Position numbers and translations under genes: made by a program. The notes below the pieces were generated by a model that made no database searches, had not been told where the DNA came from, and saw only the letters and a program-made list of their open reading frames with translations. DNA of 64,000 nt from Coptis chinensis (lineage: Eukaryota > Streptophyta > Magnoliopsida > Ranunculales > Ranunculaceae): contig CM027385.1 in the NCBI GenBank assembly GCA_015680905.1, positions 27,286,501-27,350,500 of the forward strand, given 5' to 3'. Numbering within the stretch: the first letter of the stretch is position 1; every line of letters starts with the position of its first letter. This document shows positions 1 through 64,000 of the stretch, one piece after another.

Positions 1-440
1 CTTGGACTAGTGGGATTGCTTCAACCCATTTGGTGAAGTAATATGTGGCTGCTAGGACGTATTTGAGTCCTGTTTTCTTTTGTGGGATGAATGGTCCTAT
101 GATGTCTAACCCCCACATGTGTAAATGCCATGGGCTGGTTATGTTGATCAATTCCCGTGCTGGACTTAAGTGGTTGTGGCCAAATGTTTGACATTGGTGG
201 CATTTCAGAACGTATGTCTTTGCTTCGTTGTGCATGCCTAGCCAATAATACCCTTGGGCGATTGCTTTGTGAGCCAGTGATCTTGCTCCTGCATGGTTGC
301 CACATGTACCTTAGGTGTGGTCCTCCTACAGATTTGTGGAATAATTGTCCGTTGATCACTGTGTATCTAGGACCTCGGAATTGTATTGCACGAGCATTCT
401 TTGCCTCTGCTGGGAGCTCACCATGTAAAATATACTTTAG
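1..440 (-). pseudogene. Integrase N-terminus of the Tat element (partial)
   Basis: The minus strand encodes a typical integrase start. A stretch around 300-360 reads RYTVINGQLFHKS. After a frameshift the zinc-binding segment follows with YYWLGMHNEAKTYV and CHQCQTFGHNHL, and then the first catalytic aspartate in MWGLDIIGPF, continuing into YVLAATYYFTKWVEAIPLV at the very edge. In an active element this enzyme joins the cDNA to host DNA. The remaining catalytic residues lie beyond base 1. At least one frameshift makes this copy non-functional. Confidence 0.75.
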
Positions 441-1527
441 GAATGGGCCTATCCAAGAATGAGTGATTTCTTCTTTAGATGAGAGCTAAAAATCCATGAG
501 GCTGTTGACACTTTCTTGTTGGTAGGCGGGTCTTTCCAGGATGTCTATGTAGACTTTGGTGGGACATGCCTCCTGGGTTTTCGAGGCTAGGAAAGCCAGG
601 ATGTCGGCATGTCTGTTGTCCTCCCTGGGGATTTGTTCCAAGGAAAATGCTTTGAACGATCTGATGATGTCATTGACGACCTGACTTGGCTAGGTTTGGT
701 CCATTTGTCACATACTTTTTGGTAATCTGTTTGACGATTAGCTGTGAGTCACTGTAAGCTTTGAGCTTTTGGACTTGTAGTTATTATGCAATGCGGATGC
801 CTGTGATCAATGCTTCAAATTCTGCTTCGTTGTTTGATGTTGTGAAATCAATCTTGATTGACTTATGTAGCTGTGTTCCCTCTAGTGAAGTTTACACAGC
901 CCCCAATCCACTACAGCTGTTGTTGCATGCTCCATCTACGTAGAGGTGCCATGTGTCTGGGGTGGTTGGTTGATGGAATATAGCGATGGGCTCAGGCTCC
1001 CAGTTGACATCTTTGATGGGAAAGTCAGCAAGGAAGTCAGCAACGACCTGGCCTTTGCGAGATGTTCTGGGAACGAACTCGATGTGGTGCTCTCTGAGTT
1101 CTTCAACCCATTTGGCCATTCGAGCCGTTTTTTCATTGGAATTCAAAACTTGCTTGATGGGTACTTTAGTAATGACCTTGATGTTGTGAGCTTGAAAGTA
1201 AGGTCGGAATTTTCGAGCGGAGTATAACAGAGACAACATTGTTTTCTCCATTGCTGAGTAATGCTTTTCTACATATGCCAATGTCTTGCTCGTGAAGTAG
1301 ACTGGTTTTTCGATTCCCTTGCTTCCGCGAAAGAGTACCGAGCTAATGGCGAAGTTTGAAGTTGCAAGGTAAAGCCCCAGTGTTTCCCCTTCCTCTGGTT
1401 TGGACAGAACGGGCAGAGTTGATAAGTAAGCTTTTAGGTCATTGAAAGATTTTTGGCATTCGTCTGTCCATGTGAATGTTGCGCCTTTTTTGAGTATTTG
1501 CAGGAATGGTCTGCACTTGTAAGATGC
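441..1527 (-). pseudogene. RNase H plus second (archaeal-type) RNase H domain of the Tat element
   Basis: From 1527 downwards the minus strand reads the RT connection and RNase H region, with ATFTWTDECQKSFNDLKAYL, YVEKHYSAMEKTMLSLLYSA and a terminal VVADFLADFP. It continues into a second RNase H-like domain beginning TWHLYVDGACNNSCSGLGAV, whose D-G-A is the usual first catalytic aspartate, followed by SNNEAEFEALITGI with the usual glutamate. The duplicated RNase H is the main reason for the Tat assignment. Stops are present (for example after SGLGAV and in the region near 800), so this is a decayed copy. Confidence 0.75.
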
Positions 1528-1891
1528 TCACGAGATGAATCTGTTGAGGGCTGAAACCATGCTAGATAACTTGTGAATTTGTTGCTTTGTAGTTGGTTTT
1601 GGCATTTCGAGGAGAGCTCGTATCTGTTCTGGGTTTGCTTCAATACGTATTTGTGAAATGAGGTACCCTAAGAATTTTCTTGAGGATACTCCAAATACGC
1701 ATTTCGCTGGGTTGAGCTTCATCTTGTTTTGGCACAACCTTCCGAAGGCTTGTTGTAGGTGAGAAATGTGATCGCCCGCCTTTTCGCTTTTGACTACCAT
1801 GTCGTCTATGTAGACTTCCATAGTATCTCCTAGCAAGTCTTTGAACATCTTTGTGACCAGTCTCTGGTAGGTTGCACCGGCGTTCTTCAAG
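1528..1891 (-). pseudogene. Reverse transcriptase, C-terminal part (Tat element)
   Basis: Open minus-strand frame beginning directly at the CACTA-1 insertion with KNAGATYQRLVTKMFKDL, then the polymerase active-site motif VYIDDMVVKS (two aspartates at about residues 28-29), then KCVFGVSSRKFLGYLIS and the thumb. The residues just before it, PFSL, are on the far side of the CACTA element at 6312. The methionine of the open frame is not a real start, since the frame is the middle of a polyprotein. Confidence 0.85.
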
Positions 1892-2399
1892 CACTACAAG
1901 AAAACAGGTTTTTCCCCACGGTCAAAAACTGTGGGAAAAGGGTTTTCCCACAGTTACAGTTTTGGACCGTCGCAGGACCGTGGGCTTTTTGTGCATCGGG
2001 AATGGCCTGCCCACAGTCATGACCATCGGTAAAACCTACCAATAGCAATGGTTTTGGACTGTGGAAAAAGGTCATTTTTTCCTACAGTTTGGATCCGTAG
2101 GAGATGATGTTTTTGCTACGGTTCTAGACCGTGGCAGAGTTTTTTTTTAAAAAAAGAAAAAAAAATATTGATATTTTAATTCTTGAGATTCTACAATATT
2201 TCTAAACATCAACAATAAACCTCCTAATTACAATCAAATAACATTTTATATTAAAATATGATATCACCAAAAAAATCTTACGCGACTTTGACTTGTCACC
2301 AAATACACAAATTCTAAAATTTGTTACACCACGAATGAAATACACACACATTACGAAGGAAACACACATTATTTTTCCCAAATTCATAGGACCTTCTTA

Positions 2400-4226
2400 G
2401 ATCCTAGTTGTACCATCTTGTATAAGTTGTCCTCATCCAAAATAATTAGTGCCCAATCTTTGTGAACTTGACAAATTAAACCCTATAAAAAAGAAAAAAA
2501 TAAGTAAAAGTAGGAACATATAAATAAAGTTAAACGTGACTAACCAATTCAAAAGGAAACATGAACCAAAAAGTGTTGCCCTGTTTGCAGCAGGAATCTG
2601 TAATTAATAAGAACATTTTTATTTTACGCAGACAATTTGTTTTTTACTTGGTAAGTTTTATCTATTATATATAAGAAAAAAAAATGCAAAAAGATGTTTT
2701 ACGTATCTGACAATTGAACAAAAGTGAAGAATAAAACAATAAACTCAATAATCTATTTGAATTACACTTGCTTCACAATATCACTTGGACCACAAACTAT
2801 CTCGCATTTTATGTCCCGTTTTCTTATCATTTTCTGCAAGGTTCATAGTTGACTACTAATCGAATTAATAGTAATCCCAGTTTCAATACCATGTAGTAAC
2901 ACTAGCATCCAATCACCACAATACTCTAAAAAGTACTAAAAGCTTGTCCCGCAACAAGACCCCACTCTCATAGTCTACCCATCCTTGATAAAATACTACC
3001 TCAAGTCAAACTAATAAAACTATCCAAAACAAAGAATATATATTAGTCCTTCGGAATCCCTCCCCCCTCCTCTAATTAGTATCTCCTGGACGTCCTCCTT
3101 TTCCTGCCTTCATTTTCCACTTAGCTATTTCAAACTAATAGAATGAAGTGATGGGAGTAATGAAAGAATGAGAGTTGCAATATGATAAAATCTAAGGTAA
3201 GTTGTAAGTCTAGTCCAGGTGATAAGGTGTCTATTTTTCTTTCTGCTCTTACTGTTGGCTACCCCATTGAGTGACCAGCTCTCCCTTTGTCTTTGTTCTT
3301 CTTGAGAAGGTATATTGAGAGGAATTTTAAATTGGTGGGGTGTGGTAACTCTAGGCACCACCTCTTGGTTTATGCAAGTAGGAGGTGTATGTACCTCTTA
3401 CTCTCCTAAGGACACTTGGCACCTTAAGAACACATGCTGATCTAAACCAAAGTATTCTCATAAAAATGGTAAATCAAGAACACATGCTGATCTAAACCAA
3501 AGTCCACACTCTATTAATGCTTGAGGTTGCCCAAGCTTCTTATATAGCTCATTACATATATAACCACTGATAAATATGACTATCTATTCTAACTAATGAT
3601 TAGATAATTATATGGTTCTCAATAAAAATGGATATCAATAACTAATGACCAACCCCACTTACTAGTTACTTCTCTAGACCAAACAGTCACAAAAATGAAT
3701 AATATGAGCAACAAGTAGAAAATACCTTAAGCTTACCCCCAGAATATGTCAAAATGGATATGAAATTTCTACATTGTCTAGCAAAGCTTATAATTGTGAC
3801 ACATACCTCTTCCAGATACTAGAAATCAGGCCGCGCACTTCCCTAATGAACCACAATTGCAAATGCAGATGTTGAAGTTCCCACTGATTTGAAAATGTAT
3901 AAATTGAGAGTGATTGTTAACTAAATAACTTGCAATTAACACCTTTCAATTCAACTTGCTGACGAACCGAAAGTTGGCTGAATAAGGAAATAAAGTATGA
4001 AGGATAAGAAAATATATTGTCAACAAAACTATAATGTGGATACATTAAAGGTCTAGAGTACTAAGACTTACACAAAGAGACTTGTGTTACTGAATAGTGT
4101 CCATTTGAGCATTGCAAATCAACATGTTTAGATATCACAAGTAGCATCACAACTAGCAAATGTATGCTATAGTTGCATATAAACCAAAAGGGTTGCCAAT
4201 GTCTCAGAATCTAATCACGAGAATAC
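2400..4226. other. CACTA-1 interior without an assignable gene
   Basis: AT-rich sequence with many stops in all frames. A minus-strand stretch near 2400-2470 reads VHKDWALIILDEDNLYKMVQ and may be another exon remnant, but I cannot name it. A direct repeat of about 30 bp (AACACATGCTGATCTAAACC) occurs at about 3428 and 3478. Confidence 0.3.
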
Positions 4227-4329
4227 CTTTCAATTCATCACTAGAATGTGTCCAAATGCCGTGTTCATAAATCCGTTTCCACAACATCATAGCCTGCCCT
4301 GGCCTAAAACCAAGTGATTGCACCCATTT
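4227..4329 (-). pseudogene. Unrecognised exon-like fragment inside CACTA-1
   Basis: On the minus strand a 103-nt open segment is preceded by a good 3' splice site (GGTTGAACAG just before it) and followed by a GT donor (GTATTC). It reads KWVQSLGFRPGQAMMLWKRI and ends near THSSDELK. The protein-like composition and bordering splice signals suggest a captured host exon. I do not recognise the gene. It has the same orientation as the HUA1-like piece, so it could be a downstream exon of the same chimeric transcript. Confidence 0.35.
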
Positions 4330-4851
4330 CTGTTCAACCAAAACATTACAAGTAATAATATATACGTATAAGATCATAAAATGATTGTTGCAAGTAATAA
4401 TATATACATATAAGTAAAAGGAAAAGGTATTAAACCTTTAAAAGTAATAATTAGCTTATGAAACCAAGTAATAATTAGACCATATAACCAAGATGGAGTT
4501 CTACCTCGAGTGGTAGAAGTAGAGCATTGAGAAAACGGATTTACTAATTAGCCAATGTCACGAGACTTAGTGGTGTTTCTGAAGCGTGGTCAAACAGGAG
4601 GCAGTCTCTAGCTTTAGTCTTTGTTACAAGATTACCCGCAAAACATAGATTCTAGTATTTATTTATTATAAAGATAGGATGAGTTTTGATAGCTCCTAGG
4701 TAATATTTCTTCCTTCACACTATCGGTATTCAATAGTATGGCGAAGTAAATCAGTTGATAGATTATTAGACAAGACATAAATTTGTTTGAATAACTAAGC
4801 AAAGAAATAAAAATAATGATATAAAATGAAATGAGAAAAAGGAAAGGATAC

Positions 4852-5226
4852 CTTCGGTTTGCCTCTTCATGCCAGCAAGGACAGAGTCGTAACCACCACC
4901 AACCACCACCAACGGAGGCATAAACATCAGGAGTAGACCAGGAAGGAGGGGGAGGCATGGTGCTGCCGTACCTCATGATGTCGTCACACCTAAAACCAGG
5001 GTCAGCCTGGTTGTTATACAGAGAGGAGGATAAACTTATAATTCGAACTCCTCCTACACAGTGGTTGTGGTTGAGGTGGTCCATATCAATAGCAGGAGTG
5101 TACTCGGAGTGGTATCTCTCCGAGGAGAAAGCAACATATATAGGAGGAGCCACTAGTTGGGTTGTAACCATATATACCTCCTGCACTGTTCTTGTTGTTG
5201 TTGTAACCATACATCTGGTTTGCCAT
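4852..5226 (-). pseudogene. Captured first exon of a HUA1-like CCCH zinc-finger gene, frameshifted
   Basis: The minus strand starts with an ATG and reads MANQMYGYN. After frameshifts it continues with SSLYNNQADPGF, RCDDIMRYGSTMPPPP and finally GYDSVLAGMKRQTE, stopping exactly at a GT donor (GTATCC at 4851-4846). The opening MANQ-YGYN and the AGMKR segment resemble, from memory, the N-terminus of plant HUA1/ZC3H37-type RNA-binding CCCH proteins. The zinc fingers themselves would lie in later exons and are absent. The pieces lie in different frames, so no functional protein is made here. The identification is tentative; that this is a decayed first exon with start and donor is better supported. 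Confidence 0.5.
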
Positions 5227-5985
5227 TGTTTCTTTTTTCAAACTCAACAAACAAGCAAATGCCAGGGAGCTAGCTAGCCAGCAGCCTAGCAGCAACAGGT
5301 GTAAAAAAGACTGAGAGAGAATGAACCCTAAACCCAATAAAACTTGTTTCTTATAAGTAAAACAACTTATTTTAAGCAATCAAAATTGAGGTTGGGGTTA
5401 AACCATACCCATCCAGATACAAGGGGCACACTATAAACACAAAAATATTTACAGAGGGCATCACTAATCACAAGTACTTCTACTAAAAACATATCATAGA
5501 CCTACAATTCAACAATCTCTTTAAGGAGAATAAATTATAAAGCTAACAATATAATTACTAAATTCCACCATTTTCATACCTTTTTCCTTCCAACCAAGAG
5601 ATAGAAACAAGATCTGCGAGGAGTGAAAAATAGAAGAAATTAAAACTCTTGAACATAGTTCAAATTTTCATCAAACAATTTAAGTATTCGAAGAATATTA
5701 AGAGCTAATCCACAAAAAAACAAACCTATGTATACAAATCCCTAACCAAAATTAGTTTTCCAAATTAGAAATGTTAAGCGACACATTGAGAAACCCTAAC
5801 TCGTTCTCAAACCAAAATCTGAAATCCATTTAAACCCTTGGTCTATAAGAACAAAAAGTAAATAAGAGAATTGAAGAAAAAGGCACAAAAATAAAAACCT
5901 AAATTTTCCAAACCCAAAAAAGAGAAGAATAATTGAAGAAGAAGGAGAGGAAGAACTAACAAAAGAAGAATAGAAAAAAACTTAC

Positions 5986-6012
5986 CTTCGTTTTAGACGT
6001 GGTGGCTTCCAT
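5986..6012 (-). pseudogene. Possible short first exon near the right end of CACTA-1
   Basis: Nine codons beginning at an ATG read MEATTSKTK and end at a strong donor (CGAAG then GTAAG). This fits the first coding exon of a transcript starting just inside the right terminus and reading into the element on the minus strand. It may be a remnant of the transposon's own gene or captured sequence. The exon is too short to identify. Confidence 0.3.
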
Positions 6013-6311
6013 TGTTGGTGTGTTTGTGTTGTCAAACTTTATCTTGGAAAATCGATCTTTGCCTACGGTTTACAGGGGCAAAAAATAACTTTAAGCCATG
6101 GAAAGGCTTCCACACAAGAATCCAACGGATAAAACCGTGGGTAGCAGGTATGACCTAAATTGTGAACAACCATAGGTAAAAGTTGCAGAACCACGCCACA
6201 GTCCAACAAAGAAATAATTATGAATGAAGACCATGGGAAGACATGCGATAGCTCGAATCTCTGGCTAAAAATACTGGGCATCCGTGGCAAAAAGCCCATT
6301 TTCTTGTAGTG

Positions 6312-6487
6312 AAGCTGAATGGTAGGACGTTGTAGCAGAACGTTCCTTGTTCGGTTATAAAGGACGTATTTTTCTAATCTTCTTCTGAAAGCGGTATCTG
6401 ATTGTACCCATTGTATGCATCCATAAACGATAAAAGCTCATGTCCTCAAGTTTGATCCACCAGTATGTCGATCCTTAATAGGGGGAA
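6312..6487 (-). pseudogene. Reverse transcriptase, middle segment stranded between two CACTA insertions
   Basis: The minus strand reads PLLRIDILVDQT, then SFMDAYNGYNQIPL (the first catalytic aspartate region of RT), then TSFITEQGTFCYNVLPFS, with two in-frame stops. It joins upstream to KHCPKDNF at 11255 and downstream to KNAGATYQ at 1891. It is 176 bp of RT flanked on both sides by transposon termini. Confidence 0.88.
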
Positions 6488-6867
6488 AACTACAAGAATA
6501 CTGAGCATTTGCCATGGTTTATAACTGTTGCACGACCGTTGCCAATGCATGACCTAAAAGTTTATAACTATTGCACGACCGTTGCCGTGGCAGATAACCC
6601 TTTTGTCACAGCTGTGAACCGTGGCCAATGCTTAGATGAACTGTGGTGATTTTTTTTTTAACTAAATCAATAGTTTAGCCATGGTTCAAAGCCATGGCAA
6701 GTGTTTTGAATTGGGTAAAAAAATATATAATTCCAGCGCCTTTATACAACACCTGCAATTCATACAAAGATATACAATTCCATTCAAACCCACAAAAATC
6801 ATAATTCTTCACAATTTAACATTTCATACACAATGTGTACTCGACATGAACGTTTTTACATCATAGA

Positions 6868-7334
6868 TTCTGCCTATGCTGACTCGTCATGCCTTTTGGG
6901 CCCGCCGAGTGGGTCCACTTAGTGTGTCCAGTGGCAGCGCTGATTTTGGCATTTTTACCATTTTCTGTCTTTGCATAGGGTTCGTCACCCTGGTCACTCT
7001 GGCAGTTCACTAGCCAACGTCAGCATCTAGATTTATCAGATGTGAGCTTCGGAAGTTTGCTGCTTCTTTATATGTAGACCTGTTCTGCACTGGTTTTGTT
7101 CTTTTGGAAACTTCGACTCTAGTCAGGCTTTGTTGGGCTTCATTGGGGTTGAGTGGGAAACTTCAAATATTCCAATAGTCCCGTACTTCGATGCATGTTT
7201 TATCATTATCTTCATGTTAACTGCGGAAACCTACAAAAGTATGAAATTATAATTATTACATGATTATTAAACACATAATTGATCAAAATGCTATGTCTCT
7301 CGGGGTTTAATATTATAGTTTTGGGTGCTTATCA
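6868..7334 (-). repeat. LTR fragment inside CACTA-2, related to the LTR of element B
   Basis: The plus strand ends in TTTTGGGTGCTTATCA at 7334, matching the outer end of the LTR at 55562 (same last 16 bases). Upstream stretches also align, for example GTTTGCTGCTTCTTTATATG with GTTTGATGCTTCTGTGCAAA, and the TGATTATTAAACACATA segment. Only about one third of the 1.45-kb LTR is present. It is a truncated copy carried by the transposon, in the minus orientation as defined by TGATAAGCACCC. Confidence 0.7.
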
Positions 7335-7436
7335 GATTCCATTTGAAATCCAAACTAACATAGAGAAAAATATATAGTACTCTCTAAGAAATTTGAAATA
7401 TTATCATAGATTCCCCTTTTTTTTTTTTTTTTTTTT

Positions 7437-7590
7437 GAAAACATCACCAAATATAGCCCCCAAACTCGATAGACTATATTCATAGCCATCTAAACAACAC
7501 CTCAACTTCTTTGGATCAAAGTCTGCATATTCCAGTTCGCTTGCTTGTATCTCATCATGTTGGACAGTAGGCCAGGCATTAAAGATATAG
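7437..7590 (-). pseudogene. Unrecognised exon-like fragment in CACTA-2
   Basis: After a 3' splice-site-like TATGGTTTTAG the minus strand is open and reads IFNAWPTVQHDEIQASELEY, then FDPKKLRCCLDGYEYSL, ending in a run of 20 A. The composition looks like real protein. I do not recognise the family. It lies downstream of the acyl-CoA synthetase pieces in the same orientation, so it may be from the same or a third captured gene. Confidence 0.35.
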
Positions 7591-8249
7591 CTAAAACCAT
7601 ATAAAATCAATCATTAGAACTTGAACTACACGCACATCTTCACAGAAAAATTAAGTCAATATGTAAGATTCAATCATCATCAAAAAGAAAGAATAATAGT
7701 ACAAAACACTAATAAATATTTGTTTAAGAATTAAGTATCACAATCACAGAAGTAGTTTGTTGGCTTCTCTAGATAAACAACGGAGCAACACATACATCTG
7801 AACACCATTTTTGAATTATGAAAAACTACCTAATTGAGTAGTTTCGAATATTATATAACCTCATGTCCAGTTGATGATGGAAGAGACGGCATGTGTTCAT
7901 CTATTCCTCATACTACCTGCAAGAGAGAAAACAACTGGAGTTACATACCTCTACAAGGATTAATTTCATATACCAGTCACACCCATACCACTATTAGACG
8001 TACGGATGGAACCTCAAGCAAATAAGTCAGCTGCTAATTTCATTGTTGCTAACACACTATGTGCTAAGAGACGTACCACTTAACATTTGGTCCTGGACAT
8101 ATTAATGGATGGAATCTCAGATGAATAAGGTGACAAACATGAAAAGTGGGGTAAAAACACTTACAGTCTAGGATAAAATGTTAGCAACAATAAAATTAAA
8201 AATAAAAATAAAATAACAAACAAGGAACATAGGGCAAGCCTTATAGTAT

Positions 8250-8761
8250 TCAATGTATGTGGCACACAAAAGATGACTTGTACAAGCGTGATTCACAATA
8301 AACTTAATGGCATCGATTTGAACCTGAATATATTGAGAATTATAGAAACAAAAGAAAAACAAGATCAACTGAAGGGTCCACATATTAGATGTTATATCAT
8401 CAGTTTGAATGTAAGAAAAAACATACCAAGAGTATCATATAAAGGCAAGAAAATGTAAGAATACATATTACAAGGATGATCAATAATAATCCACTCTGGT
8501 CATTTTGTAAAACATAATCTAATGCTAGCTCCATGTTAACTAATGTAATCTGAGAACAACTAAGTTCTACTGGTTCTTTACAAAGTCTATTTGCATGAAA
8601 CATGCATATGATCAGGAAGAGTAAGCCTAATATCAAAACAAAGTACAAGAGAAAAAACCATGTTCCAACACAAACTCACTTTTGGTATCCCATGATACAA
8701 AAGACCGGATCCTATTGCTAATCGAGCAGTACTTGCTTCTCCATATGTCATCCATTTGTAT
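8250..8761 (-). pseudogene. Captured long-chain acyl-CoA synthetase fragment (peroxisomal LACS6/7-like), three exons
   Basis: Three minus-strand segments match the order of residues in plant LACS6/7. Exon one (8761-8681) reads KWMTYGEASTARLAIGSG and YHGIPK before a GTGAGT donor. Exon two (about 8500-8427) reads PEWIIIDHPCNMYSY and LPLYDTLG before GTATG. Exon three starts at 8323 after ATATTCAG and reads AIKFIVNHA. Intact LACS activates long-chain fatty acids with CoA for beta-oxidation. Here only part of the N-terminal third survives, without the AMP-binding signature. Introns are retained, so the capture happened at the DNA level. Confidence 0.75.
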
Positions 8762-9221
8762 CTTAAGTGCAAAGTATAAATAAAAATCAGTATAAAGATC
8801 GACAGTGTAATTAAACTAGTGGTCTTGACAAAATAGACTGTAAAAATTATAGATTAGTGTGTATCATACGAAGGTCGATGATCATACAAGATGGCATTCC
8901 CAGACCCCTTTTTCCCAGTAGTTGTCAAATCATCAAACTCTACAATAATGACAATGACAAATAGAAGAAAAAGTAATAACAATTGTAATCAAATTATATA
9001 CATGGATGCATACACATGGATAACAACTTACAGAGATTTGACTGATAAAAAGAAAACATATATGGTGGTTTGAGACACAGCATGAAAATGTATAGCTATT
9101 ACGACATAAGAGATATACGACTTATATCTTAGATGCAATTTTCACTTGCACAAAAAGACCTTAGCAACTTGCTTATTACATTTTTAAATACGATGATCCC
9201 AATACGAAAAAAATCTCACCT

Positions 9222-9812
9222 TGCCTTGGCAGCCTTATTTGCTTTTGAAACTTTGTCTGAGCAACTTTTCCGTAAGGCATTTCATCTAGTGTCTCATCAT
9301 TGTTGACCTACGTATACATGAACATCAAATTGTGTCAAAAGCAAGCATAATTAACTTGGATAATGAACACTACTACTAAAAACTTTAGAGCACATACTGG
9401 AGGGAGATCTGACATTACATCTTCAAGACGAAGAGCTTCTTCTAAATTACAAGGGTTTTCTTCTATAACATGGCTTTCTTGTAAGTACGGAGAAATTACT
9501 TTTGAAAAAATATTAGTTCCAATCAAAACATATAGAAGGTTTTGTAGAACTGAGAAAAGGTTATCCCGTACAATGATGTACCTAAAACTCACAAGGTATA
9601 CCGCCTCATTGGTTAACAACATGGTGTGTAGGCAAGGGGAACTGAGGCAAATTCTAGAAAAAAAAAATGCAACAAGTCTAAAACATAGACCAGTGGACAT
9701 GGCACCATAGCCATAATACAAATCAAGTAACTTCATCTCAGATTCCTCTAAATCTTCACCGGAACATTCCTTACTCGAACTTGGAAAAGATGGATCCAGA
9801 AACTCTCTTGAA
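9222..9812 (-). pseudogene. Captured chromomethylase (CMT-type) methyltransferase-domain fragments
   Basis: At 9740-9685 the minus strand reads MKLLDLYYGYGAMSTGLC, the S-adenosylmethionine-binding motif I of plant chromomethylases, preceded by an acidic serine-rich linker. Further down (about 9480-9395) it reads LEEALRLEDVMSDLPPV up to a GTATGTG donor. After an intron ending GTATACGTAG, the next exon reads NNDETLDEMPYGKVAQT, ending in a GTGAG donor. This order matches CMT3-type enzymes, which methylate CHG cytosines. The central part with the catalytic PCQ motif and chromodomain is missing. Some expected residues differ (DLYYGYG where DLYSGCG is usual). Clearly non-functional. Confidence 0.78.
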
Positions 9813-10074
9813 GAATCTAACCAGATTTGTTATCAGTCAGTATTGCAGCATATGGCGTAATCAGATGCCTTACTTTCCAATACTAAACAAAACAGTAATA
9901 TACCTGATGGTAGGCTTTGAAAGGTTGAATAAGGCAAAGAGTATATATGCCATATTATATAAAAAAAAACACACTGCGGTATTTCTGCCAAATTTATCTA
10001 TTTAATAAGATGAATTAGTCTGGACTGAAACGAAAGAAAACGCACTAAATAGGGCAGAGTGATAGAGGCATACA

Positions 10075-10584
10075 TTTGAGGGCACTTGTAAAACTGTGAT
10101 CTTTGAAATCAGACATTCTAATGGGTTGTCATCTCTGACTTTAGAATATAATTCATGTCTCTCATCGAATGTGCTATTCAGCTCTTGGGTGACAACCTCT
10201 TTAAAGACCAAGTTAAACATCCAAGCACAAAAACACCATTACAATAAACACACAGTATATATAACATAACAAAGTGTTGTAGAAGGTCGACAATTAATCT
10301 TACAGTATCAACTGGTCTAAAAAACCATTACGCTCTGGAAAAAGGCTCGTTATTGTAGGATTCAAAAAATTCCACTATTCTTCCTGTATAATTGAGCTTT
10401 TCACCTTCAAACTGCTTGAAATAATACTCTTGGTAAGGATAGTACATAGTGAATAATGCTAACACAAATTTATACTTTCATTACTCACTTGCACATACCC
10501 ATGATCATATAGAATATAAATAGTTTGATCCACTTCTGCTTTTGAAAAATGTCCCCTTGCTAGTAACTTGTCTTTATCACCATT
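10075..10584 (-). pseudogene. Captured chromomethylase BAH-domain exons
   Basis: Two minus-strand exons with splice borders. The first (10584-10489, after TTTTTTCCAG and before GTGAGTAA) reads ARGHFSKAEVDQTIYILYDH and GYVQ. The second (about 10205-10075, before GTATGC) reads HELYSKVRDDNPLECLISK and ITVLQVPSN. Both fit the bromo-adjacent homology (BAH) domain that precedes the methyltransferase domain in plant CMT proteins, and they lie upstream of the motif-I fragment in the correct order. Together they show that one contiguous genomic region of a CMT gene was picked up by the transposon. Confidence 0.7.
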
Positions 10585-11254
10585 CTGGAAAAAACAAAAA
10601 ACAAGAATATTGGATATCAAAATGGCCCATAACAGCAAAATACAAGATCTCATAGAACATACATGACATAAAAAAAAATAGCCACAAGTAATTTCATCAA
10701 AAAAAGTATAAAAAAACAAAAACAGATATAAGAGTGCAATCAAACCTGGTCCTTGTGACTCTAGCGTGAAAGAGAGAGTGTGTGAAGGAGAAAAATTGAT
10801 GCTTTTCCTCGATCTTCAACCTAGGTGAGAGACAGAGAGAGAGGGGGGAGGAAAGTTCTACTAGATGAGAGAAGTGAATAAAAGAGAAGTACTATTTATA
10901 GAGGAGAGAGAGAAGGAAGACAAACCTCGTTGTTGCTTTAAAATTGAGTTTTCATTCGAACAACTCGAGTCTTCTTCTTCAATTTTTGATAGTTATTTTG
11001 TGGCTACTCTTTAGTTTCACAAGGGTTTCATGAAATCTTAACGGACATCAAAATCCATGTCTAATCCAAAGGTGGACAAAACAAATGGACACATCCGTGG
11101 CCAAAATGGGAACTAAAATCCAACTACCCAAACAATACCCTATGGCCACTTAAAAACTTAGCCACGGCTGTGGGTCGTTAGACCCTGGTAACAACTGATG
11201 ACAGTGGTTAAAGCAAGGTTGTACCTGTGGCAAAAGCTCAATTTTCTTGCAGTG

Positions 11255-12300
11255 GAAGTTGTCCTTTGGGCAATGCTTGTTGACGTTGGTGAAGTCTATG
11301 CAAAGTCGTACTTGGCCATTCTTCTTTGGAATGGCTACGATGTTAGCTAGCCAGGTAGGGTACTCGACTTCTCTGATGAATCCAACATTTTTGAGCTTTT
11401 CTATCTCTTCATTGATGGCCTTTTGAAATTTAAGTGCTAGTTTCCTAGGTCGTTGTTTGATAGGCTTGACAGTTGGATCTACATTTAACTTATGGCAAGC
11501 GACCTGAAGGTCAATTCCTGGCATATTGATATACGACCAAGCAAAAACATCTTTATTGAGAAATAGAAATTTGACAAGTTGCTCCTTGAGCTTGGGGTCT
11601 AAGTCAGCCCCCACATAAAAAAATTTTGGGTCATCATTTGTGCCCAAATTGACTTTTTCTCCAGGTTCTATTTGTGCTTGCTTCCCTTTGAGCTTGTCTT
11701 GTGCTGCGGTTGGAGTGTTGGAAGGTTGAGGATCTTGGTTCTTTGGGACGTCTTTGCCTTCGACTACCTGAGGCTTGGCCATGGTTGTTGTGCTAATGTG
11801 GTTGCATCGGTGAGCTTCTAGTTGGTTGCTTCTGAGCTCTATGATGCCTCGGGGTCTGGGGAACTGCATGACTTGGTGTTGGGTTGATGGAATTGCTTGG
11901 ATCTTGTGAATCCATCGGTGGCCTAAAATGGCAGTGTAGGACGACTTGACATCGATCACACTAGAGCGTGTTGAAGTTTTTACCATGTTCTCTTTTTCTC
12001 CAATGGAGACTGGTAGGATGACGTCTCTAATGGCATCTGTGCGGTCTCCATTGAACCCATAGAATGGTGTATTTGATTCTATCATCACCGAGTCTGGCAG
12101 GTGCATGTCTATGTATGTTTGATAGAAAAAGATTTTGCAAGAGCTGCCTGGATCGATGAAGACTCTTTTGATTATCTACCCGTTGATTTTGAAGTGCACT
12201 ACCAGTGCGTCATTATGGGGTAGGCACACCTTGTCTAGATCTTCCTTAGTGAATGAAATTGTTATTGTTATTTGAGGGCTGAGAGGATTGATCACCTCAG
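11255..12300 (-). pseudogene. Protease and RT N-terminus of the Tat element
   Basis: From the gag side the minus strand passes VFIDPGSSCKIFF (aspartic protease active-site segment, D-P-G), then a long open frame (12106 to the CACTA-2 border) with SYTAILGHRWIHKIQAIPS and a linker. The RT fingers follow: WSYINMPGIDLQVACHKLNV, KQRPRKLALKFQKAI, WLANIVAIPKKNGQVRLCID, ending KHCPKDNF at 11255. The residues that follow in the open frame come from the CACTA terminus and are not retroviral. Confidence 0.85.
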
Positions 12301-12559
12301 CTTTGTGGGAGAGGTGGTAGATTTTTTGGAGCGCTCATACTCGTCTGCATTTTTCCCGACCTGAGGTTTCATCTTTGGAGGTGTCTATAATCATGTTGAT
12401 TACTTTTTTCTCATCGTGGTCAGAGGAGTGTTGTCTTTTGTTGTGCCTCGACCGACCTGGAGATTTAGATCGTCGGGCTGTTCTGCTTCTGCTTCTATTG
12501 TTAGCAGGTCGTTTATGGCTGCGACTTCTACTTCTATGGCAGTTGGAGTTCAGTTTGTG

Positions 12560-13808
12560 CCTGAGGTCGCTTTCCAGTAGGAATTCTTTCAGCTTTCCCT
12601 CTTCGACTAAATCTTGGAGGTAGTGCTTGAGGCTCCAACAGTCATCTGTGTCATGGTGATAGAGTTTATGGAAGTGGCAGTATAGACATCCTTGGATTGC
12701 GATAACTTTGTTGATGTTGGTCTTGAAGTATGGTGTTGTATATATCTTCTTCAGGATTTGGCCTGACGTCCTAGAGAAGTTGGAGAATTCTCTTTTGGTG
12801 TAAGAGGGCTTGTGGGAGCTGGAGCCCTTGTCGTTGTTGTTGTTAGTGTTGTTGTTGTTGCCTAAGTAGTGATTGCTTTCTTTGGGTCCTCACTTGTCAC
12901 TTATTGTAAGGACTTCTTTGTCTTTACGCTGGGCCATCCATTCTTTGTACTTTATATATTTGTCGACCCTGTGATATAGGTCGTCTAGGGTCTTCGGCTT
13001 GTTGCGCATGAGGACCCTGCTAGGTCGGAGTCATCTAGGAGTGCGTTTGTGAATGCGGAAGTTGTAAAGCTGTCCTTGAGGCTTGAGTCAAGTGATAGGA
13101 GATCCTTCTTGAAATGTCCTAGGAAAACACGGATTGACTCACCATGTGCTTGCTTCAGTTGGAACAGCGAGTCTAGGTCGGCTTGTTTCTTTCTATTATG
13201 GACAAATTCTACCGCAAATGTTTCGGCTAGCTTGTCTAAGTTGCTGATTGAATCAGGAGGGAGTGTGTAGAACCAGTCTATTGTTTTGTCCTTCAAACTG
13301 GCTGGAAAGAGTTTGCACTTCAAGTAGTCATAGTCTAGAGCGCTGTAGAGTGTAAGGATCTGGCTGAAGCGAGCTACGTGATGGCCTGGGCAGGAGCTAC
13401 CATCATACAACGGGAACTTTGGTTGGATAAATTCTAAGGGAGGCTACTTGTCCCTGATTTCAGCAGTAAATGGTGATGCCTTGTAAGTCTAGAGCATCTT
13501 TTGAGCAATCTGGATTGCGCTGGCATTGTCGTTCAACTTCTCTAACTTTTGGCCAAAGTCTTCCAGTCGTTGGTTGGTGGTGGTGGTGAGGGCTGTGACA
13601 GTGTTAAGTTGTTCTCTACTGCGTCTGGAGTGCCATTGTTGGCATTGGAGGTGGCTTGTTTGTGCATTGTTTGGTTTTCTTGTTGTAGAGTGATGAAGGC
13701 TTCTTGGAGCGTCTTCATCTGATCTACTAGAGCTTGAAGTGATATGTCCATGGTGATTTTTCTTACCAGCTTCGTGGGCTTGAGAAAAGGGTATGTGTGT
13801 TTCCTCAA
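12560..13808 (-). pseudogene. Gag of the Tat element
   Basis: The start MDISLQALVDQMKTLQEAF near 13750 leads into a glutamine-rich N-terminal region. The capsid core (13410-12985) contains YLKCKLFPASLKDKTIDWFY and FHVHNRKK-like sequence typical of the retrotransposon gag family. A zinc-knuckle-like CHFHKLYHHDTDDC at about 12660 is followed by WSLKHYLQDLVEEGKLKEF and an Arg/Ser-rich tail. Gag packages the element RNA. The frame is broken several times, including around 13480 and 12980. Confidence 0.8.
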
Positions 13809-13815
13809 GGAAACG

Positions 13816-13833
13816 AATCGACAATCGGCGCCA
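13816..13833 (-). promoter_or_regulatory. Primer-binding site of the Tat element
   Basis: On the minus strand TGGCGCCGATTGTCGA follows the LTR end by one base. TGGCGCC is a common start of plant gypsy primer-binding sites, which pair with the 3' end of a host tRNA to prime minus-strand cDNA. The exact tRNA was not determined. Confidence 0.6.
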
Positions 13834-13834
13834 A

Positions 13835-14330
13835 TGTAGAGGTTAAGTATTTTGGGGTCTATGACCTGATGATTTGGTTAATAAGGAATGGTTACACTCT
13901 TTCTTGTGATTAGAATTGCCTACGTATCAAGTTCCTTGGGGTAAACTTGAATCAAGCCTTACGTAGTTCATCTCTCTCTACTTATAGGTATTTGTGTTGA
14001 GTTTCCTTATTTGCTCCTGACCGTTATGAAGTGTAGATCCACCTTGTATGCTATTTTGATGATTCATCATTACTCATGTTGTTACAAAGTAAATGCCTCC
14101 TTGATTGATGCGTTGATTGAGCTCCAGGATTGCGCTAGATGATTTGCTTCCATATATGGCTGTAACTGAGATTCGGGACGACCTGGGTTTGGGTCGTTAT
14201 GGCGTGCTGGTCAATTAGTACGAGCTGGTGGAGATACGACCTGGGTTGTGGACACGTGTGATGTAGTGATATGAGTGTAGAACGGAGGGTACTTACATGG
14301 ACGGTGATACGGCTTCCTCATGTTTATGTA
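13835..14330 (-). repeat. 5' LTR of the Tat element (outer end approximate)
   Basis: The inner end is fixed by TGTAGAGG at 13835 next to the primer-binding site. On the minus strand a TATA-like CCTATAAGTAGAGAGAG (13990-13974) is suitably placed for a start of transcription inside the LTR. The outer end was not found because no second LTR lies in the window, so 14330 is an estimate. Confidence 0.5.
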
Positions 14331-14750
14331 TGAACATCATTCTAATCAGATGCTATTAAAAAAAAGCTTGCTGGATTGGGGGATTCCGACGATTAAGTGG
14401 TTACTAGTGATGGTATAATGGCTAGCTAAGGGTGTATATAGGACTGTTAAAGTGTTAAAGTAAATGGTTTGGATAATCTAGAACTCCATTGTTATTGAAG
14501 ACTACGAAAGGTACAATTTTGGTTTCGGGTGAAAATATTCGTAAAATTGGCTCCAAGTAAGTTTTAGAATCTTCTATTTGTGTAGAATAAAGGTCTGAGC
14601 CTCAATTTCTACTTTTAAAAGAAGTAATATGTTTTTCTAAGGAGAAGGTCTGCTTTTATTGTGTTGGATGTGATGGAGACTTATAGAAGACGAAGTCACG
14701 CCCACAAAACAATGGTACTTTTTATTCTCACATGGTGGTCGGATGAGGTG

Positions 14751-14930
14751 TGATAAGCACATAATTGTTATATATTTATGCCCAATTTTATATTAGTTAG
14801 TCCGTTTACTTTATTTATTTGTTTGATTTAGTTAGTATGTTTTTGGTGATTTTGCAGGAATTAGAGTAATTTTATTAACTAGCCATTGAGTCGGGCCATG
14901 GCTGGGATTGTTACATTTTATGTTTTTAAT
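14751..14930 (+). repeat. LTR end fragment of a TGATAAG-type (Athila-like) element
   Basis: The plus strand reads TGATAAGCACATAATTG at 14751 and, 106 nt later, GATTTTGCAGGAATTAG. This is the same layout as the outer ends of the LTRs at 27168, 43910, 55562 and 63852. The extent is uncertain, since the rest of the LTR cannot be followed with confidence. Confidence 0.45.
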
Positions 14931-15196
14931 ATTACTGGAAAATAGGAATAGGCCATTTCATTAGATAATTACGATATTTATGTGATTAATTTGGTATACT
15001 TGATATTGAAAAAAAAAAATACATGTATTATTTATTTTTATTTTTTTTGAGAATAACCATTTCCCAACAAAAAAAATACACTTATTCATTCAGAATTTCT
15101 TGATTTCTAACATTATGAAATTTGAAAATAAAGTCTACTATTTAATGCATAATAGAGGTGAGAAATTGCTAGCTTTTATTGGGTTAGATTAAATTT

Positions 15197-15254
<58 letters not shown>

Positions 15255-17125
15255 GTGTGTGTGTGTGTGTTTAGTCTAGAAGTTCACACCTAAATAAGAA
15301 TGAGAAACAAAGGATGAGATAAAATAACAAAAACAATGAAAGTAATGTAAATTTCCTCTTCTCATAAGAAATTGTCGTACAACCGTTTATACATGTGGAA
15401 GTTATTGGTCTACACAACGTCGATACATTATTAGTCATTTTATTATTTGAACTCATACTTTTCATATCTACCATTATCTATTTCTTCTCTTGGTAGTTTG
15501 AAGTTGAAACCAAAGAATGATCATCAACCAACCACATACCAGCTTTCACAATTTCTAAACATGACAATGAAATTTAATCATGATACTTTGCATTTCACCT
15601 GTGCAGCTTTCTCAAGGAAACCATGAGTATAACCAATGGCTTGAACTACGTACTACTCTCCAGTAGCATCTTCCTTCAACCAAAGATAATATAAGTATAT
15701 CTACAAGCTAAGTTACATCACACACAAAAAGAGAGCCAAAATTTAACCAAAGCCACATCTTGATGTTGTGCAATACTAATAGAATATCTATCTATAGTAG
15801 AAATAAAAACAAAATGAACATGTTAAGTGATTGAGACTATGTAATCATTAGATTATTGAAACAAATTTGCATGTACCATTGTACACTTGACATGAGCTTC
15901 TAATTAATAGTAAAAACTAATAGAATACATGCTTTTGCAAAAGGGAAAATTAAATAAATGATTAATAAGAAACTATCTATTGCTTTGTTATCCATTATGC
16001 AACATATTTTTTATCAGAAAGATGTATTTTAAGGCAGACCTAAGATATCATATATAGCATTCAAAATGAAAAAGGCTAGCACATGGCGTTGCCACACCAT
16101 CATAGTGTACTCGTCTCCAACCGAAAACCAAATCCGGAATGAATGTAATTCTTACAATAGTAGCAAAAGGACAAAATCAACATATAACACTTAAAATATA
16201 GACCAAAGCTATGGTAATAATATAATGTGTCTATTGGATCAATTAGACGATAAATTGACTAATATGAATTGCTAAAATAGTAGCAAAAAAAAAAGTTACT
16301 TACACATAGGCTTAACAAACACGTAAAAGATAGATGGAAGCAGGTCTCCTGTGGTAGACATCTAAAAGTATACATATAGTTATACCAAGCGTATATTGAG
16401 ATAAAATTGCACGGTATCTTGGCACCAACTCAGAAAGCTCAAGGCTACAACTATATTATCATTATCCACTCACAAAAAAGCAGTGATATCACTTACTATA
16501 AAAAGTGTTATTTAAGATTCAGAAGACAGTTTTCACGTTCAAACTAGACATTTCAAAGTTTTATAATATAAAGAAAGTAGACACTTAATGATTCAATGGA
16601 AATGATAATAATTTGATTTAGTGCTGTGTTGGTTAATTTGCAAAGTACTAAATTATATATACCAATATGTAACACGTATACCATCATTATATAGAAAAAA
16701 TAACTATAAAGTGAATGCGTCACTGGAAGCATATTCCAACACTAAATAGTATTTTCAACAGTTACAGAAAACATTACCTCCATACCTTCACAGGCTAAAT
16801 GGTGCGAGTTTCAAACTTATTTAATCTTTAAACATCAAGTTCACTGACTTTCCTCCTTTGCCACGCCGCATGTATAGAATATTATGAAGCCTTCTACCCT
16901 ACACTAATCAAAACCAACACAATCCTGAACCCATCAACACTAATTCATCATATCCAAAATGTTTGTAAGTTCATTAAATTATTCAAAGAATTCTCCAAAT
17001 TATGATCATGAAAAGAAAAATTGGATAGAGATATCACGAAAATGAAAAAAATCACTAAAATTGAAAATAAAGAAAACCCATGCCTGATAGATTCAAAACG
17101 ATTGGGATGGGAAATTGATTGTTGA
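14931..17125. other. AT-rich sequence with no assignable gene
   Basis: Stops in all frames and long A/T runs. A 75-nt minus-strand open segment at 15599-15673, bordered by TTGAAG upstream and GTGAAA downstream, reads YVVQAIGYTHGFLEKAAQ after one stop and may be an old exon. A second stretch near 16100 reads IPDLVFGWRRVHYDGVATP. Neither is identifiable. Confidence 0.3.
15197..15271. repeat. TTG/GT compound microsatellite
   Basis: About 19 copies of TTG run directly into about 10 copies of GT. It is a simple-sequence repeat of the kind that mutates rapidly by slippage. Confidence 0.97.
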
Positions 17126-18570
17126 ATGTCATGGATTGACAAAGTGTCATTCTTCTATAAGCAAAGTCGCAGTTTTATCTCAAATTACATACTAGTGAAA
17201 GATGAAAACGTCTATATGGGTGACTCAAGGTTTGTTCCTATTGAGGGATCAGGGAAGATTCTTCCGAAGTTAACTTCAGGAAAAACCCTTTCACTTAGTA
17301 ATGTTCTCCATGTTCCTGAGATTCGTCAGAATCTGATTTCTGTGTCATTACTGGGGAAAGCTGGTTTCAAGGTGCCTTTTGAAAGTGATAAGTTTGTTCT
17401 GAGTAAGAATGAGAGTTTTATTTGGAAAGGTTATTGTAATAACAATGGTCTTTTCATGTTGAATATAATGTACTTGACAACATTATTATGAATGAGAATA
17501 AATCTACTTCTGCTTACTTGCTTGACTCTTTTAATATATGGCATGGTAGATTAGGACATGTGAATGTTCAAAATATGAAAATGATGAAAGCATGTGGTTT
17601 ATTGTCTGATATTTCTGATTTTTCTACTGATAAATGTGAAATATGTGCTGAGACTAAAGCCACAAAGAAACCATGCAGAATTGTTTCTAGAGATAAAACT
17701 GAATTACTTACCCTTATTCATACGGATTTGGGTGAATTTAAAAGTATCTTGTCTAGAGGAGGGAAGTGTTATTATATTACATTCATAGATGACTTCTCTA
17801 GGTACACCATGGTATATTTACCTAGAAACAAGCATGAGGCAGGTGAGATGTTTCTCAAGTACAAAGCTGAAGTTGAAAACCAGCCTAACCGTAAGATTAA
17901 AAGACTTCGGTCTGACAGGGGTGGAGAATATGAGTCCAACCCCTTCTAGTACTTTTGTGACAAGAATGGCATTATTTATAAGACTACTCCACTAAGGAAA
18001 AATAGAACACTAAAAAAGATGATGAATGCTATGCTTATAAGTTTTGGAGCTTCCTTGAGCTTGTGAGGGAAGCAATCCTATCTGCTTGTCATATACAGAA
18101 TAGGATACCCATCAAGAAAATAGGGAATAAGACACCATATGAATTATGGAAGGGTCATGTACCTAACCTGAAATATTTCAAAATATGGGGGTGTCTTGCA
18201 AAGGTTCTGGTGAACGAACCTAAAAAGAGAAAATTGGGACCTAGAACAGTTGATTGTGTGTTCAATGGTTATGCTCATAATAATGCTGCATATAAAATCT
18301 GATAATCACCTTGTAGATGCTCACACTATTATAGAGAGTGAAAATATTTATTTCTTTGAGAATGTGTTTTCTTTGAAAATTGGCATTGAGAGGTTGGTTG
18401 CTACTAGTGAACAACAATCAACAAATCTTGAAATTTCTGAACATGATATTCGGAATATTAAAAGAGATAGAAAATCCACCAATTTTGGTGATGACTTTTA
18501 CATGTTTCTCGTTGATGGTGATTCTATAACGTATAATAAGGCAATCAATTCTAGAGATGTACCTTTTTGA
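17126..18570 (+). pseudogene. Copia-1 protease tail and integrase
   Basis: Reads SLSNVLHVPEIRQNLISVS (region between protease and integrase). The GAG-pre-integrase zinc finger follows with WHGRLGHVNVQNMKMM and CEICAETKATKKP. The catalytic core has HTDLGEF (first Asp), YYITFIDDFSRYTMVYL, and LRSDRGGEYESNPF (second Asp), then a stop and a deletion before NRTLKKMMNAMLIS. The integrase C-terminus appears at 18063-18300 with HIQNRIPIKKIGNKTPYELW. At least three disabling changes. Confidence 0.85.
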
Positions 18571-19340
18571 AAAGATGCTATAAACTCAAAACTAGATTCG
18601 ATTATATCTAATCAAATATGGGAGATAGTTGATCTACCTCTTGGGGCGAAACCTATACTTTACAAGTGGATCTTCAAAAAGAAATTGAAAACAGATGGTT
18701 CCATTGATAAATACACGGCTAGACTAGTAGTCAAGGGATTCTCCCAGGAAAAAAGGCGTTGACTATTTTGATACTTATGCTCCTGTAACTAGAGTTTCTT
18801 CTATAAGAGTTCTAATGGCTCTAGCTGCTATTCATAATTTATTTATTCATCAAATGGATGTAAATATTGCATTTTTGAATGGTGATCTTGATGAAGAAAT
18901 ATATATGATTTAGCCTGAGGGTACTATAATACTAGGGAATGAGCATAAGGTATGCAAATTGGTTAAGTCTTTATATATGTTGAAACAAGCACCAAAACAA
19001 TGGCATAAAAAATTTGACAGTGTAATGATATCCAATGGATATCAAATTAATGATGCTGATAAATGTATTTGCTTTAAATCTTTTGATGTGAATACATATG
19101 TGATTATCTGTCTATATGTGGATGACATGTTAATAATGACCTAGCCTTGATGTTGTGAGACACACCAAGATGTTCTTATCCTCCCAATATGAAATGAAAG
19201 ATTTAGGAGAAGCTGATGTGATTCTTGGAATCAAAATTGTCAGAAACAGTGATGGCTATATGCTTTCACAAGAGCATTATGTTGAGAAGTTTTTGAAAAA
19301 GTTTAACTATTATGATATTAAGACTGTGTCGACACCTTAG
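18571..19340 (+). pseudogene. Copia-1 reverse transcriptase
   Basis: Contains WEIVDLPLGAKPI, KWIFKKKLKTDGSIDKYTAR, a frameshift near 18755, VDYFDTYAPVTRVSSIRVLM, FIHQMDVNIAFLNGDLDEEI, a TAG stop, then LYMLKQAPKQWHKKFDSVM and the active-site CLYVDDMLIMT with its two aspartates, a stop, and LGEADVILGIKIVRNSDGYM. The domain order is complete but the frame is broken at least four times. Confidence 0.85.
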
Positions 19341-19389
19341 GAGGCAAATAGTGAACTTAAGAAAAATAATCAACATAGTGTCTCTCAGT

Positions 19390-20020
19390 CTAAATATGCC
19401 CAAATTATTGGTATTCTCATGTACTTGATGAATTGCACTAGACCTGACATTGCTTATGCAGTTAGCAGGTTAAGCAGATACACTCATTGTCCTAGCAAGG
19501 AACATTGGAGTGCTTTAGAGAAACTAGCCAAGTACTTGAGAGGAACAATGAATTACGACATACGTTTTAGACAAACTTCACCTGTGATAAAGGGTTATTG
19601 TGATGCAAACTGGATATCTGATTCTCATGATATCAAGTCCACTAGTGGTTATATTTTCACCCTTGGTGGAGGTGCAATCGCTTGGAAATCTTCTAGGCAA
19701 ACCTTGATAGCTCGTTCAACCTTGGAGTCCGAGCTTATTGCTTTAGATAAAACATGTGCTGAGGTTGAGTGGCTTAGAAACCTCTTGGCAGAACTTCCTA
19801 TTGGGTTTTTGTACCAATAGCAAAGGCAAATAGCAAACTATACAATGGGAAAAGCAAACATATACATCTGAGACACAAGTCTATAAAGCAACTGCTGGAA
19901 TCTGGAGTTGTGGCTCTAGATTATGTGAGGTCAGAGTTAAATTTAGTCGATTCTCTAAAAAAAACACTTAGCAGGTGGCAAGTGGTTGAAATGTTGAGGG
20001 GGATGGGACTTTTGCCTAAG
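19390..20020 (+). pseudogene. Copia-1 RNase H
   Basis: Reads [57 protein letters not shown] (first catalytic Asp), [20 protein letters not shown] (Glu) and, after a frameshift near 19800, KSKHIHLRHKSIKQLLESG and LRGMGLLPK at the polyprotein end. Typical copia RNase H. Confidence 0.85.
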
Positions 20021-20389
20021 ATTAGGGCGACACTGACGGCAACCCTACCTATGTGATTAGTTATCCCATGAAGTAGGTTCAATTCAAAGGGAAAAACAAG
20101 TCACCTAGTCGCTCTGATATACTATCGTCTTTTATTTTGAGACGTCCCACCTTATGGCGAGATAGTAATTTTGTATACATTGTATAACTAGAATTGGAAT
20201 GAGTGAGGATGAGTTATTTTACTCTTATTGGAATCCATAATCCATTTTATTATGAGATAGTGTATTTTAACTGCAATGTACATTTGATGGAAATCCATCA
20301 TTATGAATGTAGAACTGGGTTGGTTCTTATGGATATTTAGGCATGCATCCAAGTGCATTCATTAAACACAGGTAGCGCAGGGCTAAAAA

Positions 20390-21060
20390 GTGCAACACCG
20401 CAGAATTGGCATATAGTCCCACATTGGTAAGCCACCTCTAACCAATTAAGTATATATGGGCTTTCTCCACCATAATGGTGTGCTCTTAGGATACAAAGGC
20501 TTTTGTGTTAGGAGGGAGGACTCACACAAAACCACACACGCCCGTACCGAGCCGAGTCGCGTTATGTCAGGTTCGAGCTTGGGCTTGGGCTTACTGTGTG
20601 TGTGACTGGTTAGTGAGTAGTGGCTTGGTCAATTGCCTAAACTTGTTTTTACTTTTGTAGCAAGTTTTAGATTTCTATATACAGGAGGTTTCTTGTTCTG
20701 TTTATGGAAACTGACTGTGACCAACCTTACACCTATATAAATAGGATTGTGCGTCCATATCTAGATACTCAGAAAAACAAAACTCACACACAATCATAAC
20801 CCTACCTATCGCTTATTTTTCTCTTATTATTGTTAGCCGCCAGAGAGAGTTATTCGCCATTCTAGAGAGTAACCTGTACTAGTGCAAGTCAAACTGCTGT
20901 AACCATTGTATCCTGTGAAGAAGACGCAACTATAGCCTTTCTGCACCAATGGAAGGGGCAAAATCTTTTCTTAAGGACAGTGTCATACACGCCTTGGTTG
21001 TTTACTGTTCCTGCTGTTCTCGACTCTTTACTGTTTTCTTATTCCGGTTATAACTAGTAC
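20390..21060 (+). repeat. Probable 3' LTR of copia-1, with TATA box
   Basis: Downstream of the pol end comes a spacer and then LTR-like sequence containing GTCCCACATTGGTAAGCCAC, a common plant copia LTR segment, a good TATA box (CCTATATAAATAGG around 20735) and an A/C-rich leader. Neither end is fixed, because no second LTR or clear target duplication was found. Confidence 0.4.
20735..20742 (+). promoter_or_regulatory. TATA box in the probable copia-1 LTR
   Basis: TATAAATA followed at about 30 nt by an A/C-rich stretch (AACAAAACTCACACAC) resembles a plant RNA polymerase II core promoter. It would drive transcription of the element from the LTR. Confidence 0.5.
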
Positions 21061-21291
21061 CTCACTAGTCACCATGTGCCATTGCGAACAACCCTTTGTA
21101 CGGGCTGCACCTTGATGTTCTTGCACAAGAGTCACCTTTCAAGTCTAATTCTGTCCAAGCCCTAGAGAAGTGAATGCAATCACCTTTATGTTCACCCTGT
21201 TCCATTCAGTCCTTTCCGTTCCTTTTGAATGCTATCAATATGATGGAATCAGATTCAACCCCGACGTTCTTCCACCTTATGTCAAGTGCCT

Positions 21292-21746
21292 TTATTTGCC
21301 AAACACCATTATGAAGGATTCAGCAACATAGGGAGTGTCTATTACCACTTCTAGTGAGCACGCAATTACTCCTTGAGGAAAGTAGCCTTGTAGTGCTCTC
21401 GGTGTTTTTCCACATTTTAGTTTTGTGCTAGTTGGTTTATGTAGAATGGATAAATCAAGAGTAAAACTATCTGGCCATGAAGCTTTATGTGAGCCCATGA
21501 ACTCTATGAATCGCCTTCCTAACCTATTGGTAAAACCAGTAAACGTTGTAATTCCTTTATCATACATATAGCCTTGAGTGAGTTCGGCTTTTCCAGATCA
21601 CCATACCATGCCACCATTCTAGTCATGCAGCAACTTGCCAAAGCGCTTGACCTGTGTGTTGTGAGAGTGTATTTGTTGTTGTAGGTTCTTCTTGGTAGCT
21701 TAAACAGATTAGAGACCGCCTCAGGTGAACTTGTAACGCCCCCCAA
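21292..21746 (-). pseudogene. Unrecognised decayed coding sequence
   Basis: Two overlapping minus-strand frames read as one broken protein. The first carries SPEAVSNLFKLPRRTYNNKY and MTRMVAWYGDLEK, and the second GITTFTGFTNRLGRRFIEFM, PTSTKLKCGKTPRALQGYFP and a tail ending FIMVFGK. The composition is protein-like and continuous apart from a frameshift near 21560. I do not recognise the family. It could be a decayed host gene or an element remnant. Confidence 0.35.
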
Positions 21747-22344
21747 ACCTACTATATCCTAGCTAACCAGCCTAAGGTATAATGAGTTGGAGAACCCAAC
21801 TACTTAACCGCCTCGACAAATGCCAGAGCAGTCAAGTAACCGATTTACAAAATAAAACCATTACAATAAGTCAAATATGGGTGATAACTAACAAATAAAT
21901 AAAAACAAAGAGTTCAAACTCTAACCAAATAATGTCTTAAGCCTTTACTCATCACTCCACATAATATCACACACACCTGCAAATCTGTAAGGGCGTAAAA
22001 ACCACGCGCCCAACAAGTAATATCCACAAACAAATCTTTTCAAATCTAAATAAAATATACCAAGCATATCAAATAGAACAGAGCAGGCACACACTAGAAC
22101 TCGTTACATCCACAGTAGCAGAACCCATAAATTCACTCTTTTATAATCAAAGATTATACTGAAGCAATTCTTGTTTTTTTTATTAAATCTCACAAAACCA
22201 ATTTTTTTTAGTAGGTAAGCAAAACATATTATAAGATGAAGGTGAACAAAATTGGGGAGTGGGTTGTGACAGATCCACACCTCGCTCAAGTTACACTTAG
22301 CTTGTCAATTGACAAATTGCCTTTAGTGGTAAACGAAAGTATCA
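21747..22344. other. Non-coding gap
   Basis: No open frame of note. There is a C-rich start (AACGCCCCCCAAACC) and two short T runs near 22175 and 22202. Nothing else seen. Confidence 0.4.
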
Positions 22345-23405
22345 TTAGCTAAATCGATAATAGTGCAAGTCTGAATGTTCCCACCTTGTGAGACAGTTGG
22401 GTTTTCCATCTTCCACTCTTCTTAAGTTGTCGGGTAGTCTGCATCCTTGGTTTGCAGCTTGGTCTGCCGAAAAGTTCGCTTCCCTCCAAGTTGAAGTGAT
22501 GAAAAGTTTTTGAATATTATGGAGGATGTACTTCCATCTGTTGGAGAGTTGCCACGGTAGTGCCGAAGTGCCAAATGGTTTAACTACAACTTCTGAGTCA
22601 CTTTCAATCCATACATCTAGCCAGCCTTTCTCAATAGCCACCTCGAGTCCTTCTACAATCGCTAGACATTCTGCACAGTAGCTAGTAGAAACTCCTATAT
22701 GCCTATGGTAGACAAGTAGGAAATCTCCATTACAGTTTCGATATGTGGCTCCAATGCCAGCGTTTCCTGGATTGCCTCGTGAAGCACCATATGTATTGAT
22801 CTTAGTGGTTGGTGGGGTGCTGTTGGTGGAAGCCATTGCTTGCTTCGAATTCTCGGGGCATTTCTCAATCGCCCTTGAATTCCCCAGAAGCTAAGGATGT
22901 GGATGTCATCTTGGTTCATGTGGGCTTTGGAGAGATGTGATGTGCAAAAGGTGTGACTTTGGATTTTCTGAAAGCATTTAGAGAGATTAGGCTTCTTGTC
23001 TTCAAAGACAATCTTGTTATGATGCTTCAAGATGATCCTCATGGTACTTACGATTGTCATATTCCAAAGTTGTTTGATGAATGGGCTCCTGTGTCGTGAG
23101 AGCTTCAGTGCATCATCTAGCGAGTTAAAAGTCCCTCGCATTTTCAATTTTTGTCTCAGCCATCTCCAAATCTTGCCTAAAAAAGAGCGATCCCATAATA
23201 AGTGATTGAGAGTTTTTTCATCTTTGTTACAGAGTCTGCAGCAAGATGCCAAATGGATGCCTATTCTTTTAATGGCTTCATCAACTGGAACTCCCCTCTG
23301 AAAAAGCTTCCATGCCAATGCAAAAGTTCTCGGGTGTGTGTAGGTGTTCCAAATGCATTTGGACCAACTGACTTTAGTTCTTTTGCTTCTGATTTCTTCA
23401 AGTAG
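22345..23405 (-). pseudogene. 3' end of a plant LINE: zinc-binding RT tail (zf-RVT) and RNase H (RVT_3)
   Basis: The minus strand reads the zf-RVT region typical of plant non-LTR elements: KVSWSKCIWNTYTHPRTFAL, AWKLFQRGVPVDEAIKRIGI, then CRLCNKDEKTLNHLLWD with the cysteine/histidine ligands. After a frameshift near 22850 the RNase H-like domain begins NTYGASRGNPGNAGIGATY, then AECLAIVEGLEVAIEKGW and WIESDSEVVVKPF. The first catalytic aspartate, usually in T-D-G-A-S, is a tyrosine here, so the domain would be inactive even in frame. RT and endonuclease are absent, consistent with 5' truncation. Confidence 0.8.
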
Positions 23406-23424
23406 TCCAAAACCTTATACATAA

Positions 23425-23458
23425 TGTGTGTGTGTGTATATATATATATATGTATATA
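23425..23458. repeat. TG/TA microsatellite at the truncated LINE end
   Basis: GTGTGTGTGTGTATATATAT followed by more TA units. It directly abuts the point where LINE similarity ends. Confidence 0.95.
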
Positions 23459-24023
23459 GCTCAAAACTTTGCAAATGCCTCACTGTACATATATACTTAA
23501 ATCATACAATAACTCACTCATCACTACTAGTCAGAATACAAGACCAAAAAGACAACATCACAAACAACACAACTTTCATTTTCAGCATAGGTGTTCAACA
23601 GAAACATAATAACCAACTCAACCAGGAATACCAGCACGCTAATTAACCTAGTCATGCATTAAATCTCCAAATGAAGTACACACACAGTAATATTGTCCAC
23701 AACGTTGAAACTAAACTTGGTCATAGTTTATTTAAATGAAAGAAAAGCTTGTAGATATACTTGCCTGTAATAAGCAAAACCCATATATATATTAGTGTCT
23801 CCAATGACCTGGTCAGAAGTCTCCAATTTCATCTCTTTTCATCACAAGAAGGTGGCTGAATTTACCCAACATAAGTGAAATTCTGAAGCGTCTCGAGCTG
23901 AAACCACCAACCAAACCATATATCAAACCAAATCCCTTCGAATCTAGATTATGATGATTTAAACGGCATCCAAAACCGATCCTTGTGGAGAAAGTTATAC
24001 CTGTTTTGGTGGAAGGGTATTAA
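23459..24023. other. Non-coding gap
   Basis: No supported feature. Stops in all frames. Confidence 0.4.
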
Positions 24024-25365
24024 TGATAGGGTTATATACTAAAAGCATTACTTTTGTATTAACTCTAATTCGTTATATTTTGAATGAGAATCATATGGGC
24101 AAATGTTATGCATATTATATATGTTATTAGTTATATGCATGTGTCTAATACTTTATGTTGCAAATGATATGGTGTGAACACACAGAAGATCATATCATCA
24201 GTACCTTATAAAGTATAAGTAATCGTTCACAACCTAAATGGATTTGGACAAACCATTAGTACAATTGTAGTATAATATGGTATTAGTCTATCTTGACTAT
24301 AGGATTACACTAGTACACTTTGTGTGTATTGAACAAGACCAAGTGAGGTTGTTTCTCCTTATACTGACTATATAAGAGAACAAACGCCTCTGTTATTATG
24401 GATGCTTGTCCTCCTAATCCGGATATAATAACGGGCACTTACATGATTGTACATTGCTTTAAATCATCAATGAGTGAGATTCATTTGTGAATCAACAAAC
24501 TCGATGGATTGGGTAATGACATTGTATGTAAGGTGTGCTGTTGATTATAGAAGGAATCTGTGTCCCGCAAGAAGTCGGGTTGATTATGTCCCTTTGAGGA
24601 GCTCAAAAAGATTGTCATATAAACCCTGCAGGTGGATTTATTCCGACATGACAATGAGGTTGAGTGGTACTACTCAAGGACATAAGAAGTTGATTAATGT
24701 AGTTGTCAGTAACTTGACTTAATCAACAGACATTCGATATCTTAAACACGGGGAGATTAACGAGCATATAATATGGAGCCCATAAACGCTGACACGTAAT
24801 TTGGGATTAGGGTGGTAGTGCAACAATGGCCTTTAGTGGAATAAGCCATTTGTTGATAGACTTGGGCCGTGTGTTCGGGACAAACATGGGAAGCCCAAGC
24901 CCGTCGGGAGGCCCAACCTTAATTTCTACTCATGGTCCCTGTTGTAGCCTATAAATAGAATACTCTTTCTCTTTGGCCGAAATACACTATTTATTTGTTC
25001 TGAAAAAGAGGCAAGAAAAGTAGATCTGAATTTGTTTCTGATCTTGAGAGAAAGAAGGGGATTGGTAGATCGTTGCCCACACAACGTCCAATCTGTTCTA
25101 AAGGAATACAACAGAAGATCAAGGGGTTGATTTTGAATTTGATAAAGCTTGGGTTCTTAGAATTATCTAAATCGGATTCAAATGTATGTTTTCCAATCAC
25201 AAATCGTAGACACCCATTAATTTCGCTGAGCGTGGTGTTCGCGGTTTGTAGAAATAGTCATTCTGAAATAACGATTCCTACAGTCAAATCTTACCAAAAC
25301 CGAAAATCATCCATTATTTTATTTGTGAGGGTTGATCCAAGGAGGTTATTGAATTGACAAATCAT
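24024..25365 (+). repeat. Probable solo LTR of an unassigned element
   Basis: The stretch starts TGATAGGGTTATATACT and contains GGGAAGCCCAAGCCCG and GGAGGCCCAACC, typical of plant LTR promoters. A TATA box (CCTATAAATAGAATAC) at about 24949 is followed by a leader with a T/C-rich start. There is no coding sequence on either side that fits an element body. The right end and target duplication were not found, so the boundaries are estimates. Confidence 0.35.
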
Positions 25366-26449
25366 AAGCACAAACTCCTAATCATCTTATCCATGATCTC
25401 TTCGAGTTTCCCTCAATAATTGAGTTTTCCCCAATAATCGACTCGCTTTTGGTACGTGAAGACACGAGGAAGAACGAGAGAGTGAAAACACGAGGAAGAA
25501 CGAGAGGAGTCGAAAATAGTTGGGTTTTAATTTGTTCTCTATTTCCAAAGTTCAAGTCTATCGGGTTGTACAAGGTTCATGGGTCAAACTAAAACCGTGG
25601 GATGTTCATTAATACCAAACTCTTATTTAATGGGCTTGTTTTAACTCCTCAAAGCCCACTAAAAGTTTAATACCAACCCAAAACATATGGGGTTTTACAA
25701 AACTTGACATTACATTTTAGATTTGACAGCTAGTTGCTGAGCTGCAAACACATCGATTTCATCAGTTCATCTAGAGGTAGCTTGCACCCTCTGGAAAGGC
25801 TCAGTAAGAAGAGGACTATTGTTTGTATATGTGCCATTTTAATCAGTTTTGTGCTTTTGGCACTTCTTTAGAGTAGGAGTCATGGCGTCACACTCAAAGA
25901 AGATAGGGGAGCAGCAAGATGGTTTATCCCTCCTTAACAGCTGGTTGATTGGATTTGCTCAAGGCAACCAAATGACATTAAAATGCTACTAATGTCATGA
26001 TGCAGGTGGCATATATCTCTTTCTTAGTTATTTGTATAGATTCCCCTTTAAAAGGAAGGAATGAAGAAAAGTAAATCGCACAATATATACTTGCTGTCAT
26101 CATCGAAAAGCAAAGTAAGATGTTAAGATTTGACATATACTTACGTGCTGTTGGTTCCTATGTTGTAGGAGACTTAACGGAATCAATTAACAGAAACATT
26201 TGGCATAAACCAGTTTTGTTGATATCGTTGATTAATCAATAGGATAAGATGTCTTTTGGAAATTCTTTATTGGACTTACCATCAACTACAATCAAATTCC
26301 ACAAATGCTAAGATTAGCTAACCCTGCTTATTCTCTACTTTGCAAGACAAATCATTTTCCCACTAGACTTTGAACTTCAAAGTTTAAACATAATGTTGCA
26401 ACATTCGAATTGCTTGACATAAAGTTGCTATCATATCTTTCAAGTTTTA
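25366..26449. other. Non-coding gap with a small tandem duplication
   Basis: At 25459-25512 the unit ACACGAGGAAGAACGAGAG occurs twice in tandem with small differences. The rest has no supported feature. Confidence 0.4.
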
Positions 26450-26779
26450 TGTTCAACCAAAAGAAAAAACACTCAAACAAATTATAGAAAATAAGGAAGA
26501 ATTAAAGACAGAACACACAAAGTTTAAAGTGGTTCGGAGCCATTGCAGCAACCTACGTCCATTAGAGAAGAAAGGGTGTTTATTGCTTAATTGATGATTA
26601 GGGTTTTACAGGGGATTGTATAAGCCCAATCGGCTGTCGTGGTTTCTAAAAGAGTGGAGTTTCACTTATAGAAACTACGCTGCAAAACTCGAACCGAACA
26701 AACTTGATTAGGGGGCGCATGCCCCTTGTCCATGTCCAAACCAAGGGGCGCACCCCCTCACACTCTTTCTTTTCCCACA
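26450..26779 (-). repeat. 3' LTR of copia-2
   Basis: On the minus strand the LTR would begin TGTGGGAAAAGAAAG directly after the polypurine tract AACTTGAGGGGGAG (26793-26780) and end GGTTGAACA, giving the usual TG...CA borders and a 330-bp length normal for copia. It holds two GC-rich palindromic motifs (26711-26727 and 26743-26758). The outer border is inferred from TG...CA only. Confidence 0.55.
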
Positions 26780-26793
26780 CTCCCCCTCAAGTT

Positions 26794-27167
26794 GGTGCAA
26801 AGATATCCAATGAGCCTAACTTGGAGAGGATATCATGAAACTGCGATGCTGGAACTCCGTTGGTAAAAATGTTTGCAAGCTATTGGTCACTACGAACGAA
26901 TGAGATAGTAACTATGCCAGCCAGCACCTTTTCATGCACAAAGTGGCAATCAACCTCAATATGTTTAGTTCTCTTATGGAACACTGGATTAGCAGCAATA
27001 TGCATTGCAACCTGATTATCACAGTAAAGGGTAGTAAATAGATGCTCACCAAAACATAAATCCTTTAGAAGAGCTCACAACCAAATAATTTCACTAGTGG
27101 TTGAAGCCATAGCTCTATACTCGTCTTCAGCACTAGAACAAGCCACCACATTCTATTTCTTGGTCTT
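26794..27167 (-). pseudogene. Copia-2 RNase H, C-terminal part
   Basis: The minus strand reads KTKK, a stop, then NVVACSSAEDEYRAMASTTS with the catalytic glutamate, and after further breaks TKHIEVDCHFVHEKVLAGIV, SQFHDILSKLGSLDIFAPT and the end of pol. It stops at 27167 where the solo LTR begins. About 19 residues of RNase H between this part and the part at 28590 are missing. Confidence 0.8.
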
Positions 27168-28589
27168 TGATAAGAGCCCAAAACTGTAGTTTTAACCCCT
27201 TAATAATATTACATTTAAACCAATTATGTGATTAATAAATAAGAGTTAGTATTGCTTACGTGCTTTTGTGTATTTCAGGCAATGGAGTCAAATATATGAA
27301 GAAATGTGTCCCTTTTGTAAGAGAAAGGAGCAAAAGTTGGTTGCTAAGAAGTTCTATGGTTAAAGCCCAAGTCTCAAGGAGAAAAAACCTTGTTAAAGAC
27401 CAGTCAAAGCTGAAAAGTCAAAGTCAACGCGGGCAGAAATAGCGCATGAAAGTCTGCAGAACTTTCGCAAGCCATATCTTTGGACTCAGACCTCGGAATT
27501 AGGCCTACCTTAAGTCAAAACGACCGGCTCAGAAAGAGATTTCTAATGGGCTAGACCTTAATCCAATCAGAGGAGTAAAAGTGGACAAAAAGGTTGTTGC
27601 AGTAATTTTTAGCATAGAAACCCTCTTTGGACTGAAGTAATTAGGATTTGGGCTCGATTTTATGGCCCAAAACATGGCTCCAAAGCTCATGCACGAAATT
27701 GTAGACCTAGCCCTCTCCTATATAAAGAGGACTAAGGCCAAACTCTTAGACTCTCCCTTCCCATTAGTTTAATTCTAAATTAGCTTTCTTTCAATCCTAT
27801 ATACTTAGATTTTAATTCATAAACTTAGTTAATTATTCAGTACTTAGTTTTTAATATATTTTCAATCCTTAGACTCTCTTCTATTAGATTAATAAAGCTG
27901 ATTTATATTTTTTCAATGATGTCTTCTTTCTATTCTTCTATTAATGATAGTCTGATGAATCTGAGCTAAACCTCCATTAGAGGGGTTTGATGAAGCTTTG
28001 ATGAAGACTTGATGTGTTAGTTTAGATTTATTGCTTGTTCAAGAGTTTCACTCTAGAGGTTATTTTATTCACCATGAGAATTGGTTAAACTTCCTCTCAT
28101 GCTTTCTATTATTTGGTTAGAGATGCCATAAATAGTTAGGGATTAAATACTTAATCTTCATTGGTTAGGATTGCAATAATCTACACTAGCATATTAAGAA
28201 TAAATCAAGATGGAATCAAATTTCCCTAATTCCTTCTCCCTATTCACAGTTTCTTGTTAAATTGTCGTAGTATAATTTAGAACATCTCAATTAGTTCAAT
28301 CACCATATTAGTATAATTTCAATCCATTACTCTCATTGATTTTTTTAGAATTGATTAAACTAGTCAAACCAATGTCTAAACGACTAGGAATGGAACGAAT
28401 TCTCTACTCCATATATTGCATGATAAACGAGAGTAGTACTTTGATCATAGTAGTAAATTCAAGCTTTTACTTATTCCTAGCATAATTAGTTAAGAGTAGA
28501 TAAAATGATTGTTTTTATGATTATCAGTCTTCCAAGTGACTAAGTTACCTCTGACAAATGTAAAATAACCAGAGGTAGACCGTTTATCA
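27168..28589 (+). repeat. Solo LTR of the element A/C family, 1422 bp, inserted in copia-2
   Basis: It begins TGATAAGAGCCCAAAACTG and ends GACCGTTTATCA, the same border sequences as the LTRs of elements A and C. No element interior is attached, so it is a solo LTR left by LTR-LTR recombination or an incomplete insertion. The flanks (GTCTT and ATTGG) do not match, so no target duplication is present, and roughly 57 bp of the copia RNase H gene is missing at the site. Shared internal blocks include GGCTCCAAAGCTCATGCACG. Confidence 0.82.
27719..27727 (+). promoter_or_regulatory. TATA box of the solo LTR
   Basis: TATATAAAG lies in CTCCTATATAAAGAGG, followed by a pyrimidine-rich stretch (CTTAGACTCTCCCTTCCC) at a suitable distance for transcription start. 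The promoter would face rightwards, into the copia remnant. Confidence 0.55.
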
Positions 28590-29735
28590 ATTGGATCGGA
28601 CATCTTGCCCAGTTAGCATCTATATTTGCGGTAATGGATGTATGCCCATTTTTCCACATCTAAATACCTTTTCCTGGCTACCCTTTCAGATATTGTAGTA
28701 TTCTAGAAACTACATTCATGTGTTGAATCCTTGGAGCGTGCATAAAATGACTAACCAAGCTAACTGCATAAGAAATATCTGGTCGAGTAATAGTTAAATA
28801 GATTAGTTTACCAACTAATCACTAATATTGACCTATCAGTGAAGAGATCACTGGTGTTGTCTAACTTAACTCCACTGTCAGTTAGAGAATTAGATGGTTT
28901 TATGCCCAGTTTTCCTACTTCACGTAAAAGATCCAACACGTACTTTCTCTGATTAAGAAATATGCCCATTTTTTAATAGGCAATTTCAATCCCCAGAAAG
29001 TACTTTATAATACCTAGATCTTTGATGGAGAACTTCTTGTGCAGTAGATCCTTGAGCTTAGAAATCTTGATATGGTCATTACCATTGATAATTATGTCAT
29101 CAACGTAAATAAGAACAACAACCAAGCCAGACTTGCTAGATTTAACAAACAATGATGAATCAACATCACTCCGCTTAAGACCGGTCATCACTAGAACATA
29201 ACTGAGCTTGGCATACCACGCTCATGGAAACTGCTTGAGTCCATAGATGGCCTTTTTTAGCTTGTATACTAATCCAACTTTAGCCTCCTTCAAATGTCCA
29301 GGTGGGTCGATGCTCATATATACTTCTTCTATAAGATCGTCCTGCAAGAATGCATTTTTAACATTCATCTAAAATAATTTACAGTCTTGATTTATAGCTA
29401 GAGATACAAGAACTCTAAACGTGTTCATCTTAGGAAATGGTGCAAAAGTCTCCTTGTAGTCCTGACCATATGTTTGGGTGAATCCCTTTGCAACGAGTCG
29501 AGTTTTAGACCTCTCTAAAGAACCATCACTATTGAACTTGAACACCCAACGACAATCAACTATTTTATTTCCATGCATAACAATCTCCCAGGTTTCATTC
29601 TCGTCTAGAGCATGAAGTTCTTCTTGCATCGCCATTTTCCAAACTAGACTATAATTGGATTCTCTAAAGTTCTTGGGTTTTTGCACATCATCAACTCCAC
29701 TTAAGAAAACATGATGAGACATAGTAATATTGGCA
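28590..29735 (-). pseudogene. Copia-2 reverse transcriptase and start of RNase H
   Basis: From 29722 the minus strand reads WEIVMHGNKIVDCRWVFKFN, TRLVAKGFTQTYGQDYKETF, then after a stop NVKNAFLQDDLIEEVYMS, YKLKKAIYGLKQ, and at 29191-28973 LVVVLIYVDDIIINGND (active-site aspartates) and IKDLGIIKYFLGIEIAY. RNase H starts LIYLTITRPDISYAVSLVSH and reaches ANWARCPIQ at the solo LTR border. Several stops. Confidence 0.85.
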
Positions 29736-29749
29736 CATGTTATATACTC

Positions 29750-30175
29750 CTATAGAGGATATGAAACATCATGCAAAGAATAAAAATTTCGATGAATCAC
29801 TGGAGAATGCCTTTCTCTATCAGATTTGTAGTAATCCTTGAGAGTTACTGGAGGTCGTCTCTCTCTTCCAAACTGTTGAGAAATTTGAGGAGCTTGAGGC
29901 TTAGGTAGGGGGCGCACACCCCCTGGTTGCTTTGTAGATGGGGCGTGCCCCTTGTGCTGGGTAGAAATAGGAACCCGAGCTTGAGTCTCAGGCAGGGGGT
30001 GCACGCCCCTTGGTCTGGGTAGAAACAGGAACATTTTTTTTTCAACAATGACGTTCTCTTCAGCAGGAACAATGTTTTCAGCAATAACATTCACTTCAGC
30101 AGTTGGAACACTCCCTTCAGCAGGAACAATGATTTCTGCAACAGCAGCTTCACCAACTGCTGGGAGAGGTGCCAA
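29750..30175 (-). pseudogene. Copia-2 proline-rich linker between integrase and RT
   Basis: A 141-codon minus-strand open frame reads through repeats of acidic AEIIVPAEGSV-like units and then Pro/Arg-rich units (RPRGVHPLPETQA, GGVRPLPKPQAPQIS). In copia polyproteins the stretch between integrase and RT is poorly conserved and often repetitive. DNA underlying the Pro/Arg units contains GC-rich palindromes also found in this element's LTR. The open frame starts close to where the copia sequence is cut off, so its methionine is not meaningful. Confidence 0.6.
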
Positions 30176-30290
30176 ATGAGATAAGCACTCCCTGATACTC
30201 CGTAAAAACTCAATTAGATTACTCTAACCTCCTTCTTACGGTATCAATTATTTATTTCCTCAATTAAAAGGCTAATTAAAAGCTCAGTGC

Positions 30291-30480
30291 GGCGACTAGC
30301 GGATAATAAATTTCATATAGGTGTGAATTTTTGGCTATATCGATCCAAAAAGGGCCTAAATTCTCACTTAGGATATGGTGTGGTGATCAAGCAAGTGGAT
30401 GTGTGATTTCTCTACTCGGAATTTACTTCTCCCTTATGTCATCACTTAGATATTTCACTCTTATGAGGCTTTTAGGCTAG
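30291..30480 (-). repeat. Conserved 3'-region motif, extra (partial) copy
   Basis: Contains the same block as at 44957, 62648 and 30856: CGACTAGCGGATAATAAATT, GGCTATATCGATCCAAAAAG, GGCCTAAATTCTCACTTAGG, GATCAAGCAAGTGGATG. It ends where GAGGCTTTTAGGCTA runs into different sequence. It lies next to the copia-2 breakpoint and duplicates the copy at 30856 in the same orientation. Confidence 0.7.
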
Positions 30481-30855
30481 GTGATAGTGTACAAGAAAAT
30501 GGAAATTGATAATTAAAATTTACGAGTATGAGAGAATAGGGTCTTCATATATTTACACTAGAGAAATCTTTGTTTTCTTTCCTTCTTCTAACTGAGTTTT
30601 CCAACCTTGTTCTTAAGCCTCTAATGATTTTTTTTTTTTTTTTTTTTTTTTAAACTGGCTTAAGAACATGATTCTATTTTTCTTTCCTGAAGCAAGTAAC
30701 TGACTTTTATTTGGGACAAGTCTTTCTCTTTATTCTTTCCATATTTCATCGTATTTCTCATACTCATCACTTAGGTAGGTTATTTTATTTGGTTTAATAG
30801 ATGGGTAACGAATTTTTTTGGTGAAAGTGAAAGGTTTGATGAAAGGTTTAGTGGA

Positions 30856-31010
30856 GTGACTAGCGGTAAAATTTGTAACAGGTAAGAATTTTTAGCTATG
30901 TCGATCCAAAGATGGCCTAAATTCTCGCCTAGGGTTCGGGTGGTGATCAAGTAAGTAGATGCGTGATTTTCTCTAATCGGAAAAACTACTCCTTTGTGTC
31001 ATCACACACA
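30856..31010 (-). repeat. Conserved 3'-region motif of element B/D
   Basis: Matches the blocks in elements A and C: GACTAGCGGTAAAATTTG, GCTATGTCGATCCAAAGATG, GGCCTAAATTCTCGCC, GTGATCAAGTAAGTAGATGC. It is non-coding and sits between ORF2 and the missing LTR, as in A and C. Its function is unknown. Retention between diverged copies suggests a role in RNA packaging, processing or reverse transcription. Confidence 0.75.
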
Positions 31011-31330
31011 AATCACTCATGTCAAGGTTTTTGGTTAGATTCTCACAGGATTTATAGTTTAAGTAACTAACCGTTAGTTCCAGAAACTTACTGCTATGTA
31101 CAATCAATGATACTCAGTACATGAATGTTCATGAAAAGATGTATAAACTATTGCATACATATTATCTTAAGTTTCTTAAAAAACAAATCCTAATTCGGAT
31201 ACTAATGTGAGATTTCTAGACAATTTTCATCATTGAAAAGGAAACAAGACTTTGTCACTAAGTACAATTATTAACATGAAATAAAAACTATATACAGGTT
31301 GCAATTTGCCTAATATTTGCTACAGGATTA

Positions 31331-31366
31331 AAGCACCCCCAATAGAATGATGCTTAGTCCTTGAAG
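31331..31366 (-). other. Polypurine-tract-like motif after ORF2 (element B/D)
   Basis: The minus strand reads TTCAAGGACTAAGCATCATT then CTATTGGGGGTGCT. It is a degenerate form of the motif that follows ORF2 in A and C (GAGGACAAA...TTGTTTGGGGGG) and that also forms the true polypurine tract before their 3' LTRs. Confidence 0.5.
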
Positions 31367-31659
31367 TATCAATAATTAAAGAGAGAAAGTACCTGAGAAC
31401 CGTGAGCAAAATTAGGGCTAGATTGCTGGAACAGAAAGGTTGGAGAACATAATATATTATTCAGAAAGAACAAGAAAATGTTCAATAGCACACTAAACAT
31501 AGCACACGAAATAAAAAACAATAACATACGAAACATGAAAAACAATAGCACACGAAACATGAAAAACAATAGCACACCAAACATAAGGTTTAACTAGATA
31601 TATATACAATGGCAAACTCAAGTTTACCATCCAGCAGGATGTGAAGTTCTGGCGTCCTC

Positions 31660-32622
31660 TTAAAGGAAATGCATTTCCTTAGCATCGCGCCAAAAGATAA
31701 TAGTCTGCCAAATTTCTGCCCATTCTTCGTTTCCAGCTTTCCTCAAATGTGTCTTCATATTTTCATCCTTCGGGTAACAACGAACATGCCTCAGGTACTG
31801 AGCGGGACGCTTCCATTGCCTAAACCTCAATGAACGAATGATTCTGTTTGCTGGGCACATAAAATCTACCTTGACCCAGTCATGAAAAGTAGCTGCAAAC
31901 TGTGGGAAATGTGTCTTCATGATTCGGCAAGCGGTGACCGGTAAAAGTATATACTGATCCTGAAAAGTGCGAGCTCATTTTAGGTTGGAGATAACACAAC
32001 CTATGATGTTAAATAATGTATGACCTTGAGCTAGGGCACCGAATACAATGCAAGCAGCCTCATTGGCAGTAGAAAAATGTCAATCTCCCATAATGTTCAG
32101 GAGTACAAATAACATCACAGTCCCCATGTTCATGGTCATGCTTGCTAAGGGAATGGTGACGTCACACCATGCCACATGGCCATTTCCTTCTCGTTTAATC
32201 TCAAGACCATCACCGTAAGTTTCACAAAACGCTTTCCACTGAAAGGAACGGTAAGAATTATGATAGATGTAATGCCATGATGCAACAGGTTCTTGAAATG
32301 GAAGATCCAAAGTTAGTGCAAGTTGTTGTTCAGAAAAGATATGAGGTGTGTCACCAACTTGGATTGTGAACCCATCTAAGTAGAAACCATGTGCATGGTT
32401 GAATGCTGGCGTGTCTTCCATATTAGCATAAAAGTATGCAGCCAAACTCGGAGAATAAGTTTGGTCAGGTTAAAGAATTAGGGAAGACCATCCAATGTTT
32501 GTAATGTAGTCACAGAAGAGATGGCCATAGGTATTGGAATCCATCATAGACTGAAAGGATTGCTCAGGAATAAGTTTGGGAGGTACCATGTTTGATGAAG
32601 ATGCAATTGATGAAGACGCCAT
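31660..32622 (-). pseudogene. ORF2 of element B/D: unknown accessory protein, three nonsense codons
   Basis: A 320-codon minus-strand frame, open except for three stops. It starts MASSSIASSSNM, then reads KLIPEQSFQSMMDSNTYGHL, SPSLAAYFYANME, FYLDGFTIQVGDTPHIF, PLASMTMNMGTVMLFVLLNI, RIMKTHFPQFAATFHDWVKV and ends WRDAKEMHF. It matches ORF2 in elements A (45708-46498) and C (61069-62027) in order and key residues (IPEQSF, TTYG, MNIGTVM, TFHDW/RFMDW, IIRS, WQDAKE). I infer no function. Each stop (TGG to TGA, CGA to TGA, CAA to TAA) could come from cytosine deamination. Confidence 0.7.
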
Positions 32623-32869
32623 AGTGGATGAAGTAAAGAAATAGGTAACGACAAAGGCAAACTGGATGGATAAATGAGTATGTAAGAGAATAGACCCTCC
32701 TGTAAGCACATGTTAAATTATATTAGTCACAATATGAAATGATGACAATCCTATTAAGCATTTCATACAAAAGAAGACACAAAAGTAAGACAAAATTCAT
32801 AATACGACGAAAAAAATGTAATAACATATATGAGTATTTATTTATGGACTTAGTAATAGTAGAAAATTA

Positions 32870-34030
32870 TGGATTGTTATGGTGATCTTGGAGACGCATA
32901 TCGTGCACCAGACTATTTAGGTCTTCCATTTGTTGTCCGAGTTGCATCTGAATGTCCCCTTGGCTGGCAGAGAGTACAGTTTGATTTTCCATTAGGAGAG
33001 CGTGATTTTACAAGGACTGAGAATGATTTTCCAAGATCTCCTCCTGTTCAACATCATGCGTTGCTTGACGATCTTGGAAATCCTAAAGAGTTGTGATGAT
33101 GATATTCTGACGAGCGTGTAGTTCCCTCAAACCCTGATGAAGAAGTTAATAATGTTCAGCATGGCATTTTCATCTAATAAATGGTCAAAATTTGAGCTTG
33201 GGTCGTTCTGTTCCTCTATCAGAGTATCAGGAGTCCAAAAACCAACGGAGTAATCTGTTTGGAGTACTTTTATTTGTGCTCTTTGAAGGGGTGTCTCTGG
33301 AGAAATTACTGGATAACCCTAACGTATCATAATCTGTGTTACTAAAGTGGGTAGGGGTGCTGACCTTCTTGTTTTCTTGGTGATTACGTTCCAGAGGTGT
33401 TGGATTAGACAAAAATCATCGATTTGAGTCTGCAAAATGCAAAGTAGGTGAAGTTGAGGCTTTGTGACTTCTGATTGGTGTAATGTACCTACCACATTGT
33501 GTCCCAACTAGTGGAGCACAACACGTTGATTCTGTTTCAAAGAGTGTTGAAGAACAATGTGATGTGTATTTCCGACTTCGTCATGAGATACGGTGCTTCG
33601 TGAGTAAAGTTTTGGCGGAATCAAATGATGACTCTTGAAAAAGGGACCCCTGGGTATTCACTGGGATTTGAAGTATGTCGGAGATCATTTCCTGAGTCAA
33701 TTCCGAACGTTGTCCATAGGCATTGAAGTAGAATTTTCCATTTTCAGATCCGCTAAATTGGTAGAACATCAAAACCAATTCTTAGGAATAACCCAATTTC
33801 TTTGAATGATATAGAAGAGGGCCCATCCGCGACGATGATTTCGGTGTCAAAATAAGGAGAAAACCGGCCATCTTCGAAAGTTTTCAGGTAGTCTTTCTAT
33901 GCCGTTATTTTTCTTAGTTGATCCATTGGTAGTATTACTGAGGGAAGGATAGGGAAAATTGTTTGAATAAGAATGGCTGAAAAAGAAGAGATTTATAGCC
34001 AATCTATGAGTCTGTACCAATCTGGAGTCC
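32870..34030 (-). pseudogene. Second ORF1-like coding block of element B/D, badly broken
   Basis: Broken minus-strand frames resemble ORF1 at 35181-36101: VLMFYQFSGSENGKFYFNAY, RSELTQEMISDILQIPVN, then LQHSLKQNQ, CILQTQIDDFCLIQHLWNVI, SAPLPTLVTQIMIRYGYPV and a glutamine-rich tail DIQMQLGQQMEDLNSL. It has at least three frameshifts. Its presence downstream of an ORF1 already in element B means either ORF1 was duplicated or two element copies are joined between 34.1 and 35.1 kb. Confidence 0.6.
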
Positions 34031-34271
34031 AAGTGTAGTTAATGACCCAAGTGATTATGAACAGCATCATAGGGGATCCACAGTAAGTCTTGTCATGTCA
34101 GATATCCAAATACAATTAATGAGATGGTTCAATGTTAGAAAATACGGAGGAAAGTTTCACAGGGTAGTTAGACCTACACGTAATTTCAGAAATGATGATC
34201 ATAACTCAGTAATAGAATATGGATATAATAATCGAGCTGCATGTGTGACAAGTGTTATACGTACTTTGTAG
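33999..34271 (+). other. Unassigned plus-strand open segment of 91 codons
   Basis: Opens after a stop at 33998 and reads PIYESVPIWSPSVVNDPSDY, later MSDIQIQLMRWFNVRKYGG and NRAACVTSVIRTL before TAG. An in-frame ATG lies at 34095. The composition looks protein-like, but it partly overlaps antisense to the ORF1-like block and I recognise no family. Confidence 0.2.
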
Positions 34272-34351
34272 CGTGCGCGATCTTCTCTGAACACCATATG
34301 TATCAATTAATTATTTTGGTTAGTTTTGGATGGCCTTTCTTTGTTATGTTT

Positions 34352-34373
34352 TGTTTATTTATTTACTTATTTA

Positions 34374-34405
<32 letters not shown>

Positions 34406-34441
34406 GCTATTATTATTTATTTATTTATTATTATTTTTTTA
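34352..34441. repeat. ATT/TTTA microsatellite
   Basis: Runs of TTAT and ATT units over about 90 bp. It lies at the possible junction between the two ORF1-bearing parts. Confidence 0.9.
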
Positions 34442-34588
34442 GAGAGGAAAAAAAACAACTAATATACACAAATATTTAATACGGAACTTCTCCATTTAAT
34501 ATGTAACCCATACAAATGTGTGAGAATTATTTAACACACCATACTAATATACAAAATGAAAATCAGAAAAAGAGACAGTTACATAGAT

Positions 34589-34708
34589 CTAGATGTTCTG
34601 GATCATGTTATGCATGAGTGACAAGAGAATAATGATAAACACTGTTATGACGAATACTGTCATAGCCCATTCGCGTTGCTCCTTTTCCCATCGCTCTATT
34701 TGATTCAT
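34589..34708 (-). CDS. Possible 39-aa single-pass membrane microprotein in element B/D
   Basis: Minus-strand ORF of 39 codons. A charged, Trp-containing head (MNQIERWEKEQREWA) is followed by a hydrophobic helix AMTVFVITVFIIILLSL (residues 15-31) and a short tail HNMIQNI before TAG. A TATA box lies about 85 nt upstream with a pyrimidine-rich leader between. The layout resembles a small tail-anchored or single-pass membrane protein. There is no homologue elsewhere in the window, and so short an ORF can arise by chance. Confidence 0.35.
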   Translation of the reverse strand: MNQIERWEKEQREWAMTVFVITVFIIILLSLMHNMIQNI

Positions 34709-34792
34709 TATGTTCAAGAAATTGAGAATTTGTGAAAAAGAATTTGTGAAGAGGGAGAGAAGGGAATGAGTGAAAGTGGAAAAGGAGAGTTG

Positions 34793-34800
34793 TATTTATA
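34793..34800 (-). promoter_or_regulatory. TATA box upstream of the 39-aa ORF
   Basis: The minus strand reads TTATAAATACAACTCTCC and then a C/T-rich stretch (CCTTTTCCACTTTCACTC), the pattern of a plant core promoter and leader. It points towards the 39-aa ORF and the second ORF1-like block. Confidence 0.45.
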
Positions 34801-35180
34801 ACTTGATTTCTGACCGTTGGAATCAGTCCGTTTGGTTCTGACCGTTGGGCTTTGAGAGTAGGCCCAATGCATCAAGGGACAACTAATATAGTAGGAATTA
34901 CAATAATTGCATAACTTAAATAATTTCTCATTCAAACCGTCTGGAGATACAAAATTATGAGAAATCAAACGATATATAATATTTTTATCACAAGAAAACT
35001 AAAAATGCAATGGATAAGCGAAATAAACGACTCATCGGGAATCCTCGGGTTAGCGTAAGATGAACCAGGGGTTTTTACGTCGTCGGCCCACGATTTTAAC
35101 GAGGCTGGCCGAGCTGACGGGTCGGAATGTGGCCTATAGACTGTGTGATTGATCTTGGAATTGAAGCTGATTTACCAACA

Positions 35181-36101
35181 TCATTCTCTGAAACGGCCTT
35201 GGCGATTAGCATTTCTTCTTTGGAAGTCATTTTGGGAAGTAATCATCTCTTCCCGACGAAGAAACATCCCCGCGATACTAGTGTTCATGTGTCTCAAGGC
35301 TTCCATGGGAGTGTTGATTCGGTGCATGGTAGCCTCATTAAAATAGTCGGGTGGTGAAGGGGGAGGAGGAGGTACGTTATCACGCTCAATGTCATCTCTA
35401 GCTACTGGGTCCCAGTGGTCCAGAACACAAGTCTCGAAAATTCCGAAATCCTCGAAAGACCTTGTTAGAATGAAAGGAGTAGCGGACTGGAACCCTAAAT
35501 TAAGCATAAGCTAAGTAACAAGTACAGCAAGAGGAGCTGACCTGTTTGACACGGTCGTAAGAATATGGCCCAAAAAATGGACCATACAGAAAGTGTGCTT
35601 CTTCTCCTGGAGGATCCACAGCAGGTGCAAGAATGTCTTGTTCATGTCAGACGTCTTTGAAGTGCCAATGACGTTGCAAGCCAGCCATTGAGTGATGGCT
35701 AGTTGGTTTCGTTTGAGCAAGTGCTGGTACACGCAGTTCGAGCCATCATTGTACTCTCCCTCGAGAAGCGTGTCAAACATCAAATCCCTCGTAGTCGGAT
35801 ACTCTGACAATAACAAGGTCGGACTATCAGAGTTTATCAGAATCTGTGCTGTATTCGATATTAACTCCAACGTGAGTTCACGTTCCAACCCATCCGCCAT
35901 AATCCAAAATTCATCACCCCGGAAACCTCCATTGTTGTAAAATTTCAACACTAAATCTTCGGAGTACTGAGCTGGAATTCGATGCAGTAGATATTCCCAC
36001 TCTCTACTAGTTATTTCCTCATCGAAAAATGGGTGAAACATCCCGGAATTGTAGAGGTTTTCAAAATTTGTCTCAACTGTGATTCTCCTTCGTGCTGCCA
36101 T
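35181..36101 (-). pseudogene. ORF1 of element B: unknown accessory protein, one nonsense codon
   Basis: A 306-codon minus-strand frame with a single TAG (35511-35513). It starts MAARRRITVETNFENLYNSG and reads EDLVLKFYNNGGFRGDEFWI, LERELTLELI, NCVYQHLLKRNQLAITQWLA, LHLLWILQEKKHTFCMVHFL and SAPLAVLVT. After the stop come FGIFETCVLDHWDP, a PPPPPSPP stretch and a helical tail with MNTSIAGMFLRREEMI. It aligns along its length with ORF1 of element C (59169-60266). Similar ORFs are, from memory, annotated as putative plant transposon protein in Athila-like elements. Its role is unknown. Confidence 0.75.
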
Positions 36102-36184
36102 AACGCGGTGTAGATGATATTTTGAGGGTTGAAATAGCTAGGATTGGTGGAGGAGATGGTGCTGGAGGAAGGATTTTTGATTTG

Positions 36185-36245
36185 GTGGAGTTTGGCCCGC
36201 GTGCGCGGGTTGAATTCACTGATGGAGAGTCGCGTGCGCGAGGGG
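36185..36245. repeat. GC-rich palindrome-like repeats in the ORF1 leader of element B
   Basis: Contains CCCGCGTGCGCGGG and GTCGCGTGCGCGAGGGG in otherwise AT-rich DNA. Similar CCCGCG...CGCGGG units occur in this element's gag leader (53789-53847). Confidence 0.7.
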
Positions 36246-36981
36246 AGTGTGAGGGAGACCAAGATCTGGATTTTTAGGGGGAAGAAATGAGAGGTTTGGA
36301 CGCGTGGGTGCCCCACGTGTGGGTTTTTGTAGCCGGGTCAGTGTTTTTGGGTTAGGTCCAATTTTTTTGCCCAAGCCCAAATGAATTCCAGAAATTCCCC
36401 TTATGTCCCGAATTGTTCCGAAATTTCAAACTTGGAATTTCGATTAGTTTTAACTCCAAATTGAACCAATGAGATATCAAAACAATCGACATTAAAAATT
36501 CCATCCACTGGAATATGATATAATCACATTCAAACTCATTTTTTTTTTTTTTTTTTTTTTGTGATTTTATTTATTTACAGATTTATATACAAATGTACAA
36601 GACGAAAGGAACGTGTCAACAACACCGGAAGTCCAAATAAAACAACACATCATAACAGCTTAGCTCAGGCAACTTTCATGTCGGCTCTGGGGCAAACTCA
36701 ATCCAGCCAGACTGTGGCTTAACCTTTATGTTATGGGGGCCTAGGGTTCAGGACGGTACCATCCCTGATCAATGTGCAATGGTCTAGTAATAATATTACC
36801 CTTAGTACATATGGTATAGCTTCAAACCGCCCCCTTGATACTGATCACATAGAAAACCGATCGGGGGTTGGCCGGTGGAATCCATTGCCCCGCACGAACT
36901 AGGAAATGTCCGATGTTGCATATCACGACTTTCTTTGGGCACCATGCTTGGTGCTAAGGGAAAAACGAGTATATACATGTT

Positions 36982-37117
36982 GAGTCTTTTAACGTCAGAT
37001 CCTCAAGACGAATGTGAGTCTTTTAATGTCAGATCCTCAAGATGAATGAGAGTCTTTTAACGTCAGATCCTCAAGACGAATGGGAGTCTTTTAACGTCAG
37101 ATCCTCAAGACGAATCC
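36982..37117. repeat. Four tandem copies of a 34-bp unit
   Basis: The unit GAGTCTTTTAACGTCAGATC plus CTCAAGACGAATGN occurs four times head to tail with two or three substitutions in copy two. It lies directly after the 114-codon ORF's stop and overlaps its last codons. Confidence 0.95.
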
Positions 37118-37449
37118 CAACCTGTGGGAACAACGGGAGGACGACGAAGTTTATCCTGCTGAGCTGGTGTCAGACAATAATATACCTTATACCGGCTTAT
37201 CTCGGATAGAAGATCAAGACCTGGACAGAAAGGAGTTTGACAGTTCATACACCACCCCATCCTTTTCGCCCGTCGCTTTCGAGCAAAAGTACTATGACCA
37301 TTACCTATTCGAGATGGGTGAGATTTGGACCAAATGATGAGTTGGAGTTCGCGAGGAAGAGAATAGAAGAGGGAGGAGAAAGAAGGAGTTGAAATTTTTG
37401 GTACCCATTGTTTTCCAGGAGGCACGTTTGCTCGATTATCAGAAGACAT
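37105..37449 (-). CDS. 114-codon ORF of unknown function in the retroposed segment
   Basis: Starts MSSDNRANVPPGKQWVPK. Residues about 27-41 read SLFYSLPRELQLIIWSK, resembling the first helix of an F-box (L-P-x-x-L-x-x-x-I). A basic stretch ARKRRAKRMG and a Cys cluster WCMNCQTPFCPG follow, then KVYYCLTPAQQDKLRRP to the stop. I do not recognise the protein. The F-box resemblance is a short motif only. The frame is intact in spite of the decayed surroundings, which may mean a fairly recent insertion. Confidence 0.4.
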   Translation of the reverse strand: MSSDNRANVPPGKQWVPKISTPSFSSLFYSLPRELQLIIWSKSHPSRIGNGHSTFARKRRAKRMGWCMNCQTPFCPGLDLLSEISRYKVYYCLTPAQQDKLRRPPVVPTGWDSS

Positions 37450-37611
37450 TTATACTCAGTTCTGAAGTAGAGTTTTTGTGGACTATGGTTCCGGCGCTTG
37501 CAACCACACACTCTAGGGATTTAAAGAAAAGAAAATAAAAGAGGGCCCGGTTACCCAAATGGCGTACTTTCTCTGTTTAAACACATGGAAAGAAGTACAC
37601 CATCGAATCTA

Positions 37612-38900
37612 TTAGTCTATGTAGACTGGGTCATTGAGAAGAGTCTCTTTGACATCTGGAGAGCGCAACTCATGATAATATTTAAGGCGTTGGCCATTTA
37701 CTTGAAATTCGCTGTCATCATTTACGTTTTTCAAAGAAATAGCCCCATAAGGGTGTGAGCAGAGGCGTGAAAGGACCAGACCATCGAGTCTTTAATTTTC
37801 CTGGAAAAATGTGTAATCTTGATTTGTACAACAAGACTTTTTGACCCACTTTGCATTCTTTTCTCAATATGTGCTTGTCATGCACTATTTTCATGTTGGC
37901 TTTATAGGATTTCGAGAGATCATAGGCATCACTCTGAATTTCCTCAACCTCATTTAACTGCAATTTTCTCTTCGCACCTGCCGCGTTAGTATTATAATTG
38001 AGGCTTTTGATGGCCCATAGAGCACGGTGCTCAAGTCCAACCGGCAGATGACAAGGTTTTCCAAATACGAGGCGATAAGGAGACATCCCTATAGGTGTCT
38101 TAAAAGCTGTTCTGTATGCCCACAATGCATCAGATAATCGTAAAGACCAGTCTTTTCTAGATGGATTGACAGTTTTTTCCAAAATGGATTTGATCTCTCT
38201 ATTTTAGACTTCTACTTGACCACTGGTTTGAGGATGATACGGAGTTGCCACTTTGTGCGTGACTCCATATTTCTTTACTAATGATTCAAAAAATTTATTG
38301 CAGAAATGTTTTCCCCCATCACTAATTATAGCTTTTGGAACACCAAATCGAGAGAAAATATTTTCTTTTTACGAACAAAACGACCGTTTTATGATCATTA
38401 GCACGACATGCCAATGCCTCAATCCATTTTGATACATAGTCAACTGCTACTAGAATGTATAGGAAGCCATGTGAATTTGGAAATGGACCCATGAAGTCGA
38501 TGCCCCATACATCAAAGATTTCCACAATTAAAATGGGATTTAAGGGCATCATATTGCGTTGAGTAATGCGTCCCTAGGCTGGCGGCGGCGATTGCATGCT
38601 TTGCAATGTTCATGTGCATCTTTAAACAGTGTTGGCCAATAGAATCCACATTGTAAGACCTTGGCCGCAGTTTTCTTACCACTAAAATGACCACCACAAG
38701 ATTGTTCATGACAGAAGGATAACACATCATTGTGTTCCCAATCGGGGATGCAAGCTAGCGGATTAGTTGGTCGGAACAATACTTGAAGAGGTAGGGATCA
38801 TCCCGAAATAAAATTTCCACAAGTGGATAAGAACTTTTTCCGGTCATTCTGAGACCAAGATGAAGGGACTTCTTCGGTAACTAAGTAATTTACTATGTTA
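37612..38900 (-). pseudogene. Integrase of element B
   Basis: Minus strand: zinc-binding region HNDVLSFCHEQSCGGHFSGK and HCKACNRR. The core has [20 protein letters not shown] (first Asp), [20 protein letters not shown], a frameshift, [18 protein letters not shown] (second Asp), [14 protein letters not shown] then a TAG and [20 protein letters not shown] (Glu). The C-terminus reads [20 protein letters not shown] and, after a frameshift, [20 protein letters not shown] ending NDPVYID at 37612. Confidence 0.88.
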
Positions 38901-39720
38901 GCGTACGGGGAGACGAAAAAAATAGAGTACAAGTGTTCATCGGAAAAGAATCCGCGGATAGGTTCGGTATTAGTATCAACATCAATCGACAAGTCGTGAT
39001 AAATGGTCTGCAACCACATTTTCGCAACCTTTTTTATCTCTAATTTCTAGAGTAAACTCTTGCAAAAGGAGAATCCATCGGATCAACCTTTGTTTTGCAT
39101 ATTTTTTAGCTAATAGATAACGAAGTGTCGCATGGTCAGTGTAGACAATAGTTGGAGAACCCACTAGGTAAGGACGAAACTTATCCAAAGCATATACAAC
39201 GGCGAGAAACTCTTTCTCAGTGGTGGTATAGTTACGTTGAGCTTCATTAAGGGTTTTACTCGCATAGTAAATGACAACTGGCTTATCTTCTCGGTGTTGC
39301 CCTAGTACAGCTCCAATAGCATAGTCGCTCGTGTCACACATTAATTCAAAAGGTTTAGACCAATCAGGTGGTTGAATTATGGGAGCGGTAGTTAATGCGG
39401 TTTTTAAAATTTCAAAGGCTTGTTTGCAATTGAAACTGAAATAAAAAACGACATCTTTAAGCAGGAGATTGGTTAAAGGTCGAGCAACCTTTGAGAAATC
39501 TTGAATAAATCTCCTATAGAAACCTGCATGTCCTAAAAATGCGCGAATGTCTCGAACTGATTTTGGTATAGGAAGTGAAGCAATTTTTTCTATCTTAGTT
39601 TTGTCGACTTCGATTCCGTCCTTTGAAACGATATGTCCTAAAACTATTCCTTTTGTAACCATGAAATGACATTTTTCCCAATTAAGAACAAGGTTTTTCT
39701 CTTCTGGCGTGTAAAGACTT
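38901..39720 (-). pseudogene. RT thumb and RNase H of element B
   Basis: The open frame reads [20 protein letters not shown] (RT thumb), [20 protein letters not shown] (connection), [20 protein letters not shown] (RNase H first Asp), [20 protein letters not shown] (Glu), [20 protein letters not shown] (Asp) and [11 protein letters not shown] frameshift near 39715 separates it from the RT palm and another near 39000 from the next segment. Confidence 0.9.
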
Positions 39721-40650
39721 TTCAAGATTTGATAGACAACTATCGAAAGAATCTCCATATATGGAGAAGTCGTCCATGAACACTTCCATAAAACGTTCAA
39801 CCATATCACTGAAAATGTGAAGCATGCAGCATTGGAAAGTACCAGGTGCATTGCAAAGGCCGAAAGGCATTCGTTTATATGCAAATGTACCAAATGGACA
39901 GGTGAACGTGGTCTTGTCTTGATCAGTAGGGTCTATGACTATCTGAAAATAACCTGAATAACCATCAAGAAAACAGTAATATGCATGACCAGCTAAACGT
40001 TCGAGCATCTGATCGATGAATGGGAGTGGAAAGTGATCCTTACTAGTGACGGCATTAAGTTTGCGATAATCAATGCATATTCGCCATTTCACTGGAATAC
40101 GAGCGGAAATGCATTCATCTTTATCATTTTTCACAACTGTAATGCCAGATTTCTTGGGAACAACGTGTATTGGACTCACCCAAACACTATCAGAGATAGG
40201 GTAAATAATACCCGCATCGAGTAATTTTAAAACTTCGTCTCGTACCACATCTTTCATGATAGGGTTTAGTCGACGCTGCGGTTCACACGACGTCTTAGCA
40301 TTTTCTTCAAGGTGTATGTGATGGGTGCACACAGTAGGTGCAATGCCTTTAATGTCAGCGAGGGACCATCCAATAGCAGAACGATGTTGTTGAATGACAT
40401 TAATTAAACGAGCTTCCTGATCATCAGTTAATTGTGAAGAAATGATAACTGGGTGACGACCATTTGGATCAAGTTATGCGTATTTTAATTCGAAGGAAGA
40501 GGTTTTAAATCGGGGGGGTGGAGTGGGTATTAAAGATTCTTGAGGAAAGTAATCATCCATGCGAAAAGCATTGATGTTCATCCAAGTTCTTGGACATTAC
40601 GGTCGTAGGGTCAAATAATGGTATTGACTCTAATAACTCATTTACTTCTT
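39690..40650 (-). pseudogene. Reverse transcriptase of element B
   Basis: Minus-strand frame 40332-39682 reads [80 protein letters not shown] (first catalytic Asp), [20 protein letters not shown] and [19 protein letters not shown] with the catalytic D-D pair. FMDDF rather than YVDD is usual for the Athila branch. A preceding segment (QLTDDQEARLINVIQQHRSA and IGWSLADIKGI) extends it upstream. Confidence 0.92.
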
Positions 40651-40799
40651 GTGTATAATCATCGTCCTCAAACTCGGATTAAGCTAAAGGAATGAAATTG
40701 GTACACTTCATCCTTCGGAAACGAGTTTGTTAAATACTCTTCTTCGAATCTTTGTCAACCCCGTTCACCTCACCATTAATGTCGGGCTCACGGAATTTG

Positions 40800-41500
40800 T
40801 TTCATCAATTTGAACACATTTACCTCTACCGATAGATTTCGAAAGACATGGTCATTGAACCATCCCTACGGTTAATAAGAGCATTAGCGGTTGCTAGGAG
40901 CGGACGTCCTAAGATGATAGGAATGGAATCACATGCAACTTACGTATCCAAAATAACAAAGTCTACAGGATAGAAGAAGTCTTGGACTTTTACGAGGACG
41001 TTTTCCACAATTCCTTTTGGATACTTTATGGAACGATCGGCTAACTGTAGAGTCATGGTGGTAGGTTTGAGCTCATGAAGACCTAGTTGTTTAAATAAGT
41101 AATATGGAAGTAAGTTCACACTAGCTCCTAGGTCTAGTAAGGTAGCCGCCGTATATTTGTCACCTAAGGTGCATGGAACCGTTGGTCTACCAGGGTCTTT
41201 GTATTTGACTATACCATTGTGTTCTGTGATGGATGGAAACTGTTCGGTGAGGAAGGCTTGTTGAGGAACATTAGTTCTCCTTTTTGTGGTGCACATATCC
41301 TTCAGAAATTTTACATCTTTTGGTAATAGTTTTAAGGCATCGAGAAAAGGCAAGTTGATCGTCAAATTTTTAAAAGTCTCTCGAATTTTCGCAAAATTCT
41401 CATCAGGTTTATTCTTTGCCAAGCGTGCAGGAAACGGTGCCTTGGGACGGAATTTGGAAAAGGGGTCTTCTTGCTTATTTCCTAAATTTTGAGATAGAAC
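40800..41500 (-). pseudogene. Aspartic protease of element B
   Basis: Reads FKNLTINLPFLDALKLLPKD, TTKRRTNVPQQAFLTEQFPS, KDPGRPTVPCTLGDKY, then the active-site segment ATLLDLGASVNLLPYYLFKQ (D-L-G), MTLQLADRSIKYPKGIVENV, and after a stop IILGRPLLATANALINRRDG. It is closely similar to the intact frame in element C at 56325-57728. Confidence 0.88.
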
Positions 41501-41559
41501 TTTATTTGATCTGGTGAATCGTCCGTAGGTTCATTATTAGAAATAGGTTCATTGGAACC

Positions 41560-42758
41560 TTCGGATTTCTTTGGTTGATCATCTGGCATACGTATTTGAT
41601 TGTCTACCGTTTTTCCAGATCGTAGAGTAGTGATTGCATGCACCTCACCTTGATTGGAGGTGCTTGTACCAGGTGCATTAATAAGTTCAAAGGTCGTGTT
41701 TCTTTGGTTTAGGGTTTGGAACTGCTTGTCCAGGAAACATGCCTTTCTGACTCTTTTCTTTCCCCAATTGTTGAAGTGATTGTTGGATAGACGTTAAAAT
41801 TTGAGACTGTTGGTTCATGTAGGCTAAGAAAGTCTCATTTGACCTATCCGAAACTGGTTGCGCAGGTTGTACAACAGGTAGTAGTTCACAATTATTGCTG
41901 AGAAGTTGTTGATTATAGTTGGGATCTGGATTACCTGGAACAAGGTTGCGATTGGTTTGATAGTTAGCATTTGAATTATTTTGAAATTGACCTTGTTGGT
42001 ATTGTTGATTATTTCCTTGGCGGTATGGAATAAAATTGTTGGTAGGTCGAACAGGTGGATTAGCAAAACCTGGAGGAGCCCCCATTTGTTGGTTATTTTG
42101 GCGGCTTAAATTCGGATGTTGTCTCCACGGTGCATTGGGAATGTTGAATGCACATGCCTCCTCCGATTGTTGAGTAGGGGAAGCATATAACAAGGGACAA
42201 TATGCATCAGGATGGTCAGGACTAAGACAAAGGACACATGGGGCGGTGTCAACGTTCATGACTGGTTTTGGTAGTTGATCGTTTACTTGAACTGCAAGGG
42301 CATCTACTTTTTTAGTTAGGGATTCTATCAAATTTTTTATTTCGGGATCGGGTTTTACCTCAAAAATAGATGTGGCCTTTGTAACATTGTCCTTTGATGA
42401 CCTAGACGACTCAGTGTTACCCCAGTGCCTTTTTTCGCTTGTTTTTCAAGAAAAGTATAAGCTTCGGTAGCTCCTTTGTCCATGAAGCAACCGTCGTTCA
42501 TTATATCAAGAGTTTCTTTTTGATGATCAGAAAGACCATTAAAGAATGAACGAACAAGGACAGCTTTGTCCAGTTGGTGATGTAGACATTCTAATAGAAG
42601 ATCAGTAAAATGACTCCATGCTTCTGTAAAGGATTCATGAGGGTTTTGACGAAAGAATTGAACTTTCTGAAGCATTTTAGTTGTTTTTTTCTGAGTGTAA
42701 AACTGAAGCATGAAAGCTTGAACTAGTTTATTCCATGTGTCTATGGGCTGTGGTTGTT
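41560..42758 (-). pseudogene. Gag of element B, C-terminal two thirds
   Basis: From the element A border the minus strand reads QPQPIDTWNKLVQAFMLQFY, FFRQNPHESFTEAWSHFTDL, LVRSFFNGLSDHQKETLDIM and, after a frameshift, IESLTKKVDALAVQ and the zinc knuckle CVLCLSPDHPDAYC (C-x2-C-x4-H-x4-C). An Asn/Gln-rich tail ends KGMFPGQAVPNPKPKKHD. The N-terminal part lies on the other side of element A at 52000-52305. Confidence 0.88.
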
Positions 42759-43910
42759 TGATAAAAGTTATTTTACGTATTCTAACTATCTATGCGTAAA
42801 CACAAATAATCAATTTACGTAAATACGTGTTTATATCAATATTCCTACTCTCAATAATGAAGTAATATAAGAGATTCAGGATTCGTTCCACTCTTAAACC
42901 CTCAAGACGTAAATTAGAATTCAACTACTCGACACAAAGAACAATATGAGAGTAATGTGTGATGTGAATTTTCTAATATCATTATACTATCATTTCCCAA
43001 GCAAATCGAACAAGACATGGTATAAAGGGTTGAACTTTGCTTGTTCGAATTTAAAAGGAAACTACTCATGTAAGAATTGATTTAAACTAATAGTGACAAA
43101 TACTAAATCAATGAATTGCAATAGATGTTTAATGGAAAATGAAGCTAGATTATAAAAAACAACTAACTTTATTAATCTAATGAAAAGTAACAATGATTCA
43201 ATAATCTATATTAAAACAAGGTATGAAAACTAATTAATTAATGGGATAAAACTCAAAACTAGATCTAGATCTATCTTTTTCTAACCCTAAACTCCATTAA
43301 CATTAGCTTCCTAACCTAACTTATTTTCTAACCTAACTATCTACCATTAACCGTGCATGGTTAATATGTTCAGATCCAAAAATCGTGCATGGGCTTGGAG
43401 CCACATTTTGGGCCGGAGAATCAGGCCCAAAACCGAATACTTTCAGTCCAAAAAGGCCTCTTCAGTTGCAGTTGACTTCAATAAACTTTTTGTCCACTTC
43501 TGCTCCTCTGATTGGGCCAAGGCTTAGACCATTGGAAAGCTCCTTCCGAGCCGGTCGTTTTGACGTAAGGTAGGCCCAATTCCGAGGTCTGAGTCCAAAG
43601 ATATGGTATTCGGAAGTTCTGTTGACTTTGTGCACTGTTTCTGCCCACGCGGACTTTGACTTTTCATCTTTTGACAGGGCTTTACAGAGGCTTTGTCTTC
43701 TTGGAAATTGGCCTTTAATCACAGAACTCTTTAGCAACCGACCTTTGCTCTTTTATCTCGCTAAAGTGGCACATTTCTACACATAATGGACTTTGAAGCC
43801 TGAAATGCATAAAAACACGTAATCAGTATTAACTCTTACTTATTATTCACATAATTGGTCTAAAAGTACGATTGTTAAGGGGTTAAAACTACAGTTTTGG
43901 GCTCTTATCA
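42759..43910 (-). repeat. 3' LTR of element A
   Basis: Plus strand TGATAAAAGTTATTTTACG to TTTTGGGCTCTTATCA. Near 43350 a short block (CCGTGCATGGTTAATATG) replaces the TATA-bearing AAAGAGCTAAGC...TTATATG of the 5' LTR, so this copy lacks the TATA box. Confidence 0.95.
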
Positions 43911-43945
43911 AACCACCCCCAAACAGCATTTTACTTGTCCTCAAG
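43911..43945 (-). promoter_or_regulatory. Polypurine tract of element A
   Basis: The minus strand reads CTTGAGGACAAGTAAAATGC then TGTTTGGGGGTGGTT directly before the 3' LTR. This RNase H-resistant purine run primes plus-strand DNA synthesis in LTR elements. Confidence 0.8.
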
Positions 43946-44044
43946 CAAATATGAGAAATTAGAATAAGTGACCAAAAATGGAGTTCTAACTACTCTCGTT
44001 TCACTGAGTGCGATTGCATTGACCATATGCAACAAGGCCTTAAA

Positions 44045-44065
44045 CCACTAGGAATTCCCTAGTGG
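44045..44065 (-). other. Perfect 8-bp hairpin near the 3' end of element A
   Basis: CCACTAGG, loop AATTC, CCTAGTGG. The same stem with a five-base loop occurs in element C at 63697-63717, and the neighbouring 100 bp are also nearly identical. A conserved RNA structure upstream of the polypurine tract is likely; its role is unknown. Confidence 0.65.
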
Positions 44066-44956
44066 ACGAGTTATAGCCTCGTGAGAGTTTTCTAGTGAAG
44101 GTACTCACAAACTTCATCTATTCTACAATGACTAAGAAATAAAACTATTGTTTCCTCATTCATGTCTCAACTATCTATACATCTCACTAGCAATTGAATA
44201 AGAATAACCAAGTCAAAAACCTAAACTAATATATGCATAATAATCAATCATCTATGATACAAATATATATACTATAAGTAATACTATGAAATGCCTAGCG
44301 AGGTTAAGTTTTCGAAAACTTGGAATAAGCGTCCTTAAGTAGGTCCTCACATAAATGTCAAGACAAAAACCACTCTGATTTTTCCACTCAAGTTTCGCTA
44401 CTCCAGTGTGCAGTGGGCACACTTTACCTTACCATCTCAATGACAAACAAGGAAGCCGGAGTCGATCAAACACATCTACCACTTACTATCACACTAACCT
44501 ATTCCTAATTAAGCTAGAGGTCTTTATTAGGTGTTGCGGGGATTAGGAGATGGTTTAAGAAGGAAGGAAATGAATATTCAAAAGGACAAGTCCGAGATAA
44601 TAGAGTCTTCATATTATGTAACTTAGAAAACCTTGTTATTTTCTTTTTGCTTCTATACTTTGTTTCCATCCTTAGCCATATTTTTCTTTTTCTTTTCTTT
44701 GGCTTTTGACTCCCTTTTATTCTATTTTTTGGAGTTTTTATTTATTTCTATTTTTTTTCTTTTCCTTGGATGGAAACTTCTTTTCTTTTCTCAAGCAACT
44801 AACTAATTTTTGTTTACGGGTTTTTCTCTTCTTCTTTCTTCACTCATTCTATTCTCGGACTTATTCTAGATTGGGTAAGTTGAATTTTTATTTTATTTTG
44901 TTTTTGTAACAGGGGTAAAGGAATTGTGGTTTATGGAAGGCTAAAGAAAGGCTCGA
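44066..44956 (-). other. 3' untranslated region of element A
   Basis: No coding sequence. A T-rich plus-strand stretch (44640-44900) is the complement of an A/G-rich region also present in element C at 62880-63130. Confidence 0.6.
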
Positions 44957-45105
44957 GGGGCGACTAGCGGAAAAATAATTCATAGGTTTGAATTTCTGGC
45001 TATATCGATCCAAAGAGGGCCTAAATTCTCGCTTAGGATATGGCATAGTGATCAAGCAAGTGGGCGTGTGATTTCTCTATCCGGATTTTACTTCTCTCTT
45101 GTGTC
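44957..45105 (-). repeat. Conserved 3'-region motif of element A
   Basis: Contains CGACTAGCGGAAAAATAATT, TGGCTATATCGATCCAAAGA, GGGCCTAAATTCTCGCTTAG and GTGATCAAGCAAGTGGGCG. Nearly base-for-base the same in element C (62648-62796, reversed) and recognisable in B/D at 30291 and 30856. Non-coding. Confidence 0.85.
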
Positions 45106-45472
45106 ATTTCTCAAATGTTTAGCTCATATAAGGCTTTTAGGCTATATTCTCACAGGATTTGTAGAATAAGTACTCTAGCCTAGATTTGAAACTTCTTGCT
45201 AACAATCATAGATACTCATGTAATATATTTATAGATAGATGCAAAGATTATTACCTACATATTAACCTAAGTTTCTAACAATTATTACGATGCAAAAGCT
45301 ACATTGAGACTTCTAGATTGTTAAGAGCATAGAGAAAGAAAACAATACCAATATTCCTAAGTGTATAGCATAAATTTATTTATTTATATTTTTGAAATTT
45401 TTAACTTGAAAACAAATGCATATTATACATATCTATATCCTAATAGATGCCTTAATTACACGCGTGTTTCTA

Positions 45473-45510
45473 TGCCCCCCAAACAAGAAGCATGCTTTGT
45501 CCTCAAAGCA
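45473..45510 (-). other. Polypurine-tract-like motif after ORF2 of element A
   Basis: The minus strand reads TTTGAGGACAAAGCATGCTT then CTTGTTTGGGGGGCATAG. It resembles the true tract at 43911 (TTGAGGACAAG...TTTGGGGG) but lies 1.5 kb upstream, just after ORF2. It could act as a central polypurine tract or be a relic of an older element end. Confidence 0.6.
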
Positions 45511-45707
45511 TTTAAATAAAGAGGGTAGAAAAATACCATGGAAGCGTGAAATTCGGAACATCGCAAAACAAGGTTAGAACATACTAATATAGGAAATAAA
45601 AAGCGACGAACTCTATAAGAGTTCCACCCATTATGGGGTTAACATAATTAAATTGCTTGGGACATAGCGGACACTAACTGAAACTAAAACTTACCTCCAC
45701 TCAACGT

Positions 45708-46498
45708 TTACTCGTCATCCTCCTCTTCTATAAAGAAGTGAGGTTCCTTCGCGATCCCTGCCATGCCATTATAATTTCCCAAGCTTGCCGCCATTTATCA
45801 TCTACGGATGCTAACACGTTAAAGCGCCACTTGGTGGGATGGGGTGTAAGGTGCAACCTGATGAGGTTGTATCCTCCACCCTTGCCAAGTCATTGCATGG
45901 AAAGATCGGATAATACAATTGGTGGGTCTCACAATTTCGACCCCAACCCAATCCGTGAAACGGGCACAAAAAATAGGGAAGAAACATAGCATAATATGGC
46001 AAACTAAAACAGGCATAAGAAGATACTTATGCCTCATGCTATGGGCTCATGCTAAACTAGACATCAAGGTTCTGGGAAGGACATGGCACATACGTCCCAT
46101 GGCTAAAGCAAGGAAGACGCTGCAAGTGGCATCATTCACAGAAGAAAAAACGCCATTCCCCTAAAATGTTTAGCATGATCCAAAACATAACAGTTCCTAT
46201 GTTCATGGACAGGCTACCAAGGGCGACGTTATATTCGCCTTGGTCCTCGATACGGAAAATGCCTGCCCCATAAGCCTCATGCAAAAAGTCATAAGTGTAG
46301 ACATGCATATTATCTACCCAATAGCATCATGGGTCTTGTATTTCAGCGGGCATGGCAAGTCCAAGAACAAATGCTAGCAAGAACCATAAGCGGTTCCCAA
46401 CCTACGTGTGTGATCACCTTGCGAACCCAAGCACCATAAGTAGTGCTTTGAAACAAATCTTTGAAAGACTGTTCCGGTATTATTGTAGGAGATGTCAT
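45708..46498 (-). pseudogene. ORF2 of element A, with internal deletion
   Basis: The minus strand starts MTSPTIIPEQSFKDLFQSTT, reads WVRKVITHVGWEPLMV, then jumps to LLAFVLGLAMPAEIQDP; about 140 bp present in element C are missing. It continues YDFLHEAYGAGIFRIEDQGE, SLSMNIGTVMF and, in broken frames, the WQGWRIQPHQVAPYTP region and a C-terminal EEEDDE. Several frameshifts. Confidence 0.75.
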
Positions 46499-46581
46499 CT
46501 TAACAATACGCTCTGGAATAGCTGCAAATCACCCAGGAACAACCCGCAGAAAACTGGAATTTTCCGTGTTCATAGAAGGCA

Positions 46582-46730
46582 GGGCGCGGGTCGCGCTCTG
46601 AGGTTTTTAGAGTTATAGTGTTTGGGTGTGAGTCGCGCTCAAGTTAGGGGCGGGTCGCGCTCTGAGGTTTTTGGAGTTACAGTGTTTGGGCGCGAGTCGC
46701 GCTCAAGTTGGGGGCGGGTCGCGCTCTGAG
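46582..46730. repeat. GC-rich tandem repeat in the ORF2 leader of element A
   Basis: About 2.3 copies of a 65-bp unit carrying GCGCGGGTCGCGCTCTGAG and GAGTCGCGCTCAAGTT. A variant of the same word, GCGCGGGTCGAGCTTCAGGG, is found in this element's gag leader at about 50030. Confidence 0.85.
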
Positions 46731-46875
46731 TAAACTTTCTGAAATTGTCTAGGGGCGAGGCTTTCGTAGAATCTTGAAAGCGAAGTTTAAGAGGAAAAAG
46801 AAGGGAAAGCTTGGAGTGAAAGGTGAGAGATGATGGTGGGGTGTAGTGTGGGTTGTGAGTGTAGAATGAAGGAAG

Positions 46876-46883
46876 TTTAAATA
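46876..46883 (-). promoter_or_regulatory. TATA-like core upstream of ORF2 in element A
   Basis: The minus strand reads CCTATTTAAACTTCCTTCATT followed by TCTACACTCACAACCCACAC. Element C has CCTATAAAAACTTCATTCATT and the same downstream words at 60781. The conserved TATA plus A/C-rich start region suggests an internal promoter for ORF2. Confidence 0.45.
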
Positions 46884-47170
46884 GGTTCTGAGCTTCCAAA
46901 ATGAATCGGCAAGTTTCCAAATTGTTTAAGGCAATTTCCGGAAATAGAAAATTTCCAAACTCAAAGCGGAAACAAACCATATTTTTGATTTTATAACAAC
47001 CACGGTATCTTTTATCTTTGGATTTAGAATAGTAACTTCTAAACTCTCTTAGATTTTATCCTACCACCACATCTATCATAGGTATGCCAATTACGACAAT
47101 ATTCTCAACCTTCACTCCAAAACAAACTCTAAAATGGAGGATCTTCTACAAATCATGATAGAATAAATAA

Positions 47171-47200
47171 TACCACCCCAAACAATTAGGGAAGGTGGGA
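47171..47200 (-). other. Polypurine-tract-like motif, position after (deleted) ORF1 of element A
   Basis: The minus strand reads CCCACCTTCCCTAATTGTTT then GGGGTGGTA. Element C has CCCACCTTCCCAAATTGTTT then GGGGGTGA after its ORF1 at 60464. Element A has lost ORF1 but kept this mark. Confidence 0.55.
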
Positions 47201-47438
47201 TTAACAATAAAATCCATGCACAATTTGAAAAGAACAACATTATATTAAAATTGAAATTCAAACAACATTTAACTACCAAATTCAAAGTTAACTACGAGAA
47301 ATTTAACAACGTAACATCCTATCTACTAAAAATAATAAAAACAACATCAAAACAACAAACAATGAGAAATCTAGCTACTCTTAAAAGGGGCGAGGTGGGG
47401 ATAAGAATAGAAAGTTTAGTGATCAAGCATGGAAAAAC

Positions 47439-47465
47439 CAAACACCCCCCCCAAACAAATTTTTG
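47439..47465 (-). other. Polypurine-tract-like motif after the gag block of element A
   Basis: The minus strand reads CAAAAATTTGTTTGGGGGGG then GTGTTTGG. Element C has ACAAAATTTGTCTGGGGTTG then GGGTGTTC at 58463, at the same relative position. Confidence 0.55.
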
Positions 47466-47526
47466 AAAACAGGGTTTGTAAAAATTTGTTTTAAAATAAT
47501 GGTCTTTTAAAGTCGATTCCCTAGAC

Positions 47527-47690
47527 TTAAAGTGATATATATGTATTTACATGCAGTTTCCCATATATCAATAATCTAAACAATTGTGGATCTTTCCATA
47601 AATAGTTAACATGGAATGCACCACCAAACAGAATCAAGCTCCAAAACTTTTCTACTTGCCTTGAACTTAGTTGAATAAGAAGGTGTCAAG
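47527..47690 (-). pseudogene. Remnant of a small ORF shared with element C, downstream of gag (element A)
   Basis: The minus strand reads FWSLILFGGAFHVNYLWKDP then QLFRLLIYGKLHVNTYI before TAA. Element C encodes the same C-terminus (W-C-L-I-V-F-G ... Y-L-W-N-D-P-Q-L-F-R-L-L-I-Y-D-K-L-H-V). Several codon differences are silent (TTG/CTA, AGA/CGG, TTA/TTG). The upstream part has a stop, so this copy lacks its start. Confidence 0.5.
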
Positions 47691-47779
47691 TGAATGATCG
47701 TGAGTAAATGAATGGTTTTGGAAAATACTTGGAATGTGGATAAGTGTTAGAAGAAAAGGGTGGGAAGAATGATTGGATT

Positions 47780-49593
47780 TTATGAGGGATTAACTTCAGG
47801 TGGATGGTGGTAGGGTGGTGCTCTAGGTAGTGCTTGAGAAGGTGGATCATCACAGGCTCTTAGAAACTTGTCGAATTCCTCATCTAGGTTGTTCGCATCC
47901 ATATAATTATGGTATTCATCTCCATCTTTGAGGAATTCATCTATCTCGTCTATTGTGAGGTTTAGTCCATCTCTTTTATGGTCAGAAGGCAGGGTTGAAA
48001 ATTCTTTCTCTAGTTCAGTTATGTTCAAAAAGTCAAAATTGTGATCTTTGTCTTCTTCCATAAAAGGGATATGTACTAGTGTAGGGACGACATCGTCGGA
48101 AGCACTAATGTGATATACAAAACTCTCAATAGACTTAACTTCACCTTCTCTGAGGAAAATCTAGTTGTTCATGCGGTGTTTTATCCCTATACCTAATATG
48201 AGGGGAACATATTTGTTAACCGTTGCTTTATCTTTTATCACTTTCCAACTAGGTTTCCATATTGGAACCTCTACAGGTGTAGGGTCTTCAATTTCTATGA
48301 CAGTATTTGGTATGGTATCATTTATAGTTTGCGGGTGATCTTTAGGCATAGTCACTTGGTTATCAACTACTCTCCCTGAACGAAGGGTAGTGACTGCCTG
48401 TAGGTCCCCTTGGTTTATATTACCATTACACTGAATACTTTTTATTTCGAAGGCGGTGTTTGTTAACTTATTTTGGTTAGAAGACATGTCAATAACCTTT
48501 TGGCACAAAGACTGCATCATTTGCATCGTTTGTTTCATTATATTAGAGTTTTGATCATGCTGATCTTTCATCAAGTTGGAGTTTTGTTGCATAATTTGAT
48601 TTTGTTTCTCCAACAAGGTCACTACTACTTTGTCTGTAGATGGTTGTATTGGAATTAAAGCTTGTTGGCGTTCATGTCTTGATGTTGATAGTTACGGGTT
48701 ATGGGTACTAAACCTCTATTCTGGTCACCTAAGTTCCCTTGTCCTTGATGTTGAGTTAACTGGTTGAAGTGTGATGGTTGTGGTGGTGTTTGTGCATAGA
48801 CAAGAGGACAATAGAAGTCGGAATGCTCAAGACTACGACAGACATTACAACGAGTAGAGTTAATGTTCATGATTGGAGTGGGTTGTTGTTGAACAGAGAT
48901 GGCATCTACCTTTTTAGTGAGGGCATCGATAAGAGTTTTAAGCTCGGGATCATGTTTAACCTCAAGAGAAGAAGGAGAGGAGCGGGAGGAATCGTTACCT
49001 CCCCAATTGTTGTTCTTCTTAGATTGATCTTCTAAGAATTTATGATAATGTAGAACCTCCTTATGATAATGTGAAAGCCCCTTGAAGAAAGAACGAACAA
49101 GCGTGTCTTTCGCAAGATTATGATGTGGGCATTCAATGAGAAGATCAATGAAACGATTCCAGGCCTCTGAAAAGGATTCATGAGGATTCTGGCTGAAGAA
49201 ATGAATCTTGTGAAACATTTCATCTGTCTTTAGTGGTGGGTAAAATTGTTCCATGAACAATTGAACAAGTTGAGCCCATGAGTCCACAGAGTTTGGCGTT
49301 TGGGCAGTTAACCAAGACGCCGCCTTGTCGGCTAGGGTGAAAGGAAATACCCTCAGTTTAATTTGTTCCGCACTAACCGTAGGATGGTGGAATGTAGTGA
49401 GAACTTGGTCTATCCTACGCATGTGCTGATAAGGTTTTTCATGGTCTAAACCATGAAAAACGGGTAACAAATTAAAAATATTTGGGGGGATTCGGAAATC
49501 CCCCACTGGGTCTGCTAGAACGATGCAAGATTTGGGGCTATCGCTCAAGGCTTTGTAGAAGTCAGAGAGAGGAGTCTCTCTTTCTTTAGCCAT
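47780..49593 (-). pseudogene. Gag of element A, with the protease region deleted
   Basis: The open frame 49593-48655 (312 codons) starts MAKERETPLSDFYKALSDSP and reads PPNIFNLLPVFHGLDHEKPY, SAEQIKLRVFPFTLADKAAS, FFSQNPHESFSEAWNRFIDL, HKFLEDQSKKNN and the zinc knuckle CNVCRSLEHSDFYC. After a frameshift come NTAFEIKSIQC and LRSGRVVDNQVTMP. It then jumps to the far C-terminal acidic region (DEIDEFLKDGDEYHN, LDEEFDKFLRACDDPP), so the D-L-G protease segment present in element C is missing. It could still have made a capsid protein when young. Confidence 0.85.
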
Positions 49594-50817
49594 TATATCA
49601 GGTGGTGTGTGTGAAATTCTTAGATAGGCGTGTGGTATTTATGTCTACGAAAAACAAGCCTGATTATACTAGAATTAAAACTCCTCTGAAAAAAGAAACG
49701 AGGAGTGGAAGAAAGGAATACCTGATTGTGTCCTTGCTTCGCTTATGAATAGCGTCTTGTTTACGCGTGTTCAGTGTATATAACAAGTTAGAACACTGAA
49801 AAACTTGAAAAATCGAAGTTCAAAACAAAAATGTGGAAATCCGCTAAAATCAGCTCGAGTATGCTGGTGCGCTCTCCTTTGGCAAGTCGCCTCAGGGGTT
49901 TTGTGAATGTCAGTGTTTGGCCGGGGCGCTCGGCTTCCGATGTTTGGCGTGGAGCGCTTGCTTAGCGCTGGTCGCTTCGGGAATTTCAGATGTCCAGTGT
50001 TTGAGCGTGGGTAGCGCTCGGTTTGGGCGCGGGTCGAGCTTCAGGGTGTTCGAGTTTTAGGCCTTTTATCGTACTCCAAAAAATTTGAAATTTTTTCAGA
50101 TCAATCGGAGCTACGAAAGTCCCTATACTGCCCTGCAAAGTTTGCGAAACAGTTTTTCGGACACAATACAAACAACCGAATGGTTAACCCATCAAAACAA
50201 AGCCAAAAATTGCCAAATTTTAACTAGAGACTCCTGACAGATCTTGCTTGTTCCTATAAAATTTTTAGAGCAATTGGAGTTCTACAACCTCTCCTTATCG
50301 CCTGGTGTTCCAGATATTAAGTGTTTACAACACTGCAGAAACACACTGGAAACACTCTACTATTTAGGAGGTCAAAACAAATAAAAAACTCGTCAAATTT
50401 TTACTACAAACTCCTGACTTAGGATAGATACTCCTATAAAAATTATAGAATTTTTAAAACTCCCTAAGTAACCTTACTAGTCTGTTTTTCAAGAACATAT
50501 GGTGTGAAAACTGAAATGCAGCACTGTAAAGATAGTATTTTTTTCACTAGGTAAACCAACTTTGAAAAATCTGAAAATATTCCAGTAAATCAATAACACA
50601 TTATATATTATGTCTGAAAATTTTCAGAATTTTCGAAAATTTAGAAATACCTTCACCGCAGTGTTTTTCTCTGTGAATCCGCAGTCCCAATGCCTAAAAC
50701 AGTGAACAATTCCGAAAATTCAAGAAATAAGAATGAAAAATTAAAAGGGTGGGTAGGTAGAGAATGGGGGATTGCCCCTTGGATTCAAGAAATTGAATTC
50801 TTGTCTTGAACGAGATT
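49594..50817 (-). other. Untranslated leader of element A
   Basis: Between gag and primer-binding site there is no coding sequence. It contains GC-rich units at about 49852-50060 (GCGCGGGTCGAGCTTCAGGG, GTGGAGCGCTTGCTTAGCGC) and a near-palindrome GGGGGATTGCCCC at 50766-50778, close to the primer-binding site. Confidence 0.6.
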
Positions 50818-50835
50818 AAGATGGCAGCGGCGCCA
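50818..50835 (-). promoter_or_regulatory. Primer-binding site of element A
   Basis: The minus strand reads TGGCGCCGCTGCCATCTT, two bases after the 5' LTR. It fits the TGGCGCC-type sites of plant Athila-like elements. The cognate tRNA was not checked. Confidence 0.75.
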
Positions 50836-50837
50836 TT

Positions 50838-51999
50838 TGATAAAAGTGATTTTGCGTATTCTAACTATCTATGCGTAAACACAAATAATCAATTTACGTA
50901 AATACGTGTTTATATCAATATTCCTAATCTCAATAATGAAGTAATATAAGAGAGTCAGGATTCGTTCCACTCTTAAACCCTCAAGACGTAAATTAGAATT
51001 CAACTACTCGACACAAAGAACAATGTGAGAGTAATGTGTGATGTGAATTTTCTAATATCATTATACTATCATTTCCCAAGCAAATCAAACAAGACATGGT
51101 AGAAAGGGTTGAACTTTGCTTGATCGAATTTAAAAGGAAACTACTCATGTAAGAATTGATTTAAACTAATAGTGACAAATACTAAATCGATGAATTGCAA
51201 TAGATGTTTAATGGAAAATGAAGCTAGATTATAAAAAACAACTAACTTTATTAATCTAATGAAAAGTAACAATGATTCAATAATCTATATTAAAACAAGG
51301 TATGAAAACTAATTAATTAATGGGATAAAACTCAAAACTAGATCTAGATCTATCTTTTTCTAACCCTAAACTCCATTAACATTAACTTCCTAACCTAACT
51401 TATTTTCTAACCTAACTATTTACCATTAACAAAGAGCTAAGCTTTGGTTTTTATATGTTCAGATCCAAAAATCGTGCATGGGTTTGGAGCCACGTTTTGG
51501 GCCAGAGAATCAGGCCCAAAACCTAATACTTTCAGTCCAAAAAGGCCTCTTCAGCTGCAGTTGACTTTGACAGACTTTTTGTCCACTTCTGCTCCTCTGA
51601 TTGGGCCAAGGCTTGGACCATTTGAAAGCTCTTTCCGAGCCGGTCGTTTTGACGTAAGGTAGCCCCAATTTCGAGGTCTGAGTCCAAAGATATGGTGTTC
51701 GGAAGTTCTGTTGACTTTGTGCACTTTTTCTGCCCGCGTGGACTTTGACTTTTCATCTTTTGACCGGGCTTTACAGAGGCTTTGTCTTCTTAGAAATTGG
51801 CCTTTAATCACAGAACTCCTTAGCAACCGACCTTTGCTCTTTTATCTCGCTAAAGTGGCACATTTATGCACATAATGGGCTTTGAAGCCTGAAATGCATA
51901 AAAACACGTAATCAGTATTAACTCTTACTTATTATTCAAATAATTGGTTTAAAAGTACGATTGTTAAGGGGTTAAAACTACAATTTTGGGCTCTTATCA
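50838..51999 (-). repeat. 5' LTR of element A
   Basis: Plus strand TGATAAAAGTGATTTTGCG to TTTTGGGCTCTTATCA. On the minus strand it has a TATA-like CATATAAAAACCAAAGC at about 51457-51441 that the 3' LTR lacks. The outer border adjoins CTGTT of the target duplication. Confidence 0.95.
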
Positions 52000-52305
52000 C
52001 TGTTGTCCTGCTAGCTAAATTGACGCTTTTTCCGCTAAAGTGAATGGAAACAGTCGAAGCAAGAGTTGTTCCTTAGAGACTGCTGGATGGTGAAATGTTG
52101 TTGCCACTTGTTGAAGCCTACGAAGATAATTATAAGGTTTTTCGTGCTCCAAACCATGATATATAGGTAACAAACTGAAAACGTTTGGTGGGATACGAAA
52201 ATCACTGACAATGTCCTCAAGTTTGATGCAGGAAGAAGGTCCTTCCTGTAGTGCAGTATAGAAGTCCGAGAGGGGCTTGTCTGCTGGTGGAGGATCATCG
52301 GCCAT
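52000..52305 (-). pseudogene. Gag N-terminus of element B
   Basis: The minus strand starts MADDPPPADKPLSDFYTALQ and reads CIKLEDIVSDFRIPPNVFSL, YHGLEHEKPYNYLRRLQQVA and LLLRLFPFTLAEKASI. A TAG in place of the usual tryptophan and L-A-G-Q-Q follow up to the element A border. The next residues continue at 42758. The start is chosen because the same N-terminal pattern (PLSDFY-AL...) begins gag of element A. Confidence 0.88.
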
Positions 52306-54092
52306 AATGACAGAAGTTGATGGCGACGAAGGAGCGTGATGAAGGTAATTAGCAGAAGAAAAAAAAAATTAGGTGAGAACTTACGCAATTGCTTATCGTA
52401 TTTTTTTCGACGATAGGTATGTTCAATTTCTTTAATGGAACCAGACCTTAATCTCATGTAAGCATAAAATTAGATCTAACTTACAGAACGAATTTAGTAG
52501 GACTCGAATTTTATTATTATCTTAAGCATTAGAGTTGAACAACATATGTCTAAGTTGCTGCTAACGTAGCAGTGAAGCTAGGAATACGTGTGCATAAACC
52601 AACAGCCAGGTCACAAGAGAGATATGAGGGAGGCTTTCCGTGCAAGCACGGTTCTAATTAAGTAACCTCAATCTTTCAAGTTTCCTAGACACCATTGGAA
52701 TATGATTAAGATTTATGGAATTAAAATTTATCCAAAGGCGGTATTAAGTTTAATTTAATTTGTTTTTAATTAATATTAATATTAATATTATTATTATTAT
52801 TATTATTATTTTTATTTTTTTTAAAGATTTATGCATGGGTTAAAATAGAAACATGCAAATATGATCTACTCATACAATACTATGTACGGTAGCATGTGAA
52901 GATACTCTACTCATACGTATAGCTATACGAATAGGCCAGCTTGTGTCATCGATAAATACTTCCATACGCAGGGCAAATATACATCAAGATAATACATATA
53001 TGTACACTAATTTGTAAATCGATATTTAATAAACGTTATATCAACAAGAATGAGCAAATTTGAATCACTCATGCGATATCTAAATACATTAGCATGCGAA
53101 TATAGTATACATGCCGGATAAATCACGACAAAACTAAACATGCAAAGTATTATATATAAACTAAAATACGACTTTTTGTATTGCATAATAATTCGATTTC
53201 GACAATACTCATTGAGATTGCGAGTGTCATATAGAGAGCGACTTTACCCGTGGGGTTTAGAAACAACTTACCCAACTCAGATTTTAACCCTCGTTGGAAT
53301 GTTCTCCTCTTTCTTGACAAAATCGACTTATTAGACAATACCGTGTACGTATATATAGAGAAATACTAAACATGCAATAATAGACACTTATACATATAAA
53401 TATAGATACCCATGCAAAACAGTACCATTGGTATGTACATATACATTAATATGCAATTCATACTCACTTAATCGCATATAAATATTTACGGGCGTATTAA
53501 TATGATTCATGAATATTTCTAGCCTAAGACGTAAATAATAATCCATAAACTAATTTATAATAACTACGTACATGGCATTCATGCAATAAAAAAAACAGTA
53601 AAACGTTGGAACCTGTAGCTTCTTGCTAAACCGCCAAAGAGTGAAACAGACGTTTCAATCGTCGACGTGATTAATCCCAATAGATATTCAAAATATTTAG
53701 GTACTGGTTCAGAGAGTTAGGCCTGAATATGGATCAGGGTGTATCAGTGGATGCTGGAGGTTGAATAGGAGAAGCAAACAAGGAAAGACACCCGCGGACG
53801 CGGGCTACACCTGCGGACGCGAGTCTTTCCACGCGCACGCGTGTCAAATATGCCACAATTAGTTCAACTTTTCACAGAAGTCTTATAATTGCCTGGAGTA
53901 TACTTTCCCAGTCCTAACTTTTGGTACCTGGAAGTGCAACGAAAAATCCGTGGAGTTTAACGAGGTCTATTGCGAGACAAAAATACGAAATTTAACAAAA
54001 AACGTAAGAACGAAACTAAAAGGAAGAAAGGAAGAGAGTGGGGGTTCCCCCTTGATGCAACTTCCAATCTGTAGCACAAGTCCTATGGCTTT
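52306..54092 (-). other. Untranslated leader of element B
   Basis: 1.8 kb without coding sequence between the primer-binding site and gag. It includes a TTA/AAT microsatellite at about 52768-52825, GC-rich units at 53789-53847 (CCCGCGGACGCGGG, CACGCGCACGCGTG) and a perfect palindrome-like GGGGGTTCCCCC at 54040-54051. Confidence 0.6.
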
Positions 54093-54110
54093 AGAACAGT
54101 AGCGCCGCCA
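54093..54110 (-). promoter_or_regulatory. Primer-binding site of element B
   Basis: The minus strand reads TGGCGGCGCTACTGTTCT, three bases after the LTR end. Similar to but distinct from the site in element A. Confidence 0.65.
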
Positions 54111-54113
54111 TTT

Positions 54114-55562
54114 TGATATTACACTTTTTACTACGTTTAAAGATTGATTCTCTAATTTGGTGCAAAAGCGAATTCAAAGTTCCTTACTCACGATCTTCGC
54201 GTTCGTAAAGTTGAAGTAAGGATCGAACCAACCTAAAGGTTAGGACATCTACAACTTGGTTGTTACTCTTAGGGAACTAGTGAGTAAGTTTATATTAATA
54301 CTAGGTTTATTTCCAACACAAACATTAAAGAAAAATATTAAGATTCGAAATATGAAGCTAAGACAAAAATACAATTTAACAAAGAAAAGGTGGAGAGCTA
54401 ATCCTCCTCATGTGAAAATAACATTTAGTTGTTGATTTGAAAAGGTGAATTTGATTCTTCCTAGACTCATAGACAAGCCCTAATGGAAGAAAAATTGATC
54501 CCTAACATGTATGGTTCATTTCTAAACTCATACATGTTAGCAATTGGAATCAAGTAATGACTTATCTCTAAGCTCATTACTTGATTCCTAACTAGACACT
54601 ACACCAACTATCATTTTGGGATAGGATGTAGGTCTAGTTGTTCTTCCTAACAACCTACTAAGCCAACAACAATTATTTTCCCTCACATGAGTTTGATTAA
54701 CTCCCCAAAAGGGAAGTTAGCTCATGATCCTTGGAATAAAGGATTACAAACTTGAAGAACAAAAAGAGAGAGAGGAAGAGGAAGAAGAAAAACTAACTAA
54801 ACTCACTTGCTTTTTATTTATTCTCTAGAAGAAAACCAAAGTTTCCTCCATTAAAACTATTACAAGCTTTTTAACAAAAAACTAAAAACTAAATAATAAG
54901 AATGACTAAGGAACTAAAATAATACAAGGTAAGGAAAAGAAGTCAAGGGAGTAAATGGAGTGTCCCCCCCCTTGTTTTGTTTTCTTCTTTATTTGAGAGA
55001 CATCTCATTTCCTCCCATGTGAAACATCAAACCATATTTACTTCATTTTTATCCACCACATTAAAACAAAGTGACACCTTGTCTTTTTTTCACTATTAAC
55101 ACCTAATCTAATTAATTACATGCAAGGTGTCAACTTTGCACCAATAATTTGTCATTTTTGTCTTGACATGCTCCATGATTGATGACTCATCCAATCTTGC
55201 GGCCCGTATAGTGGGTCTATATGCAATCCATCAGTGGCGGTCCGGTCTTTGGGCAATTTTACAACTTCCCGCCTATGCGTAGAGTTCATCTCCCTGATTG
55301 TCTGAGCAACTCACTTGTCACATTCGGAGTCCTGGTTCAAGAGGTAGGAGCTTCAGAAGTTTGATGCTTCTGTGCAAATTTGGAAGAATTCATATACATG
55401 TCGTTTCTCGTGTTTTATTGCAGGTTTAAACCATATTTCCATGTTTCTCTGCGATACCGCAAAAAGTATGAAAACATATTTATTTCATGATTATTAAACA
55501 CATAGTTAACCAAATTTATATGTCTCAACGGGGTTTCATAATACACTTTTGGGTGCTTATCA
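54114..55562 (-). repeat. 5' LTR of element B, 1449 bp
   Basis: The plus strand starts TGATATTACACTTTTTACT next to the primer-binding site and ends TTTTGGGTGCTTATCA, where element C's gag sequence (F-L-S-K-G-A-S-E-A-Y-K-F-L-E-D-Q) begins. A truncated relative lies in CACTA-2 (6868-7334). No second full copy exists in the window. Confidence 0.85.
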
Positions 55563-56324
55563 GTTTCCTAAGTAAAGGAGCCTCGGAGGCTTATAAATTT
55601 TTAGAGGATCAAACTAAGCGAAATAACAAGGGGGGGTAGTGACGATATCCACCGCTCCGCTAGTTCGTCTAATACAGTTAAGGCCGCTGGTATGTTTGAG
55701 ATGAAACACGATCCCGAGCTTAAAACTCTAATCGAATCACTCACTAAAAAGGTAGAGGCCATTTCTGTACAACAAAAGCCTATCCCCGTCATGAATGTAA
55801 ATTTCAATCCATGTAGTTTCTGTTGGAGTTCTGAGCATCCCGACTTTCACTGTCCTATAGCCTATGAACATGCTTGTTCCATTAATAGTGAACCTAATGC
55901 CCCTTGGAGACAAAATCCCAACTTCGGTTGGAGAAATAACCAACAAGTCACACCTCCAGGGTACAATAATCAATATGTTAGGCCAACGCATAGTTATAAC
56001 CAAGCTCCACCACAACAAGGACTGGGTTAGGGTAATTATAATAATTATAACAACCAAGCGCAACCTCGACAAAGTCAAGCACAAGGTCAAGGTAGTTATA
56101 ATAATTATAATGCTAATAGAGGTATCGTTCCGGTAAATAATAACTATCACAATCCGCCCATAAATATTCAACGCGAGATAGTTCCAGTCAAACCACCCGT
56201 GACCACTACACCCACCCAACCGGATCGTCTTGACACCTTCATACAGGTGAGCCAACAACTCTTCCAAACCATGGCTCAATCTAACCAACAACTTCTACGA
56301 TCCGTTAATAATTTAAGACAATAG
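55563..56324 (+). pseudogene. Gag of element C, C-terminal part
   Basis: Begins mid-gene with FLSKGASEAYKFLEDQTKRN. A frameshift lies at a run of seven G (55630). It continues FEMKHDPELKTLIESLTKKV, the zinc knuckle CSFCWSSEHPDFHC, then Asn/Tyr/Gln-rich repeats. Stops TAG at about 56028 and 56323 stand where CAG (Gln) would fit. After the second stop the frame continues into the protease ORF. Confidence 0.82.
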
Positions 56325-57728
56325 TTGGCCCAAGATAAAGCCCAACCCAAAGGTGTGTTTCCAGGTCACGCGATACCAAATCCTAAAACAACAAACACGG
56401 CCTTTGAGGTAACCGGTAATACTTGTAATGAAAATGAAAACGTAGGTAAGCTAAATGCCATCACCACTCTCCGTTCTGGCAGAGTGGTTGATAACAAAGT
56501 AACTATGCCTATAGTTACCCCATCAGTAGCCCCTACACATGCTACTTTACTAGATACCGAAATAGAAACTAAAGAGCCTACCACTGTAGAGGTACCAGTT
56601 ACAACACAACCTAAGAAACAGAAAGCCAAGGTTAAACATCCAGGTGATACATATGCTAAATATAGAAAGAAACCACCGTTTCCACAAAAATTAGCCATGT
56701 TAACTAGGGATACAAATTATGAGGAGATTAGAGACGTTTTCAAGAATCTAACTATAAACCTTCCCTTCCTCGAAGCTATTAAAAAGCTACCACACCATGC
56801 TAAGTTTCTTAAGGAGTTGTGTACTACTAGGCATAAGACCAATATACCAAAAGACGCCTTTTTAACAGAACAATTCCCAACTCTATCTGAATATAACATA
56901 ATTGTTAAGTACAAGGACCCTGGTCGTCCTACTGTACAATGCACCTTAGGAGATTCCTATACGACGACCGCGTTATTAGACCTGGGGGCTAGTGTTAACT
57001 TACTCCCGTTTTATTTGTATAGACAAATAGGTCAACAGGAGATGCAACCCACTAAAATGACGTTGCAATTAGCTGATCGGTCTATTAAGTATCCTAAGGG
57101 TGTTTTTGAAAACGTGCTGGTAAAGGTTCAGAATTTCTACTATCCGGCTGATTTCGTCATCCTCAATATAAAAGTCGCTAACGACTCTGTCCCGATCATC
57201 TTAGGGCGTCCTTTCCTGGCAACTGCCAATGCGCTCATAAATTGCCATGACGGTTCGATGTCCATGTCTTTTGGCCATCTTTCTGTTGAAGTAAATGTGT
57301 TTAAACCAAAGACACAGTTACCCGATTCGTCTATGGATGGAGAGGTTAGCATGATCGAGAGCTTCGCTCGAGATTATTTTAACAACACGTTCCCTGATAA
57401 TCAGATGCCCAAATTTCTTTTCTTTGAAAGTTCAGACTCCAACATTTTCATCCTTACACTAGTCGATACATATATTATGGATGAGGACGAGATAGATGAC
57501 TTTCTCAAAGATATAGAGGAATACCATAGTAAGGTGGATATGACCAAGCTAGATGAGGAATTCGATGAGTTTCTTAGAGCAGGTGATGAGTCACCCTATC
57601 AAGAACTACTTTGCACAACATCCGCCTCGACTCCCCTCCTTCCACCCTTTCAAAGGAATCTCGAGTTTGCACTCGATCCTTTTGTTTCTCCTATGCTTCA
57701 TAATTTTTTAAATCCTCCTAGAAAATAA
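56325..57728 (+). CDS. Intact 467-codon gag-tail/protease frame of element C
   Basis: Open throughout. Residues about 1-140 are the gag tail (KGVFPGHAIPNPKTTNTAFE, LRSGRVVDNKVTMPI). Then come FKNLTINLPFLEAIKKLP, AFLTEQFPTLSEYN and the aspartic protease with TALLDLGASVNLLPFYLYRQ (residue about 220) and VPIILGRPFLATANALINCH. The C-terminal 120 residues are acidic (DEDEIDDFLKDIEEYHSKVD, LDEEFDEFLRAGDE). No RT follows. The protease would cleave the capsid precursor. The apparent start at 56325 follows a nonsense codon rather than a natural initiation site. Confidence 0.85.
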   Translation: MAQDKAQPKGVFPGHAIPNPKTTNTAFEVTGNTCNENENVGKLNAITTLRSGRVVDNKVTMPIVTPSVAPTHATLLDTEIETKEPTTVEVPVTTQPKKQKAKVKHPGDTYAKYRKKPPFPQKLAMLTRDTNYEEIRDVFKNLTINLPFLEAIKKLPHHAKFLKELCTTRHKTNIPKDAFLTEQFPTLSEYNIIVKYKDPGRPTVQCTLGDSYTTTALLDLGASVNLLPFYLYRQIGQQEMQPTKMTLQLADRSIKYPKGVFENVLVKVQNFYYPADFVILNIKVANDSVPIILGRPFLATANALINCHDGSMSMSFGHLSVEVNVFKPKTQLPDSSMDGEVSMIESFARDYFNNTFPDNQMPKFLFFESSDSNIFILTLVDTYIMDEDEIDDFLKDIEEYHSKVDMTKLDEEFDEFLRAGDESPYQELLCTTSASTPLLPPFQRNLEFALDPFVSPMLHNFLNPPRK

Positions 57729-57929
57729 ATACTTTAGAAGGACAAACCATTTGACACCTTCATTTTCAGAATTGAGACAGTCCCTACCTACACCATGAAT
57801 AAGTTTTGTGCTAAACCCACGTCCTCATTTTTTCCATGATTTCCTTCTACAACTTATCCATATCCACCATATTCTCCACAACCATTCACTTTTCCACACT
57901 TATTCACCAGGACACCCTCTCGTTCAAAG

Positions 57930-58124
57930 ATGAAAAAGAAGGTGCATGCTAGGTTATGTTATAGGTTATTCCGACTTTGCTTTCATTTCACTAGGTTGCG
58001 TCATAGGAAATCTTGGTGCTTGATTGTGTTTGGGTATATTTTTTGTGATATTTATTTATGGAATGATCCACAACTATTTCGGTTGTTGATATATGATAAA
58101 CTGCATGTTCATACATATGTTTAG
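57930..58124 (+). CDS. 64-codon small basic ORF after the protease of element C
   Basis: Starts MKKKVHARLCYRLFRLCFHF, very basic and rich in Arg and aromatic residues, and ends QLFRLLIYDKLHVHTYV. The C-terminal half is shared with a remnant in element A (47527-47690) at the same place, with several silent differences between the two, which suggests past selection for the protein. I do not recognise it. Confidence 0.45.
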   Translation: MKKKVHARLCYRLFRLCFHFTRLRHRKSWCLIVFGYIFCDIYLWNDPQLFRLLIYDKLHVHTYV

Positions 58125-59168
58125 ATAAAGTCTCGAGTATCTGACTATAAACGACTCAACTTTTGTGTTTGGTGCATTTCCTTTCATTTCCAGATATTGG
58201 TGAGTGCACCATTAAGGTAATTGGGCCCTCCCTATGGAGTGTGTGGCTGTAAGTACCGGATCCTAAGTCGACGTTTAACATAATTCACGTTTTAAACTCA
58301 TGCATGTTTTCTCGGTTTTTGAGTCATGTTTCTCTATGGGGTGAATTATGCCTTTATTGCTTATTGTTTTTCTATATATTAATCCGTATTTATAAAAATA
58401 AAAAATAAATAAATAAAACCTTAAAAATAAAAAATAAAAACAAATTTTCTAAACTCTGTTGTACAAAATTTGTCTGGGGTTGGGGTGTTCATGTTTCCGT
58501 CCTAGAATGTTTTATGTCCCATTAGAGATACTTAGGCCGTTTAATTGTATTCCGATTCGGGTTGACATAATCTATGAATTTAGAGTTCATTCGTTCGCAT
58601 AACTTACGTCATGCATGCACTTCGAGGCATTTTCCACTATCTTATATATCATCTACGGTCGGAATAGAGTGTTTTATGGATCATTGGATTGGAAATTCTC
58701 TCTTGATCATTTCCATATCTCATTCGCAAAAATCGGCCCAGTAACGAAGCGGCAATGTTACTTTGAAGTCGCGCTAAAAATCGACAAAAATTTGAAAATT
58801 TGAATTGGGCTTGGGCCCAACTCGTGCGCACCGGCAGCGCACCTGCGCCCCTTTGTTTCCACCAACAGTCGTGAGTTTTCAATTCCAAACCGCCATTGAC
58901 AAACATCTAAGCTTTAAACCCTAAAAAAAAAAAAAAAATTAAAAAGAAACCTAACTACACCACGCCAAACATCCAAATCAATTTCAAATCTTCTCAAAAA
59001 CCTTTCCACCACCACCTCCATCATTTTGCAAAACCAAAAAAACCACCAAAAAATCCAAAGATTGGAGCTGCCGATCCACCACCGTACCACCACCATTGTT
59101 GTTCCAGTGAGGTTGTTCCTCATTGCTTCCTACACCTTCTACAAACCCCAAATCAGTTCAAACTTCCA
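58125..59168 (+). other. Untranslated interval between the small ORF and ORF1 of element C
   Basis: Contains a polypurine-tract-like ATTTGTCTGGGGTTGGGGTG at 58467-58486, GC-rich words at 58818-58853 (GCGCACCTGCGCCCC) and an A run near 58923. No coding sequence. Confidence 0.6.
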
Positions 59169-60266
59169 ATGGCTCAAAGACGTCGGATTTTGCCAGAGCA
59201 AGCATTTACTGGCGACCACTTCGCGCCGTTTTACGGTGACGAAATGGTTAGTAGAGATTGGAATAGCTTGTGGTACTCGACCAACAACTTTTACCACGAA
59301 GAGTTAGTCCGACGGTTTTACAACACGAGGGAGTTGGAGGGGAATAGAATTTTTGTTATGGTGGCAAAGAGGAGGAAAGAAGTAACTACTGGGTTGTTGG
59401 CTGAGATTCTAGGCATTCCGCCTAGAATCCATCTTGATGCCACGTTACAGGAGTCCCAATATACTAGGGTCGAGCCATTGATGAACGCGATTGTTACCGA
59501 AGGGAACTACAATGTGAGCTCGCATTGTGTTCGCCAGGCATCCCTTAGAACCAACCAGCTGGCTGCAGCTCAGTGGATTGGTAGGAATGTCATAGGGAAG
59601 GAGAAGGTCAGCGACATCGGTCTGAACTGCCTTCATATTCTATGGATACTCCAGGAGCAGAAGTATGAGTTCTGTATCTTGGAGTTTTTGCTTAACATGA
59701 TTAGGGGAGTGGGGAAGTCTATTGCACCTCTCCCTGTTTTGATAACCAAGATCATGCTGAAGTTGAAAGCGACTCCGACGTCTGATAGGATTTGCCTCAC
59801 CCTACACCGAACTCCTCGGATTTATAAGGAGTGTATCCAACAAGTTTGGAGGTTGCCTGAGGATAGGGTAGTCGACGAGGAGGACGTCGGAAATGAGAAT
59901 GACTCATAGGATGAGGAGGACTTGACATGTTTTGATACTGATGCCTTGGAGAGGTGTTGGTCAGATGCAGAACGCATGGTTGTGATTCATCGTGGCATGC
60001 GTTCACTCAATACTATCTGCGAAGACCTCCGGACTCGACAGGCTACTATGCACCATAACTTCGAGATTTGTACCCAACGAGAGGATGAGCGGTGGGAACA
60101 GATGAGGGCTGAGCTAGAATCTCAGCGCCCGAGTTCGAGCGATATGCTTGCACGCTTTCCACCTCATGGGATTTCTCTTCCGAGGATACATCATCGAGGC
60201 TGGCGTCGTCGCCGAAAAGGCGAATGGTCTTTGCCGCCTCGGGGAGCTCGGGGAGCCATCTCCTGA
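59169..60266 (+). pseudogene. ORF1 of element C: unknown accessory protein, one nonsense codon
   Basis: A 365-codon frame with a single TAG (59907-59909). It starts MAQRRRILPEQAFTGDHFAP and reads WNSLWYSTNNFYHEELVRRF, KRRKEVTTGLLAEILGIPPR, NYNVSSHCVRQASLRTNQLA, AAQWIGRNVIGKEKVSDIGL, LHILWILQEQKYEFCILEFL and SIAPLPVLITKIML. After the stop come FDTDALERCWSDAERMVVIH and a helical, charged tail (ICEDLRTRQATMHHNFEICT), then an Arg-rich end. It parallels ORF1 of element B throughout. Placement after gag/protease and before the 3' end would fit an envelope-like position, but I see no signal peptide or clear membrane anchor. Confidence 0.78.
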
Positions 60267-61068
60267 GTGTGTGCCCTCCACTACCAGTACCGACGTGTTT
60301 AGGGATAGTATAGCATGATAATTTTTATTTGTAGTTTTATTATTGTTAGTTATTTTAATGTAAGTTTTAATTCGGTAATTTGAATTTTGTAGTGAAATGT
60401 ACTTTGAATGAAAATTTTAATATAATGCGGTTATTTTCATTGTGCATGGTTGTTTAATATTGATCCCACCTTCCCAAATTGTTTGGGGGTGATATTAGCT
60501 ATTCGAGCATGATTTTTATATGACCCTCATTTGTAGAAGTTATTTCGGAGTTAGGGTGAGAATATTGCCGATCTGGGCATATCTATGAATAAATATTGGT
60601 TAGGATGAAATCTCGATAAGTTAGGTAGTTTATCCTAAATTCAACCTAAAAGATACTAGGGTTGTTTTAGAATCAAGAATATGAGTTGTTTCCGCTTCGG
60701 GTTTGAAAATTTTAGTATTTCCGGAAATTGCCGTAAAAGCTTTTTGGTAACTTCCCGATTCATTTTAGCAACTTAAAACCTATAAAAACTTCATTCATTC
60801 TACACTCACAACCCACACTACACCTAACTTCCATCTCTCACCTTTCACTCCCACGTTTCCGTTGTTCTTCACCATTTTCACAAATTCAGCACCTCGGAGC
60901 GCACCTGCACCGTAAGGCATTGTCAGAAATTTTACACTAAGCGCACCTGCGCCCAAGAGGAGCACACCTGCGCCCAAAACACTGTAAATCCAAAAGCACC
61001 CGAAAGTGACCTGCGCCCAAGCTGCGCGCACCTGCGCCGACCTCCGTAGACCATAAATTTCCAGTTTT
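60267..61068 (+). other. ORF1-ORF2 interval of element C with promoter-like and GC-rich repeat sequence
   Basis: Holds the polypurine-tract-like CCCAAATTGTTTGGGGGTGA (60473-60492) and a TATA-like CCTATAAAAACTTCATTC at 60779. The shared start-region words CTACACTCACAACCCACACT follow, and then a GC-rich array at 60893-61045 with at least five GCGCACCTGCGCC-type words. Confidence 0.6.
60779..60790 (+). promoter_or_regulatory. TATA-like core upstream of ORF2 in element C
   Basis: CCTATAAAAACT lies about 290 nt before the first ORF2 ATG. The same arrangement is seen in element A (46876). The downstream A/C-rich words are conserved although non-coding. Confidence 0.45.
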
Positions 61069-62027
61069 ATGTGGGTTGTTCCCGGATCAGTTGCAGCTAT
61101 TCCAGAGGGTCGTTTTGAGATGACATCTCCTACAATAATACCGGAACAATCTTTCGAAGATTTGTTCCAAAGCACTACTTATGGTGCTTGGTTTCGCGAG
61201 GTGATCACATCGTGAAATTTTGGGAACCACTTATGGTAAGACCTGATGAACTTTATTCTCCAGCACTTGCATCTTATTTTTATGATAATTTCATTTTCTT
61301 TGAGAGACCGGATGGATAACAAGTGTTCTCCATCAACATTAATGATGAACCAATGGAAATTACCAGGTTCTTGCTAGCATTTGTTCTTGGACTTGCTATG
61401 CCCGCTGAAATACAAGACCCATGGTGCTATTGGGTAGATAATATTCATGTCTACACTTATGAGTTTTTGCATGAGTCGTATGGGGCAGGCATTTTCCGTA
61501 TCGAGGACTAAGGGGAATATAACGTCGCCTTTGGTAGCCTGTCCATGAACATAGGAACTGTCATGTTTTAGATCATGCGTTTTTCTTCTGTGAATGATGC
61601 CACTTGCAGCGTCTTCCTTGCTTTAGCCACGGGACGTATGTGCCATGACCTTCCCAGAACCTTGATGTCTATTTTAGCTCGAGCCCATAGCATGAGGCAT
61701 AAGTACCTTCTTATGCCTATTCTAATTTCCCGTATTATGCTATGTTTCTTTCCTATTTTTTATACACGTTTCATGGATTGGATTACGGTCGACACTGTAG
61801 GACCCACCAATAGTATTATTCGATCTTTCCGTGCAATGACTTGGCAAGGGTGGAGGATACAACCTCATCAAGTTGCACCATACACCCCGTCAGACCAAGT
61901 GGCGCTTAATAGGTTAGCAATAATAGATGATAAATGGCGGGAAGCCTGGCAAATTATCATGGCATGGCAGGACGCGAAAGAACTTCACTTCTTTATAGAA
62001 GAAGAGGATGAGGAGGATGAAGAATAA
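61069..62027 (+). pseudogene. ORF2 of element C: unknown accessory protein
   Basis: Starts MWVVPGSVAAIPEGRFEM (an in-frame second Met at 61120 fits the start in element A better). It reads SPTIIPEQSFEDLFQSTTYG, then a frameshift near 61215, FINFERPDG-like sequence, VFSININDEPMEITRFLLAF, WCYWVDNIHVYTYEFLHESY, SLSMNIGTVMF, MRHKYLLMPILISRIMLCFF, RFMDWITVDTVGPTNSIIRS, WQGWRIQPHQVAPYTPSDQV and an acidic end EEEDEEDEE. It is conserved with ORF2 of A and B/D. A hydrophobic stretch around LLMPILISRIMLCFFPIF could be a membrane segment. Confidence 0.75.
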
Positions 62028-62246
62028 AAGCGGGAGATAAGGTCAGTTTTTAATTCCAGTTAGTGTCTGCTTATGTCCCAAGAAATTTTATTCTGTTAAC
62101 CCCATAATGGGTGGAACTCTTATAGAGTTGCGTCAGTTTTTTTTTTTTTATTTCCTATATTAATATGTTCTAACCTTGTTTTGCAGATGTTCCAGAATTT
62201 CACGCGTTTCTATGGTATTTTTCCTACCCTATTTATTTAAATGCTT

Positions 62247-62285
62247 TGAGGACAAAACATGCTTCTTGTTTGGGGGGGGGGCATA
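62247..62285 (+). other. Polypurine-tract-like motif after ORF2 of element C
   Basis: TTTGAGGACAAAACATGCTT then CTTGTTTGGGGGGGGGG. It matches the motif after ORF2 in element A and resembles the true tract at 63817. Confidence 0.65.
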
Positions 62286-62647
62286 GAAACACGTGTAATT
62301 AAGGCATCTGTTAGGATATAGATATGTATAATATGCATTTGTTTTCAAGTTAAAAATTTCAAAAATATAAATAAATAAGTTTATGCTATACACTTAGGAA
62401 TATTGGTATTGTTTTCTTTCTCTATGCTCTTAACAATCTAGAAGTCTCACGTAGCTTTTGCATCAGTATAATTGTTAGAAACTTAGGTTAATATGTAGGT
62501 AATAATCTTTGCATTTATCTATAAATATATTACATGAGTATCTATGATTGTTAGCAGTTAGTTTCTGAAATCTAGGCTAGAGTACTTATTCTACAAATCC
62601 TGTGAGAATATAGCCTAAAACCTTATATGAGCGAAACATTTGAAAAA

Positions 62648-62796
62648 TGACATAAGGGAGAAGTAAAATCCGGATAGAGAAATCACACGTCCACTTGCTT
62701 GATCACTATGCCATATCCTAAGGGAGAATTTAGGCCCTCTTTGGATCGATATAGTCAGAAATTCAAACCTATGAATTATTTTCCGCTAGTCGCCCC
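62648..62796 (+). repeat. Conserved 3'-region motif of element C
   Basis: Reads CCGGATAGAGAAATCACACG, CTTGCTTGATCACTATGCCA, GAGAATTTAGGCCCTCTTTG, GATCGATATAGTCAGAAATT and TTTTCCGCTAGTCGCCCC. Counterparts at 44957, 30856 and 30291 on the other strand. Confidence 0.85.
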
Positions 62797-63696
62797 TCTT
62801 GGCCTTTCTTTAGCCTTCCATAAACCACAATTCCTTTACCCTGTTACAAAAACAAAACAAAATAAAAAATTCAACTTACCCAATCTAGAATAAGTCTGAG
62901 AATGGAATGAGTGAAGAAAGAAGAAGAGAAAAACCTGTGTAAACAAAAATTAGTTAGTTGCTTCATAAAAAGAAAAGAAGTTTCCATCCAAGGAAAAGAA
63001 AAAGAAAAATAGAAATAGAAATAAATAAAAACTCCAAAAAATAGAATAAAAGGGAGTCAAAAGCCAGAGAAAAGAAAAAAAAATATGGCTAAGGATGGAA
63101 ACAAAGTATAGAAGCAAAAGAAAATAACAAGGTTTTCTCTAAGTTACATAATATGAAGAATCTATTATCTCAGACTTGTCCTTTTGAATATCCATTTCCT
63201 TCCTTCTTAAACCATCTCCTAATCCCCGCAACACCTAATAAAGACCTCTAGCTCAATTAGGAATAGGTTAGTGTGATAGTAAGTGGCAGATGTGTTTGAT
63301 CGACTCCGGCTTCCTTGTGTGTCATTGAGATTGTAAGGTAAAAGTGTGCCCACCGCATTAACTTTGGAGTATGAAAACTTGAGCGGGGGAAAATCGTGAG
63401 TGTTTGTATCTTGACTTATATGTGAGAACCTACTTAAGGTCGCTATTCCGAAGTTTTTTAAACGAACACATTCTGCATTTCATAGTATTACTCATTGTAT
63501 ATATGTTTATTGTAGATGATTGATTATTATGCATATAGTAGCTTAGGTTTTGACTATTCTATATGCATTGCTAGTGAGATGTATAGTTAATTTAGAGCAT
63601 GAATAAGGAAACAATAGTTTTATTTCTTAGTCGTTGTAGTATAGATGAAGTTTGTGAGTACCTTCACTGGAAAACTCCCACGAGACTATAACTCAT

Positions 63697-63717
63697 CCAC
63701 TAGGGAATTCCTAGTGG
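63697..63717 (+). other. Perfect 8-bp hairpin near the 3' end of element C
   Basis: CCACTAGG, loop GAATT, CCTAGTGG, flanked by ACTATAACTCATCC and TTTAAGGCCTTGTTGCATAT, which are also conserved in element A. Confidence 0.65.
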
Positions 63718-63816
63718 TTTAAGGCCTTGTTGCATATGGTCAATGCAATCGCACTCAGCGAAACGAGAGTAGTTAGAACTCCATTTTTGGTCACTTATTC
63801 TAATTTCTCATATTTG

Positions 63817-63851
63817 CTTGAGGACAAGCAAAATGCTATTTGGGGGTGGTT
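63817..63851 (+). promoter_or_regulatory. Polypurine tract of element C
   Basis: CTTGAGGACAAGCAAAATGC then TATTTGGGGGTGGTT directly before TGATAAGAGCCC. It is the plus-strand primer for reverse transcription. Confidence 0.8.
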
Positions 63852-64000
63852 TGATAAGAGCCCAAAACTGTAGTTTTAACCCCTTAACAATCGTACTTTT
63901 AGACCAATTATGTGAGTAATAATTAATAGTTAATACTGATTATTTGTTTTTATGCGTTTCAGGCTTCAAAGTCAATTATGTGCAGAAATGTGCCACTTTG
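63852..64000 (+). repeat. 3' LTR of element C (start only)
   Basis: TGATAAGAGCCCAAAACTG, then the same words as the LTRs of element A, including TTTTTATGCGTTTCAGGCTT at +110. Cut by the window end. Confidence 0.9.

Follow-up and report, generated by a model that had tools for sequence, protein, structure and literature searches.

The closest described relatives of the locus analyzed here are the Pack-CACTA elements of Arabidopsis, rice, and maize. These are non-autonomous elements with CACTA ends and a target site duplication (TSD) whose cargo combines pieces of two or more host loci, and the fusion of two neighboring elements has been described for them (PMC8903248, PMC13317346). Tgm-Express1 of soybean, also of the CACTA type, contains several unrelated host gene fragments with exons and introns kept (PMC1947982). 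In Arabidopsis, the chromomethylase gene CMT1 is broken by Evelknievel or by frameshifts (PMC6238269). In Zymoseptoria tritici, a DNA methyltransferase gene was amplified; the fungal mutation system RIP disabled every copy, and the genome no longer has cytosine methylation (PMC6710886). VANDAL elements carry an anti-silencing protein, VANC (PMC13317346).

We analyzed a 64-kb stretch of the Coptis chinensis genome (hereafter, the window). It contains an element that is like the known Pack-CACTA elements in its ends, TSD, and non-autonomy and in combining pieces of different host loci, and like Tgm-Express1 in keeping the exons and introns of unrelated genes.

Structure of the element

Element B occupies window positions 6488–11254 on the minus strand (Table 1) and is a non-autonomous CACTA element with fragments of a chromomethylase (CMT) gene and a long-chain acyl-CoA synthetase (LACS) gene inside, both in the same, minus orientation. 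Its termini are of the CACTA type (CACTACAAGAA at 6488 and TTCTTGCAGTG at 11254); the first base of the left terminus is A, where the CACTA consensus has C. Motifs resembling CCATGGC/CCGTGGC lie mostly in the outer few hundred bases at both ends (raw motif positions, one mismatch allowed). Inverted repeats of the CACTA type, the 3-bp TSD, and these subterminal repeats place element B in the CACTA superfamily, while its non-autonomous structure, with host gene pieces from CMT and LACS between CACTA ends, is that of a Pack-CACTA. The sole stop-to-stop frame of at least 120 codons lying wholly within 6488–11254 is the CMT frame at 9335–9829.

The host site of element B is the reverse-transcriptase gene of a degenerate Gypsy element, which the neighboring element A has also entered. 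When one TSD copy was removed and the short flanks were joined, the Gypsy reverse-transcriptase frame resumed at the sites of both elements. Position 6870 joins 7334 or later in the other copies and relatives, with an overlap of about 6 bases; the stretch between is probably a nested insertion private to the window copy.

The LACS fragment, presumably of the LACS6/7 type, matched the Pfam AMP-binding model with an E-value of 2.4e-6 and 27.0 bits, short of the curated 29.9-bit cut-off, and its pieces gave no match in the PDB. A further minus-strand gene-like peptide, FNAWPTVQHDEIQASELEYADFDPKKLRCCLDGYEY.. at 7583–7437, is perhaps a third captured piece; it had no Pfam match.

Table 1. Features of the window around elements A and B (window positions; exon numbers follow the model of the full-length relative L014).
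Feature	Positions	Strand	Remarks
Element A, neighboring CACTA-type element	1892–6311		own TSD AAG, same Gypsy reverse transcriptase
TSD left, element B	6485–6487		GAA
Left end of CACTA family	6488–6870		CACTACAAGAATACTGAGCATTTGCC terminus and CCATGGC/CCGTGGC-like repeats
Stretch absent from other copies reaching there	6871–7333		about 463 bases, direct repeat of about 6 bases at ends
LACS gene fragment	8230–8760	-	exons near 8760–8680, 8499–8425, about 8317–8230
CMT exon 15, 5' part	8871–8939	-	..ILYDHRP
Left capture junction	8871–8876		CMT-less relatives end at 8876/8875, donor homology starts at 8871
CMT exon 14	9220–9307	-	VNNDETLDEMPYGKVAQTKFQKQIRLPRQ
CMT exon 13	9398–9462	-	..LEEALRLEDVMSDLPP
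CMT exon 12	9582–9653	-	LPQFPLPTHHVV..; two in-frame stops
Internal deletion point	9680–9685		exon 6 joined to intron before exon 12
CMT exon 6, truncated	9680–9816	-	methyltransferase motif I, LLDLYYGYGAMSTGLC
CMT exon 5	9904–10024	-	121 bases vs 115 in L014; one stop
CMT exon 4	10074–10208	-	BAH, RDDNPLECLISK; acceptor AG changed to TG
CMT exon 3	10304–10411	-	BAH, GRIVEFFES; in-frame TAA
CMT exon 2	10489–10584	-	ARGHFSKAEVDQTIYILYDH
Right end of CACTA family	10695–11254		right capture boundary 10694/10695
TSD right, element B	11255–11257		GAA

Element A contains an open stretch of 192 codons at 4659–5237 and a gene-like peptide within 4437–4207; neither peptide had a Pfam match. Tandem arrays were seen at 36981–37115 (four copies of a 34-base unit) and 46581–46730 (2.3 copies of a 64-base unit). 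The window holds 36 stop-to-stop frames of at least 120 codons, of which 13 were scanned with Pfam: five matched retroelement-type domains (RNase H, integrase, zf-RVT and, weakly and under the cut-off, a protease) and eight gave no match. No host gene was noticed in the window, with 13 of its 36 frames scanned.

Chromomethylase fragment

Exon numbers follow a model of the full-length relative L014 that was built by hand and lacks one late exon. On this model, nine exons, 2–6 and 12–15, were mapped with their introns at window 10584–8871; the interval 9222–10584, singled out in an earlier note made from the sequence, spans exons 2–14, and one further exon lies at 8939–8871. The introns are indeed retained, as the earlier note had said, and all the BAH-domain and methyltransferase words that it quoted occur on the minus strand in the order given there. 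Its description of the splice borders holds in general, with AG and GT at the exon edges, but not for exon 4, whose acceptor reads TG, nor for exons 6 and 15, which are cut.

A translated comparison with chromomethylases, proposed as a check on the fragment, yielded clear matches: the spliced peptide matched three plant chromomethylase chain sequences of the PDB, labeled DNA (cytosine-5)-methyltransferase 1, with E-values of 7.8e-37 to 9.2e-37 and about 130 bits. The matches cover chain residues 38–230 (4fsx, which we take to be maize ZMET2) and 480–590 in the two chains with alignments shown, and the gap between the two regions corresponds to the chromodomain and catalytic motif IV. The Pfam BAH match was weak (E 9.8e-6, 25.9 bits, under the cut-off of 30.8). 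The CACTA ends, the TSD, and the CMT3-type match together bear out the claim that a CACTA transposon carries pieces of a chromomethylase gene.

A deletion of about 1.54 kb, shared with copy L009, removed exons 7–11 with the chromodomain and catalytic motif IV; where the two alignments to L014 meet at the deletion point, they have 6 bases in common. Four in-frame stops are present (one each in exons 3 and 5, two in exon 12). The window copy keeps only the BAH domain, motif I, and later stretches, exons 7–11 and those from 16 onward of the L014 model being absent. The piece is a fragment, not a chromomethylase.

Copies of the family in the genome

A DNA search of the 935.6-Mb genome with window 9200–10600 gave 31 matches, from which 16 places besides the window were read: 11 element copies and five other CMT-like loci (L014, L021, L022, L023, and L024). 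Including the window, 12 CMT-carrying copies were found; the right end was read in all 12 and the left end in nine. Matching 3-bp TSDs flank eight of them, one (L011) has a TSD with a one-base difference, and three could not be judged. Among the 11 other copies, two pairs have common right flanks (L013/L015, 95.9%; L016/L017, 94.0%) and are, by these flanks, segmental duplicates, so the number of CMT insertions is about ten. That the CMT-like piece is an old host pseudogene entered by CACTA elements, and not cargo, has next to no probability. Broken or partial host CMT-like loci (L021, L022, L023) do exist, but this right end is found with this cargo at 12 places on C2, C3, C4, C8, and C9, only the two pairs among the 11 other copies share flanks (the window flanks lying outside this comparison), and the Gypsy frame can be followed on both sides of the window copy that interrupts it.

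The left 26-base terminus, with up to three mismatches, had 179 matches in the genome and its reversed control none; 10 of the 100 places listed were CMT copies (nine read, L013 by position), that is, at least 10 of the 179. The search with the right end gave 106 candidates, of which 40 were scored: 12 matched from base 1–5 and were the 12 CMT copies, while the other 28 matched only from base 46 or later. CMT-bearing copies are a minority of the family (12 of the 40 scored right ends and at least 10 of the 179 left ends) and are outnumbered 28 to 12 by CMT-less relatives among the scored right ends. The LACS stretch had 34 genome matches, many at places where the CMT search gave none. Two longer copies, L010 and L015, hold exons 2 to 11, most of exon 12, and parts of exons 14 and 15.

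CACTA elements are very abundant in this genome. The first look gave 2715 Transposase_21 candidates; the 150 that were scored all passed the cut-off. With 150 of the 2715 scored, the analysis turned up no autonomous element that joins both of these ends to an intact transposase. A 14.6-kb stretch on C9 (64540000–64554600; L032, L033) begins with this left end, has a weak right end, and was considered as an autonomous partner. It has an Ulp1-type protease match (Peptidase_C48, PF02902, E 7.3e-5) and filamin/Ig-like pieces, and the seven of its 60 listed reading frames that were scanned gave no transposase match. The Ig/filamin-like pieces (PF17963, E 1.2e-7; PF00630, below the cut-off) perhaps come from another captured gene.

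Capture junctions and proposed course

The earlier note had proposed a comparison of copies of this CACTA family. Setting the 12 CMT copies beside CMT-less relatives with the same ends located the junctions: relatives that have these ends and the LACS piece but no CMT bracket the capture. L030 and L031, whose left termini are among the listed terminus matches, follow element B to 8876 and 8875, respectively, and again from 10695; where element B has CMT, they hold 2.2 and 2.0 kb of other DNA. These stretches of about 2 kb lie at 3161–5346 of L030 and 2625–4665 of L031. In L028 and L029, the left end and the LACS piece are present, with no CMT within the stretch read. Homology to L014 extends over 8871–10644 of the window. 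At the left junction, AGGT is common to precursor and donor; the right junction, read by eye, is rich in A and contains about 18 bp of filler. The 28 of 40 scored right ends that begin at base 46 or later put the right edge of the captured stretch at 10694/10695.

We are confident that the best explanation is ordinary Pack-CACTA transduplication, i.e., an accidental capture. A non-autonomous CACTA element with the LACS fragment already aboard would have acquired, between its left and right portions, a piece of genomic chromomethylase DNA of about 3.3 kb that begins within intron 1, ends within exon 15, and includes the introns. Microhomology-guided repair may have brought this about, or else the fusion of two neighboring elements; the junctions fit repair with template switching and fusion equally well. 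The composite would then have been mobilized to about ten sites by a transposase from elsewhere. Some copies lost internal parts, among them the window copy, which lost exons 7–11. No selected protein comes from the copies, which decay neutrally and bear a footprint of CHG methylation. The capture itself is well demonstrated; the order of the captures, their mechanism, the transposase source, and the lack of a regulatory role are inferred.

Probable donor lineage and other host chromomethylase loci

A donor gene in the same genome, which the earlier note had suggested locating, was traced to a probable source, the L014 lineage, 93–95% identical to the copies: L014 is 93.3% identical to the window copy and 93.4–95.4% to the other 11 (pairwise mapping, gaps left out). 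L014 comprises the gene from the first exon to the end on an unplaced contig of 315 kb. Its protein has a best database match of 58% identity, in Macleaya cordata, and among the 120 listed of 1240 matches, the specifically named ones were mostly of CMT3 or CMT1 types. L014 has private changes at 10 of 2270 sites, against 25 changes common to the elements and 65 in L022. The L014 lineage is the probable source of the captured CMT, and L014 may be an allele or a sister of the true donor; a surviving host source, as expected of a Pack-CACTA, is present in L014 or a close sister.

The L014 frame appears to have two single-base losses, in exons 6 and 8, and the gene seems to be frameshifted and decaying. 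The exon 6 loss is private to L014 among the sequences compared. The exon 8 loss is common to seven of the 10 copies keeping exon 8 and is absent from L021 and L022; in L015 and L016 the exon is shorter by yet another base, L018 shows a different state, and exon 8 is missing from the window copy and from L009. A break common to L014 and seven of 10 copies suggests that the L014 lineage was broken before the capture. An assembly error may lie behind the L014 frame breaks; in L012 and L017, the exon 8 site is changed further yet still shorter, which favors a real loss. At the start of exon 8 (L014 about 6500–6430), dense substitutions and indels occur around CAG/CTG in several copies and in L022; they look like long-read calling errors at methylated CHG, through which frameshifts may be overcounted in assemblies of this kind. 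Outside the decaying branch of L014, L021, and L022, the host has at least four further CMT-like loci (L024, L025, L026, and L027).

Coding constraint on the captured exons

Variable sites in the 12 copies were distributed evenly over codon positions 1, 2, and 3: 105/525, 97/525, and 104/526 (p 0.80) for all sites, and 69/453, 64/464, and 69/469 (p 0.82) with CG and CHG sites left out. As a positive control, exon 11 of L014 compared with its paralog L024 showed 17, 12, and 41 differences at positions 1, 2, and 3; this skew to position 3 indicates that the method can see constraint. Anti-silencing by protein would call for an intact, selected product, while the stops, the deleted exons, and the equal codon positions led us to reject a functional protein from the captured CMT. 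Neutrality of the cargo at the protein level is well supported.

That an early, longer copy could have encoded a dominant-negative protein, its BAH domain and chromodomain competing with the host enzyme, is extremely unlikely. L010 and L015 span exons 2 to 11, and exon 11 is open in L015, but exon 8, which lies between motif I and the chromodomain, lacks a base in L014 and in seven of 10 copies, so the captured frame was probably broken already; nor do the copies show a codon-position bias.

CHG methylation footprint

Footprints were counted at sites with C in both L014 and L022 and T in the copies (pairwise mapping). Over the 12 copies, C-to-T changes were found in 111 of 1184 CHG cells, 126 of 5132 CHH cells, and 96 of 612 CG cells, these cells not being independent; counted by sites hit, the values were 64 of 149 for CHG and 72 of 714 for CHH (p 2e-19). 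The window copy alone had 9/63 at CHG and 5/299 at CHH. The CHG excess spans the whole element; it reaches the 0.05 level in eight of the 12 copies (L011 being marginal) and does not in L012, L017, L018, and L020.

Transversions (76/1868 at CHG vs 139/7211 at CHH) and deletions (41/1868 vs 49/7211) are also raised at CHG, which makes the footprint a weaker argument for deamination as its only cause. Some of the signal is therefore probably base-calling error at methylated sites, and some of the stops and frameshifts of the copies may not be real. Deamination and calling error alike imply CHG methylation of the copies. CHG methylation is the product of chromomethylases, so this CMT-carrying family is probably a target of the pathway from which its cargo derives, and the footprint suggests that the capture did not shield the CACTA family from CHG methylation.

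L014 itself bears no footprint, with C-to-T changes at 1/137 CHG and 2/696 CHH. Compared with L022, it has C-to-T changes at 23 of 134 CG sites and none at CHG sites in the captured (0/102) or uncaptured (0/41) part; such CG-only change is the pattern of body-methylated genes. L021 has no CHG excess. L022 has one (18/174 in the captured and 7/68 in the uncaptured part); element-directed methylation of L022 was considered and rejected, the excess being equal in the two parts with no sign of it.

Possible effects on host chromomethylases

The earlier note had offered two readings: that transcripts or small RNAs from the fragment act against the host CMT as a counter-defence, relieving CHG silencing of the element, or a chance capture. 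The second is the better reading of copies that are broken, unconstrained, and CHG-footprinted. Counter-defence by RNA appears very unlikely. The cargo does belong to the right gene family, multicopy methylated elements usually make small RNAs, and the window copy shares 433 of its 1754 exact 21-mers with L014, 243 with L022, and 58 with L021. In contrast, none of the 1754 is shared exactly with the fetched stretches of L024, L025, L026, or L027; with up to two mismatches, 17 match L024 and none match L025, L026, and L027. Copies L010, L012, and L015 likewise had no exact 21-mers with L024–L027 and, with up to two mismatches, 31–41 of 1990–2962 with L024 and 0–16 with L025–L027. Direct small-RNA targeting of these four loci was rejected on sequence. 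Outside the copies, the genome search with the fragment listed only L014, L021, L022, L023, and two short stretches of L024. L014 is without a CHG footprint, while the copies themselves carry a strong one. The idea of counter-defence against the host CMT, confronted with the lack of exact 21-mers in the four other loci, the lack of codon constraint, and the footprint on the copies, finds no support, and a regulatory role is partly contradicted.

A narrower reading concerns the donor branch: CMT-bearing copies might once have fed small RNAs to L014/L022, helping to silence and break them. We regard this as very unlikely and keep it open because 21-mers are shared, L022 bears a CHG footprint, and both genes are apparently decaying. 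A weak or past effect of the copies on the L014 branch may have existed. If true, such silencing would mirror, in a plant, the way Zymoseptoria lost its methyltransferase. Accidental capture remains our preferred explanation.

Comparison with known systems

Transposon gene capture is common; a captured piece of the CHG methylation machinery provides a clean test case for crosstalk between transposons and silencing genes. The copies, the likely donor lineage, and the CMT-less sisters survive side by side in this genome, which makes it possible to attribute small RNAs and methylation to each of them. In the open-licence PubMed Central literature, by titles and abstract starts among the matches listed, we found no CACTA element described as carrying part of a chromomethylase, and it is this cargo that sets element B apart from the known Pack-CACTA elements. 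Tgm-Express1 sits in a gene and has its pieces spliced into transcripts (PMC1947982), whereas element B sits in a broken Gypsy element.

VANDAL elements with VANC would be the functional parallel of the counter-defence idea; VANC, however, is a working protein gene (PMC13317346), whereas the cargo of element B is broken and unconstrained. Arabidopsis CMT1 is similar in being a little-needed chromomethylase paralog in decay, as L014 and L022 seem to be, and differs in that a retroelement entered the gene (PMC6238269), while in Coptis a transposon carries a gene piece. The nearest precedent that we found for a multiplied methyltransferase gene is fungal: in Zymoseptoria tritici every copy was inactivated (PMC6710886), whereas Coptis keeps other CMT loci beside the 12 partial copies found.
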